Of a DNA stretch of 64,000 nucleotides, positions 1 to 64,000 are shown one piece after another. The notes under the pieces are model-generated. The model saw nothing but the letters and a program-made list of their open reading frames with translations. It did no database searches and was not told where the DNA came from. A program made the translations under genes and the position numbers. The stretch covers positions 61,595-125,594 of the forward strand of contig JAHEKJ010000001.1 in assembly GCA_024638385.1 (NCBI GenBank). Reading direction: 5' to 3'. Position 1 is the first letter of the stretch; every line of letters starts with the position of its first letter. This DNA is from Gammaproteobacteria bacterium (GTDB lineage: Bacteria; Pseudomonadota; Gammaproteobacteria; GCA-001735895).

Positions 1-250
1 GCGGCAGATCGCCGGCGGTGTGCGCGAAGTCCGGCGAAATCCCGGCGAGGAATTGCCAGGCCGCGGACAGCCCGCCGCTGCAGCCGTCGCTGCGGAAACG
101 GTCGATCACGATTCCGGGTTTCGATTGCACGGCCGCGAGCCGGCGCATTTGCTCCCGCTCGAGCAGCGCTACCGGTTCGGGTAAAACCTCGGCCCGAACG
201 GTCTCCGTGAACAAGACCAGAATCAGACCGACTCCGATTAAGGTTTTCAT
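1..250 (-). CDS. Secreted protein of unknown function, N-terminal part only (runs off the window edge)
   Basis: Minus-strand reading from ATG at 250: MKTLIGVGLILVLFTETVRAEVLPEPVALLEREQMRRLAAVQSKPGIVIDRFRSDGCSGG...; signal-peptide-like N-terminus, open to the edge. Confidence 0.5.
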   Translation of the reverse strand, partial: MKTLIGVGLILVLFTETVRAEVLPEPVALLEREQMRRLAAVQSKPGIVIDRFRSDGCSGGLSAAWQFLAGISPDFAHTAGDLP

Positions 251-314
251 GCGGTGCAAGTTAAGCGGGCGGCCGGTCGAATTCAAGTCGGGTGCGGCAA
301 TTCGCTCGGCGCAA

Positions 315-361
315 TAAAAAAGGCCAGGCAGGGGAATTTGGGGGGTTCCGCTGCCTGGCCC
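315..361 (-). terminator. Intrinsic terminator downstream of nrdB
   Basis: Minus strand GGCCAGGCAG...CTGCCTGGCC stem followed by TTTTTT, just 3' of nrdB. Confidence 0.75.
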
Positions 362-490
362 AAGGTTACAACCGAAGAGCGCGTGTAACACTAATTCGGT
401 CGGCCTTTACACTTCTCTGGCCGTCATCCCGGCGAAGGCCGGGATCTCGTATTGATGCCTCGTTTTCGGATACACCGAATCGAAGCTCGT

Positions 491-1654
491 CTAGTCCCAG
501 TTCAGCGCGCCGCCGGTCTGATACTCGGTGACGCGGGTTTCGAAAAAGTTCTTTTCCTTTTTCAGGTTGGCCTGTTCGTCGAGCCACGGCAGGGCGTTCT
601 CGGCGCCCGGGAACGGAATCGCGTGATGCAGCTTGTTGGCGCGGCGATTGGCGATGAAGCGGAACTGGGCCAGGTGGTCCTTCGCGCTGTAGCCGAGGAT
701 CGGGTCGGGCAGCAGAAAGTTCGCGTACTGCTGTTCGGCGGCCTCGGCTTCGTCCCACATCTGCTGGATGACCTTCGGATCGAGCTTGATGTTTTCTTCC
801 TGCACGATCTGGTTGCAAACGCGGATGCCGAAGGACGCGTGCAGCACCTCGTCGCGCATGATGTACTGCAGCTGCTCGGCCGTGCCCTTCATCAGGCCGC
901 GGCGCTGCAGCGCGAAGATCGGGCTGAAGCCGTTGTAGAACCAGGTGCCCTCGAACACGCCGGCGAAGAAGGTGTAGGCGAGGACGAAGTTTTCGAGCTC
1001 GTCGCGGTCGTTCAGATCGATATCGGGACGCAGCACCGAATCGAGGCGCTCGTTGCACATCTGGATCTTGTGGTAGATCTCGGGCACGACGCGGTAACGA
1101 TTGTAGATTTCGCCCTGGTCGAGACCGATGGTCTCGATGCAGTGCTGGTAGGTCCAGGTGTGCATCGCTTCCTCGTAGACCTGGCGCGCCTGGTAGATCT
1201 GCAGTTCGGGCGCCGACATCTTTTCCATCACCGCGAGACCGATGTTGCGCATCGCGAGAATGTCCGAGGTCGTCAGGTACGACAGCACGTTCTCGTAGAC
1301 GTGGCGCTCCTCGAGCGTCAGCTTGTGCAGGTAGTCGTGCACGTCCTGCGTCATATTGATGTCGAGCGGCGTCCAGTGGTTGCGGTTGGCGTTGAGGAAA
1401 TATTCCCAGGCCCACGGGTACTTGAACGGCGCGAGCTGATTGATGTCGGTCAGGCCGTTGACGACGCGCTTGTCTTCCGGGTTGATCGGTTTGGCTGACC
1501 TGGGCATTTCCACGGGCTCGGCGACCTTGTCGACGCGCGCTTCGGCGACCGGTGGCGGCACCACGGCCGGCGCCGGATTCGTCACCGGAGTTTCGAGCGC
1601 CGGTTCCGGGGTCCGTGGCGCTTGCGGGGTCAGGGGTTCATCCCAGTTCAGCAT
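491..1654 (-). CDS. nrdB: Ribonucleoside-diphosphate reductase, beta subunit (class Ia)
   Basis: 387 aa; ferritin-like R2 motifs (EEAMHTWTYQHCIETIG, RDEVLHASFG) and conserved R2 C-terminal region; follows nrdA. Confidence 0.95.
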   Translation of the reverse strand: MLNWDEPLTPQAPRTPEPALETPVTNPAPAVVPPPVAEARVDKVAEPVEMPRSAKPINPEDKRVVNGLTDINQLAPFKYPWAWEYFLNANRNHWTPLDINMTQDVHDYLHKLTLEERHVYENVLSYLTTSDILAMRNIGLAVMEKMSAPELQIYQARQVYEEAMHTWTYQHCIETIGLDQGEIYNRYRVVPEIYHKIQMCNERLDSVLRPDIDLNDRDELENFVLAYTFFAGVFEGTWFYNGFSPIFALQRRGLMKGTAEQLQYIMRDEVLHASFGIRVCNQIVQEENIKLDPKVIQQMWDEAEAAEQQYANFLLPDPILGYSAKDHLAQFRFIANRRANKLHHAIPFPGAENALPWLDEQANLKKEKNFFETRVTEYQTGGALNWD

Positions 1655-1686
1655 CTGCTATCTCCTTCCACTTATTCAACAGCACG

Positions 1687-4539
1687 TTATTGACAGGCTT
1701 CGCAATCCGGGTCGAGGATCGAACAAACCTTGGCCTCGGGCTCGGGTTCGACCTGCGGTTCCGGGGTCGAGGTCTTTTCGACCGCGGTCGCACCGAGCGA
1801 CCGCAGGTAGTATGTCGTCTTGAGGCCGCGCACCCAGGCCAGCTTGTACAAGTTGTCGAGCTTCTTGCCCGACGGCTCGGCCATGTACAGGTTCAGCGAC
1901 TGGCCCTGGTCGATCCACTTCTGCCGCCGCGAGGCGGCCTCGACCAGCCAGCGCGAATCAATCTCGAACGCGGTCGCGTAGATCGCCTTGAGGTCATCCG
2001 GCACGCGGTCGATGTGCTGCACGCTGCCGTCGTAATACTTGAGGTCGTTGACCATGACCTCGTCCCACAGGCCCTGCGCCTTCAGGTCGTCGACGAGGTA
2101 GGGATTGACGACGGTGAACTCGCCCGACAGGTTCGACTTGACGAACAGGTTCTGGTAGATCGGTTCGATCGACTGGCTGACGCCGCAAATGTTCGAAATC
2201 GTCGCGGTCGGCGCGATCGCCATCGTGTTCGAGTTGCGCATGCCGATACTCGTGACGCGCTGACGCAGGCTGTCCCAGTTCATGCGGCTGCTCGTATCCT
2301 GCTGCAGATAGTCACCGCGCGCGTCGCGCAGTTTTTCGATCGAGTCGATCGGCAGGATGCCCTGGCTCCACAGCGAACCCTGGAAGCTCGAGTAGGGACC
2401 GCGCTCGTCGGCGAGCTGGGTCGACGCCTGGATCGCGTAATAGCTGACCGCCTCCATCGATTCGTCGGCGAACTCGATCGCGGCCTCGGAGCTGTACGGG
2501 ATGTGCTGCTTGTAGAGCGCATCCTGGAAGCCCATGATGCCGAGCCCGACCGGGCGGTGGCGCAGGTTCGAAGTGCGCGCCTGCGGCACGCTGTAGTAGT
2601 TGTAATCGATGACGTTGTCGAGCATCCGCATCGCGGTATTGATCGTGCGCTCGAGCTTTTCCAGATTCAGGCCGTTTGCGTCGACGTGCGCGGCGAGATT
2701 GACCGAGCCGAGGTTGCAGACCGCGATCTCGGTGTCCGACGTGTTCAGCGTGATCTCGGTGCACAGATTCGACGAGTGCACTACGCCGACGTGCTGTTGC
2801 GGCGAGCGCAGGTTGCACGGATCCTTGAAGGTCATCCACGGGTGGCCGGTCTCGAACAGCATGCCGAGCATCTTGCGCCACAGGTCGACCGCCGCGATGC
2901 GGCGGAAGTTCTTGATTTCGCCGCGATCGGCCTTGGCCTCGTAGGCGACGTAGGCGGCCTCGAATTCGTTGCCCACCAGGTCGTGCAGTTCCGGGACCTC
3001 GCACGGCGAGAACAGCGTCCACGGGCCTTCCTCGGCGACGCGCTTCATGAACAGGTCCGGGATCCAGTTGGCGGTGTTCATGTCGTGCGTGCGCCGGCGC
3101 TCCTCGCCGGTGTTCTTGCGCAGGTCGAGGAAATCCTCGATGTCGAGGTGCCAGGTCTCGAGGTAGGCGCACATCGCGCCCTTGCGCTTACCGCCCTGGT
3201 TGACCGCGACCGCGGTGTCGTTGGCGACCTTCATGAACGGCACGACGCCCTGCGACTTGCCGTTGGTGCCCTTGATGTGCGAGCCCATGCCGCGCACCCG
3301 GGTCCAGTCGTTGCCGAGGCCGCCGGCGAACTTCGACAGCATCGCGTCGTCCTTGATCGCGCTGAAGATGCCGTCGAGATCGTCGGGCACGGTCGTCAGA
3401 TAACAGCTCGACAGCTGCGGGCGCAGCGTGCCCGAATTGAACAGCGTCGGCGTACTGCTCATGAAATCGAACGACGACAGCAGGTTGTAGAATTCGATCG
3501 CGCGCTCCTCGCGCTGCACCTCGTTGATCGCTAGCCCCATCGCGACGCGCATGAAGAAGGCCTGCGGCAATTCGAAACGCGTGTCGTGGTAATGGATGAA
3601 ATAACGGTCGTAGAGCGTCTGCAGGCCGAGGTAGGTAAAATTCAGATCGCGCTCGGGTTTCAGCGCCTGGCCGAGGTAATCGAGGTCGAACTTGAGCAAC
3701 TCTCGGTCGAGCAGCTCGAGATCGGCCGCGCGTTTGACGTAATTACCGAAGTATTCACCGTAGCGCTCGGCCATTTCGGCGTAGGTCGCATTCGGCGCGC
3801 CGTCGCCGAGAAAGGCCAGCGATTCGGAGCGCAATTCGTCGAGCAACAGGCGCGCGGCGACGCAGGAATACTCGGGCTCGCGGTCGATCAGGCCGCGCGC
3901 GCTCATGACCACGGTCGGGCTGACGTCGTTGAACGGCACGCCGTCGAACAGGTTTTTGAGGGTTTCGAAGTAGACCTTGTCGGCGCTGACGTGCTCGAGT
4001 CCGCTGCAGGCCTCGTCGATGATGATTCGCAGGCGCGCGATGTCGAGCGGCGCGATGCTGCCGTCGGGCATCTTGACGGACAGGTCGATCGGCTCGTCCT
4101 CGGCGCTGGCCTCGTTGTTTTCGGCCTTGTCCTGCGCGCGCGCGTGCGAACGTTCTTCGCGGTAGAGCACGTAGGCGCGCGCGATCTTCTGTTCGCCGTT
4201 GCGCATCAGCGCGAGTTCGACCTGGTCCTGTATATCCTCGATGTGAAAGGTGCCGCCCTCGGGCATGCGCCGGGTCAGCGCGCCGACGACGAGGTCGGTC
4301 AGCTTGGCGACGGTTTCGTGGACCCTCGACGAGGCCGCGGCCTGCCCGCCCTCGACCGCGAGAAACGCCTTGGTCATCGCGATCGCGATCTTTTCCTTGT
4401 CGAAGCTGGTCAGCTTGCCGTTGCGGCGAACGACGTTGTACTTGTTGCCGAGCGCGCGGGCATTATCGTCTTTGATGGCTTCGACCGGCTTGGTCGGTGC
4501 GGCGGCGGTTTCGGTTAAAGGTGACTCGATGTTCTGCAT
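1687..4539 (-). CDS. nrdA: Ribonucleoside-diphosphate reductase, alpha subunit (class Ia)
   Basis: 950 aa; N-terminal ATP-cone (VVRRNGKLTSFDKEKIAIAMTKAF), catalytic motifs (SSCYLTTVPDDLDGI, NLCTEI), C-terminal Cys pair (DCEACQ). Confidence 0.96.
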   Translation of the reverse strand: MQNIESPLTETAAAPTKPVEAIKDDNARALGNKYNVVRRNGKLTSFDKEKIAIAMTKAFLAVEGGQAAASSRVHETVAKLTDLVVGALTRRMPEGGTFHIEDIQDQVELALMRNGEQKIARAYVLYREERSHARAQDKAENNEASAEDEPIDLSVKMPDGSIAPLDIARLRIIIDEACSGLEHVSADKVYFETLKNLFDGVPFNDVSPTVVMSARGLIDREPEYSCVAARLLLDELRSESLAFLGDGAPNATYAEMAERYGEYFGNYVKRAADLELLDRELLKFDLDYLGQALKPERDLNFTYLGLQTLYDRYFIHYHDTRFELPQAFFMRVAMGLAINEVQREERAIEFYNLLSSFDFMSSTPTLFNSGTLRPQLSSCYLTTVPDDLDGIFSAIKDDAMLSKFAGGLGNDWTRVRGMGSHIKGTNGKSQGVVPFMKVANDTAVAVNQGGKRKGAMCAYLETWHLDIEDFLDLRKNTGEERRRTHDMNTANWIPDLFMKRVAEEGPWTLFSPCEVPELHDLVGNEFEAAYVAYEAKADRGEIKNFRRIAAVDLWRKMLGMLFETGHPWMTFKDPCNLRSPQQHVGVVHSSNLCTEITLNTSDTEIAVCNLGSVNLAAHVDANGLNLEKLERTINTAMRMLDNVIDYNYYSVPQARTSNLRHRPVGLGIMGFQDALYKQHIPYSSEAAIEFADESMEAVSYYAIQASTQLADERGPYSSFQGSLWSQGILPIDSIEKLRDARGDYLQQDTSSRMNWDSLRQRVTSIGMRNSNTMAIAPTATISNICGVSQSIEPIYQNLFVKSNLSGEFTVVNPYLVDDLKAQGLWDEVMVNDLKYYDGSVQHIDRVPDDLKAIYATAFEIDSRWLVEAASRRQKWIDQGQSLNLYMAEPSGKKLDNLYKLAWVRGLKTTYYLRSLGATAVEKTSTPEPQVEPEPEAKVCSILDPDCEACQ

Positions 4540-4728
4540 TGAATAAAGCCCGTTCCGTGTTTTCCTCGAATGCCCGGAACTGGATCCGGGTTTGCTACCA
4601 CTGGCGGTCTGCTTCCTGTCGACAGTTAAAGTGATTTTTAACTATCGGGATCAAGTACCTGTACTTTTTGGGGTTTGGAAATAACCTGCCAGCTTTTAAT
4701 GTTCGTTTATGAGTATAACCAAACAAAT

Positions 4729-4744
4729 ACACAATATAGTGTGT
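4729..4744. promoter_or_regulatory. NrdR box 1
   Basis: ACACAATATAGTGTGT; 15/16 match to the NrdR-box consensus ACACWATATATWGTGT. Confidence 0.8.
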
Positions 4745-4760
4745 TTTACGCCAAGGTCAA

Positions 4761-4776
4761 GTACATTATATTGTGT
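4761..4776. promoter_or_regulatory. NrdR box 2
   Basis: GTACATTATATTGTGT; 13/16 match to consensus, 32 bp from box 1, upstream of nrdA. Confidence 0.75.
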
Positions 4777-4805
4777 ATGGATCTGTGGAGAGGGCGGGAA
4801 TAAGC

Positions 4806-4814
4806 TGTGGATAA
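4806..4814 (-). promoter_or_regulatory. DnaA box (TTATCCACA)
   Basis: TGTGGATAA on + strand = perfect TTATCCACA on -, upstream of nrdA. Confidence 0.6.
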
Positions 4815-5178
4815 GTCACCCGTTCCGACGCCCGGCGGCGGCGTGCAAGGCTTTGCGCCGCAGTTCCGGCACGGTCGCCGAACGGGTATTAAATTTTGTG
4901 ATTCAACGGCATGTTTCATAGAAAAAATTTATTCTCTCGGTCGACGGCGGGATCGACCAGCCGAATCGCGATAACGGCGTCGATCCCGGCGGCGGCAAGA
5001 TCGAAATCGCCGTCATCGACGCGTCACGCCGGAGCGAGTACCGACGGCCGATCACGACCCCGGCCCGGGGGACTGGCGCCGGCGCCTGACATGCGAAGGT
5101 CCTAAAGGACTGCGCCGCGCGGCCGAACTAGTGGAACGGGGAAACCCGTCCCCGTCATCGCACGCAATCCGAGGACTC

Positions 5179-6066
5179 ATGGCCAGTGTCAATCCGATAA
5201 ACCTCGACGAGCTCGCCGGTACCGCCGGTCTCGAGTCGCTGGTGCGCCAGGTCGACAAGCTCGTCAGCCTGCCCGGCATTTACTACCGGCTCGAGGAGGC
5301 GATCGTCGATCCGGCGACGCGTACCGACGATATCGCCGAACTGCTGCGCAGCGATCCCGACCTGTGCGCGCGCATGCTGCGCGTAGCCAACAGCGCGTTC
5401 TACAGTTTCCACACCCGGATCGAGACGATCGAGCGCGCCGTCAGTACGATCGGGCTGCGCCAGATCCGCGAACTGGTGCTGATTACGTCGGTGGTCAAGG
5501 CCTTCGAAGGCATTCCGCCGGGCCTCGTCAACATGACGACCTTCTGGGAGCACAGCATCGCGGTTGCGGTCATGGCGCGCGCGCTCGGCGAGCAGGCGCG
5601 GATCCCGAGCGCCGAGTCGTTCTACATTCCCGGCTTGCTGCACGACATCGGGCGCCTGGCGATGTACGTGAAGATGCCCGGACTGATGCACGACCTGCTG
5701 CTGCAGCGCCAGGTCCAGGGGCAGAGCATGTTCATGCTGGAACGGCAGCTACTCGGCTATACCCACGCCGACATCGGCGAGCGCCTGCTCGAGTCGTGGA
5801 AGGTGCCGGAGTCGATCACCGCGCCGGTCGGCAGCCACCACGATCCCGGCGCAAACGGGGAATACGCGCCGGCGGCCAGCGCGATCCACGTCGCCGACGC
5901 CTGGGTCAATACCAACCGGCTCGGCAGCACCGGCAGCTGTTACCTGCTGGAACTCGACCACGACGCGCTCGCGTCGCTGGGCCTCGACGCCGAGAACCTG
6001 CACCAGATCGGCCTCGCGGCCGGCCAGCAGACCCAGGAAGTCCTGCGCCAGTTCCTGAGCCATTGA
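5179..6066 (+). CDS. HDOD domain-containing protein
   Basis: MASVNPINLDELAGTAGLESLVRQVDKLVSLPGIYYRLEEAIVDPATRTDDIAELLRSDPDLCARMLRVANSAFY...; typical HDOD sequence. Start set at the internal ATG 5179. Confidence 0.85.
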   Translation: MASVNPINLDELAGTAGLESLVRQVDKLVSLPGIYYRLEEAIVDPATRTDDIAELLRSDPDLCARMLRVANSAFYSFHTRIETIERAVSTIGLRQIRELVLITSVVKAFEGIPPGLVNMTTFWEHSIAVAVMARALGEQARIPSAESFYIPGLLHDIGRLAMYVKMPGLMHDLLLQRQVQGQSMFMLERQLLGYTHADIGERLLESWKVPESITAPVGSHHDPGANGEYAPAASAIHVADAWVNTNRLGSTGSCYLLELDHDALASLGLDAENLHQIGLAAGQQTQEVLRQFLSH

Positions 6067-6081
6067 GCGCCGCCTGCCCCG

Positions 6082-7431
6082 TCAGCCGAGCACCAGCGTC
6101 GCCATGCCGAGAAAAGCGACGATGCCGACGACGTCGGTTATCGTCGTCAGGACCACCCCGCCGGCGATCGCCGGGTCGATGCCGAGCTGGCGCAGAAGCA
6201 GCGGCAACACCGCGCCGGCGAGCGCGCCGGCAATCAGGTTGACGATCAGCGCGAAGGCGATGACCGCGCCGATCGCGTAGTTGCCGAACCACGCGATCGA
6301 CAGGGTTGCGACGACCACGGCCCAGAGCAGACCGTTGAGCAATCCGACCGAAACCTCCTTGTTGATCAGAGAACGGTAGTTCGAGCTGCCGAGCTGGCCG
6401 AGCGCGAGTCCGCGAATCGCGATGGTCAGGGTCTGCGAGCCGGCAATGCCGCCCATGCTCGGCACGATCGTGATCAGGATCGCGAGCGCGACCACCTGGT
6501 CGAGAATATCTTCGAAAAACCCGATGACCCAGGCGGCGAGAAACGCGGTCAACAGATTGATGCCGAGCCAGATACCGCGCCGGCGGCTGGTCACGAGCAC
6601 CGGCGAGAACATGTCTTCTTCCTCCGACAGGCCGGCCATGCCCATGATCGAGTGATCGCCCTCGTCGCGGATAACGTCGACCACGTCGTCGACGGTAATC
6701 CGCCCGATCACCTTGTGCTCTTCGTCGACCACCGGCGCGCTGACTAGGTCGTCCTGCTCGAATTCGCGCGCGACTTCGGTGGCCGACATGTGCGCGCTCA
6801 TCGCGTCGACCTCGACGCGCATCAGGTCCCGCACCAGGGCCTCGGGATCGTTGGTCAGCAAGTCGTTCAGCGTCAGCACGCCGAGATAATGATCGTGCCG
6901 GTCGGTGACGAACAGCTGGTCGGTATGGTTGGGCAGGTCGCCGCGGATGCGCAGATAGCGCAACACCACGTCGAGAGTCACGTCGGCGCGGATCGTGACC
7001 TGGTCGATGTTCATCAGGCCGCCGGCGGTGTCCTCGCTGTACGACAGTACCGACTCGAGCCGTTCGCGCTTGTGCGAATCGAGCGTGTGCAGTGTCTTGA
7101 CCAGCTTGTCGGTCGGCAACGCGAGGATGATGTCGGCCTGGTCGTCGACATCGGCCATGGTTTCGACGATCGCGGCGATTTCCTCGGGTTCGAGATCCTT
7201 CAGGCGCGCGTCGCTGACGTCGTCCTGGGTTTCGAGCAGCACCGCGCCGAGTTCGCCCGGCTCGATCATGGGCCACAGGGTCTCGCGCTGTTGCGGCGGC
7301 AGCGAGTCGAGCAGCAAGGCGATTTCGGCGGCCGACAGGTCGCTCAGGATCTTGCTGATTTCGGTGGTGTCGGCCTGGTCGAGGGCGAGCGAGATATCCT
7401 GCCGTAGCTGTTCGGTTTCTTCCTCGGCCAT
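6082..7431 (-). CDS. mgtE: Magnesium transporter MgtE
   Basis: 449 aa; MgtE N domain, CBS pair, C-terminal membrane domain with QTLTIAIRGLALGQL. Confidence 0.93.
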   Translation of the reverse strand: MAEEETEQLRQDISLALDQADTTEISKILSDLSAAEIALLLDSLPPQQRETLWPMIEPGELGAVLLETQDDVSDARLKDLEPEEIAAIVETMADVDDQADIILALPTDKLVKTLHTLDSHKRERLESVLSYSEDTAGGLMNIDQVTIRADVTLDVVLRYLRIRGDLPNHTDQLFVTDRHDHYLGVLTLNDLLTNDPEALVRDLMRVEVDAMSAHMSATEVAREFEQDDLVSAPVVDEEHKVIGRITVDDVVDVIRDEGDHSIMGMAGLSEEEDMFSPVLVTSRRRGIWLGINLLTAFLAAWVIGFFEDILDQVVALAILITIVPSMGGIAGSQTLTIAIRGLALGQLGSSNYRSLINKEVSVGLLNGLLWAVVVATLSIAWFGNYAIGAVIAFALIVNLIAGALAGAVLPLLLRQLGIDPAIAGGVVLTTITDVVGIVAFLGMATLVLG

Positions 7432-7437
7432 CGGGGC

Positions 7438-7707
7438 CTATTCGCTCTCGCCGAAGCGGTCGTTGATCAGTTCGACGATCGCGTCGCGGCAGGCCTGCTC
7501 GTCGGCGCCGTCGATCTCGAGCTCGAGTTCGACGCCCTTGCTCGCGGCGAGCATCATCACGCCCATGATGCTCTTGGCGTTGACCCGGTTGTCCTTCTTG
7601 CTGAGATAGACCTCGCTTTCGAACCGGCTCGCGCAATTGACCAGCTTGGACGCGGCGCGCGCGTGCAGGCCCAGCTTGTTGATGATCTTGATCTTCTCGG
7701 CAATCAT
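7438..7707 (-). CDS. HPr family phosphocarrier protein (NPr-like)
   Basis: 89 aa; NKLGLHARAASKLVN active-site His motif. Confidence 0.92.
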   Translation of the reverse strand: MIAEKIKIINKLGLHARAASKLVNCASRFESEVYLSKKDNRVNAKSIMGVMMLAASKGVELELEIDGADEQACRDAIVELINDRFGESE

Positions 7708-8561
7708 TCGAGGTCCCGGTGCCGAATCGAAAGCTTACCACGGTCCGGCGTCAATTCGCGGGCGATTCGTTCGGCCAGATAGACCGAGCGATGCTTGCCG
7801 CCGGTGCAGCCGATCGAAACGGTCATGTAGCTGCGATTTTCCTTTTCGAAGCGCGGGATCCACTGGCGCAGAAAGCTCGTGATCGAGGCGTACATGGCCT
7901 CGACTTCGGGATAGTTCTCGAGGTAGTCGACGACCTCGGCGTCGCGGCCGGTCTGCGCGCGCAGTTGTTTCTCCCAGTGCGGGTTGGGCAGGCAGCGGAC
8001 GTCGAAAACGAAATCGGTGTCGCCCGGCACGCCGTTCTTGTAGCCGAAGGACTGGATCAGCAAGCCCATCTCGGCGCCGGTGTGCGACAACAGCCGCTCG
8101 ATGATGAGCTGGCGCAGCTCGTGAACGTTCAGGTCGGTCGAGTCGAGCGCGAGGTCGGCGTTGGCGTGGATGTCCTCGAGCAGCTTGCGCTCGGCGCGGA
8201 TCGCGTCGGCCAGCGGCAAGCCCTGTCGCGACAGCGGATGTTTGCGCCGCGTTTCGCTGAAGCGCTTGAGCAGGCGCGAATCGTCGCAGGTCAGGAACAG
8301 CACCCGGAGGTCGAGCGGATGCGCCGCGAGACGCCTGAGAATGTCGTCGAAACGCTCGGGTCCGTCGAGTCCGCTGCGCGCATCGATCGAAATGGCGAGC
8401 GCGTCGTAGGGCGGGGGCTTCTCTTCGATCATGCCGTCGACCAGCTCGGGCAGCATCTTCAGCGGCAGGTTGTCGATGCAATAGTAGCCCGCGTCCTCGA
8501 GCGTGTGCAGCGCGACGGTCTTACCGGAGCCGGACAGGCCGCTGACGATGACCAGTTTCAT
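7704..8561 (-). CDS. rapZ: RNase adapter protein RapZ
   Basis: 285 aa; GLSGSGKTVALHTLEDAGYYCIDNLP, C-terminal GCTGGKHRSVYLAE. Confidence 0.95.
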   Translation of the reverse strand: MKLVIVSGLSGSGKTVALHTLEDAGYYCIDNLPLKMLPELVDGMIEEKPPPYDALAISIDARSGLDGPERFDDILRRLAAHPLDLRVLFLTCDDSRLLKRFSETRRKHPLSRQGLPLADAIRAERKLLEDIHANADLALDSTDLNVHELRQLIIERLLSHTGAEMGLLIQSFGYKNGVPGDTDFVFDVRCLPNPHWEKQLRAQTGRDAEVVDYLENYPEVEAMYASITSFLRQWIPRFEKENRSYMTVSIGCTGGKHRSVYLAERIARELTPDRGKLSIRHRDLE

Positions 8562-8596
8562 TCCGGTTCACGCCTGGCGATTCGGCCGCACGCCGG

Positions 8597-9049
8597 TCAG
8601 TCCTCGGCGTCGGCGATGATGCGCGCGACTTCCTCGCGGCTACCCGCTTCGCGCACGGCCGCGCACAGTTCGGCATCGGAAAACAGGCGCGCCAGCGACG
8701 ACAGGATCATCAGGTGCTCCTCGGTCGCTTCCTCGGGAATGATGATCGTGAAAACGAGATCGACCGGTTGATCGTCGGGGGCCTCGAAGTTGACCGGCTC
8801 GCGCAGGCGAAAAAAGCACGCCAGCGTCTGCTCGAGATCGGCCATGCGCGCGTGCGGCACGGCGAAGCCCTGGCCGAGGCCGGTGCTGCCGAGGCGCTCG
8901 CGGTTGAGCAGGTTGCCGTAGATCGTGGATTCCGGCAGTTGCGTCTGGTCGGCGGCGATGTTGGCGATCAGTTCGAGCAGCTTTTTCTTGCTGCTGGCCT
9001 CGGTATCGAGAAATATTCGCTGCGGGGACAGGAGTGCCGAAATGGTCAT
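8597..9049 (-). CDS. ptsN: PTS IIA-like nitrogen regulatory protein
   Basis: 150 aa; GLGQGFAVPHARM active-site His region; between hpf and rapZ. Confidence 0.92.
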   Translation of the reverse strand: MTISALLSPQRIFLDTEASSKKKLLELIANIAADQTQLPESTIYGNLLNRERLGSTGLGQGFAVPHARMADLEQTLACFFRLREPVNFEAPDDQPVDLVFTIIIPEEATEEHLMILSSLARLFSDAELCAAVREAGSREEVARIIADAED

Positions 9050-9142
9050 TGCGCGGGGTTGCAGGGGGCGGTTTGGCTTGGTGTTGCGCGCATCTTATGC
9101 CAATTCCCGGAGTATTCAAGTGCAATGGGTCGCGAAGCGGCG

Positions 9143-9169
9143 AAAAAAAGGGGGGAGCAAGCTCCCCCC
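9143..9169 (-). terminator. Intrinsic terminator between hpf and ptsN
   Basis: Minus strand GGGGGGAGCTTGCTCCCCCC followed by a T run. Confidence 0.8.
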
Positions 9170-9177
9170 GGATTCGG

Positions 9178-9498
9178 TTAATGGGCCAGCTCGGCGGCGG
9201 ACCCCTTGAGGCGGTGACTCTTGAGTTTTTCCTTGTACTTCTTGCCCTGGCGGTCGAGCTTGTCGACGAGACCGTCGATCGCGGCGTACATGTCTTCCTG
9301 GACGTCGTCGGCGTAGAAATTGCTGCCGCTGACGTGGAGCGTGGCCTCGGCCTTGTGCCGGAGTTTCTCCACGGTCAGAACGATGTGAATGTCCAGCGCC
9401 TTGTCGAAATGCCGGTCCAGGCGCGCGACTTTCTCGTTGACGTAGTTGCGTATGGACTGGGTGATATCGACGTGATGACCGCTCAAACTGACTTGCAT
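9178..9498 (-). CDS. hpf: Ribosome hibernation promoting factor
   Basis: 106 aa; MQVSLSGHHVDITQSIRNYVNEKVARLDRHFDKALDIHIVL. Confidence 0.93.
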   Translation of the reverse strand: MQVSLSGHHVDITQSIRNYVNEKVARLDRHFDKALDIHIVLTVEKLRHKAEATLHVSGSNFYADDVQEDMYAAIDGLVDKLDRQGKKYKEKLKSHRLKGSAAELAH

Positions 9499-9548
9499 CG
9501 GTAACCTCCTCGGCTATGTGATCCGCATCGCTGCGAATCGTTTGTGTC

Positions 9549-11039
9549 TCAGAAGAGACGTTTACGCTCATTGGACGGGGGTATGTTCAGCGCTTCCCGG
9601 TACTTGGCGACGGTTCTGCGGGCGACGTTGATCCCCTGTTCTCCCAATAAGATTGCTATCTTGTTATCGCTCAGCGGCTTTTCGGGCTTTTCCGCGGCCA
9701 CGAACTTCTTGATGATCGCACGGATCGCGGTGGCGGAGCATTCGCCGCCATCGGCGGTGCTGACGTGGCTGGAAAAGAAGTATTTAAACTCGAGTATACC
9801 ACGCGGCGTATGCATGTATTTTAGTGTGGTCACGCGCGAGATCGTCGATTCGTGCATTTCCAGATGCTCGGCGATGTCGCGCAGCACCATCGGCTGCATC
9901 GCCTCCTCGCCGTACTCGAAAAACGCATGCTGACGATCGACGATCGCGCGCGCGACGCGCAGCAGCGTGTCGTTGCGGCTCTGCAGGCTCTTGATGAACC
10001 AGCGCGCTTCCTGCAAATGATCCTTCAGATAGGTGTTGTCCTGGCTGCTGTCGCTGCGCTTGATCAGGCTCGCATACTGGTCGTTGACGCGCAGGCGTGG
10101 CGCGTTGTCCGGGTTGATGTTGACCACCCAGCGCCCGGCCTGCTTGCTGACGAACACGTCGGGGACGATGTACTCGGCATGGTTCTGGCTGATGCTGTGC
10201 CCGGGATGCGGGTTGGTGGTCTGGATCAGCTTGATGATTTCGGCCAGCTCCGCGTCGCTCGCCTGCAGGCGGCGTTTCAGTAACGCGACGTCGTTGCCGG
10301 CGAGGTGCTCCAGGTACTTGTCGACCAGTACCCGCGCCTTCGCCAGGTGCGGCGTGTCGGGGCTGTACTGGCCCAGCTGGATCAGCATGCATTCGGCCGG
10401 GCTCGACGCGGCGACACCGACCGGGTCGAAGCGCTGCACCAGGTGCAGCACGGCCTCGATCTCGTCGAGCTCGAGCGCGTCGAACTGCTGCAGGAGGCCT
10501 TCGAAGATGTCGTCGATAGGTTGCGTCAGGTAGCCGCTGTCGTCGATCGAATCGATGATCGCGAGGCCGATCGCGTAATCCATTTCGGACAGGTGCGCGC
10601 AGTCGAGTTGCCAGATCAGGTGGCTCTTGAGCGTATCTTCGGCGCCCGCCTGGTTTTCGAACGGATCGCGATCGTCGCGGATCGACGCCGACGCGCTCGA
10701 GGTCGCGCCCTGGTAGTCGTAGATGTGATCCCAGCGCGCGTCGATCTCGAGTTCGTCCGGCAGTTGTTGTTCGGCGCGATTTTCGTTGACCGTGTTGGCC
10801 GGCAGCTTGAGGTCGGTCTGGTCTTCGCCGCCCCCGCCGGACTCGCTTTTCTCGTCGGCGTCGAACAGCGTGATTTCGCCGAAGCTGTCCTCTTGCTCGA
10901 GCAGCGGGTTGGCTTCCAGGGTGGCCTGGATTTCGGTTTGCAGTTCGAGCGAGGACAGTTGCAGTAACTTGATCGCCTGCTGTAACTGGGGCGTCATTGT
11001 CAGGCTTTGCCCAATGCGCAGTTGCAGGCTTTGTTTCAT
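9549..11039 (-). CDS. rpoN: RNA polymerase sigma-54 factor
   Basis: 496 aa; Q-rich N-terminus MKQSLQLRIGQSLTMTPQLQQAIKLLQLSSLELQ and RpoN box ARRTVAKYREAL. Confidence 0.97.
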   Translation of the reverse strand: MKQSLQLRIGQSLTMTPQLQQAIKLLQLSSLELQTEIQATLEANPLLEQEDSFGEITLFDADEKSESGGGGEDQTDLKLPANTVNENRAEQQLPDELEIDARWDHIYDYQGATSSASASIRDDRDPFENQAGAEDTLKSHLIWQLDCAHLSEMDYAIGLAIIDSIDDSGYLTQPIDDIFEGLLQQFDALELDEIEAVLHLVQRFDPVGVAASSPAECMLIQLGQYSPDTPHLAKARVLVDKYLEHLAGNDVALLKRRLQASDAELAEIIKLIQTTNPHPGHSISQNHAEYIVPDVFVSKQAGRWVVNINPDNAPRLRVNDQYASLIKRSDSSQDNTYLKDHLQEARWFIKSLQSRNDTLLRVARAIVDRQHAFFEYGEEAMQPMVLRDIAEHLEMHESTISRVTTLKYMHTPRGILEFKYFFSSHVSTADGGECSATAIRAIIKKFVAAEKPEKPLSDNKIAILLGEQGINVARRTVAKYREALNIPPSNERKRLF

Positions 11040-11115
11040 AGGCGGTGTCGTTCCTTATTAGTCGTTCCTTATTATGAGATTCTACCGGGGTGAATTCGAT
11101 CTCATATGGAATCTT

Positions 11116-11850
11116 TTATAGCTTAAAATCGTCGCCCAAGTAAATCTTTCTCACGATTTCGTCCTCGAGGATGCGGACGGGATCGCCGGCCGCCAGTACC
11201 CGGCCTTCGCCCATAACGTAAGCCCGATCGCAGATGCGCAGCGTCTCGCGGACATTGTGGTCGGTGATCAGCACGCCGATGCCGCGTGCGGCGAGCTGGC
11301 GGATGATCGACTGGATGTCGATGACCGAAATCGGGTCGACGCCGGCAAAGGGTTCGTCGAGTAATATGAAATCGGGGTCGTTGGCCAGCGCGCGCGCGAT
11401 CTCGACGCGGCGGCGTTCGCCGCCCGAAAGTGAAATGCCCTCGGTTTCGCGCAGGTGTTCGACCTGGAAGTCCTCGAGCAGGTGCTCGAGTTCGTCGAAG
11501 CGCGCGGCGGCATCGAGATCGCCCCGCAACTGCAGGATTGCGAGGATGTTCTGCTCAACCGTCAGATTGCGAAACACCGAGGCTTCCTGCGGCAGGTAGC
11601 CGATACCGAGGCGGGCACGGGCATGCATCGGCAAGTGACCGATCGGTTCCCGGTTGAGCCGAATATCGCCGGCGTCGTTGTCGATCAGGCCGACGATCAT
11701 GTAGAAACAGGTCGTCTTGCCGGCGCCGTTCGGGCCCAGCAGGCCGACGATTTCACCGCTGTCGACCGAAAGCGAGACCGACTTGACGATTTCGCGGTTG
11801 CGGTAGGACTTGGCCAGGTCGGTGGCCGCGAGCGTGTTGGTCGCGGACAC
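11116..11850 (-). CDS. lptB: LPS export ABC transporter ATP-binding protein
   Basis: 244 aa; Walker [33 protein letters not shown]; next to lptA/C. Confidence 0.96.
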
Positions 11851-11853
11851 GGA

Positions 11854-12339
11854 CTAGTTGCTGCCCGGTTGAATCAGCATCTTGACCCGTTTATCCGGGT
11901 CCGAACTGCCGGCCTGAATGCTGTTGTTGTCGGTGTTGATGCGGATTCGCTCGCTCTCGATCGTGTCGCCGGCGTGGTCGAAGCGGGCTTCGCCGATGAG
12001 CTCGAGCAGCGATTCGGATTCGGTGTAGTTGATCCGCTGCGCCTGGCCCAGCATCTCGCGCTGCTGATCGTCGAGCTGGCGCAACCGCGCCGGACTGCCG
12101 GTCATTTCCATCAGCGTCAGCTCGCGGCGCTCGTTGAAATGGATGACCAGCCGGTCGGAGCGGATCCGGAGGCTGCCCTGGACGAGGCTCACGTTGCCCT
12201 CGTAGATGCTGAGATTTTCGTCGTCGCGCACCTCGAGGCGGTCGGCCTCGACCTCGATCGGCTGGTCGCGGTCGCCAGAAAGCCCCAGCGCGGAGGCCGG
12301 CAGCAACAGGCACAGCAGCAAGCTAGCCCTGATCGTCAT
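11854..12339 (-). CDS. lptA: LPS transport periplasmic protein LptA
   Basis: 161 aa; DRDQPIEVEADRLEVRDDENLSIYEGNVSLVQGSLRIRSDRL. Confidence 0.92.
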   Translation of the reverse strand: MTIRASLLLCLLLPASALGLSGDRDQPIEVEADRLEVRDDENLSIYEGNVSLVQGSLRIRSDRLVIHFNERRELTLMEMTGSPARLRQLDDQQREMLGQAQRINYTESESLLELIGEARFDHAGDTIESERIRINTDNNSIQAGSSDPDKRVKMLIQPGSN

Positions 12340-12883
12340 CGCGATAAACGGCCCGGGTTTTGTCGAGGCGGTAGACGCCGGCCTCGAGATCGAACTCGGC
12401 GCTGTCGGCGCGGATCTCGGCGTCGTCGCTGACGAGGACCACGCTGCCGACGACGCTCAGCCGATCGAGGTCGGGTTCGAAGCGGGCGCTGTCGCTCTCG
12501 AGCCGCAGCGGGCGCGCCCCGAGCCTGCGCATCACGACCTGCTGCTCGAGGTCGAGCCGGTTGTCGCGGTGCCGGAATTCGCCGCGGTTCGCGTCGACCT
12601 GCCAGCGATCGCCATCGCGATAGATTTCCAGCGCCGGTTGCTCGATGTCGCTGGTGTCGGTCAGGCGCCGGTGTTCGAGCCTGCGGCTGCGGAATTCGTA
12701 GTCGAGCTTGCCGCGCTCGTTCATCGCGCGAAGGTGCAATCCGGTCAGAAAGTAGTCGATATCGTCGGGGACGACGAGTTCGGCGCGTTCGATGCGCTCG
12801 CGCAGCCGCGACTCGTAGAACCAGCCGATCAGCACCGCGGCGAGGCCGAGCAGGACGATGAAGATCAGAGCCCGCGATTTCAT
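12323..12883 (-). CDS. lptC: LPS export protein LptC
   Basis: MKSRALIFIVLLGLAAVLIGWFYESRL...VPDDIDYFLTGL; start chosen at ATG 12883 inside the longer ORF. Confidence 0.9.
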   Translation of the reverse strand: MKSRALIFIVLLGLAAVLIGWFYESRLRERIERAELVVPDDIDYFLTGLHLRAMNERGKLDYEFRSRRLEHRRLTDTSDIEQPALEIYRDGDRWQVDANRGEFRHRDNRLDLEQQVVMRRLGARPLRLESDSARFEPDLDRLSVVGSVVLVSDDAEIRADSAEFDLEAGVYRLDKTRAVYRDDDQG

Positions 12884-13407
12884 TCGAGATAACCGTTTTG
12901 CCGCGCTTCGAGCAGTCCCTGCGCCTGCAGCAGGAAGTCGCTGACCTCGCGCACCGCGCCGTGCCCGCCGAGCGCGGTCGTGACCCAGTCGCAGTGTTGC
13001 TTGACGAAGCTGTGCGCGTTTTGCACCGCGATCGCGAAGCCGACGCGACGCATGACCGGCAGGTCGGGCAGGTCGTCGCCGACATAGGCGACCTGCTCGG
13101 GTGCGAGGCCGGTGTCGGCGAGCAGGCGCTCGAAAGCCGGCAGCTTGTCGCGCGAGCCCTGGTAAATATGACGCACGCCGAGGTCGCGCATCCGGTGTTC
13201 GACGATGCCGGATTCGCGGCCGGTAATGACGGCCACCTCCAGGCCGCAATCGAGCAGCAGACGCACGCCGTGGCCATCGAGCGAGTTGAAGGTCTTGTAC
13301 TCCTCGCCGCGATTGTCGAAGGTCAGGCCACCGTCGGTCAGCACGCCGTCGACGTCGAGAATCACGAGGCGCACCTGGCGCGCCTTGGCGCTGATCGCTG
13401 TCGTCAT
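12880..13407 (-). CDS. kdsC: KDO 8-phosphate phosphatase
   Basis: 175 aa; VRLVILDVDGVLTDGGL HAD motif, AYVGDDLPDLPVM. Confidence 0.95.
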   Translation of the reverse strand: MTTAISAKARQVRLVILDVDGVLTDGGLTFDNRGEEYKTFNSLDGHGVRLLLDCGLEVAVITGRESGIVEHRMRDLGVRHIYQGSRDKLPAFERLLADTGLAPEQVAYVGDDLPDLPVMRRVGFAIAVQNAHSFVKQHCDWVTTALGGHGAVREVSDFLLQAQGLLEARQNGYLE

Positions 13408-13416
13408 ACCGGGCTC

Positions 13417-14391
13417 CTAAACCACACCCGCGCGTAATAAATCATGCATGTTTAACGCACCCTGAACGCGCCGTTCGGAATCGACCACCATCAGCGCATT
13501 GATCTTGCGGTCGTGCATCAACTTGAGCGCTTCGCTGGCGATGCGCTCGGCCTCGATCGTCACGCAGTTCGCGGTCATGAAGTCGGACACCGGCGCGGTT
13601 TTAATATCCGGCATTTTCTCGAAGGTCCGGCGCAGGTCGCCGTCGGTATAGATGCCGATCAGGCGGCCGCTGTCGCGGTCGACGACCCCGGCCATGCCGA
13701 GACCCTTGGCGGTCATTTCGGTCAGCGTATCGTTTAGCGTGGTGTCGCCGCTGACCAGCGGAATCCGGTCGCCGGTATGCATGATGTCGCTGACGCGCAG
13801 CAACAGGCGCCGGCCGAGATGGCCGCCGGGATGCGACAGCGCGAAATCTTCCTCGGTGAAGCCGCGCGCCTCGAGGACCGCGATCGCGAGCGCGTCGCCC
13901 ATCGCCAGGCTCGCGGTGGTGCTCGAGGTCGGCGCGAGACCGAGCGGGCAGGCTTCGCGCGCGACGCTGACGTCGAGGTGGATGTCGGCGCTGCGCGCCA
14001 GCGTCGACGCCGGCTTGCCGGTCAGCGCGATCAGCGGGATGCCGAGCCGTTTCAACAGCGGCAGCAACAGCGTGATTTCGCTGGTCTCGCCGGAATTGGA
14101 CAGTGCGATGACGGTGTCGTCGGCGGTGATCATGCCGAGGTCGCCGTGGCTGGCTTCGCCGGGGTGCATGAAGAACGCGGGGGTGCCGGTGCTCGCGAGC
14201 GTCGCCGCGATCTTGTTGCCGATGTGGCCGGATTTGCCCATGCCGGTCACGACGATGCGACCGCGGCATTCGAGGATCAGTTCGCAGGCGTCGTGGAAGC
14301 GCTGGTCGAGTCGACCCGACAGGGCCGAGACGGCTTCGGCTTCGGTCTGCAATACGGCGAGGCCCAGCTCGATAAAAGCGTGTTTGCTCAT
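13417..14391 (-). CDS. kdsD: Arabinose-5-phosphate isomerase (SIS + CBS)
   Basis: 324 aa; GKSGHIGNKIAATLASTGTPAFFMHPGEASHGDLGM; start chosen at ATG 14391. Confidence 0.95.
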   Translation of the reverse strand: MSKHAFIELGLAVLQTEAEAVSALSGRLDQRFHDACELILECRGRIVVTGMGKSGHIGNKIAATLASTGTPAFFMHPGEASHGDLGMITADDTVIALSNSGETSEITLLLPLLKRLGIPLIALTGKPASTLARSADIHLDVSVAREACPLGLAPTSSTTASLAMGDALAIAVLEARGFTEEDFALSHPGGHLGRRLLLRVSDIMHTGDRIPLVSGDTTLNDTLTEMTAKGLGMAGVVDRDSGRLIGIYTDGDLRRTFEKMPDIKTAPVSDFMTANCVTIEAERIASEALKLMHDRKINALMVVDSERRVQGALNMHDLLRAGVV

Positions 14392-14393
14392 GG

Positions 14394-15386
14394 TTATCCC
14401 GCGGCGACCGAATAATACAAAGATAGCTGGTAAATGACAAAAGCGGAAAACAGCACGATGCCCTTGCCGCGGCCGAGGAATCGCGGCAGCGCGCCCGGGA
14501 ACCGCGCCATCAGCACCAGCAACAGCGTCAACCCGACGACCACCGGCAGGTCGCGCGACAGCGCCGACGGGTCGATCGTGAAACGTGTCATCGACGCCGG
14601 CAGGCCGATGACCGCGAGCGAGTTGAACAGGTTCGAACCGATGACGTTGCCGATGGCGACGTCGGGTACCGACTTCCTGAGGCTCGTGATCGACGCGGCG
14701 AGTTCGGGCAGGCTGGTGCCGAGCGCGACGATGGTCAGGCCGATGATCAATTCGCTGACGCCGTACGCGTAGGCGATGTTGGACGCACCCCAGACCAGCA
14801 GCTTGGAACTGCCGACCAGCACGATCAGGCCGATCAACAACCAGCCGATTGCCACCGGCATCGTCATTTTGGCGACGTCCTCGTCGTCGTCGATCAGCGC
14901 GAGGGTATCCTGGTCGTACTTCGCGTAATCGCGGGCATAGCGGCGGTGTTGCTGCACGAGGTAGTACAGCATCGTTGCGAGCAGCGCGAGCATGGCGATT
15001 CCGTCGACCGGGCCGAGGCGCAGATCGTAGAGACAGATGCACATGACCGCGGTGGCGAGCAGCAGCAGCGGAAACTCGGTCTTGAGCAGGCGACCCTCGA
15101 TCGGGATCGGCACCAGAATCGCGGTGACGCCGAGGATCAGCGCGATGTTGGCGATGTTGGAGCCGAGCGCGTTGCCGATCGCGATGTCGGGCGTATCCTC
15201 GAGCACGGCGATAACCGACACGCCGATCTCGGGCGCCGAGGTGCCGAAGCCGACGACGATAATGCCGATGATCAGCGTCGACACGCCGAGCAGTCGAGCG
15301 ACCGCGGCGGCGGCGTCGACGAAGCGGTCGGCGCTCCAGATCAGCAAGCACAGACCGGCGACGACGGCGGCGACGAACAGCGGCAT
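14394..15386 (-). CDS. Calcium/sodium antiporter (YrbG family)
   Basis: Na/Ca exchanger alpha repeats GFGTSAPEIGVSV and ALGTSLPELAASI; start chosen at ATG 15386. Confidence 0.92.
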   Translation of the reverse strand: MPLFVAAVVAGLCLLIWSADRFVDAAAAVARLLGVSTLIIGIIVVGFGTSAPEIGVSVIAVLEDTPDIAIGNALGSNIANIALILGVTAILVPIPIEGRLLKTEFPLLLLATAVMCICLYDLRLGPVDGIAMLALLATMLYYLVQQHRRYARDYAKYDQDTLALIDDDEDVAKMTMPVAIGWLLIGLIVLVGSSKLLVWGASNIAYAYGVSELIIGLTIVALGTSLPELAASITSLRKSVPDVAIGNVIGSNLFNSLAVIGLPASMTRFTIDPSALSRDLPVVVGLTLLLVLMARFPGALPRFLGRGKGIVLFSAFVIYQLSLYYSVAAG

Positions 15387-15405
15387 TGGCGTTATCGGCC
15401 GAGGT

Positions 15406-15933
15406 CTAGAAGTTGTCGGTCGACGTGAACAGGCCGACGCGCAGATCGCGGGCACTGTAGATTTCGCGGCCGTCGACCAGCATCGATGCGTCGCCGATAC
15501 CCATCACGAGCTTGCGCATGATCACGCGTTTCATATCGATATGGTAGGTCACGAGCTTCGCGTCGGGCAGCACCTGGCCGAAATACTTGACCTCGCCGGC
15601 GCCGAGCGCGCGGCCGTGACCCGGGCCACCCTTCCAGCCGAGAAAAAATCCGATCAATTGCCACATCGCGTCGAGGCCGAGACAGCCGGGCATGACCGGG
15701 TCGGTCTCGAAATGGCATTTGAAGAACCAAAGATCGGGATTGACGTCGAGTTCGGCGACGATCTGGCCCTTTTCGTAGCGGCCGCCGTGCTCGTCGATTT
15801 CGATGATGCGATCGAACATCAGCATCGGCGGCAGCGGCAGCAGCGCGTTGCCCGGGCCGAACAATTCGCCCTTGCCGCACTGGATGAGTTCCTCGTAGCT
15901 GAAACTGTGCTGGTCGGTCAGCGATCTCGACAT
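15406..15933 (-). CDS. fabA: 3-hydroxydecanoyl-[ACP] dehydratase
   Basis: 175 aa; [28 protein letters not shown]. Confidence 0.95.
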
Positions 15934-16129
15934 AAGCTGGATAATCGGATGGACTCGCAGCGAACACTAACGATTCTGCCCTGAATTTGCCAGTAAAAAT
16001 AATGGAATAGCCGCACAAGCCGGCGACGGCGTTCCCTTGGCCGCACAGACCCGCTAGACTGCGCGGATTCCGCGCTGGCCGCAGGCCGAGTCAGCGTCCG
16101 TTCAGCATCTCGAGGGATTATTCGTCGCC

Positions 16130-17497
16130 ATGAACATTCCATACTTGAGGCTAGTCGCGCTCGCCGCGCTGCTTTGCGGTGGCGCCGCGGTCAGGGCGCA
16201 GGAGCCATTGTCGATCGAGCGGGCGATCGAGCTGGCGCTCGCGCAGGATCCGCGCATCGACGAGAAACGCGCCTTCGTTCGCCAGGCCGAGGGCCTGCTG
16301 CAGGAGGCCGAGGGCGCCGAGGGATTGCGCTACTCGGTAGACAGCTTTCTGGCGCTGGCCAACGGCGTCGACGGCGGTTTTTTCGAAGACGGCGCCAACG
16401 CCTGCAGCGGCAACTGCGAACCGCGCGACGATCTTTACGACTTTGACGACGGCCTGTCGTTGTGGGGCGGACTGACGTTCAGCATCGTCAAGCCGCTGGC
16501 GACTTTCGGCCGCCTCGAGAACTACCAGGAGGCGGCGCAGAATAACATCCGCGTCAAGCAGCAGGACGTGACCCTGCAGCGCGACGAGGTCGGGTTGCAG
16601 GTGGTCAAGGCATACTACGGATATCTCGCGGCACGCGACAGCCGCCTGCTGCTCGAGGATACGCGCGGCAGGCTCGAGGCCTCGCTCGACCTGGTTGAAA
16701 CCTGGCTCGAAGAGGGCTCCGGCAACGTAACCCAGTCGGACAAGTTCGCGCTGCAATCCGGCCTCGGCCTGATCGGCAACTTTCACGCCGAAGCCACCGC
16801 GCTCGAGCGCATCGCGATGGCCGGGCTCAACCTGCTGACCGGTCGCGACGGCTTCATCGACCTGGCCGAGCGCCGCCTGCGGCCGCTGCCGCTGCCCGAG
16901 GAATCGCTCGACGAATGGATCGAGCTCGCGCTCGCCAATCGCGCCGAGTTCAAACAGGTCGAGGCGGGACTCGCCGCGCGGCGCGCGCTGGTCGAGGCCA
17001 GGCGCGCCGACGAAAAACCGATCGTCTTCGCCGGCGTCGCCGGCTCGCTCGCCTATGCGCCGGAGCGCGAGCGGCTCGACAACCCGCACGTCTACGACCC
17101 GTTCAATCACGTCGCGATGTCGCCGCTGCTCGGGTTGCGCTGGCAATGGGAGCAGGGCGCGCACCCGGCGCGCGTGGCGCAGGCCCAGGCCGAGCTCGAC
17201 GCGCTGGTGGAAAAGGCGTCCTTCGCCCGCATGGGCATTCCGTTCCAGGTACGCGAACAGTACTTTCGGTTGCAGGGGAAGCACGAGGCCATCCGCTCGA
17301 TGCGCGAAAGTTCGCTAGCCGCGCGGCGCTGGATGATCGCGTCCTACTCCGATTTCGAAGCCGGCCTCGAAGAGGCCGACGACGTCATCAACGCGCTGCA
17401 GGTCTACGTGCTGGCCTACGCCGAATACCTGCGCGCGGTCAACGATTTCAACAACCACGTGTATCAACTCAGAAGCGTAAGCGGGGTGTTTCAGTGA
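16130..17497 (+). CDS. TolC family outer membrane protein
   Basis: 455 aa; signal peptide plus heptad-rich helices (SIERAIELALAQDPRI, ALANRAEFKQVEAGLAARRALVEARRA). Confidence 0.85.
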   Translation: MNIPYLRLVALAALLCGGAAVRAQEPLSIERAIELALAQDPRIDEKRAFVRQAEGLLQEAEGAEGLRYSVDSFLALANGVDGGFFEDGANACSGNCEPRDDLYDFDDGLSLWGGLTFSIVKPLATFGRLENYQEAAQNNIRVKQQDVTLQRDEVGLQVVKAYYGYLAARDSRLLLEDTRGRLEASLDLVETWLEEGSGNVTQSDKFALQSGLGLIGNFHAEATALERIAMAGLNLLTGRDGFIDLAERRLRPLPLPEESLDEWIELALANRAEFKQVEAGLAARRALVEARRADEKPIVFAGVAGSLAYAPERERLDNPHVYDPFNHVAMSPLLGLRWQWEQGAHPARVAQAQAELDALVEKASFARMGIPFQVREQYFRLQGKHEAIRSMRESSLAARRWMIASYSDFEAGLEEADDVINALQVYVLAYAEYLRAVNDFNNHVYQLRSVSGVFQ

Positions 17498-18084
17498 GAA
17501 TATTGAGCGTATGGATACTGGGTCTGTGGTTGCTGCCGGCGATTGCCGCCACCGGACCCGAGCAGTTGATCCGCGAAACATCGGACCGGGTGCTGGCGGA
17601 AATCAAGACCAACGCCGAGGATTACCGCGGCGACCCGTCGCGGCTTTACCGCCTGGTCGACGAGGTCGTGTTGCCGCATTTCGATTTCGACGCGATGACC
17701 GATCTCGCCCTCGGTAGTTTCAAGGACCAGGTCAGCGCCGCGCAGAAGCCGGCTATCGTCAACGAGTTTCGCGCGCTGCTGGTGCGCACCTACAGCTCGG
17801 CCCTGCTCGAATACACCGATCAGAAGCTGACTTATTTGCCGACCGAGGGCAGCGAGGCCGACGGCAAGGTCACGGTGCGCTCCGAAATCGAACAGGCCGG
17901 CGGCTTCCCGATCCCGATCCACTACACTCTGCGCCGCGGCGACGATGGCTGGAAAGTCTTCGACATCAGCGTCGACAACGTCAGCCTGGTCACCAATTAC
18001 CGCTCGAGTTTCGCTCGCGCGATCAAGAAGAACGGCGTCGACGGCCTGATCGAAACGCTGCGCGAGCGCAACCAGGACCAGTGA
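17494..18084 (+). CDS. mlaC: MlaC/Ttg2D phospholipid-binding protein
   Basis: GTG start overlapping the tolC stop; AATGPEQLIRETSDRVLAEIKTNAEDYRGDPSRLYRLVDEVVLPHFDFDAMTDLALG... Confidence 0.9.
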   Translation: MRILSVWILGLWLLPAIAATGPEQLIRETSDRVLAEIKTNAEDYRGDPSRLYRLVDEVVLPHFDFDAMTDLALGSFKDQVSAAQKPAIVNEFRALLVRTYSSALLEYTDQKLTYLPTEGSEADGKVTVRSEIEQAGGFPIPIHYTLRRGDDGWKVFDISVDNVSLVTNYRSSFARAIKKNGVDGLIETLRERNQDQ

Positions 18085-18205
18085 CCCGCTACTTCGACGT
18101 GCGTGCCCGGCCCCATTCGGCACGAGTCCGACGCCTTGCGGCGTCGGACGGTGAAATAGTTTACAGGCCGGGCAAAGCCCTACACTCCGGGCGGGCTTCT
18201 GCTAG

Positions 18206-19495
<1,290 letters not shown>

Positions 19496-19517
19496 AGCGC
19501 CGAGCGTTTCGCCAGCC

Positions 19518-20150
19518 ATGCCCGAACCGCTGACCATCGCGCTCGCCAAGGGCCGGATTCTCGACGAAACCCTGCCGCTGCTGGCGCGTGCGGGTATCGA
19601 GCCGGCGGACGACCTGGCCAGCAGCCGCAGGCTCGTCATCGCGACCAACCGTGACGACGTCCGCCTGGTGCTGATCCGTTCGGCCGACGTGCCGACCTAC
19701 GTGCAGTACGGCGCGGCCGACCTCGGCGTGGCCGGCAAGGACGTACTCGCCGAGCACGGCGGCAACGGGCTCTACGAGCGCGTCGATCTGAAGATCGCGC
19801 CGTGCCGCATGATGACCGCCGGCATCGACGGCCGGCCGTTGCCGCGGCATCGGTTACGAGTCGCGACCAAGTATCCGCGTATTACCGAGCGCTTCTTCCA
19901 CCGGCAGGGCAGGCAGGTCGAACTGATCAAGCTTTACGGTTCGATGGAACTCGCGCCGATGGTCGGGCTCGCCGATCTCATCGTCGACCTGGTCGACACC
20001 GGCAATACGCTCAAGGCCAACGGCCTCGCGCCGCTCGAGCACATCATGGACGTCAGCACGCGCCTGATCATCAACCGCGCCGCGCAGAAGATGAAACACC
20101 GCGCGATCACCGCGCTGGTCGAGCGCGTCGAAGCGGCGGTGGCGGGCTGA
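19518..20150 (+). CDS. hisG: ATP phosphoribosyltransferase (short form)
   Basis: 210 aa; [36 protein letters not shown]. Confidence 0.96.
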
Positions 20151-20151
20151 C

Positions 20152-21459
20152 GTGCAAATCAGGCGACTCGACAGCCGCGCCGCGGGCTTCGACCGCGATC
20201 TCGACGCGCTGCTTGCGTGGCAGCCCGACGCCGCGGACGACGTGCTCGCACGCGTCAACGATATCCTCGCCGCGGTGCGCGCGCGCGGCGACGCGGCGCT
20301 GCTCGAGCTGACCGCGCGCTTCGACGAGATCGAGGCGAAGTCGGTTGCCGAGCTGGAAATGCCGGCCGAGCGGCTCGCCCGGGCGCACGCTTCGATCGAT
20401 GCCGAAGCGCGCGACGCGCTTGAGCTGGCGGCCGCGCGAATCCGCGCCTACGCCGAAAGACAAAAACTCGAAAGCTGGCGCTACATCGAGGCCGACGGCA
20501 CGCTGCTCGGCCAGCAGGTCAGTCCGCTCGACCGGGTCGGGCTGTACGTCCCGGGCGGCAAGGCGGCTTACCCGTCGTCGGTGTTGATGAACGCGATTCC
20601 GGCGGTCGTCGCCGGCGTGCCCGAGCTGATCATGGTCGTGCCGACGCCGCGCGGCGCGGTCGACGAGCTGGTGCTCGCCGCGGCGCAGATTGCCGGGGTG
20701 CACCGCGTATTCACGATCGGCGGCGCGCAGGCGGTCGCGGCGCTCGCCTACGGCACCGAAACCGTGCCCGCGGTCGACAAGATCGTCGGTCCGGGCAATA
20801 TCTACGTCGCGACCGCCAAGCGGCTGGTGTACGGCACCGTCGGCATCGACATGGTCGCCGGGCCGTCCGAAATCCTCGTCATCTGCGACGGCAAGACCGA
20901 TCCCGACTGGATCGCGATGGACCTGTTCTCGCAGGCCGAGCACGACGAGGATGCGCAGGCGATTCTGTTGTCGCCGGACGGCGACTTTCTCGACCGCGTC
21001 GAGGCCAGCATCGCCCGCCTGCTCGAGGCGATGCCGCGGCGCGCGATCATCGAGCAGTCGCTCGGCGCGCGCGGCGCGCTGGTCGAGGTCGCCGATCTCG
21101 ACGAGGCGGCCGAGATCGCCAATCGGATCGCGCCCGAGCATCTCGAGCTTTCGCTCGACGACGCCGAGAATTTCGCGCGCTCGATTCGTCACGCCGGCGC
21201 GATCTTTCTCGGCCGCCATACCGCCGAGGCGATCGGCGATTACTGCGCCGGTCCCAACCACGTGTTGCCGACGTCGCGCACCGCGCGCTTCTCGTCGCCG
21301 CTCGGGGTCTACGATTTCCAGAAGCGAACCAGCCTGATCGGCTGTTCGCCCGCCGGCGCCGATGCGCTTGGCCGCGTCGCGTCGACGCTGGCGCAAGGCG
21401 AAGGTCTCGTCGCGCACGCGCGCTCGGCGGAGTTCCGCGTCGACAAGACCGGGTCCTAG
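20152..21459 (+). CDS. hisD: Histidinol dehydrogenase
   Basis: 435 aa; [51 protein letters not shown]. Confidence 0.97.
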
Positions 21460-21550
21460 CCCCGGCCGGCCGCGCGTCAGGCCGTCGCACGCGGCGGTTT
21501 CGGGTTCACCCTCTCCACGCAAAAAATTCTGCGACGGCTTGCAGTTTTTA

Positions 21551-21576
21551 ATATTTGGGAATATAATCCCAAATAT
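21551..21576. promoter_or_regulatory. Palindrome, candidate operator copy 1
   Basis: ATATTTGGGA-ATATAA-TCCCAAATAT: perfect 10-bp arms, 6-bp spacer. Confidence 0.6.
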
Positions 21577-21637
21577 AGCAATCTAGTCCGCCGCAAATCC
21601 ACAATTTCGGTGGTTTTTTAAAGACTTTTCAAAGTTG

Positions 21638-21655
21638 TGGGAATAGAATCCCAAA
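21638..21655. promoter_or_regulatory. Candidate operator copy 2, abutting the ribosome binding site
   Basis: TGGGAATAGAATCCCAAA, 17/18 identical to 21556-21573, directly before GGAGAGACAATG. Confidence 0.55.
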
Positions 21656-21664
21656 GGAGAGACA

Positions 21665-23077
21665 ATGCCAGTATTCAGCAAGAGCAGAATTGCCACCGCC
21701 GTGATCCTTTTTAGCGCCATTGCCCTGACCGCCGGATGCGGCGGCTCGTCGGACGACGACGATTCGACCGAAACCTCGGTCGTCAGCCGCGGCGTGATTA
21801 CCGGGTTCGGCAGCGTCTACGTCAACGGCCGGCGCTACGCGACCGACGCCGCGAGTTTTCGCGTCGACGACACCGTCGGCAGTGAGACCGACCTGCGCGT
21901 CGGCATGATCGCGACGGTGCGCGGCTACTCGGATGACGGCGGGCGCTCGTGGCGCGCGCGGCGGGTCAGCTACGATAACGAACTCAAGGGCCCGGTCAGC
22001 AGCATCACGCCCGACCTGGCCGACCCGACGCGCAAGACCCTGATCGTGCTGGGGCAAAGGGTGCTAATCAATAGCAAGACCCGATTCGACGACGACCACG
22101 ACCTTACTTTCGACAGTCTCGCGGTCGGCGACGTGCTCGAGATAGACGGTTACCATGGCCCCGACGGATTGGTCGCGACCTACGTCGAGAAACAGGAAGA
22201 TGATTCCGAGTTCGAGATCAAGGGCCGCATTGAGAAACTCATCGGGGACCGGTTCGAAATTCGCGGCTTGCCGGTCGTGTTCGACTCGACGACGGATCTC
22301 GACGGCATCAAGGCGGTTGTCGAGGGGCTCTACGTCGAGGTCGAGGGCCGTCTCGATTCGCTCGGCACGACGCTGCTCGCGCAATCGATCGAGCGTGAAG
22401 ACGACGACTTCGACGATGCCGACGAACTCGAGATCGAGGGCATGATCATGGAATTCGATAGGTCGACGAAAATCTTCAAGATTGGCGAGCAGCGCGTCGA
22501 CGCCGCCACCGCCGAGCTGATGCCGGCGTCGCTGGAGCTTGCCGACGGCCTGATCGTAGAGGTCGAGGGTCATCTCGTCGGCGGTGTGCTGATCGCCGAG
22601 GAGGTCAAGCAGCGCGGCAAGAAGATCGAGATCGACGCGCCGCTGGCGGCGGTCGGCGACGATACCGTCACCTTCACCTTCAACGGGATCGATATCGTCG
22701 CCCGCGTCGGCGCCGGCACCGAGCTCGAGGACGATACCGGCAACCCGGTATTCTCGCTGGCGGATTTCGCGCCCGGCGACTTCGTCGAATTCGAGGCCTT
22801 CGCCGACGGTTCGGGCGTACTCAACGCGGTCGAAATCGAGCGCGAGGCGCCGGACGAGATTGCGATCGAGGCGCCGGTCGAGGCCTTAGATCGCGATAAT
22901 CGGGCGGTGACCCTGCTCGGTGTCGAATTCGACCTGTCGGCGGCCCGGTTCGAGAATGCCGCCGATGTCGAAATCTCGGCCGGGGCTTTTTTCGACGCGC
23001 TCGACATCGGCGTGTTCATCGAAATCGAGGATGCCGATCGCAACGGCGTTTTCGACAAGGCCGAACTCGAGGACTAA
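21665..23077 (+). CDS. DUF5666 domain lipoprotein
   Basis: 470 aa; lipobox LTAGC; SRGVITGFGSVYVNGRRY and repeated VEVEG...L.A..IE units; very acidic. Confidence 0.75.
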   Translation: MPVFSKSRIATAVILFSAIALTAGCGGSSDDDDSTETSVVSRGVITGFGSVYVNGRRYATDAASFRVDDTVGSETDLRVGMIATVRGYSDDGGRSWRARRVSYDNELKGPVSSITPDLADPTRKTLIVLGQRVLINSKTRFDDDHDLTFDSLAVGDVLEIDGYHGPDGLVATYVEKQEDDSEFEIKGRIEKLIGDRFEIRGLPVVFDSTTDLDGIKAVVEGLYVEVEGRLDSLGTTLLAQSIEREDDDFDDADELEIEGMIMEFDRSTKIFKIGEQRVDAATAELMPASLELADGLIVEVEGHLVGGVLIAEEVKQRGKKIEIDAPLAAVGDDTVTFTFNGIDIVARVGAGTELEDDTGNPVFSLADFAPGDFVEFEAFADGSGVLNAVEIEREAPDEIAIEAPVEALDRDNRAVTLLGVEFDLSAARFENAADVEISAGAFFDALDIGVFIEIEDADRNGVFDKAELED

Positions 23078-23129
23078 CCCTGACACGAACCCGCGGCGCA
23101 TCGGGCCGCGGGTTCGAAAACGGAGATTT

Positions 23130-23930
23130 ATGCAGCAAACGCTTCGTCAAAGCCTGCGCAAGATACTGATGGCGCTGATCCGCACGCTGCTGCGTAACGG
23201 CATGTCCTACGGCGAGTTCGACCAGATCGCGCGCAAGTCCTTCGTCGACGTCGCGTTTCGCGACCTCAAGCCGGCGCGCAAGAAGCAGACCGTGTCCAAC
23301 GTCGCGATCCTGACCGGGCTCAACCGCAAGGAAGTCAAGAAACTGCACGAGCTTGATGCCGGTCAGGACGACGGCAAGAGCCAGCAATACAATCGGGCCG
23401 TGAGGGTCATCGGCGGCTGGCTAAACGATCCGCGGTTCCTGCGCAAGGACGGCAATCCGCGCGATCTCGATTACGAGGGCGAGGATTCCTTCGGCGAGCT
23501 GGTGCGCCGGTACAGCGGCGACATGCCGGTAGCGGCAATGCAGAAGGTGCTGGCCAGTTCGGGCAATATCAGTTTCATCGACGGCAACAAGGTTCGCCTG
23601 CTGAGCCATGCCTACCTGCCGGCCGACGACCCCGACGAAAAAATCGCGATCCTCGGCAACGATACCGGCCAGCTGATCGAGACCATCGAATTCAACCTGA
23701 CCGCGGCCGAGGAAGACCTGCGCTTTCAGCGCAAGGCGTCCAACCCGCAGATCGACCCCGACGCGGTCCCCGAAATCAAGCGGTTTTTACGGCGCAAGGG
23801 GCAGGCCTTCCTCGAAGAGGTCGACCTGTACCTGAGCCAGCACGAATCGCGCGACGACTCCGGCGTCGACGTCAGCGTCAGCGTCTTCTATCACGAGTCG
23901 GACGACACAGACCAGGAACCACAGGAATGA
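23130..23930 (+). CDS. DUF6502 family protein, putative HTH protein
   Basis: 266 aa; MQQTLRQSLRKILMALIRTLLRNGMSYGEFDQIARKSFVDVAFRDL...QTVSNVAILTGLNRKEVKKL; N-terminus looks winged-helix-like. Confidence 0.65.
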   Translation: MQQTLRQSLRKILMALIRTLLRNGMSYGEFDQIARKSFVDVAFRDLKPARKKQTVSNVAILTGLNRKEVKKLHELDAGQDDGKSQQYNRAVRVIGGWLNDPRFLRKDGNPRDLDYEGEDSFGELVRRYSGDMPVAAMQKVLASSGNISFIDGNKVRLLSHAYLPADDPDEKIAILGNDTGQLIETIEFNLTAAEEDLRFQRKASNPQIDPDAVPEIKRFLRRKGQAFLEEVDLYLSQHESRDDSGVDVSVSVFYHESDDTDQEPQE

Positions 23931-25440
23931 AACACCAGCGAAGGAATCCGATCAGGATATCGACCACCCTCGGCGCGGCGCTGCTCGCCAGCACGCTGCT
24001 GAGCTCCTGCGGCAGCGGCGGCAGCGCCGCGGTCGCGATCATCAACGCCGGCATCGGCGGCACCGGCATCGTCTTCGGTACGATCACCGGTTTCGGCAGC
24101 GTCTGGGTCAACGGACGGCGCTTCGAGATCGACGGCAGCGAAATCATCGTCGACGGCGAATTGAAGACTCAGGACGAACTCAAAATCGGCATGGTCGTCC
24201 GGCTCGACGTCGACACCGAAAACGGGATGTTCGGCGGCACCGCGGCCAGGGTCGTGTTTGACGACGCGATCCAGGGCCCGCTCAACGGTGCACCGATCCC
24301 GGTCGTCGGCTCGGGCGGCAGCGCCAAGCGGTTCAAGATCCTAGAGCAGTACGTCACTATCGACGCGAACCGGACGCTCTTTAACGGCACCGACTTCGGC
24401 TTCGCAACGATCGCCGATGACGATGTCGTCGAGGTCAGCGGCTTTCGCACCGCGCCTGACGAAATCGTCGCAACCTACGTCCGCAAGGTCGACCTCCCGC
24501 CGACGGCCTCAATCGAGGTCGAATTTCGCGGAACGATCCAGTCCTTGATGGTCGACAATTTCAAAATTAATGGCGTGACTGTCAATTTAGATACCGTGAT
24601 AGAAATCGACGTCGACGGCGGACAGCTCGAGGAGGGGATGTTGGTCGAGGTCGAGGGCTTCTTCGTGTCAGATACTGAGGTGGACGCGCTCAAGATCGAG
24701 GCGGAAGACGAAGACTTCGGCGAAGCCGTCGACGAGATCAGCCTGCAGGGTATCGTCTCGGGGTACAGCCCCACCGGCGCCGGGTTGAACGAACCATTCT
24801 TCATCAATGGCCAGCTGGTCGACGCGAGCGGGGCCGAGCGCGAACCGGAGAACATCGAAAGCCTGATGCAGAACGGCCTCGAAGTCGAGGTCGAGGGCGA
24901 AATCGTCAATGGAATCCTGATCGCCGAGGAACTCGAGTTGCGCGACGGCGATACCGAGGTGCGCGCGACCGTGTTCAGCAAGGACCCGAGCGGCAGCTTC
25001 GTCGTCGAGTTTCCCGTCGGCAAGCTCACGATCACCACCAACGGGATCACGGTGTTCGAGGACGAATCGGAAACGCCGATACCAGGCTACTCGTTTCAGG
25101 ACCTCGCCATCGGTCACTTCGTCGAGGTCGAGGGAGTCGAAGTCGAGGGAGTCGGGAGCAAAGATACTTTGAGTGCACAAGTCGTCAAGCGTCGCAAGCC
25201 GAACGATCTCAAGCTGCAGGGCGTGGTCGATGAGATCGATTCAACGGCTTTATCGATCACGATTCTCGACCTTACCTACCCGATGGATTCAGATGCGATA
25301 TACGAAGAGAACCCGACGATGACGGCTACCGAGTTTTTCGATCCGGGATACCTGATGGTCGGCGATATTGTCGAGCTGGAGGACAACCATTCCGAGAGTG
25401 ATCCCGCCGACGGCTTCGCCGACGCGGCTGAGACCGACGA

Positions 25441-25444
<4 letters not shown>
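23927..25444 (+). CDS. DUF5666 domain lipoprotein, paralog of 21665..23077
   Basis: 505 aa; lipobox LLSSC; GTITGFGSVWVNGRRF matches the first paralog; repeated VEVEG units. Confidence 0.75.
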
Positions 25445-26604
<1,160 letters not shown>

Positions 26605-26647
26605 CGAGCGATAGTATCATAGCGCCTGATCCCCGGGATGACGCCTC

Positions 26648-27394
26648 ATGCAGCTCCAACAGCTTTGCGAATTTTGTCACGATTTTCTGAAGGTCGACGA
26701 CTTCGACGACTATTGCCCCAACGGCCTGCAGGTCGAGGCCAGCGACCGGGTCGAGCGCATCGTCTGCGGCGTGACCGCGAGCCAGGCGCTGATCGACGCC
26801 GCCGCCGCGGCCGGCGCCGACACGCTGCTGGTACACCATGGTTACTTCTGGCGCGGCGAGGCGCAGCCGATCGTCGGCATGAAGGGGCGTCGCATCCGCA
26901 GCCTGATCGAACACCGGATCAATCTGCTCGCGTTCCATCTGCCGCTCGATGCGCATCCCGAGGTCGGGAACAACGTGCAGCTGGCGAAGCGCATGGGCTG
27001 GAGCGTGGACGACAGATTCGGCGAGCAGGGCCTGGTCCTGGGCGGCGCCGTCGCCGGCGAGCAGTCACTCGACGAACTGCGCCAGGACCTGGCGACCAGG
27101 CTCGACGCGCAACCGCTGGCGATTGCCGGCGGCGATCACCCGATCCAACGTGTCGCCTGGTGCACCGGCGCCGCGCAGGGCTTCATCGACGCCGCCGCCG
27201 CGCGCGGTTTCGACGCCTTCGTCAGCGGCGAAATCTCGGAACCGACATTTCACTGTGCGCGCGAGCTGGGAGTCCACTATCTCGCCGCCGGCCATCACGC
27301 GACCGAGCGCTACGGCGTGCAGGCGCTGGCCGCGCTGATCGGCGAACGATTCGGCGTCGAGCAACAGTTCATCGACATCCCGAACCCGGTCTGA
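26648..27394 (+). CDS. Nif3-like dinuclear metal center protein
   Basis: 248 aa; FDDYCPNGLQVEASDRVERIVCGVTASQALIDAA; LLVHHGYFW. Confidence 0.93.
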   Translation: MQLQQLCEFCHDFLKVDDFDDYCPNGLQVEASDRVERIVCGVTASQALIDAAAAAGADTLLVHHGYFWRGEAQPIVGMKGRRIRSLIEHRINLLAFHLPLDAHPEVGNNVQLAKRMGWSVDDRFGEQGLVLGGAVAGEQSLDELRQDLATRLDAQPLAIAGGDHPIQRVAWCTGAAQGFIDAAAARGFDAFVSGEISEPTFHCARELGVHYLAAGHHATERYGVQALAALIGERFGVEQQFIDIPNPV

Positions 27395-27552
27395 GAAAAT
27401 AATTTCGAAAAGCACGGCAAATGCTTGATTCGAGCGCCTTGTCCCCTCGACGAAAAATTCAAATTAGGCTATGCTAGCGACCGTTTTTTTGCCCCGGCGA
27501 CATGCTGTTCCCGGTCGCGGGGGTCCTGTCTTTCATTCGGGGAAGAATTTGC

Positions 27553-28131
27553 ATGTCAGCAAACGAGATCGACAATAATCGCAGGCGATTCCTGACTGCG
27601 GGTACGGTAGTCGTCGGCGCGGTGGGTACGGTCGTCGCGGCGATACCCTTCGTGTTGAGCTGGATGCCGAGCGCGCGGGCGCGTTCGGCCGGCGCGCCGG
27701 TCGAGGCCAACATCGGCAAGCTGCAGCCTGGCCAGCAGATCATCGTCAAGTGGCGCGGCAAGCCGGTCTGGGTCGTGCGCCGCGACGACCGGGCGCTCGA
27801 AACCCTGCCCAGGGTCGTCGACGAACTACGCGACCCCGATTCGCAGGACAGCATCCAGCCGGAGTATGCGCAGAACGAATATCGCTCGCGCAAACCGGAA
27901 TTTCTGATCATCGAGGGCATTTGCACCCACCTCGGTTGCTCGCCGACTTACCGGCCGGAAATCACGTCGGATTTCCAGGGTGGTTTTTTCTGCCCCTGTC
28001 ATGGCTCCAAATTCGATTTTGCCGGGCGGGTCTACGCCGGCCTGCCGGCGCCGACCAACCTGGTCGTGCCGCCGCATTACTTCAAGAGCGACGACGTGAT
28101 TTTGATTGGTGAGGATGGGCCGACGGCATGA
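27553..28131 (+). CDS. petA: Ubiquinol-cytochrome c reductase iron-sulfur subunit
   Basis: CTHLGCSP and CPCHGSKFD Rieske motifs; start at ATG 27553. Confidence 0.96.
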
Positions 28132-29354
28132 ACGAGCAACCGGACAAGCAGGGTTTCATGGCCTGGATCGACGCGCGCTTCCCGCTGACCAAGATGTGGG
28201 ACGAGCACCTGGCGAAGTACTATGCGCCGAAAAATTTCAATTTCTGGTATTTCTTCGGCTCGCTGGCGCTGCTGGTGCTCGTGCTCCAGATCGTCACCGG
28301 CATTTTCCTGACGATGCATTACAAGCCCGATGGCGAACTCGCCTTCAAGTCGGTCGAGTACATCATGCGCGATGTCGACTGGGGCTGGCTGATCCGCTAC
28401 CTGCACTCGACCGGCTCGTCGGCATTCTTCATCGTCGTCTACCTGCACATGTTCCGCGGCCTGATGTACGGCTCCTATCAGAAGCCGCGCGAATTGATCT
28501 GGATCTTCGGCATGTTCATCTTTCTCGCGCTGATGGCGGAAGCCTTCATGGGCTACCTGTTGCCGTGGGGACAGATGTCGTTCTGGGGCGCGCAGGTCAT
28601 CATCTCGCTGTTCGGCGCGATCCCGTGGGTCGGTGATGACCTGACGATCTGGATCCGAGGCGACTTCGTCATTTCCGATGCGACGCTGAACCGCTTCTTC
28701 GCGCTGCACGTCATCGCGGTGCCGCTGGTGTTGCTGCTGCTCGTCGTGATGCACATCCTGGCGCTGCACGAGGTCGGTTCGAACAACCCCGACGGCATCG
28801 AAATCAAGAAGAATAAGGACGAGAACGGCGTGCCGCTCGACGGCATCCCGTTTCATCCCTACTACTCGGTCAAGGACCTGGTCGGCGTCGTCGTGTTCCT
28901 GATTCTCTTCAGTATGGTCGTATTCTTCGCGCCCGAGATGGGCGGGTATTTCCTCGAGAAGCCCAACTTCGTGCCGGCCGACCCGTTCAAGACGCCGGAA
29001 CACATCGCGCCGGTCTGGTACTTCACGCCTTACTATGCCATCCTGCGCGCGGTTCCCGACAAGCTCCTCGGTGTCATCGCGATGTTCGCCGCGATCGGCG
29101 TGCTGTTCCTGATGCCGTGGATCGATCGCGGCAAGGTGCGTTCGATCCGCTATCGCTCGGCGACATTCAAGTGGCTACTGGCGATGCTGGTCGTCAGTTT
29201 CATCGGCCTCGGTTACCTCGGCGCGCTGCCGCCGACACCGACGCGGACCATGTTCGCGCAGATATTCAGCATCGGCTACTTCGGCTATTTCGTCGGCCTG
29301 TGGTGGATCAGCAAGAACGAGGTCACCAAGCCGGTTCCAGCGAGGGTAAGGTGA
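28128..29354 (+). CDS. petB: Cytochrome b subunit of the bc1 complex
   Basis: 408 aa; [19 protein letters not shown]; multi-TM. Confidence 0.96.
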
Positions 29355-30121
29355 TGAAGCGCACGTTGATTCTTTTGCTGGGCCTGATGGCGCCGGCTCT
29401 CGGCTTCGCGGCGGGTGACGCTCATACCTATCCCGACGACGAAATCGAGATCGACTGGGAGGACAAGGCGGCAATGCAGCGCGGCGCGCGGACTTTCGTC
29501 AACTATTGTCTGAGTTGCCACTCGGCCGCTTACTCGCGCTTCAACCGCGTCGGCAAGGACCTCGGCATCCCGGACGACCTGGTGCGCGAGTACCTGATCT
29601 TCACGACCGACATCAATGGCGACAAGACCAAGATCGGCGAGTTGATGGAAACGACGATGACCCCGGAATATGCCGAGGAAGCCTTCGGCCTGGTACCGCC
29701 GGACCTGACGCTGATCGCGCGTTCGCGCGGCGTCGACTGGCTGTACAACTACCTGCGCGGATTTTACGTCGACCCGAGCCGCGAAGGCATCGGCGTCAAC
29801 AACGGCGTCTTCGCCAACGTCGGCATGCCGCACGTGCTGATCGAGCTGCAGGGACTGCAGGCGCCGAAGTATCGCATCGTCAAGGATGCCGACGGCAACG
29901 AAACCGAAGTGCTTTCCGGTTTCGAGATCATCGAGCCGGGATCGATGAGCAAGTCCGAGTACGATCAAACGATCCACGACCTGGTCGCGTTTCTCGACTA
30001 TCTGGCCGAGCCCTACAAGCAAACGCGCGAGAATGTGGGTGTCGGCGTCATAATTTTTCTGCTCTTCTTCCTGGTCCTCGCCTATGCGCTCAAGCGGGAA
30101 TACTGGAAAGACGTGCACTAA
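29354..30121 (+). CDS. petC: Cytochrome c1
   Basis: CLSCHSAAYSR heme motif, C-terminal TM; start at ATG 29354 overlapping the petB stop. Confidence 0.95.
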   Translation: MKRTLILLLGLMAPALGFAAGDAHTYPDDEIEIDWEDKAAMQRGARTFVNYCLSCHSAAYSRFNRVGKDLGIPDDLVREYLIFTTDINGDKTKIGELMETTMTPEYAEEAFGLVPPDLTLIARSRGVDWLYNYLRGFYVDPSREGIGVNNGVFANVGMPHVLIELQGLQAPKYRIVKDADGNETEVLSGFEIIEPGSMSKSEYDQTIHDLVAFLDYLAEPYKQTRENVGVGVIIFLLFFLVLAYALKREYWKDVH

Positions 30122-30136
30122 CCCGATCGAGCGAAT

Positions 30137-30763
30137 ATGTCAGTAGTAGCGAATCGTCGTTCGGTGATGAGTTGTTTCTCGTCGCCGACCGATCCGGAAT
30201 GCCACCGGGCCCGGATCGTGCTCGCGGAAAAAGATATCACGGTCGAAATTCACGACGTCGACACCAACAACCTGCCCGAGGATTTGCTCGATCTGAATCC
30301 TTACGCGACCGTGCCGACGATGGTCGACCGCGATCTCGTGCTGTACAACGCGCGGGTGCTGATCGAGTATCTCGACGAGCGTTTTCCGCACCCGCCGCTG
30401 ATGCCGGTCGACCCGGTCTCGCGCGCCAAGGCGCGGCTGGCCCTGTTCCGCATCGAAAGCGACTGGTTCAGCCTGCTGCCCGATATCGAGCGCGGCACCG
30501 AGAAGAAGAAAACCCAGGCGAAGAAGGCGCTCGGCGAAAGCCTGGTCAATTCGTCCGAGGTGTTCGGCGCGATGCCGTACTTCCTGTCGGCCGAGTTCAG
30601 CCTGCTCGATTGCAGCATCGCGCCGATTCTGTGGCGCCTGCCGTACTACGGCATCGAGTTGCCGAAATCGGCCAGGCCGATCACGAACTACATGAAACGC
30701 GTGTTTTCACGCCCGTCGTTCCAGGCCAGCCTGTCCGAGCAGGAACGCGATATGGTGGCCTGA
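30137..30763 (+). CDS. sspA: Stringent starvation protein A
   Basis: 208 aa; GST-fold, MSCFSSPTDPECHRARIVLAEKDI. Confidence 0.95.
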   Translation: MSVVANRRSVMSCFSSPTDPECHRARIVLAEKDITVEIHDVDTNNLPEDLLDLNPYATVPTMVDRDLVLYNARVLIEYLDERFPHPPLMPVDPVSRAKARLALFRIESDWFSLLPDIERGTEKKKTQAKKALGESLVNSSEVFGAMPYFLSAEFSLLDCSIAPILWRLPYYGIELPKSARPITNYMKRVFSRPSFQASLSEQERDMVA

Positions 30764-30777
30764 TCGCGGTCGCGACC

Positions 30778-31155
30778 ATGACCTCGAGCAAACCCTACCT
30801 CGTCCGCGCGCTGTACGACTGGATCCTCGACAACGACGCGACGCCTTACATCCTGGTCGACACGACGCATGCGGGGGTACGGGTGCCGGCGGGCATCGCC
30901 AACGACGGCAAGGTGGTGCTCAACCTCGTTCCGCAAGCAGTCCAGAACCTCGATATCGACAACGATTTCATCGCCTTCTCGGCGCGTTTCGGCGGCGTCG
31001 CCGAGGACGTCTATTGTCCGATGGCTTCGCTGCTCGCGATCTACGCGCGCGAGAACGGCGAGGGCATGATGTTTCCCGCCGACGACGATAGCGGTGAGGC
31101 GAAGGACGACGAACCCGACAAGGCGAAAGGTCCGACGCTCAAGGTGATCAAATAA
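30778..31155 (+). CDS. sspB: ClpXP protease specificity-enhancing factor
   Basis: MTSSKPYLVRALYDWILDNDATPYILVDTTHAGVRVP...; C-terminal TLKVIK. Confidence 0.95.
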   Translation: MTSSKPYLVRALYDWILDNDATPYILVDTTHAGVRVPAGIANDGKVVLNLVPQAVQNLDIDNDFIAFSARFGGVAEDVYCPMASLLAIYARENGEGMMFPADDDSGEAKDDEPDKAKGPTLKVIK

Positions 31156-31243
31156 TCGCCGAATCGGAGCCCTGACCGCGTCAATAGGTAAAACTGCGGA
31201 AAAGCCGGGGGACTACGGACGAGAGCTCAGGAGTTGTCAGTAG

Positions 31244-31515
31244 GATGGCTGGCGGCAGATCGAGGGGGACGGAGCAAAATTTCCGCATCAGGCTCAATCG
31301 ATCGTCGATTTCAGCAGCGGAATTTTTGTCTGTCCCCGATCTTGCACGAGTGTCGGAGTCGTCGCCGGGCCATCCTTAATTGGAAAAACCCAAGATCCGC
31401 CGCTCGCCGGAGTCGCACCATCGGGGACAGACCAAAAATTGCATCCAGCTCTTTCGGCATTTGACGATCGAAAGGCAATTTTTGCTCTGTCCCCCTCGAT
31501 CTGCCGCGAGCCATC
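31244..31515. repeat. REP/BIME-like element of two nested hairpins with near-identical terminal inverted repeats
   Basis: Left GATGGCTGGCGGCAGATCGAGGGGGACGGAGCAAAATT vs right (revcomp) GATGGCTCGCGGCAGATCGAGGGGGACAGAGCAAAAATT; hairpins about 31265-31337 and 31423-31494 bounded by GGGGACRGA...TCTGTCCCC. Confidence 0.8.
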
Positions 31516-31521
31516 GCGCTA

Positions 31522-31902
31522 CTACTCCGCCCAGGCTTCCGCCTGAAATGCGTCCTTGATCCACATGATTTCGTCGGAGCCATCTGCCTGTCTTTGAATC
31601 AGCAACGCGTCGAAGCGCAGCGGCACCGCGGCGAGTTTGCGATTGGTGGCGAGGAAAAATTGCGCCGCCCGGATCAGCTTTTGCCGCTTCGACCGCGGCA
31701 GCGAGTGAGCCGCGCCGCCGAACGCGCGCGAGCCGCGATATTTGACCTCGACGAAACAGATTGCATCGCCGTCGCGCATGACCAGATCGATTTCGCCGAG
31801 TCGACAGTGGAAGTTTTGCGCCAGGCAACGCAAGCCCCGGCGCTCCAGATAAGCGCGGGCCTCGGTCTCGCGTGACAATCCCTTGTCGCGATTCGCCGAC
31901 AT
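31522..31902 (-). CDS. YraN (UPF0102) family endonuclease-like protein
   Basis: 126 aa; LGEIDLVMRDGDAICFVEVKYRGSRAFG. Confidence 0.92.
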   Translation of the reverse strand: MSANRDKGLSRETEARAYLERRGLRCLAQNFHCRLGEIDLVMRDGDAICFVEVKYRGSRAFGGAAHSLPRSKRQKLIRAAQFFLATNRKLAAVPLRFDALLIQRQADGSDEIMWIKDAFQAEAWAE

Positions 31903-31906
31903 CGGC

Positions 31907-33838
31907 TCAGGGCGATATGCTCGAAGTCGTCAGCGGCAGGCTCGGCGGGGTTTCGAGCATCCTGGCGACGCCGTTCTCGTAGGTCGCGAGCAGCAGCGTG
32001 CGCCGCACGCGGCCGAAGTTGTCGACCGTGAGGTTGCCGGTGTGGTGCGGCCGGGACTCTTCGGGATTGACCATCAGCCGGCGCAGCGACGGGATCATGC
32101 GATAGGCGTCGATACCGAGCGCGAACAGGCGGCTGAAGCGCTGGCTCTCCTCGGGCCAGAGCCGGCTGACCTGCTGAAAATCGCGATTGTCGCGATTGTC
32201 GAGCATCCACGGCATGTCGACGAACAGGATCTCGTTGAGATCGCGGTCGTCGGCCGGCGTGCTCGAACTCGATGAGATGTTGGAGGTCGAGTAAACCGGC
32301 AAGTCCTGGGCGTGATGAAACTTGAGCTGGGGCTTGATCAGCCGCGCCTGGCGGGCGTTGGCGGCGATGAAGATCATGTCCACGTCCTGCCGGCGCCGGG
32401 CTTCGAACTCGACCTGGCGCTGGATGGTCTGCTGCACGATGGTCTTGCGGTGGTTGCTCGTCGTCAGGTTGAGCAGGTTCTTGATCGCCGGCGAGTAATC
32501 GTTTTTCTGCGCCGGGTAGATCGAGCTGCCGACGACATGGCCGCCGAGTTTTTCGAAGCGCTGGCTGAAAGCGCGCTGCAGGCGATAACCCCATTCGGTG
32601 TCGGGGACCAGCACCAGGGCGTGGTAGCGGCCCTGCGCCAGCGCGATGTCGGCGATCTGCTCGGCCTCGTCTTCGGGGCGCAGGCCGAATTGATACAGGT
32701 TCGGCACCGCTTCCTTCAGATCGTTGCCGTAGTTCAGCGTCAGCGTCGGCACCTCGAGCTTTTCGCGCTGCTGCAGCATGTCGATCAATTCCTTGTCGAT
32801 CGGCCCGACGACGAAATCGGCGCCGTTCTGGATCGCCTGCTCGTATTGCAGGTTGAACTGCGCCGGATCGGTGCTGGCGTCGATGATTTCGACGTCGGCG
32901 GCCTTGTCGGGGTCCTCGTAGTAGGCGTAGAGAAAGCCATTCTGGATCGCGTTGGCGACTTTTTCCAGACGCCCCGAAAACGGCAGCATCAGCGCGATTC
33001 GAGTCGGGTCGATGAAGATGCGGCGGCTCTCCTCGAGCAGGTTGAGCGCGTACAGCGCCGCCGCCGGGTGTTCGCCGTAACGCTGGTACCACTGGTCGAT
33101 CCAGGGCTCCATTTTTGCCGGCAGCATGTTCGAACGCCGCGCGATCAGGTTGAGCTCGAGCCAGCCGCGGACTTCGCTGGTCTGCGCCTCCGACAGCGCG
33201 CGAATGATCGACGGCTCGGTGATTCGGTTCAGCGCGTCCCAGATGAAATCGTGATTTTTTTCCTTTTCCTGCGGCGTGCGCAGGAAATTGCCGATCTGCA
33301 TGCGCAGTTTGGCGCTTTCCAGCGGCTTGCCGATCGCGAGCACGCCGCGCGAGCGGATGCTGAGCGCCAGCGCCTTGAAGCGAAAGTCTGCGAGTTCGTC
33401 GATTTCCGGCAGGTTCGACAGACTCTGGTAGATCTTGCCCTCGCCGAGGTAGCCGCCGGCCTGCACGACCTCCTTGTATTTCTGGTCCTGGGCGAGTATG
33501 TCCTGTTCGCCGAGCGACTCGAAAAACGGGTCGATCTGGTCATACAGCCCGGCGCGATAATACATCTCGGCGACCCGAATGAGGAAGCCGGACCGCTCGG
33601 GCTGCTCGCTCTGGCCGGCCAGGTCATCGTAGACTACGGCCGCCTCGAGCCACTTGTCGTCTCTCTCGTAGTCGAAGGCGCGCACCAGTTTCTCCTCGAA
33701 CGGCGTCAGGACACGCCCATCGGCGTCGAGCATCTGGCCGTCGTCGACTCCGGGCGATGGCGCGCGCGGACCGGTCTGGCAGGCGGTCAGACCCGCTAAC
33801 AGCGCGAGTGCGGACAGCAGAGGTAATCGGAGTTTCAT
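31907..33838 (-). CDS. lpoA: Penicillin-binding protein activator LpoA/LppC-type lipoprotein
   Basis: 643 aa; lipobox LTACQ; IALMLPFSGRLEKVANAIQNGFLYAYYED; between yraN and rsmI. Confidence 0.88.
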   Translation of the reverse strand: MKLRLPLLSALALLAGLTACQTGPRAPSPGVDDGQMLDADGRVLTPFEEKLVRAFDYERDDKWLEAAVVYDDLAGQSEQPERSGFLIRVAEMYYRAGLYDQIDPFFESLGEQDILAQDQKYKEVVQAGGYLGEGKIYQSLSNLPEIDELADFRFKALALSIRSRGVLAIGKPLESAKLRMQIGNFLRTPQEKEKNHDFIWDALNRITEPSIIRALSEAQTSEVRGWLELNLIARRSNMLPAKMEPWIDQWYQRYGEHPAAALYALNLLEESRRIFIDPTRIALMLPFSGRLEKVANAIQNGFLYAYYEDPDKAADVEIIDASTDPAQFNLQYEQAIQNGADFVVGPIDKELIDMLQQREKLEVPTLTLNYGNDLKEAVPNLYQFGLRPEDEAEQIADIALAQGRYHALVLVPDTEWGYRLQRAFSQRFEKLGGHVVGSSIYPAQKNDYSPAIKNLLNLTTSNHRKTIVQQTIQRQVEFEARRRQDVDMIFIAANARQARLIKPQLKFHHAQDLPVYSTSNISSSSSTPADDRDLNEILFVDMPWMLDNRDNRDFQQVSRLWPEESQRFSRLFALGIDAYRMIPSLRRLMVNPEESRPHHTGNLTVDNFGRVRRTLLLATYENGVARMLETPPSLPLTTSSISP

Positions 33839-33898
33839 CGGCGGTCGAGGCTGGAGCCGGTGGCTGTTGCAAACGCGCGTTAGTGTACACTCTTTTGC

Positions 33899-34759
33899 AT
33901 GGCCGGCGTACTCTACATCGTGGCGACCCCGATCGGCAATCTAGGCGACATCGGCGCGCGTGCGGTCGAGGTTTTACGCGGGGTCGAACTGGTCGCGGCC
34001 GAGGATACGCGGCATAGCCGCAAGCTGCTGAACCATATCGGCGTCGGCGCTCGCCTGCTGTCGTATCACGAGCACAACGAGACCGCGCGTGGCCGCGAAA
34101 TCCTGCGGCGACTGGAAGCGGGCGATTCGGTCGCGCTGATCTCGGACGCCGGCACGCCGCTGATTTCGGATCCCGGCTTTCGGCTCGTGCGCGACGCGCG
34201 TGCCGCCGGCATCCGGGTCTCGCCGATACCCGGGCCGAGCAGCGTGATCGCCGCGCTGTCGGCCGCCGGCCTGCCGACGGACCGCTTTCACTTCTTCGGC
34301 TTCCTGCCGGCCAAAGCCGAAGAACGCGGCAACCGGCTGCGGCGGATGCAGGATTTGCATGGCACGCTGGTGCTGTTCGAATCCAGCCATCGCATCGTCC
34401 CGCTGCTGGCCCAGCTCGACGAAATTTTCGTCGACCGACCGCTGGTGCTGGCCAAGGAAATGACCAAGCATCACGAACGCTTTCTCACCGGCAACGCGCG
34501 CGCTCTGCGGGCGCGGATCGACGCCGAACCCGAGCTCGGCAAGGGTGAATTCGTCGTCCTGATCGACAACGCGGGAAGCGTCGGGAACGAGCGACTGAAT
34601 GCTGACGATATCGACGTCATAAAAATGTTGCTGGCGGAAGTTTCCGTCAAGACGGCGGTCAGAATTGCCGCCCGAATTACCGGCAAAAAGAAAAATGAAA
34701 TCTATCGGGCGGCGCTCGAAATCGCCGCCGATACGGATGCCCAACCCGGCGATTTCTGA
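33899..34759 (+). CDS. rsmI: 16S rRNA 2'-O-ribose C1402 methyltransferase
   Basis: 286 aa; LYIVATPIGNLGDIGARAVEVLRGVELVAAEDTRHSRKLL. Confidence 0.97.
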   Translation: MAGVLYIVATPIGNLGDIGARAVEVLRGVELVAAEDTRHSRKLLNHIGVGARLLSYHEHNETARGREILRRLEAGDSVALISDAGTPLISDPGFRLVRDARAAGIRVSPIPGPSSVIAALSAAGLPTDRFHFFGFLPAKAEERGNRLRRMQDLHGTLVLFESSHRIVPLLAQLDEIFVDRPLVLAKEMTKHHERFLTGNARALRARIDAEPELGKGEFVVLIDNAGSVGNERLNADDIDVIKMLLAEVSVKTAVRIAARITGKKKNEIYRAALEIAADTDAQPGDF

Positions 34760-35144
34760 CCCTAAGTCAATGATTTGCAAAGGTTCGGGCGCTGGCAGTC
34801 AAAGGCCCCAAGTGCCAGTCGCGAAGCCCGATCTGGCTCACCTTTGTGCGCGATGCAACGAAGTTGGTCAATTTCTTGCATACGTGCCTATAATCGTATT
34901 GAATGGGTGCAAGCGGTGAGCGTCCGTGACGATGGCGAAACTGTGAAAAAGTTTGCGTTGTAATCATACGCAAGGCGAACGAAAGTCACAGGCTCTCGTC
35001 TAAAAGTTAACTATGCTTTAGCTAGATCACCCAAGGCAATAGCAAGCACGCAAGAGTGACTTAATTCTGTCAGGCGGCGCCTGGCCATGACAATCCAATG
35101 CGAGGGGCGCCGTTCCTGATCCGATTATGGAAGAGGTAGCCCAA

Positions 35145-37067
35145 ATGAGCATTTTCGAAAGTTATCAACAGCGCTTCGAACAACACTTGCAGGAAGAACT
35201 CTCGCTGCAGGAGTACCTGGAGCTCTGCAAGGATAATCCCCTGGCCTACGCCACCGCGGCGGAGCGCATGCTGGCTGCCATCGGCGACCCCGAGCTGGTC
35301 GATACCTCGCAGGATCCGCGCCTTTCGCGAATCTTTTCCAACAAGATGATCGCCCGCTACCCGGCATTCGACGAGTTTTACGGCATGGAAGATTCGATCG
35401 AGCAGATCGTTTCCTACTTCAAGCACGCGGCCCAGGGTCTCGAAGAGAAAAAACAGATCCTCTACCTGCTCGGCCCGGTCGGCGGCGGCAAGTCGTCGCT
35501 GGCCGATCGCCTGAAAGCGCTGATGGAGAAACAACCGATTTACGCGATCAAGGATTCGCCGGTGTTCGAATCGCCGTTGGGGCTGTTCGACCTCGAGGAA
35601 GACGGCGAGATCCTCGAGCAGGAATACGGCATCGCGCGGCGCTATCTCAACAAGATCATGTCGCCGTGGGCGGTCAAAAGACTCAACGAGTTCGGCGGCG
35701 ACATCGCCAAGTTCAAGGTAGTCAAGATCCAGCCGTCGATCCTGAACCAGATCGCGATCGCCAAAACCGAGCCGGGCGACGAAAACAACCAGGACATTTC
35801 GGCGCTGGTCGGCAAGGTCGACATCCGCATGCTCGAACACTACGCGCAAAACGACGCCGACGCCTACAGCTACTCGGGCGCGCTGTGCCGGGCGAACCAG
35901 GGCCTGATGGAATTCGTCGAGATGTTCAAGGCGCCGATCAAGGTGCTCCATCCGCTATTGACCGCGACCCAGGAGGGCAACTACAACGGCACCGAGGGCC
36001 TGTCCGCGCTGCCGTTCGAGGGCACGATTCTGGCGCACTCGAACGAGTCGGAATGGCAATCCTTCCGCAACAACAAGAACAACGAAGCCTTCCTCGACCG
36101 CGTCTACATCGTCAAGGTGCCGTACTGCCTGCGCGTGTCCGAGGAAATCAGGATTTACGAAAAGCTGCTCACCAACAGCTCGCTTTCGGAAGCGCCCTGC
36201 GCGCCGAGCACGCTCGAGATGCTCGCCCAGTTCAGCGTGCTGTCGCGGCTGGTGCCGCCGGAGAATTCGAGCATTTACTCGAAAATGAAGGTCTATGACG
36301 GCGAGAGCCTCAAGGATACCGACCCGAAGGCCAAGTCCTACCAGGAATATCGCGACTACGCCGGCGTCGACGAGGGCATGAGGGGCCTGTCGACGCGCTT
36401 CGCCTTCAAGATCCTGTCGCGCGTCTTCAATTTCGACCAGACCGAGGTCGCGGCCAACCCGGTACACCTGCTGTACGTGCTCGAGCAGCAAATCGCGCGC
36501 GAGCAGTTCCCGCAGGACGTGCACGACCGCTATCTCGAACACATCAAGGCTTTCCTGGTGCCGAACTACGTCGAGTTCATCGGCAAGGAAATCCAGACGT
36601 CGTACCTCGAGTCGTACAGCGAGTACGGCCAGAACATCTTCGACCGTTACGTGACCTATGCCGACTTCTGGATACAGGACCAGGAGTACCGAGATCCCGA
36701 GACCGGCGAGAACTTCGGCCGCGCGTCGCTCAACGAAGAACTCGAAAAGATCGAGAAGCCGGCCGGGATTTCCAACCCGAAGGATTTTCGCAACGAGGTC
36801 GTTAATTTCGTGTTAAGGGCGCGCGCGCAAAATGAAGGCAACAATCCGGAATGGGTCTCTTACGAAAAACTGCGTACCGTGATCGAAAAGAAAATGTTCT
36901 CCAACACCGAGGAACTGCTGCCGGTGATCTCGTTCAGCGCCAAGGCGTCCGAGGAAGACGAGAAGAAGCACGCCAACTTCGTCTCGCGCATGGTCGAGAA
37001 AGGCTATACCGAGAAGCAGGTGCGCCTGCTGTGCGAATGGTATCTGCGCGTTCGGAAATCGTCTTAA
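35145..37067 (+). CDS. prkA: PrkA family serine protein kinase
   Basis: MSIFESYQQRFEQHLQEELSLQEYLELCKDNPLAYATAAERML; LLGPVGGGKSSLADRLK. An alternative ATG exists at 35127. Confidence 0.95.
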   Translation: MSIFESYQQRFEQHLQEELSLQEYLELCKDNPLAYATAAERMLAAIGDPELVDTSQDPRLSRIFSNKMIARYPAFDEFYGMEDSIEQIVSYFKHAAQGLEEKKQILYLLGPVGGGKSSLADRLKALMEKQPIYAIKDSPVFESPLGLFDLEEDGEILEQEYGIARRYLNKIMSPWAVKRLNEFGGDIAKFKVVKIQPSILNQIAIAKTEPGDENNQDISALVGKVDIRMLEHYAQNDADAYSYSGALCRANQGLMEFVEMFKAPIKVLHPLLTATQEGNYNGTEGLSALPFEGTILAHSNESEWQSFRNNKNNEAFLDRVYIVKVPYCLRVSEEIRIYEKLLTNSSLSEAPCAPSTLEMLAQFSVLSRLVPPENSSIYSKMKVYDGESLKDTDPKAKSYQEYRDYAGVDEGMRGLSTRFAFKILSRVFNFDQTEVAANPVHLLYVLEQQIAREQFPQDVHDRYLEHIKAFLVPNYVEFIGKEIQTSYLESYSEYGQNIFDRYVTYADFWIQDQEYRDPETGENFGRASLNEELEKIEKPAGISNPKDFRNEVVNFVLRARAQNEGNNPEWVSYEKLRTVIEKKMFSNTEELLPVISFSAKASEEDEKKHANFVSRMVEKGYTEKQVRLLCEWYLRVRKSS

Positions 37068-37097
37068 TCGGCAGCATCCTGGAGCCGGCATACTGAT

Positions 37098-38360
37098 ATG
37101 ACGCAATTGATCGACAGGCGGCAAAACGCGAAGAACAAGAGCACGGTCAACCGGCAGCGCTTCTTGCGACGCTACAAGACGCAGATCAAAAAAGCGATAT
37201 CCGACCAGATTTCCGAGCGTTCGATCACCAATGTCGACAGCGGCGAGAGCGTATCGATTCCGACGCGCGACATCTCCGAGCCGACTTTCCGCAACGACAA
37301 GGGCGGTGTGCGCGAGGGTATATTTCCGGGCAACAAGGAATTCGCCCCGGGCGACCGCATCAAGCGCCCGCCTGGCGGCGGCGGCGAAGGCGGCCGTCGC
37401 GCCAGCGACCAGGGCGAGGGCGATGACGATTTCGTCTTCGAAATCTCCAGGGACGAGTATCTCGATCTGCTGTTCGACGACCTGGAGCTGCCGAATCTGA
37501 AGAAGAACCAGCTGCGCAAGATGACCAAGAGCAAGACCGTGCGCGCCGGTTTCACCACTGACGGCGTGCCGACCAACATCAACGTCGTGCGTTCGCTGCG
37601 CGCGGCGCTGTCGAGGCGCATCGGCATGGGCAGCGAACCGCGGCGAATGCTGCACGAGCGCGAAGCCGAGCTCGAGGCGCTGGAAAAGGATCCGGTCGCC
37701 GACGAGACGCGACGCGCCGAGCTGCACCAGGAAATCGCGATGCTGCGCGCGCGGCTGAAGAAGATTCCGTTCATCGATACCTTCGACCTGCGGTTCAACA
37801 ATTTCGTGCAGCGCCCGGAACCGACTTCGCAGGCGGTGATGTTCTGCCTGATGGACGTTTCCGGCTCGATGGACCAGGAAACCAAGGATATCGCCAAGCG
37901 GTTTTATATCCTGCTCTACCTGTTCCTGACGCGCAGTTACAGGGATGTGGATGTCGTCTTCATTCGCCATCACACCCAGGCCAAGGAAGTCGAGGAAGAG
38001 GAATTCTTCTATTCGCGCGAGACCGGCGGCACGATCGTCTCGAGCGCGCTCGAGCTTACGCGCGACATCGTCAAGCAGCGCTATCCGCCCACCGACTGGA
38101 ACATCTACGCCGCGCAGGCCTCCGACGGCGATAACTGGAACGACGATTCGCCGCTGTGCGAACAGATCCTGGCCAGGGACCTGCTGCCGCAACTTCGTTA
38201 TTACGCCTACGTCGAAATCACCCGCCGCGACCACCAGGGCCTCTGGGAGCATTACCAGAACCTGCTCGGCAAGTACGACAACTTCGCGATGCAGCATATC
38301 CGCGAGCACAACGACATCTACCCGGTGTTTCGCGAATTCTTCCGGAAGCAGACGCAATGA
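37098..38360 (+). CDS. YeaH/YhbH family protein (DUF444, vWA-like)
   Basis: 420 aa; [50 protein letters not shown]. Confidence 0.95.
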
Positions 38361-39850
38361 GGGAGCCCATCTCGACGTCCGCCGAATGGACGTTCGAACT
38401 CATCGACGAGTACTATGCCGAAATCGAGGCCATTGCCGAGGGTTACGGCCTCGATACCTATCCGAACCAGGTCGAGCTGATCACGGCCGAGCAGATGCTC
38501 GACGCCTACGCCAGTATCGGCATGCCGATCGGCTACAGCCACTGGTCCTTCGGCAAGCATTTCATCAAGAACGAGCAGCAGTATCGGCGTGGTCACATGG
38601 GGCTGGCCTACGAAATCGTGATCAATTCCAATCCGTGTATCGCCTACCTGATGGAAGAGAACACGATGATGATGCAGGCGCTGGTCATGGCGCACGCCTG
38701 TTTCGGCCACAATTCGTTCTTCAAGGGCAATTACCTGTTTCGCGCGTGGACCGACGCCGAGGCGATCATCGATTACCTCGTCTTCTCCAAGCGCTACATC
38801 GCCGATTGCGAGGAGCGCTACGGCATCGAGGAGGTCGAGAACCTGCTCGACTCCTGCCACGCCTTGCAAAATCACGGTGTCGACCGCTACAAGCGGCCGT
38901 ACCCGGTGTCGATGCGCGAGGAAAAGGAGCGGCTCAAGGAGCGCGAGGCTTACCTGCAATCGCAGGTCAACGAAGTCTGGCGCAAGACGATCCCGAAAAA
39001 GACCACCGAGGAGGAAGAGGCGAAACGGCCCAACTTCCCCGAGGAGCCGCAGGAAAACATCCTCTACTTCATCGAGAAAAACGCGCCCTTGCTCGAGCCC
39101 TGGCAACGCGAAATCGTGCGCATCGTGCGCAAGATCGGCCAGTATTTCTACCCGCAGCGCCAGACCCAGGTCATGAACGAGGGCTGGGCCTGTTTCTGGC
39201 ATTACCACATCATGAACGAGCTCTACGACCGCGGCAAGGTCACCGACGGGTTCATGCTCGAGTTCATCCAGAGCCACACCAACGTCGTCGCCCAGCCGGA
39301 ATTCGACAGCCCGTATTTCAGCGGCATCAACCCGTACGCGCTCGGCTACGCGATGATGACCGACATCAAGCGCATCTGCACCGATCCGGACGACGAGGAC
39401 CGGCAATGGTTCCCCGATATCGCCGGTTCGAACTGGCAGGAGACGCTCGATTTTGCGATGCGCAACTTCAAGGACGAGAGCTTCATCTCGCAGTTCCTGT
39501 CACCGCGCCTGATCCGCGAGTTCAAGCTGTTCTCCATTCTCGACGACGAGGCGCAAAGCGAGCTCGAGGTCACGTCGATCCACAACGACGCCGGCTACCG
39601 GCACATTCGCAACTCGTTGTCGAACCAGTACAACCTGAGCATGAACGAACCGAACATCCAGGTTTACAATGTCGATATTCGCGGCGATCGCTCGCTGACG
39701 CTGCGCCACATTCCGCACAACAATATCCCGCTCGCGGAAACCCGCGAGCAGGTGCTCAGGCACCTGCACCGGCTGTGGGGCTTCCCGGTTCGTCTCGAGA
39801 CCATCGGCGCCGACGACGAGATCGTCGACGTCGAGGAATGCGGCGCCTGA
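38357..39850 (+). CDS. SpoVR family protein (YcgB-like)
   Basis: [69 protein letters not shown]; start overlaps the yeaH stop. Confidence 0.95.
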
Positions 39851-39851
39851 T

Positions 39852-40439
39852 TCAGGGCGCGAAATTGAAATACATCTTGTTCCTGTCGAGCGTGTAGCTC
39901 CACGGCAGCTCGGCATTCTTCCAGCCGTTGACGACGCGCTGACCCTGGCGCGGACCGCCTTTTGCCTTGAAACCTTCGAAACCCTGGTACTGGGTGTATA
40001 CCGTCTCGAAACCGGCGGCATGCAGCAGTCGCGCGGCGATCGGCGCGCGTGAGCCGGCCTGGCACATGACGATGATCGGCGCACGGCGATCGAGATCCCG
40101 GGTGTCGAGCAGCCTGTCTACCGCGGCGACGAAATCCGGATTCTCGCGCGTACGGTAAGTGTTCGCGCGTTCGCTCCAGGCGTAGTCGTCGCGCAGCAGC
40201 CGAACCGGGATGTTCGCATCGACCGCGTCGGCAAGGCCGATATACTTGAGTTCGGCGCGGGTACGCACGTCGATGAACGCCAGGGCGTCGCCGTGGGCCT
40301 GTTTCATCGCATGCGCTTCACGCGGTGTCAGATACAGGTCGTAGGGCGTGTGGTATTTCGCCGGAACGCCGCTCTTCGGCGCCGCCGACAGGCCGGCGCT
40401 CGAGGCCAGCAGGATCAGCAAAAGCGCGAATACGGGCAT
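39852..40439 (-). CDS. Exported rhodanese-like domain protein
   Basis: 195 aa; signal peptide, ALAFIDVRTRAELKYIG, IVMCQAGSRAPIAARLL. Confidence 0.85.
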   Translation of the reverse strand: MPVFALLLILLASSAGLSAAPKSGVPAKYHTPYDLYLTPREAHAMKQAHGDALAFIDVRTRAELKYIGLADAVDANIPVRLLRDDYAWSERANTYRTRENPDFVAAVDRLLDTRDLDRRAPIIVMCQAGSRAPIAARLLHAAGFETVYTQYQGFEGFKAKGGPRQGQRVVNGWKNAELPWSYTLDRNKMYFNFAP

Positions 40440-40451
40440 TCCACGCCCGCG

Positions 40452-40703
40452 TCAGCCACCCTTGATCGGCGGCAGCAGGACGATCTGGTCGCCCGCGTCG
40501 ATGCGGATATCGTCGTAGTCCGCGGAGTCGACCTTTTCGTCGTTGAGGATCACGAGGAAGGGCCGATCGGCCGGGATCGGCACCTGCTCGAGCAGGGCCC
40601 GGAGGCTGGCGTCGTCGGCCACGCGCAGCGTGCAGCGGTTGAACGAGCTGCCGGCGGGCAGGTACTGACGCAGCCCGCCGAACAGCGTGACGTCGATGTC
40701 CAT
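40452..40703 (-). CDS. MoaD/ThiS-like small sulfur-carrier protein
   Basis: MDIDVTLFGGLRQYLPAGSS...QIVLLPPIKGG; beta-grasp pattern with C-terminal Gly-Gly. Confidence 0.82.
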   Translation of the reverse strand: MDIDVTLFGGLRQYLPAGSSFNRCTLRVADDASLRALLEQVPIPADRPFLVILNDEKVDSADYDDIRIDAGDQIVLLPPIKGG

Positions 40704-40717
40704 GCGCGAGGTCGTGA

Positions 40718-42538
40718 TCAGGCGAGGCCGAGCCGCGAGAGGGTATCCTTTTTCGGCACGCCGTCGCCATCCCAGCCGCACAGCTCGTAATACTCCGGCA
40801 GCATTTCATCGAGCTTGCAGACCAGGCCCTTGGCGGTGCCGACGTCGGCCGGTTCCTCGAGAATGCGCTTCGGCAGCGTATCGTCGGCGCGGGTCAGGCC
40901 GGCCTTCAGGTTGAACAGCTTCTCGATGTTCCAGATGCGTTCACCGACCTCGATCATGCGTTCTTCGCTGGTCCAGTCGCCCTCGCAGGCCGCGTCGACC
41001 AGCGTGCGGTAATCGGCCAGGCTCCAGCCGCAGCCGCCGGGGAACAGGCACAGGCCGCTGGAATCCATGAATGCGACCTCGCGCTGCGTGTCGCGCACGA
41101 TTTTCGCCTTGCCGGCGATCTCGGTGGTGTCGAAATCGTGCGCGTAGGGATCGGCGCGCAGGTGGCAGGCGCCGCGGTTGCTGGTCGCGTAGGCGAGCCC
41201 CATGCCCTGCATCGCGCGGCCGTCGTAGGCGGCGAACTCCTGGCCCTTGACCGTCATCGACAGGTCCGGATGGCCGTATTTCTCGCACAGCCGCTTCGAG
41301 CCCAGCGCGACGTCGGCGCCGAAACCCTCGCCCTTGCCGACGAGCTCGGCGATCTCGCACATCGCCGCGGCGTTGCCGAACTCGAGCCTGATGCCGCCGG
41401 TGACCTTTTCGTCGATCGCGCCGATGTCGAACAGCTCCATCGCCGCCGCGATCGAACCGCCGAGCGAGATCGGGTCCATGCCGTACTCGTTGCAGATGAA
41501 GCCGGCGAAGGTCGCCGCGTCCATGTCGTCGACGCCGCAGGCCGCGCCGAGCGCGTAGGCGGTTTCGTACTCGAGGCCGCCGGAGGCGCCCTGGTATTCG
41601 GGACGGTCCTTGACCGTGTAATGGGTCGGGTCGATCTTGCTGATGCGGCCGCAGCCGATCGTGCAGGCGTAACAGGCGCCGTTGGTGACGAGGTTGACGT
41701 GGCCGTTTTCGTTGGGCGTGTGCATCGCCTCGGGGTTGAGCTTGCTGGCGCCCTCGAAGCGCACGCTGCGGTTGTTGCGCGTCGGCAGGCTGCCGAAGGT
41801 ATTGGTCACGTCCATCATCGCCAGCGTGCCGTCGCGGGCCATCTCGTCGCGCCCGGTCAGGCGGGCGTTGACCTCGTTGACGATCCGAAAGAACTTCTTC
41901 GGGTCGGCGTTTTTCACGCCGACGGTGCCGCGCACGGCGATCGTCTTCAGATTCTTCGAGCCCATGACCGCGCCGACGCCGGAGCGGCCGGCGGCGCGGT
42001 GCTTGTCGTTGACCACGCAGGCGTAGCGGCACAGCGTCTCGCCGGCCTGGCCGATCGACGCGAAGCGCATTTGCGGATCCTGGTATTTCTCGGCGAGGAT
42101 GTCCTCGGTCTCCCAGACGGTCTTGCCCCAGACTCCGCTCGCGTCGCAGATCTCGACCTGGTCGTTTTCGATATGCAGGTAGACCGGCGAATCGGCCTTG
42201 CCCTCGACGATCAGCAGATCGAAGCCGGCGTTCTTGAACTCGCCGCCCCACTTGCCACCGGAGTTCGAGCACGCGATCGCGCCGGTCAACGGGCCCTTGG
42301 TAATGACGGTATAGCGGCCGCCGGTCGACGCCATCGTGCCGGTCAGCGGGCCGGTCGCGAAGATCAGCTTGTTGTCGGCCGACAACGCATCCGCTTCGGG
42401 ATCCATCTCCTCGAAGAGATACTTGCTGCCGAGGCCACGCGAGCCGAGGTAGGCCTGTGCCCATTCCAGGTTCAGGGGCTCGATCTTGCAGGTGCCGTCG
42501 CTCAGGTTGACGCGCAGAATACGACCTTGCCAGCTCAT
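40718..42538 (-). CDS. Aldehyde ferredoxin oxidoreductase family protein (tungsten/AOR family)
   Basis: 606 aa; WQGRILRVNLSDGTCKIEPL, GSRGLGSKYLFEEMDPEADALSADNKLIFATGPLTGT, CYACTIGCGR and distal LCLFPGGCG. Confidence 0.93.
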   Translation of the reverse strand: MSWQGRILRVNLSDGTCKIEPLNLEWAQAYLGSRGLGSKYLFEEMDPEADALSADNKLIFATGPLTGTMASTGGRYTVITKGPLTGAIACSNSGGKWGGEFKNAGFDLLIVEGKADSPVYLHIENDQVEICDASGVWGKTVWETEDILAEKYQDPQMRFASIGQAGETLCRYACVVNDKHRAAGRSGVGAVMGSKNLKTIAVRGTVGVKNADPKKFFRIVNEVNARLTGRDEMARDGTLAMMDVTNTFGSLPTRNNRSVRFEGASKLNPEAMHTPNENGHVNLVTNGACYACTIGCGRISKIDPTHYTVKDRPEYQGASGGLEYETAYALGAACGVDDMDAATFAGFICNEYGMDPISLGGSIAAAMELFDIGAIDEKVTGGIRLEFGNAAAMCEIAELVGKGEGFGADVALGSKRLCEKYGHPDLSMTVKGQEFAAYDGRAMQGMGLAYATSNRGACHLRADPYAHDFDTTEIAGKAKIVRDTQREVAFMDSSGLCLFPGGCGWSLADYRTLVDAACEGDWTSEERMIEVGERIWNIEKLFNLKAGLTRADDTLPKRILEEPADVGTAKGLVCKLDEMLPEYYELCGWDGDGVPKKDTLSRLGLA

Positions 42539-42650
42539 CTTGGTCCTCCGGGTGGTTGTGCGATTGTCTACGCGGCGATTGTATATGCTGGCGATCGATT
42601 TTTACACAGCGCTGTCTCATAATCGGGGTTCCGAAGACGAGGATAGAGGC

Positions 42651-42965
42651 GTGATCAGAGTCATCATCGAACGCGAAATTGCCGAGGGCCTCGAGCAATT
42701 CTACGAATCGGCAATCGCCAATCTGAACGAGACCATGGCCGAATTCCCGGGCTATGCCTCGGGTGAGTCGCTCAAGAATCTGCGCCATCCCAATCGCTAC
42801 GTCGTCATCACGCGCTGGCAAAACGAGGAATCGTGGAATCGCTGGTATCATTCGGAGACGCGCCGGGAAAAGCTCGCCGAGTTGCGGCCGTTCCTGCTGA
42901 CCGACGAGAAAATCACGCTGCTGCGCCAGCTCGGCTATTACCGGGTCGACGAATCGAACAGCTAG
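42651..42965 (+). CDS. Antibiotic biosynthesis monooxygenase (ABM) domain protein
   Basis: GTG start; IRVIIEREIAEGLEQFYESAIANLNETMAEFPGYASGESLKNLRHPNRYVVITRWQNEESWNRWYHSETR. Confidence 0.8.
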   Translation: MIRVIIEREIAEGLEQFYESAIANLNETMAEFPGYASGESLKNLRHPNRYVVITRWQNEESWNRWYHSETRREKLAELRPFLLTDEKITLLRQLGYYRVDESNS

Positions 42966-43000
42966 CCACCGCGGCGTCGGTTTTTTGCTACAATGCGCGG

Positions 43001-43358
43001 CGAGTCGGCCGGATAATCGCTGACCCGCGCGACGGGTTGGAGGAAAGTCCGGGCTCCACAGGGCAGGGTGCCAGATAACGTCTGGGGGGCGCGAGCCCAC
43101 GGCCAGTGCAACAGAAAGTATACCGCCCGGCCTCGCTGTCGCGATGCCGTGGTAAGGGTGAAATGGTGCGGTAAGAGCGCACCGCGCCTGTGGCAACACA
43201 GGTGGCAAGGTAAACCCCACCCGGAGCAAGACCGAATAGGAAAACGATGGCGTGGCCCGCGCCGTTTTCGGGTTGGTTGCTCGAGATCGGGAGGCGACTC
43301 CCGGTCCAGATGAATGATTATCCTCGACAGAACCCGGCTTACAGGCCGACTCGCTTCA
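43001..43358 (+). ncRNA. rnpB: RNase P RNA (bacterial type A)
   Basis: GAGGAAAGTCCGGGCTCCACAGGGCAGGGTGCC, ACAGAAAGTATACCGCC, GGTAAGGGTGAAATGGTGCGGTAAGAGCGCACC, GGTAAACCCCACCCGGAGCAAGACCGAATAGG, CGAGTCGGCC/GGCCGACTCG closing helix. Confidence 0.97.
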
Positions 43359-43582
43359 TTCGGGGCGGGGGCGCGACGCGCCCCCGCCGGTGCCGACAGG
43401 ATGCCGGTCGCTGGTTAAAATTTGTGCAAAATCGCACAAAATTAGCCGAATCTTAAGGTTTTACTTTAAGTTCTCTTAGTAACTCGCAGATTTTAATGAC
43501 CAATTCCTCTCAAATTATGAGGATAAACAGCTAAGTTATTGACGTTATTGGGAAAAGCGCTTCATTTCCGACCCATTTTTAC

Positions 43583-43610
43583 TTGACTTGTGGTAAAAAT
43601 TAGCCATATT
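43583..43610 (+). promoter_or_regulatory. Candidate mraZ promoter
   Basis: TTGACT (43583-43588) and CATATT (43605-43610), spacer 16. Confidence 0.45.
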
Positions 43611-43620
43611 GTGTCGAGCT

Positions 43621-43655
43621 GTGGGAAAAAGTGTCACAAAGTGGCACGAATAAGG
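43621..43655 (+). promoter_or_regulatory. 10-bp-phased direct repeats, candidate MraZ-binding region
   Basis: GTGGG-AAAAA-GTGTC-ACAAA-GTGGC-ACGAA-TAAGG directly upstream of mraZ. Confidence 0.6.
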
Positions 43656-43662
43656 GTAAAGC

Positions 43663-44124
43663 GTGCTCAGGTTTCGAGGGGTTTCCAACTTGTCATTGGA
43701 CGCAAAGGGTCGCATCGTGCTGCCCGCGCGTTATCGTGAGCGCCTGCTCGAAGCCTGCGCCAGCCAGCTCGTTGTAACCATCGATACCGACCAGCCGTGC
43801 CTGCTGATGTACCCGCTGCCCGAGTGGGAGTCGATCGAGGAAAAGATCGAGGCCCTGCCGAGTTTCAATCCGACGACCCGACGCATCCAGCGCCTGCTGA
43901 TCGGCCATGCCACCGAGGTCGAGGTCGACGCCAACGGCCGCGTGTTGCTGTCGCCGCCGCTGCGCGACTATGCGCGCCTCGGCAAGAAGGTCGTGCTGAT
44001 CGGCCAGGGCAAGAAGTTCGAGCTGTGGGACGAGGCCTTGTGGAACGAGCGACTCGACACCTGGCTCGACGACAACGGCGACGACGACGACATGCCGGCG
44101 GCGCTCGCGGAGTTGACGCTGTGA
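43663..44124 (+). CDS. mraZ: Division/cell wall cluster transcriptional regulator MraZ
   Basis: 153 aa; LRFRGVSNLSLDAKGRIVLPARYRERL. Confidence 0.96.
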   Translation: MLRFRGVSNLSLDAKGRIVLPARYRERLLEACASQLVVTIDTDQPCLLMYPLPEWESIEEKIEALPSFNPTTRRIQRLLIGHATEVEVDANGRVLLSPPLRDYARLGKKVVLIGQGKKFELWDEALWNERLDTWLDDNGDDDDMPAALAELTL

Positions 44125-45056
44125 GCGACGCCCACCAGGCCGTGCTGCACGACGAGGTCATCGCCGCGCTCGCGATCCGACCCGACGGCCGCTATGTCGA
44201 CGGTACCTACGGCCGTGGCGGACATGCGCGTTCGATTCTCGATGCGCTCGGCGCGCAAGGCCGGCTGGTCGTGCTCGACCGCGATCCGGAAGCGATCGCC
44301 GCCGCGCGCACGGCGCTCGGCGCCGACCCGCGCGTCACGATCATCCACGACGATTTCGCCAACCTGCGCAGCCATGCCGCCGAGCTCGACTGGTTGCAGC
44401 AAATCGACGGTATCCTGCTCGATCTCGGCGTGTCGTCGCCGCAACTCGACAATGCCGCCCGCGGTTTCAGCTTCCGGCAATCGGGTCCGCTCGACATGCG
44501 CATGAATCCCGCGCACGGCGAGTCGGCGGCGGACTGGCTGGCGCGCGCCGACGAGGCCGAGATCGCGCGCGTGCTGTGGGAGTACGGCGAAGAGCGCCAC
44601 GCGCGCCGCATCGCGCGACGGATCGTCGCGGCGCGCCGCGAACGCCCGCTCGAAGATACCGCGTCGCTGGCGCGCCTGATCGAGGAATGCGTGCCGGGCG
44701 GGCCGCGCCACAAGCACCCGGCGACGCGCAGCTTCCAGGCGATCCGGATTCACGTCAACCAGGAACTCGGTCAGCTGCAGCAGTTTCTCGAGACGATATT
44801 CGATTTGCTCAGGATCGGCGGCCGCCTGCTCGTGATCAGCTTTCATTCGCTCGAGGACCGAATCGTCAAACGCTTTTTCAGGGCCGAGAGCAGCCCGCGC
44901 AAACTACCGCGCCGGTTGCCGGTCAAGGACAGCGAAATCGCCGCCGGCGTACGCCTGAAACTGTTGGGCAAGGCCATCCGCGCCGGCGCCGGCGAACTGG
45001 CGTCGAACCCGCGCGCGCGCAGCGCGGTGCTGCGCGTCGCCGAGCGAGCCGCCTGA
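44121..45056 (+). CDS. rsmH: 16S rRNA m4C1402 methyltransferase
   Basis: GTG start; DAHQAVLHDEVIAALAIRPDGRYVDGTYGRGGHARSIL; SFHSLEDRIVKRFF. Confidence 0.96.
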   Translation: MSDAHQAVLHDEVIAALAIRPDGRYVDGTYGRGGHARSILDALGAQGRLVVLDRDPEAIAAARTALGADPRVTIIHDDFANLRSHAAELDWLQQIDGILLDLGVSSPQLDNAARGFSFRQSGPLDMRMNPAHGESAADWLARADEAEIARVLWEYGEERHARRIARRIVAARRERPLEDTASLARLIEECVPGGPRHKHPATRSFQAIRIHVNQELGQLQQFLETIFDLLRIGGRLLVISFHSLEDRIVKRFFRAESSPRKLPRRLPVKDSEIAAGVRLKLLGKAIRAGAGELASNPRARSAVLRVAERAA

Positions 45057-45319
45057 TGAATCGCGGCATCACGCTGATCCTGCTGCTGACCCTGGTCCTC
45101 GGCAGCGCGCTGACCGTGGTCTACGTCAAGCATCAAAGCCGGGTGCTGTTCGCCGAGCTGCGCGCGATTCAGAAACTCCAGGATCGGCAAGTCATCGAAT
45201 GGGGCCGCCTGCAGCTGCAAAACAGCACGCTCGCGGCGCACAGCAACGTCGAGTCGCGGGCGCGCAAGGATTTGAAGATGCGCCTGCCCGAGAATGTTCA
45301 CCTGGTTCGCCTGAAATGA
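45056..45319 (+). CDS. ftsL: Cell division protein FtsL
   Basis: 87 aa, TM plus coiled coil, between rsmH and ftsI. Confidence 0.88.
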   Translation: MNRGITLILLLTLVLGSALTVVYVKHQSRVLFAELRAIQKLQDRQVIEWGRLQLQNSTLAAHSNVESRARKDLKMRLPENVHLVRLK

Positions 45320-47052
45320 CCCGGCCATCCGATCGAGCGGCGCGCGATGCCGCCAGAATCTACTTCGGCGGCCGGCATTTTTTCATCCTGCTGGTGATGA
45401 TGAGCCTGCTGCTCGGCCTCATCGGGCGCGGCCTCTACCTGCAGATCGTCGAGCAGGATTTCCTCGCCGACCAGGGCGTGCAGCGCCAGATTCGCACGAT
45501 CGAGACGCCGGCCTACCGCGGCGCGATCCTCGACCGCTTCGGCACGCCGCTGGCGATCAGCACGCCGGTCGATTCGATCTGGGTCAACCCGGCCGAGATC
45601 CTCGAGAACCTGCCCGCGCTGAAACGGGTCGCGGCCAGCCTGGATCTCGATTACGGCGAAACCGTGAGCATGCTGAAACAGCGCGCCAATCGCGAGTTCG
45701 TCTATCTCAAGCGTCAGCTCGAGCCCGAGTTCGCGCGCCGCGTCGCCGGCGACGTCGAAGGCGTCTACCTGCAGCGCGAGTATCACCGCTACTACCCCGC
45801 CGGCGAAGTGGTCTCGCATCTGGTCGGCTTCACCGATATCGACGACCAGGGACAGGAGGGACTCGAACTGGTCTACGACGACTGGCTGCGCGCGCAACCG
45901 GGCGAGCGCCGCGTGATTCGCAACCGGCGCGGCGAAGTGATCGAGGAACTGGCGCAGGTCAAGCGCGCCCGCTCGGGCAACGACATCGTCACCAGCATCG
46001 ACATGCGCCTGCAATACATCGCTTACCGCAGCCTCGCCAAGGCGATAAAATATCACGCCGCGCGCGCCGGTTCGGCGGTGCTGATCGACGCGCGCAGCGG
46101 TGAAATACTGGCCATGGTCAACCAACCTTCCTTCAACCCGAATCACCGCACGTCGATGGCGCCCGCGCAGCTGCGCAACCGCGCCCTGACCGACGTGTTC
46201 GAGCCCGGCTCGGCGATCAAGCCGTTCACGCTCGCGGCCGCGCTCGACAGCGGTCGGCTGCGGCCCGACAGCCGCATCGATACGTCGCCGGGTCACCTGA
46301 TGGTCAGCGGCCACCCGGTCAAGGATATCCGCAATTTCGGTCAGCTCGACCTCGCCGGCATCCTGCGCAAGTCGAGCAACGTCGGCGCGTCGCGCATCGC
46401 GCTCGCCCTCGATCGCGAGGAACTGTGGCAGGGATTTCGCAATTACGGTTTCGGCGAGGTCACCGGGCTGGCTTTCCCGGCCGAGGCGTCGGGGTATTTT
46501 CGTCATTTCACGCAGTGGCAGCCGCTGGACCACGCGACCATGGGTTTCGGCTACGGTATCTCGCTATCGATCACCCAGCTTGCGCGCGCCTACGCCGTGA
46601 TCGCGAACCGCGGCCGCCTGCCCGAACTCAGCCTGCTGCGGCGCGAACCGCCGGCGCGTCGCGACAACGAAATCTCGCGCCACGTCATGAAAGCGACGAC
46701 CGCGCGCCAGTTGCTGCAAATGCTGACCGAAGTCGTCGGGCCCAAGGGCACCGCGCAGTCGGCCGCGGTGCCCGGATACCGGGTCGCCGGCAAGACCGGC
46801 ACCGCCAAGAAGAGCGTCGATGGCGGCTACCGCAAGGACAACTACGTCGCGGTTTTCGCCGGCATCGCGCCGGCCAGCGATCCGCGCCTGGTGATGGCCG
46901 TCATGATTGACGAGCCGACGCAGAACGGCTACTACGGCGGCGTCGTCGCCGCGCCGGTGTTCCAGGAAGTCATCACCAACGCGTTGCGGATTCTCGACGT
47001 GCCGCCGGACGACCTGCCGGCGCTGGCGCAGGGCGCGGGGCAGGGGGCATGA
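45316..47052 (+). CDS. ftsI: Peptidoglycan D,D-transpeptidase FtsI (PBP3)
   Basis: EPGSAIKPFTLAAAL, KSSNVGAS, GKTGTAKK penicillin-binding motifs. Confidence 0.96.
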   Translation: MTRPSDRAARDAARIYFGGRHFFILLVMMSLLLGLIGRGLYLQIVEQDFLADQGVQRQIRTIETPAYRGAILDRFGTPLAISTPVDSIWVNPAEILENLPALKRVAASLDLDYGETVSMLKQRANREFVYLKRQLEPEFARRVAGDVEGVYLQREYHRYYPAGEVVSHLVGFTDIDDQGQEGLELVYDDWLRAQPGERRVIRNRRGEVIEELAQVKRARSGNDIVTSIDMRLQYIAYRSLAKAIKYHAARAGSAVLIDARSGEILAMVNQPSFNPNHRTSMAPAQLRNRALTDVFEPGSAIKPFTLAAALDSGRLRPDSRIDTSPGHLMVSGHPVKDIRNFGQLDLAGILRKSSNVGASRIALALDREELWQGFRNYGFGEVTGLAFPAEASGYFRHFTQWQPLDHATMGFGYGISLSITQLARAYAVIANRGRLPELSLLRREPPARRDNEISRHVMKATTARQLLQMLTEVVGPKGTAQSAAVPGYRVAGKTGTAKKSVDGGYRKDNYVAVFAGIAPASDPRLVMAVMIDEPTQNGYYGGVVAAPVFQEVITNALRILDVPPDDLPALAQGAGQGA

Positions 47053-48572
47053 TGCCGATGGTCGCCAATCCCGGTATGCGCCTGTCGGACCTGCTCGCCG
47101 GTTTCGCGACGCGCGCGCCGGTGCCGCCGATCGAGATTCGCGCGATCTCGAGCAACAGCGCCAGCATCGAGCCCGATTCGGCGTTCGTCGCCCTGCCCGG
47201 ACTCACCACCAACGGCATCGACCACGCGATCGACGCGGTCAAGGCCGGCGCGGTCGCGGTCATTTACGACGCCGGCGATGCCTACGCCGCCGAGCGCGTC
47301 GCGCTGTTGCAAAAACAGGTCAAGGCGCAATGGATCGGCGTCGACGGGCTGATCGAGGCCAACGGCTTCATCGTCAGTCGCTTTTTCGGCGATCCGGGCA
47401 AGGCCATGACCATCGTCGGCGTCACCGGCACCGACGGCAAGTCGAGCGTGACGCATCTGCTGACCCAGGCGTTAACCCGCCTCGGCAAGCGTTGCGCCAG
47501 CATCGGCACGCTCGGCTACGGCATCGGCAACCGCCTGACTCCGGAGCAGTTGACGACGCCCGACGCGGTCACGCTGCAGTCGCGGCTGTTCGCCTTCCAG
47601 CAGCAGCGCTGCGACACGGTCGTTATGGAAGTATCGTCGCACGCGCTCGCGCAGTACCGCGTCAACGGTTGCGACTTCGACATCGCGGTTTTGACCAACC
47701 TCGGCCGCGACCACCTCGATTACCACGGCGACCTCGACCGCTACGCCGAGGCCAAGGCGCGGCTGTTTCACGATTTCGACCTGTCCGGCCGGGTGCTCAA
47801 CGCCGACGACGAATTTGGCCGCCGGCTCGGCGCCGCGGTCGAGGCCGAGAGCCTGGTACGCTACTCGGTTTCGTCGCCGGCGGCGCAACCGGCCGAGGTC
47901 AGCCTGATCGCCTGCGACCTGACCGCGACCGGGCAGAACGTGCGCGCGCTGACCCCGCTCGGCGAAGTCACCGCGGTCACCGCGCTGATCGGCGGCTTCA
48001 ACGTCGCCAACACGCTGGCCTGCATCGCGACGCTGGTCGCGCTCGGGCTCGATCACAACCAGCTCGAGCTGGCGATCAAGGACCTGCAACCGATCCCCGG
48101 GCGGATGGAGAAGTTCGGCGGTGGTCCCGCGCAGGCCGCGGCGGTTGTCGATTTCGCGCACACCGAGCAAGCCCTGCGCGCCTGCCTCGCGGCCAGCCGT
48201 GAGCATGCCCGCGGCCGGCTTTGGTGCGTGTTCGGTTGCGGCGGCGACCGCGACCCCGGCAAGCGTCCCGCCATGGGTCGCGCGGCCGAGGAGCTCGCCG
48301 ATCGCGTCATCGTCACCGACGACAACCCGCGCCGCGAATCGCCGGAGAAGATCGTCGCCGCAATCCTCGCCGGCATGGAGCGCCCGGATCGGGCCTGCGT
48401 CGTGCACAACCGCCAGGCCGCGATCGAATACGCGCTGAGCCAGGCCGCACCCGACGACCTGGTCGTGGTGGCCGGCAAGGGACACGAGCAGGATCAGATC
48501 GTCGGCAGCGAGCGGCGGCCGTTCAGTGATCGCCACGTGGTCGCGCAGATTCTCGGGGTGGCGCGTGATTAG
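47049..48572 (+). CDS. murE: UDP-MurNAc-tripeptide synthetase
   Basis: 507 aa; VGVTGTDGKSSVTHLLTQAL; DNPRRESPEKI (DNPR motif). Confidence 0.96.
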   Translation: MMPMVANPGMRLSDLLAGFATRAPVPPIEIRAISSNSASIEPDSAFVALPGLTTNGIDHAIDAVKAGAVAVIYDAGDAYAAERVALLQKQVKAQWIGVDGLIEANGFIVSRFFGDPGKAMTIVGVTGTDGKSSVTHLLTQALTRLGKRCASIGTLGYGIGNRLTPEQLTTPDAVTLQSRLFAFQQQRCDTVVMEVSSHALAQYRVNGCDFDIAVLTNLGRDHLDYHGDLDRYAEAKARLFHDFDLSGRVLNADDEFGRRLGAAVEAESLVRYSVSSPAAQPAEVSLIACDLTATGQNVRALTPLGEVTAVTALIGGFNVANTLACIATLVALGLDHNQLELAIKDLQPIPGRMEKFGGGPAQAAAVVDFAHTEQALRACLAASREHARGRLWCVFGCGGDRDPGKRPAMGRAAEELADRVIVTDDNPRRESPEKIVAAILAGMERPDRACVVHNRQAAIEYALSQAAPDDLVVVAGKGHEQDQIVGSERRPFSDRHVVAQILGVARD

Positions 48573-49935
48573 CCTGTCGACACACGAGCTGGCCGGTATC
48601 CTCGGCGTCGACGTAAACGGCGTCGTCGACATCGACTTCGACGGCGTCGAGATCGACAGCCGCCGCGATTGCGCCGGCAGGCTGTTTGTCGCGATCCGCG
48701 GCGACAACTTCGACGGCCATGCCTTCGTCGACGCGGCCCGCCAGGGCGGCGCGGCGGCGGCGCTGGTGGAAACGCCGCAGGACAGCGGCATCGCGCAGGT
48801 CGTGGTCGCCGACACGCGCCAGGCCCTGGGCCAGCTGGCGAACGACTGGCGACGCCGCTGCGATCCGCGCGTCATCGCGCTGACCGGTAGTAACGGCAAG
48901 ACCACGGTCAAGGAAATGCTGCACCGGATCCTCGCGCGGCAGGCGCCGACGCTGAAGACGCAGGGCAACTACAACAACGACATCGGCGTGCCGTTGACGC
49001 TGTTCGGCCTCGGCGCCGAGCACGATTTCGCGATCATCGAGATGGGCGCCAACCATCGCGGTGAAATCGCGCGCCTGGCCGAGATCGCAGAGCCCGACAT
49101 CGTCTACGTCAACAACGTCGCCGCGGCGCATCTCGAGGGTTTCGGCGACCTGCAGGGCGTAGTCGAGGCCAAGGGCGAGCTCTACGCCTACTGCACGACC
49201 GCGCAGGCGGCGCTGTTCAATGCCGACGAAGACGCGACGCGCTACTGGCGCGGTCTGTGCGCCGCCGAGACGCAGATGACCTGTGCGCTCGATCGCGACG
49301 CCGACGTCGGCGCGAGCTGGCGGATCCGCGACGGCGGCGTCGAAATCGAGTTCGAAACCGGCGGCGAGAGTCGCGCTTGTCGGCTCGCGGTGCCGGGCGA
49401 GCACAACGTGCGCAACGCGCTGGCCGCGGTTTCGCTTGCGTTGCTCGCCGGCATCGACTTCGCGCAGGCGGTCGCGAGCCTCGACGGCTTCGCCGGCGTC
49501 AAGGGGCGCTTGCAGACGATGTCCGGCCCCGGCCGCAGCCGCCTGATCGACGACAGCTACAACGCCAACCCCGATTCGCTCGAGGCCGGTATCCGCGTGC
49601 TGTGCGCGCTGCCGGGCGAGGCCTGGCTCGCGCTCGGCGACATGGGGGAGCTCGGACCCGGGGCCGCGGATCTGCACCGCGAGGCCGGCCGCCGCGCCCG
49701 CGAGGCCGGCGTTGCGCGCCTGTATACGGTCGGCCCGCTGGCGCGGCTCGCGAGCGACGAGTTCGGCGACGGCGGTGCGAGCTACGACGATATCGATACG
49801 CTGGCCGACGCGGTTCGCGCCGCGCTCGGCCCCGGCGTCAACCTGCTGATCAAGGGTTCGCGCGCCGCGGGCATGGAGCGGCTGGTGGCGAAGTTGCGCG
49901 ACGGCGGCGACGAGGAGCGAGCACATGCTGTATAG
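48565..49935 (+). CDS. murF: UDP-MurNAc-tripeptide-D-Ala-D-Ala ligase
   Basis: GTG start 48565; [48 protein letters not shown]. Confidence 0.96.
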
Positions 49936-51007
49936 CCTGGCCGAGTACCTGACGCAGTTCTACAGCGGATTCAACGTCTTCCAGTACCTGACGATGCGCA
50001 CGATCCTGGGCGTGCTGACGGCACTGCTGATCTCGCTGCTCGTCGGGCCGGTCATGATCAATTTCCTCGCCAATTACAAGATCGGGCAGAGCGTGCGCGT
50101 CGACGGCCCGCAAAGCCATCTCGACAAGGCCGGTACGCCGACGATGGGCGGCACGCTGATCCTGGTCGCGATCGTGACCAGCACGATCCTGTGGAGCGAC
50201 CTGTCGTCGCGCTTCGTCTGGATAGTCCTGTTCGTCACCATCGGTTTCGGCACGATCGGCTGGGTCGACGATTTCAAGAAGATCGTCTACGGCAATTCGA
50301 AGGGTCTGTCGGCCAGGGCCAAATACATCTGGCAATCGGTGATCGGGCTCGGCGCCGCGCTGGCGCTGTTTCACACCGCGCAATTCCCGATCGAAACCCA
50401 GCTCATCGTGCCGTTCATCAAGGACATCCTGATCGATCTCGGCTGGTTCTACGTCGTGCTGGCCTACTTCGTCATCGTCGGCTCGAGCAACGCGGTGAAT
50501 CTGACCGACGGCCTCGACGGCCTCGCGATCCTGCCGACGGTACTGGTCGGCGGCGCGCTGGGCGTGTTTGCGTATCTCACCGGCAACTTCAATTTTTCCA
50601 ACTACCTCGGTATTCCCTACGTCCCCGGGGTCGGCGAGATGGTCGTGTTCTGCGGCGCGCTGGTCGGCGCCGGGCTCGGCTTTCTGTGGTTCAACACCTA
50701 CCCGGCGCAGGTCTTCATGGGTGACGTCGGCGCGTTGTCACTCGGCGCCGCGCTCGGCGCGCTCGCGGTCATCGTGCGCCAGGAGCTGGTGCTGTTCATC
50801 ATGGGCGGTATCTTCGTCGTCGAGACGGTGTCGGTCATGCTGCAGGTCGCGTCGTTCAAGTTGACCGGCCGGCGGCTGTTCCGGATGGCGCCGCTGCACC
50901 ATCATTTCGAACTCAAGGGCTGGCCCGAGCCGCGCATCATCGTGCGTTTCTGGATCATCACAGTGGTGCTGGTGCTGATCGGGCTCGCCAGTCTGAAGAT
51001 CCGGTGA
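49925..51007 (+). CDS. mraY: Phospho-MurNAc-pentapeptide transferase
   Basis: 360 aa; [39 protein letters not shown]. Confidence 0.98.
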
Positions 51008-52353
51008 TGCTCGACGTGAAGCGACAGATCAAAGCGCTCCCCGACGTCAATTATCTCGTGGTGGGTCTCGGCCTGACCGGTTACTCGGTGGCAAGCTTCC
51101 TGCTCGCGCGCGGCTACCGGTGCCGGGTGCAGGATACGCGCGAGCTGCCGCCTTACCTCGGTCGGTTGCAGCAGCATTTCGGCGACGTCGACTTCAACCC
51201 GCGACCACTCGACGACGCGCTGATCGCGTGGGCCGACGCGCTCGTCGTCAGCCCGGGTCTGTCGGTACACACGCCGGAAATACAGCGCGCGGTCAGTCGC
51301 GGCAAGGGAATTCTCGGCGACATCGAGCTGTTCGCGCGGCTGGCCGAAGCCCCGGTGATCGCGATTACCGGCTCGAACGGCAAAAGCACGGTGACGACGC
51401 TGGTCGGTGAAATGATTCGCGATGACGGCCGCGCGGTCGCGGTCGGCGGCAATCTCGGCAGGCCGGCGCTCGACCTGCTCGCGGATAATCCGGAATTCTT
51501 CGTGCTCGAACTGTCGAGCTACCAGCTCGAGACCACCCATTCGTTGCGCCCGCGGGTCGCCGCGGTGCTGAACCTGTGCGAGGATCACCTCGACCGCTAC
51601 GCGAGCTACCGCGACTATGTCGACGCCAAGCTGCGCATTTACCGCAACGCCGAAATCTGCGTCAGCAATGCCGACGACCCGCCGACTCACCACGACTCGC
51701 ACGATATCCGCTTCAGTCTCGACCCGGCGGCCGACGCCGAATTCCGCCTCGGCGAGGACGACGACGGTCACTGGCTAGGGCACCGCGACGAGGCCTGGGT
51801 CCGCACCGACGAACTGCGGCTCTCGGGCCGGCATAACTGGGCCAACGGCCTCGCCGCGATGGCGATCGCGCACGCGCTCGGCATCGGTCGCGACGCGATC
51901 GTCGACGCGCTCACGGGCTTCGGCGGCATCCCGCACCGCAGCCAGTTCGTCGCCGAGATCGACGGGGTCGAATACGTCAACGATTCGAAAGCGACCAACG
52001 TCGGCGCGGCGCAGGCATCGATCGAAGGTCGCGATCGCCCGGTTATCCTGATCGCCGGCGGGCTTTCGAAGGGGGCCGACATGACGGTCATGGCGGACGC
52101 GCTGCGGCGCAAGGTCCGCCACGTGTTGCTGTTCGGCGAGGATGCATCCCGGCTCGAAGCCGCCTGGCAGAACGCGACCGTGATCGAGCGCGTGCGTGAC
52201 ATGCGCGAAGCGGTCGTGCGCGCTTGCGAGATCGCCGAGCGCGGCGATTGCGTGTTGCTGGCGCCGGCCTGCGCGAGCTTCGACATGTATCCGAAGTTCG
52301 AGGCCCGCGGCGACGATTTCATGGCCCGGGTACGGGAGCTGGAGCATGAGTAG
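51007..52353 (+). CDS. murD: UDP-MurNAc-L-alanine-D-glutamate ligase
   Basis: VVGLGLTGYSVASFLLARGY; AITGSNGKSTVTTLVGEM; NDSKATNVGAAQAS. Confidence 0.97.
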   Translation: MLDVKRQIKALPDVNYLVVGLGLTGYSVASFLLARGYRCRVQDTRELPPYLGRLQQHFGDVDFNPRPLDDALIAWADALVVSPGLSVHTPEIQRAVSRGKGILGDIELFARLAEAPVIAITGSNGKSTVTTLVGEMIRDDGRAVAVGGNLGRPALDLLADNPEFFVLELSSYQLETTHSLRPRVAAVLNLCEDHLDRYASYRDYVDAKLRIYRNAEICVSNADDPPTHHDSHDIRFSLDPAADAEFRLGEDDDGHWLGHRDEAWVRTDELRLSGRHNWANGLAAMAIAHALGIGRDAIVDALTGFGGIPHRSQFVAEIDGVEYVNDSKATNVGAAQASIEGRDRPVILIAGGLSKGADMTVMADALRRKVRHVLLFGEDASRLEAAWQNATVIERVRDMREAVVRACEIAERGDCVLLAPACASFDMYPKFEARGDDFMARVRELEHE

Positions 52354-53533
52354 CCAGGCGATTCGCAACGCCGACCGGATCGACGCGCGGGGCCTCGAGA
52401 TTGCGCCGGGCTACGACCGGGTGATCCTGCTGCTGTACGCGATACTCGTCTGCATCGGCCTGGTCATGGTCACCTCGGCGTCGATCGGCATCGCCGACCA
52501 GCAAACCCAGGACCCGTTCTATTATGCCAAGCGCCAGTTTCTGCGGATCCTGCTCGGCATCGCGTTGCTGTGGTTCGCGAGCCGGATTCCGCTCGCTTTC
52601 TGGAAGCATCACGGCATGTTGCTGATGCTCGGCTCGATCGTATTGCTCGCCTGCGTGCTGATCCCGGGCGTCGGCCATACCGTCAACGGAGCCACCCGCT
52701 GGCTCAATTTCGGCCTGTTCACGTTCCAGGTTTCGGAAATCGCCAAGCTGTTTCTGGTGATCTATCTTTCGGGTTACCTCGTGCGGCGCAGCGAGGAAGT
52801 GCAGACCAACCCGATGGGCTTTCTCAAGCCGATGATCATCCTCGCGCTGGCCAGCGGGCTGCTCGTGCTCGAGCCGGATTTCGGCGCCGCCGCGGTCCTG
52901 CTGGCCACCGGGCTCGGCATGACTTATCTCGGTGGCGTGCGTTTCGGCCAGTTCTTTCTATTCGTCGTCGGCACGCTGTGCATCATGGGCCTGCTCGCGA
53001 TCTCGTCGCCATACCGGCTCGCGCGGATCACGTCATTCATCGATCCCTGGGCCGACCCGTTCAACAGCGGGTTTCAGCTCACGCAGTCGTTGATCGCGAT
53101 CGGCAGCGGCGGCTGGTTCGGCAACGGCCTCGGCGGCAGCATCCAGAAACTGTTCTACCTGCCGGAAGCGCACACCGATTTCATGTTCGCGATCTTTGCC
53201 GAGGAATTCGGTTTCGTCGGCCAGCTCTTACTGATCGGCCTGTTCGCGCTGTTCGTGCTGCGCTGTTTCGGCATCGCGCGCGCGGCGCTGGGGCGCGAGC
53301 AAGCCTTCGCCGGCTACCTGGCCTACGGCGTCGGCCTGCTGGTCGGCCTGCAGGCGATCGTCAACATCGGCGTCAGCATGGGCGCGCTGCCGACCAAGGG
53401 CCTGACGCTGCCGTTCATCAGCTATGGCGGCAACAGCATTCTCGCGATGTCGTTCGCGGTCGGCCTGTTGCTGCGCGTCTACTACGAGTGCGAGACCGGC
53501 GACGACGCGCCGGCGCCGCGGCGGGCCCGATGA
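52346..53533 (+). CDS. ftsW: Peptidoglycan glycosyltransferase FtsW
   Basis: SEDS protein; [49 protein letters not shown]. Confidence 0.96.
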
Positions 53534-54624
53534 ACGCGGCCACGTCAGCCCCGATCCTGATCATGGCGGGCGGCACCGGCGGCCACGTTTTCCCGGCGCT
53601 GGCGGTGGCCGAGTGTCTGCGCGCCCGCGGCGAGACCGTGATCTGGCTCGGCACCCGCGCCGGCCTCGAGGCGCGCGTCGTGCCGGCCGCGGAGTTTGCG
53701 ATCGAATGGCTCGACGTGCAGGGCCTGCGCGGCAAGGGCGCGCTGGCGCTGTTGTTCGCGCCGCTGCGGCTCGTGCGCGCCTGCTGGCAGGCGCTCGGGG
53801 TGCTGCGCCGCCGGCGGCCGAAGGCCGTACTCGGCATGGGCGGCTTCGTCGCCGGCCCCGGCGGGCTGATGGCCTGGCTGTTGCGCATCCCGCTGATCGT
53901 GCACGAGCAAAACGCGATCGCCGGCCTGACCAACCGGATCCTCGGCCGCTTCGCGAACCGGATTTACATCGCCTTTCCCGATGCCGGGGCGGCGCTGCCG
54001 CGCGGCGAATGCATCGGCAACCCGGTGCGCGCGAGCCTCGGCGATCTCGGCGAACCCGCCGCGCGCCTGCGCGCGCGCCTCGAGGCGCCGCTGCAGCTGC
54101 TCGTCATCGGCGGCAGCCTCGGCGCGGCGACGCTCAACCGGGTCGTGCCGCAGGCAATCGCCTGCATCGATCGGGCCGAGCGGCCGCGGGTGCGCCACCA
54201 GTGCGGCGACAGGCATCTCGAAGCCTGCCGGCAGCAATACGCCGAGGCCGGCGTCGACGCCGAAATCGAGGCTTTCATCGACGACATGGGTGCGGCCTAT
54301 GCCTGGGCCGACCTGGTGCTGTGTCGCGCCGGCGCGCTGACCATCGCCGAGCTGACCGCGGCTGGCGTCGGGGCGATCCTGGTGCCGTTTCCGTACGCGG
54401 TCGACAATCACCAGTATCACAACGCGCGCTTTCTCGAGCAGGCCGGCGCCGCGCAAATCCTGCTCGACGCCGAGCTCGGCGCCGAGGGCCTGGCGCTGAA
54501 GCTGCGCTATTTCCAGCAAAACCGCGCGCTGCTGATCGAGATGGCGACGCGCGCGCGAGCCCAGTTCCGCGGCGACGCGAGCCAGCGGCTGGCCGACGGC
54601 GTACTGGCGGAGGCGCGGGCATGA
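53530..54624 (+). CDS. murG: UDP-GlcNAc:undecaprenyl-PP-MurNAc-pentapeptide GlcNAc transferase
   Basis: [51 protein letters not shown]. Confidence 0.97.
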
Positions 54625-56048
54625 CGCTGTCGTCGAAACATTTCATGCGGCGCATCCGCAACATCCACTTCACCGGCATCGGCGGCGCCGGCATGAGCGG
54701 CATCGCCGAGGTCTTCCATAACCTGGGTTATCGCATCACCGGCTCCGACATCGCCGACAATGCGATGGTGCGCCACCTGCGCGACCTCGGGATCGACGTC
54801 ACGATCGGCCATTCGGCGGCCAACGTCGCCGATGCCCACGTGGTCGTCGTGTCGACCGCGATCGCTACCGACAATCCCGAGCTCGAGGCCGCGCGCGAGG
54901 CGCGCATCCCGGTCGTGCCGCGCGCCGAAATGCTCGCCGAGCTGATGCGTTTTCGTCGCGGCATCGCGGTCGCCGGCACCCACGGCAAGACCACGACGAC
55001 GAGCCTGGTCGCGAGCCTGCTGGCCAAGGGCGACATCGACCCGACCTACGTCATCGGCGGCAAGCTCATCAGCTCGGGTACGCACGCGCGCCTCGGCATG
55101 TCGGATTACCTGGTCGCCGAGGCCGACGAAAGCGACGCGTCCTTTCTCTACCTGCAACCGATGATGGCGATCGTGACCAACATCGACCAGGATCACCTGT
55201 CGACCTACGAGGGTGATTTCGAGCGCCTCAAGCAGACCTTCGTCGAGTTCCTGCACCACCTGCCGTTCTACGGGCTGGCCGTTTTGTGCCTCGACGATGC
55301 GGTAGTGCGCGAGATCATGCCCGAGGTCGCGCGTCCGGTGCTGACTTATGGCGAGGCCGCCGAGGCCGACGTCCGCGTCGAGGCGATCGTCGCGCAGGGC
55401 GCGAAAACTCGCTTCGACGTGCGCTTGCCCGACGAGACCGAGACGCTGTCGGTCGAACTCAACCTGACCGGTCGCCACAACGTGCTCAACGCGACCGCGG
55501 CGATCGCGATCGCGTGGGAGCTCGGCGTTTCGCTCGACGCGATCCGCGAGGCGCTGGCCGAGTTTTCCGGCATCGGCCGCCGTTGCCAGATCAGCGACGG
55601 CCTGCGGATCGGTGGCCGCAGGATAATGCACATCGACGATTACGGCCACCATCCGAACGAGATTCGCGCGACCCTCGACGGCATCCGCGCGGCCTGGCCC
55701 GGTCGTCGCCTGGCGGTGCTGTTCCAGCCGCATCGCTATTCGCGCACGCGCGACCTTTTCGAGGATTTCAGCCAGGTGCTGGCCGAGGTCGACCGCCTGA
55801 TCCTGCTCGAGGTATATCCGGCTGGTGAGGCGCACATCAAGGATGCCGACGGCCGCTCGCTGGCGCGTTCGATCCGCGCGCGCGGCAAGGTCGACCCGGT
55901 GTTCGTCGAGAGCCTAGACGGCCTCGACGAGCAGGTCGAATCGGTGCTCGAGGACGGCGACATTTTCGTCACCCTCGGCGCCGGCAGCATCGGCGCCTGG
56001 GCGGCCGGTTTCCTGGCGCGGCACCGACCGGCGGAGCGGGGTAGATGA
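54621..56048 (+). CDS. murC: UDP-MurNAc-L-alanine ligase
   Basis: [41 protein letters not shown]. Confidence 0.97.
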
Positions 56049-56938
56049 ACGTGGCCGGGCAAGTCACATTACGCGGCAGGCTGCATATCGACGAACCGCT
56101 GGCGAAACACACGAGCTGGCGCCTCGGCGGGCCCGCCGACCGCTACTACGTGCCCGCCGATCTCGACGACCTGCAAGTCTTCCTGGCATCGCTCGAGGCC
56201 GACGTCGACGTGCTCTGGATTGGCCTCGGCAGCAATCTGCTGGTGCGCGACGGCGGTATTCGCGGCGCGGTCATCGCGCCGCTCGGCGCGCTCGACCGCA
56301 TCGAGCAGCGCGGCGCCGGCCGCGTCTACGTCGAGTGCGGCGTCAGTTGCGCGAAGCTCGCGAAGTTTTGCAACAAGCAGGGTCTCGCCGGCGGTGATTT
56401 CTTCGCCGGCATCCCGGGCACCGTCGGCGGCGCGCTGGCGATGAACGCCGGCGCTTTCGGCGGCGAGACCTGGCGGGCGGTCGAGCGCGTGATCATGATC
56501 GATCGCGACGGACGCCTGACCGAGCGCGGCGCCGGCGAATTCGAGATTGGCTATCGCCAGGTCGACGGCCCGCAGCGCGAGTGGTTCGTCGCCGCCGAAT
56601 TCGGCTTCGCGGAGCGCGCCGACGGGGAGGCGTCGAATATCCGCGAGCTGCTGCGCCGGCGCAACGAGACCCAGCCGATCGGCCAGCCGTCGTGCGGCTC
56701 GGTGTTCAAGAATCCGCCGGGCGATCACGCCGCGCGGCTGATCGAGGCCGCCGGGCTCAAGGGACACTGCCTCGGCTCGGCCTGCGTCTCGGACAAGCAT
56801 GCCAATTTCATCATCAGCTCGGCCGATACGACCGCCGCCGATGTCGAGGCGCTGATCGGCTTCGTGCGCGAGCGGGTTCGCGAACGCTTCGGCGTCGAAC
56901 TCGAGACCGAGGTACGAATCGTGGGCGAGACGGCATGA
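56045..56938 (+). CDS. murB: UDP-N-acetylenolpyruvoylglucosamine reductase
   Basis: 297 aa; [69 protein letters not shown]. Confidence 0.96.
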
Positions 56939-57894
56939 CGAAGCCACTGGCCAAGCCCGCCGCCGACGCGGCCGCCCGCTGCGGCAGGGTCGCGGTGTTG
57001 ATGGGCGGCGATTCGGCCGAGCGCGACGTGTCGCTCGCGAGCGGCAAGGCCGTGCACGCTGCGCTCCTCGCCGCCGGGGTCGACGCGATCGCCGTCGACT
57101 GGCAGGGCCACTCGCTCGAGCAGTTGCTCGAACTCGACGTCGAACGCGTGTTCAACGTGCTGCACGGGCGCGGCGGCGAGGACGGTACGCTGCGCGCGCT
57201 GCTCGATTTCCTCGGCATCCCCAGCACCGGCAGCGGCGTCGGCGCGATGGCGCTGACGATGGACAAGGTGTTGACCAAGAAAGTCATTCGCGCGAGCGGC
57301 GTGCCGACGCCGGATTTCATCGAGCTCGACAGCGAGACCGATTGCGACCGCCTGCTCGCCGAATTCGGTCTGCCGGTGTTCGTCAAGCCGGTACTCGAGG
57401 GCTCGAGCATCGGCATGACGCCGGTGCACGCCGAGTCGGAGCTGTTGCCGGCGTGGCGCAAGGCGCGCGAGTACGGTCTGGTCTTCGCCGAGCGCTTCGT
57501 CGACGGCGGCGAATATACCGCCGGCTTTATCGGCGACGCCGTGCTGCCGCTGATCCGGCTCGAAACCCCACGCGAGTTCTACGACTACGAGGCCAAGTAC
57601 CTCGCCGACGATACGATCTACACCTGCCCCAGCGGGCTCGACGACGGCAAGGTCGCCGAAATCGAGGAACTCGTGCGGCGCACGATACGGGCGACGCGCG
57701 CGAGCGGCTGGGGCCGGGTCGACCTGATGCTGGATCGCGACGATCGGCCGCTGATCATCGAGGTCAACACCGTGCCGGGGATGACCGACCACAGCCTGAT
57801 ACCGATGGCCGGTCGTGCCGCCGGACTCGAAATGCCGGAGCTGACGCTGAAGATTCTCGAAGCCACGCTCAGAAGAGGGGATAGCGATGTTTAG
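56935..57894 (+). CDS. ddl: D-alanine-D-alanine ligase
   Basis: VAVLMGGDSAERDVSLASGKAV; LHGRGGEDGTLRALLDFLGIPSTGSGVGAMALTMDK; IEVNTVPGMTDHSLIPMA. Confidence 0.96.
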   Translation: MTKPLAKPAADAAARCGRVAVLMGGDSAERDVSLASGKAVHAALLAAGVDAIAVDWQGHSLEQLLELDVERVFNVLHGRGGEDGTLRALLDFLGIPSTGSGVGAMALTMDKVLTKKVIRASGVPTPDFIELDSETDCDRLLAEFGLPVFVKPVLEGSSIGMTPVHAESELLPAWRKAREYGLVFAERFVDGGEYTAGFIGDAVLPLIRLETPREFYDYEAKYLADDTIYTCPSGLDDGKVAEIEELVRRTIRATRASGWGRVDLMLDRDDRPLIIEVNTVPGMTDHSLIPMAGRAAGLEMPELTLKILEATLRRGDSDV

Positions 57895-58684
57895 ATGGAA
57901 AGGCCGCAAGGCGCAGGCGCAGCGCAAGCTGACGGCCGCGACGTCGACGCCGCTGCGCTGGCGCAAATCGTACAACTGGATCTTCCTGCTGCTGCCGCTG
58001 GCGCTGGCGACCGCCTGGGTCTGGCGCCTCGACACGATCATGCCGATCCGCACGATCCAGCTCGCCGGCAGCTTCGAACACCTGGATCAGGGCGAGGTCG
58101 AGGCATTGCTGCGGCCTTACATCGGCCAGGGTTTCTTCTCGTTCGACATCCGGTCGCTGCAGCAGACGCTGCACGCGAGGTCGTGGGCCGATTCGGTCTC
58201 GGTGCGGCGCGTCTGGCCGGACAAGCTCAAGGTCGTCATCGTCGAGAAAAAACCGCTGGCGCGATGGGACGACAAGCACCTGCTCTCCGACCGCGCCCTG
58301 GTCTTCGCCGCCGACACCGCGGCCTTCGGCCACCTGCCGCTGCTGCACGCGGTCAATCACCCGCCGGGCTGGGTGCTGGAACGCTATCGCGAGTTCGAGG
58401 CCCGCTTCACCGCGGTCGACGAAACCGTCGTCGCGTTACGGGTCGACAGCCGCGGCGCCTTCGATATCGAACTGATCAACGGTCTCGAAATTCGCCTCGG
58501 GCGCAGCGACGTCGAGCGCAAGATCGCGCGCCTGGTCAGCATCTACGGCGATCAGATTTTGCCGCGGCGCGAGCAGATCCGGAGCCTCGACCTGCGTTAC
58601 AGCAACGGTTTTGCGGTGGCCTGGAGAGCCGACGCGCTACGCCGTAGCGACGAGGCGTCCCTGTGGAGCAACAGCAATGTCTAA
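57887..58684 (+). CDS. ftsQ: Cell division protein FtsQ
   Basis: 265 aa; TM, POTRA (IRTIQLAGSFEHLDQGEVEALLRPYIGQGFFSFDI). Confidence 0.94.
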   Translation: MFRWKGRKAQAQRKLTAATSTPLRWRKSYNWIFLLLPLALATAWVWRLDTIMPIRTIQLAGSFEHLDQGEVEALLRPYIGQGFFSFDIRSLQQTLHARSWADSVSVRRVWPDKLKVVIVEKKPLARWDDKHLLSDRALVFAADTAAFGHLPLLHAVNHPPGWVLERYREFEARFTAVDETVVALRVDSRGAFDIELINGLEIRLGRSDVERKIARLVSIYGDQILPRREQIRSLDLRYSNGFAVAWRADALRRSDEASLWSNSNV

Positions 58685-59912
58685 AAAGCCGAGTCCCAAC
58701 CTGATCGTCGGCCTCGACATCGGCACGTCGAAGGTCGTCGCCATCGTCGGCGAAGTCACGATCGAGGGCGACATCGAGATCATCGGCATCGGCACGCAAC
58801 CGTCACGCGGCCTGAAAAAGGGCGTGGTCGTCAACATCGAGTCGACCGTGCAGTCGATCCAGCGTGCGGTCGAGGAAGCCGAGCTGATGGCCGGCTGCCA
58901 GATCCGCTCGGTCTACGCCGGCATCGCCGGCAGCCACATCCGCAGCATCAATTCTCACGGCATCGTCGCGATCAAGGAAAAGGAGGTCACCGCGGCCGAC
59001 GTCGCGCGCGTCATCGACGCCGCCAAGGCGGTCGCGATTCCGGCCGACCAGCGCATCCTGCACGTGTTGCCGCAGGAATTCATCATCGACAATTCCGAGG
59101 GCATCCGCGACCCGATCAGCATGTCGGGGGTGCGCCTCGAGGCCAAGGTCCATCTCGTCACCGGTGCGGTCAGCGCGGCGCAGAACATCATCAAGTGCGT
59201 GCGCCGCTGCGGCCTCGAGGTCGACGACATCATTCTCGAGCAGCTCGCCTCGGCGAGCTCGGTGCTGACCGAGGACGAGAAGGAACTCGGCGTCTGCCTG
59301 GTCGACATCGGCGGCGGCACGACCGACATCGCGGTGTTTTCCGACGGCGCGATCCGCCACACCGCGGTGATTCCGATCGCCGGCGACCAGGTGACCAACG
59401 ATATCGCCGTGGCCTTGCGCACGCCGACGCAGTACGCCAACGACCTCAAGGTCAAGTACGCCTGCGCGCTGCGCCAGCTCGCCGGCGACGACGAAACCAT
59501 CGAGGTGCCGAGCGTCGGTGACCGCGAGCCGCGCCGGCTCGCGCGGCAAACCCTGGCCGAGGTCGTCGAGCCGCGCTACGAGGAATTACTGAGCCTGGTG
59601 CAGGCCGAGGTGCGGCGCAGCGGGTTCGAGGAGATTTGCGCCGCCGGGGTCGTGTTGACCGGCGGCAGCGCAAAGATGGAAGGTGCGATCGAGCTGGCGG
59701 AAGAAATTTTCCACATGCCGGTGCGCCTCGGTTATCCGCAGTATGTTTCGGGACTGGTCGATGTCGTCCGCAACCCGATCCATGCGACCGGAGTCGGCTT
59801 GCTGCTGTTTGGCAATCGGCAGCAATCCGGCATGTCCGGGTTCAACCTGGACGACCGCAATGAAACCGGCATTCTGAAACGGATGAAGAGCTGGTTTCAG
59901 GGCAACTTTTGA
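58677..59912 (+). CDS. ftsA: Cell division protein FtsA
   Basis: LIVGLDIGTSKVVAIVGEV; VCLVDIGGGTTDIAVFSDGAI. Confidence 0.97.
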   Translation: MSKKPSPNLIVGLDIGTSKVVAIVGEVTIEGDIEIIGIGTQPSRGLKKGVVVNIESTVQSIQRAVEEAELMAGCQIRSVYAGIAGSHIRSINSHGIVAIKEKEVTAADVARVIDAAKAVAIPADQRILHVLPQEFIIDNSEGIRDPISMSGVRLEAKVHLVTGAVSAAQNIIKCVRRCGLEVDDIILEQLASASSVLTEDEKELGVCLVDIGGGTTDIAVFSDGAIRHTAVIPIAGDQVTNDIAVALRTPTQYANDLKVKYACALRQLAGDDETIEVPSVGDREPRRLARQTLAEVVEPRYEELLSLVQAEVRRSGFEEICAAGVVLTGGSAKMEGAIELAEEIFHMPVRLGYPQYVSGLVDVVRNPIHATGVGLLLFGNRQQSGMSGFNLDDRNETGILKRMKSWFQGNF

Positions 59913-59933
59913 TAACGCAAGAGGAGACATGAG

Positions 59934-61082
59934 ATGTTCGAATTGATGGATTCACATGCCAAAGACCCGGTGATCAAGGTCATCGGCGTCGGCGGCGGCG
60001 GCGGCAACGCCGTGCAGCACATGGTCTCGGCCGGGATCGAAGGGGTCGAGTACATGTGCGTCAACACCGACGTGCAGGCGCTCAAGAAGATGGACGTGCG
60101 TACGACCATGCAGATCGGCGCCAGCATCACCAAGGGGCTCGGCGCCGGCGCCGACCCGGGCATCGGCCGCCAGGCCGCGCTCGAAGATCGCGAGCGCATC
60201 CAGGAAGCGATCGAGGGCGCCAACATGTTGTTCATCACCGCCGGCATGGGCGGCGGCACCGGCACCGGCGCGGCGCCGGTGATCGCGCAGATCGCGCGCG
60301 AGATGAATATCCTGACGGTCGCGGTCGTGACCAAGCCGTTCGGTTTCGAGCGCACCAAGCGCATGACCCAGGCCGAGACCGGTATCAAGGAGATGGCCAG
60401 CGTGGTCGATTCGCTGATTACGATCCCGAACGACAAGCTGATGCCGGTGCTCGGCAAACAGACTTCGCTGCTCGAGGTGTTCGAGAAAGCCAACGACGTG
60501 CTGCGCGGCGCGGTGCAGGGCATCGCCGAGCTTATCACCTGCCCGGGCCTGATCAACGTCGACTTCGCCGACGTGCGCACGGTCATGTCGGAGATGGGCA
60601 TGGCGATGATGGGCACCGGCTCGTCCAGCGGCGAGAATCGCGCCAAGGAGGCCGCCATGGCGGCGGTCTCGTCGCCGCTGCTCGAGGACATCAACATCTC
60701 GGGTGCGCAGGGCATTCTCGTCAACGTCACCGCCGGTCTCGACCTGGCGATCGGCGAACTCGACGACGTCGGCACCGCGATCACCGAGCTGGCGTCGCCC
60801 GACGCCAACGTCGTCGTCGGCACGGTCATCGACTCGAACATGACCGACGGCGAGCTGCGCGTGACCATGGTCGCGACCGGGCTCGGCAAGGACAAGATCC
60901 TGTCCGACGCGCCGCTGGCCGCGGTGCAGCCGGAGAAGAACGGCGAGGTGGATTACAAGAAACTGGAACGGCCGACCGCGATCCGCAAGAAGGTGGCCGG
61001 CGACAGCGTCGAGGTCGGCCAGGACAAGGACAGCATGGAATACCTCGAGATCCCGGCCTTTCTGCGCCGCCAGGCAGACTGA
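59934..61082 (+). CDS. ftsZ: Cell division protein FtsZ
   Basis: 382 aa; GVGGGGGNAVQHM, GMGGGTGTGAAPVIA, C-terminal peptide DSMEYLEIPAFLRRQAD. Confidence 0.98.
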   Translation: MFELMDSHAKDPVIKVIGVGGGGGNAVQHMVSAGIEGVEYMCVNTDVQALKKMDVRTTMQIGASITKGLGAGADPGIGRQAALEDRERIQEAIEGANMLFITAGMGGGTGTGAAPVIAQIAREMNILTVAVVTKPFGFERTKRMTQAETGIKEMASVVDSLITIPNDKLMPVLGKQTSLLEVFEKANDVLRGAVQGIAELITCPGLINVDFADVRTVMSEMGMAMMGTGSSSGENRAKEAAMAAVSSPLLEDINISGAQGILVNVTAGLDLAIGELDDVGTAITELASPDANVVVGTVIDSNMTDGELRVTMVATGLGKDKILSDAPLAAVQPEKNGEVDYKKLERPTAIRKKVAGDSVEVGQDKDSMEYLEIPAFLRRQAD

Positions 61083-61104
61083 TCGAAAAGTCCTCTTGCT
61101 AGCG

Positions 61105-61132
61105 AACCCGTTTCATGGAGGAAACGGGTTTT
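61105..61132 (+). terminator. Intrinsic terminator after ftsZ
   Basis: AACCCGTTTC-ATGGAG-GAAACGGGTT followed by TT; 10-bp perfect stem, short T tract. Confidence 0.6.
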
Positions 61133-61314
61133 GCCCTCGTCCCCGAATCGGAACTGCCGTTGCGCACCTGACTCGTCCCCGGCCCGGCCCGATTCGTCGC
61201 CGAAGGCACCGACCGACGGTGTTTTCGACATCTCGCCGACCCCGATCCCGACCCCTGCACCAAGGCGCTACACCTCGAACGCCGCGACCGGCTTTTCTGG
61301 CGCGAGATCTCCTG

Positions 61315-61650
61315 CTATCGCGGGCAGCGGTAGCGGCGGGTTCCCCAGAGGGCGGCAATCGCCGCTAGAAACATGAGAAACGCCGGCGGTAGCGGCACCT
61401 GACTTAAGTGTGAGCGTACGGCCGAACCGGTCGAAGCCGGTGTTGCCGAAGGCGCAGGCGACACGGACATTGGGAAGTTCCAGGTTACCGCCGAGCGCGA
61501 AATAACGGGCGCCGGCGCCCTGACCGATCGCGTTGTTGATATCGTCGATAGCGGCCTCGTTGAGAACGAATTCCACGGTCGTGCCGTTCGACGATTCGTT
61601 CATCTGCACGCTCCGGTCCGTCTCGCCGCAGACGCCTGCGTGCCGACCCG
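61315..61650 (-). pseudogene. 3' remnant of an exported protein with a VPLP-type (PEP-CTERM-like) C-terminal sorting signal, frameshifted
   Basis: Frame A: ...NESSNGTTVEFVLNEAAIDDINNAIGQGAGARYFALGGNLELPNVRVACAFGNTGFDRFGRTLTLKS; shifted frame at 61398: VPLPPAFLMFLAAIAALWGTRRYRCPR*. Confidence 0.65.
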
Positions 61651-61656
61651 CAGCGG

Positions 61657-62133
61657 TTAGTAGGCCGCCGCCGGTTCGTGACCGAACTTCGACTTGAGCC
61701 AGTGATCGAGCGAGACCTGGCCGCCGCCGTAAACGATGTTGACCAGCAGCATCGAGCCCCAAAGGTAATGCCAGACGAGGCCGGCGCCCTTGGCGAGCGT
61801 CGCGTAGTAGGAAATCACGGCCATGAAGTTGACGAAGAACAGCAGGATCGCGAAGAGTCGGGTACCGAATCCGGCGATCAGGAAAATCGGGAACACCAGC
61901 TCGCCGAAGGTCGCGAGGTAGGCCGCGAGCTCATAGTTCAACAGCGGCACCTGGTATTCGTATTCGAACAGCGTCAGCGTCAGTTCCCAGTCGCCGATCT
62001 TGTGCATGCCGGACTTGAGAAAGACCCAGGCAACGTAGACGCGAAACGTCAGCAACAGCGCCCAGCTGAACCACGAAAAGAAATGGTCGGCTTTTTCCGC
62101 CGGCACCTGCAGCTTCTCGATAATCCCCATCAC
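61657..62133 (-). CDS. DoxX family membrane protein
   Basis: 158 aa; four TM; AWVFLKSGMHKIGDWELTLTLFEYEYQVPLLNYELAAYLATFGELVFPIFLIAGF. Confidence 0.88.
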   Translation of the reverse strand: MMGIIEKLQVPAEKADHFFSWFSWALLLTFRVYVAWVFLKSGMHKIGDWELTLTLFEYEYQVPLLNYELAAYLATFGELVFPIFLIAGFGTRLFAILLFFVNFMAVISYYATLAKGAGLVWHYLWGSMLLVNIVYGGGQVSLDHWLKSKFGHEPAAAY

Positions 62134-62216
62134 GAGTCCCCCGGTTGTTGTTCAGGTGTGTTCGGGGTTTGAACCCGCGGCGGGGGAAAAGTTCATTCCC
62201 CGCAGCCGGGGTGGAC

Positions 62217-64000
<1,784 letters not shown>

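Follow-up and report, generated by a model that had tools for sequence, protein, structure and literature searches.

HetR (PDB 4izz, 4j00 and 3qod) is the heterocyst master regulator of filamentous cyanobacteria. Its fold comprises a DBD, a flap and a hood, and the hood is the point of control by the RGSGR/PatS peptide. The protein forms an intertwined dimer with an N-terminal HTH and contacts DNA through Arg62, Glu71 and Lys73, the last of which touches a base of the GGG (PMC4649674); its target is GGGnnnnnCCC, exemplified by the hetP site GAGGGGTCTAACCCCTC (PMC4192349). HetR activates targets in heterocyst differentiation, and it also has a binding site ahead of its own gene (PMC4192349, PMC4649674). 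A second described arrangement is that of the ‘-10-box’ autorepressors (local repressors of the TetR or MarR type), in which a palindromic operator lies on the promoter of the regulator’s own operon and the regulon is small.

The operon considered here lies within a stretch of 64,000 nucleotides of gammaproteobacterial DNA (‘the window’, by which the whole stretch is meant), and encodes a DUF6502 protein between two DUF5666 lipoproteins. As in the TetR- and MarR-type systems, a palindromic (here predicted) operator overlaps the operon’s own promoter and the predicted regulon is small; unlike them, the DUF6502 family had no previously described regulatory role in the searched literature, and in the genus of the window two promoter-operators are split by a terminator-like hairpin. 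With HetR the system shares a GGG..CCC dyad (found in HetR sites and in both dyads linked to DUF6502, which would be the protein that binds them) and a site upstream of the regulator’s own gene; it differs in that DUF6502 occurs outside cyanobacteria, in a role unrelated to heterocysts and without significant sequence similarity to HetR. From the genomic comparisons described below, DUF6502 is very probably a widespread and hitherto undescribed class of transcription regulator.

An operon built from two uncharacterized families

The DUF6502 protein of the window is a clear member of its family, scoring 165.6 bits against PF20112 where the curated cut-off is 27. The Pfam entries for DUF6502 (PF20112) and DUF5666 (PF18914) are both annotated as of unknown function; no mention of DUF6502 was found in the literature searched, and papers on a like dyad combined with a regulator of unknown function were likewise sought without result. 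The operon is neighboured by hisD and by the gene for a DegS-like protease, the latter on the other strand. Of the 41 genomes in the window’s family 31 encode DUF6502, as do 76 of 274 genomes sampled from its class. The family thereby gains a specific, testable predicted function and DNA target, together with a predicted regulon consisting of DUF6502 itself and of DUF5666 lipoproteins. Searches of phages found no DUF6502, plasmids carried only members of a distant clade (in Alphaproteobacteria), and a scan of the genome collection with the DUF5666 protein as query found no relatives. The features of the operon and its leader are collected in Table 1.

Table 1. Predicted features of the operon and its leader (positions within the window)
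Feature	Position	Strand	Basis
Putative -35 of P1, TTGCAG	21539..21544	+	17 bp from -10; TTG(A/C) recurs in g1, g2, g3 and other phyla
Operator O1 (putative)	21551..21576	.	perfect 10-bp-arm dyad ATATTTGGGA-ATATAA-TCCCAAATAT; kept before DUF6502 operons
-10 box of P1, TATAAT, within O1	21562..21567	+	sequence; spacer of 17 bp; arrangement kept in relatives
Terminator-like hairpin, CCGCCG/CGGTGG stem, CCACA loop, then T6	21588..21619	+	fold; conserved loop and T-run; arm covariation
Putative weak -35 of P2, AAGACT	21621..21626	+	17 bp from P2 -10
Operator O2 (putative)	21636..21655	.	TGTGGGAATAGAATCCCAAA; 82 bp from O1; twin arrangement in genus
-10-like TAGAAT of P2, within O2	21644..21649	+	sequence; most relatives have TATAAT
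RBS of first operon gene, GGAGAG	21656..21661	+	sequence
DUF5666 lipoprotein gene, first of operon	21665..23077	+	PF18914, E 4.5e-41
DUF6502 gene, proposed reader of O1/O2	23130..23930	+	PF20112, E 1.4e-48; HTH-like helices in model; operator-clade co-variation
Second DUF5666 lipoprotein gene	23927..25444	+	PF18914, E 6.9e-29; 4-bp overlap with DUF6502 end

Twin palindromes in the leader

A preliminary description of the window had reported a perfect palindrome with 10-bp arms around an ATATAA centre, and the recurrence of its core 82 bp downstream, at 17/18 identity (over 18 bp) and against the ribosome binding site; both observations were confirmed, at O1 and O2, respectively. The pattern TTTGGGA-N6-TCCCAAA has one exact copy in the window (21554-21573) and one with a single mismatch (21636-21655), the end of which directly adjoins AAAGGAG, the RBS of the first DUF5666 gene. 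When up to three mismatches were allowed, only one further match was found in the window, at an unrelated site, and 4 out of 100 shuffled versions of the window reached three such loose matches, so the pair taken alone is only moderately unusual. The shorter TGGGA-N6-TCCCA occurs exactly at four places in the whole genome: O1, O2, one site on contig C106 and one on C148, the last with a core that is unlike the others and contains GC. Because the window by itself does not rule out chance, relatives were examined, and the weight given to the pair derives from its conservation there rather than from its rarity in the window.

Conservation of the dyad upstream of DUF6502 operons

The DUF6502 loci of relatives were taken together with their upstream regions, and an exact GGGA-N6-TCCC dyad was found to head nearly every DUF6502 operon of the window’s family, irrespective of whether the first gene is DUF5666, DUF6502 or another; where a DegS gene interrupts the operon (loci L050, L052 and L053), the dyad stands at both parts. 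Two dyads separated by 72-82 bp are present at 12 loci within the genus, one of them that of the window, with the second adjoining the RBS when DUF5666 comes first; at many loci there is only one site.

Class-wide, an exact dyad lies within 200 bp upstream in 26 of 57 loci, compared with none for the reversed pattern and 0.15 for shuffles. A scan of the collection with a DUF6502 alignment supplied 79 loci, which include MAGs labelled Nitrospirota and Desulfobacterales as well as Halieaceae, Thiodiazotropha and Piscinibacter. Outside the closest group, 35 of 60 loci carry the exact dyad and many more are one change away from it; most of the Nitrospirota-labelled loci have it either exactly or as GGGAATATAATACC. 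About a third of the loci of the main DUF6502 clade have no recognisable dyad within 300 bp, and in some of these another operon gene lies ahead of DUF6502. Judged by these comparisons, which establish its conservation, GGGA-N6-TCCC stands upstream of DUF6502 operons beyond chance. The preliminary description had proposed a search for its motif at homologous loci, and dyads of the TTTGGGA-N6-TCCCAAA type were indeed found before DUF6502 operons in the genus, the family, the class and beyond.

A predicted promoter beneath the proposed operator

The alignments place the dyad on the -10 box of what appears to be a sigma70-type promoter (TTGAC, 16-18 bp, TATAAT), an overlap that is likewise established by comparison. 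Relatives of the window have TATAAT or TATATT inside the dyad at GGGA+5, preceded by TTGAC or TTGC located 17-19 nt upstream of GGGA (equivalent to a spacer of 16-18 bp), and the (A/T)A(A/C)GA(C/T) element of P2 is found 18-19 nt from GGGA in 13 of 15 aligned leaders. Across the genera, the class and the other phyla compared, most loci have a TTG(A/C) -35 spaced as sigma70 requires. Other families and phyla display TTGACA-N17-TATAAT, and in many of them the ATG of DUF6502 is located only 3-5 nt past the dyad, so that very short or leaderless DUF6502 messages are predicted in those lineages.

O1 and O2 are highly likely to be sites for DUF6502, a dimer of which, seated on GGGA-N6-TCCC, would cover the -10 and control both its own operon and DUF5666 genes in trans. 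Such a dimer would most likely repress, blocking RNA polymerase at the -10 boxes of P1 and P2 and of the unlinked DUF5666 promoters; its release in response to a signal would then induce the lipoproteins and the regulator together. The predicted specificity of DUF6502 for the dyad is well supported by comparison; the binding itself we infer.

The palindrome pair had been put forward as an autoregulatory site of DUF6502, acting through looping or through occlusion of the RBS. Autoregulation is much the best reading of a conserved dyad that tracks the DUF6502 clade and to which binding is predicted; neither of the two proposed modes was retained as a general mechanism. Looping is not favoured because the distance between O1 and O2 ranges from 72 to 82 bp, which spans one whole turn of the helix, and because loci with only one site are frequent. 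RBS occlusion is not favoured because the overlap with the -10 is the invariant feature, and many other lineages have no RBS-spaced leader. That DUF6502 might act on the dyad as an activator or a dual regulator is rather unlikely: its nearest structural match, HetR, activates targets in heterocyst differentiation and has a site ahead of the gene that encodes it (PMC4192349, PMC4649674), but in practically every locus the -10 lies under the dyad, and near-consensus -35 and -10 boxes are kept, as is typical of repression. Repression as the sign of regulation, an effect of the leader terminator and a sensed signal are what we infer for the system as a whole.

The hairpin between the two predicted promoters

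In this genus the leader is doubled, with the predicted P1 and O1 followed by a terminator-like hairpin and then by P2 and O2 at the RBS. Two stems had been suggested between the palindromes. ACTTT-TC-AAAGT is present (21624-21635) and is not conserved in the aligned leaders of relatives. CCAC..GTGG-TTTTTT proved to belong to a more extended terminator-like hairpin, which is conserved and forms no part of either operator. Among the leaders of the genus (the window and loci L035-L047) the sequence of the stem varies around a near-constant TCWCA loop, which is followed by a T-run and AAAGAC, with TTTTTTAAAGAC trailing. The native arms fold at -6.1 kcal/mol compared to -2.5 kcal/mol for swapped arms, and none of 2000 arm permutations was as stable (11 relatives). 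The hairpin has the stable stem with compensatory changes, and the T-run, expected of an intrinsic terminator or attenuator. Transcripts from P1 would mostly end there, before the gene, unless read through, and could give a small RNA roughly 50 nt long, while the message from P2 would begin beside the RBS; the hairpin may in this way add attenuation in this genus. A search of Rfam with the leader gave no match at the gathering threshold; the only Rfam match of the window is an ordinary bacterial RNase P RNA of class A (43001-43357).

Control at the level of RNA, in which the palindromes would be RNA elements (O2 folding into a stem-loop at the RBS, or the hairpin of the leader serving as an attenuator), draws on the position of O2 beside the RBS and on the conserved, covarying hairpin with its constant loop. 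It is nevertheless very improbable as an account of the palindromes: O1 is located upstream of the expected start of the P1 transcript, most lineages have the -10 within the dyad and an ATG within 3-5 nt (which leaves the dyad out of the RNA), and perfect dyads with no loop, such as GGGAATATATTCCC, are common.

A second probable operator class that follows the protein

The distant clade of DUF6502, which includes Alphaproteobacteria (L126, L137, L065, L272, L273 and others), is associated with a different dyad, GTGGGA-N5-TCCCAC. With labels that tolerate two mismatches within 300 bp, the N6 dyad was assigned to 44 of 80 main-clade loci versus 0 of 17 in the distant clade, and the N5 dyad to 12 of those 17 (0.35 in shuffles) versus 1 of 80. 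The notion that the distant genes are operator-less (N6 at 0/16) was rejected on account of the N5 dyad. Loci of Methylocystis and Azospirillum, chosen by protein match before motif testing, both proved to have a perfect N5 dyad, and of 20 further loci fetched once both motifs had been fixed, 16 carry one or the other, where 0.5 were expected.

In a tree of 107 DUF6502 proteins, a single branch (support 100/100) parts 33 rows from 74. The smaller side comprises 25 with N5, 1 with N6 and 7 with neither; the larger comprises 45 with N6, 1 with N5 and 28 with neither. Three genomes encode paralogs that each bear their own dyad class (L062/L065 in G035, L096/L134 in G049 and L278/L293 in G544), which indicates that the motif goes with the DUF6502 protein and not with the host. 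This clade-specificity, established by comparison, is the best evidence from sequence that DUF6502 itself is the reader of the dyad, and the N6 and N5 forms would offer a natural specificity switch for studies of protein-DNA recognition. The thought that the palindromes arose by chance in an AT-rich intergenic region, to which their merely moderate rarity in the window lends something, has a negligible probability: it is refuted by conservation that is class-wide, cross-phylum and clade-specific, and by the outcome for the loci fetched prospectively.

Possible structural likeness to HetR

Two DUF6502 proteins were modelled with AlphaFold2 (from 47 and 51 sequences, with pLDDT of 80 and 81 and pTM of 0.54 and 0.60), giving models of moderate confidence. 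In these the N-terminal part is all-helical, with an HTH-like pair (55-62/66-74) that holds the invariant R66-K67; next come another helix-helix-hairpin unit (121-157) and, at the C-terminus, a further helical part. A Foldseek search against the PDB placed HetR, in its DNA complexes, first for both models (E 2.4e-4 with a probability of 1.00, and E 1.5e-2 with 0.95), making it their best match among solved structures; the alignments run over the whole length, yet at a TM of only 0.32-0.38 (about 0.35), for monomer models.

The hetP site is 17 bp long, and its GGG and CCC are placed as in GTGGGA-N5-TCCCAC; in contrast, the gap between GGG and CCC spans 8 bp in the main DUF6502 clade and 7 bp in the distant one, where HetR requires 5. 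Comparison of sequences, with two HetR sequences only, gave hhalign E-values of 0.17 and 0.49 and an hmmsearch value of 0.04 for one sequence, which shuffles equalled; Pfam and NCBIfam were checked for similarity between HetR and DUF6502 with no match, a search of PDB sequences with the DUF6502 profile produced nothing credible, and no HetR was found on plasmids. Kinship with HetR is accordingly offered as a lead only. It is conceivable, at somewhat short of even chances, that DUF6502 is a HetR-related family of Proteobacteria, Nitrospirota and Desulfobacterota that shares the three-part fold and a similar dyad geometry, may respond to a ligand or peptide through its C-terminal domain, and governs envelope DUF5666 lipoproteins. 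This raises the possibility of HetR relatives outside cyanobacteria; if true, the HetR fold would not be an isolated one, and HetR itself would be the branch that a larger family has in cyanobacteria.

Sites beyond the operon

A strict promoter-operator pattern (TTGAC-N11..14-GGGA-W6-TCCC) was scanned in the 274 class genomes and found in 17, of which 16 are DUF6502-positive (Fisher p 4.7e-9); when only the family is considered, co-occurrence fails to discriminate (14/31 vs 3/10). DUF6502 operons aside, the genes behind the strict sites are mostly unlinked DUF5666 lipoprotein genes. The regulon as established by this comparison is predicted to reach those genes in trans, a part of it that the preliminary description had overlooked. 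Four MAGs (G008, G024, G025 and G225, which are 96%, 87%, 66% and 81% complete) have the promoter-operator and no detected DUF6502, perhaps through incompleteness. The persistence of the operator in them is what might recommend another, unlinked regulator as reader of the dyad and governor of the DUF6502/DUF5666 operons. That explanation is improbable, since the dyad, which occurs in several phyla, changes class with the DUF6502 clade, even among paralogs of one genome, and such a regulator would need to co-diverge with DUF6502.

Several further sites adjoin other genes. Sensor histidine kinase genes lie behind a promoter-operator in three members of the genus (L255 by the scan, L245 and L256 alike by sequence). 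The genome of the window also has a related dyad, GGGAAATAAATCCC, with a TTGC -35, ahead of the gene for a small Ser/Gly-rich exported protein (G000:C106:3161-3174; L003 1502-1515, and L235), the product of which reads RRRALSRLGLVATAAYVAPALMTLSQSARA and then Gly/Ser repeats; this gene is a candidate for a further member of the regulon. Dyads are also found before similar small genes in G003, G004, G009, G017 and G020. In a second genus (L249 and L251; G034 and G036), the DUF6502 operon can start with a lipoprotein that displays a weak cytochrome-c-like match (E 0.005).
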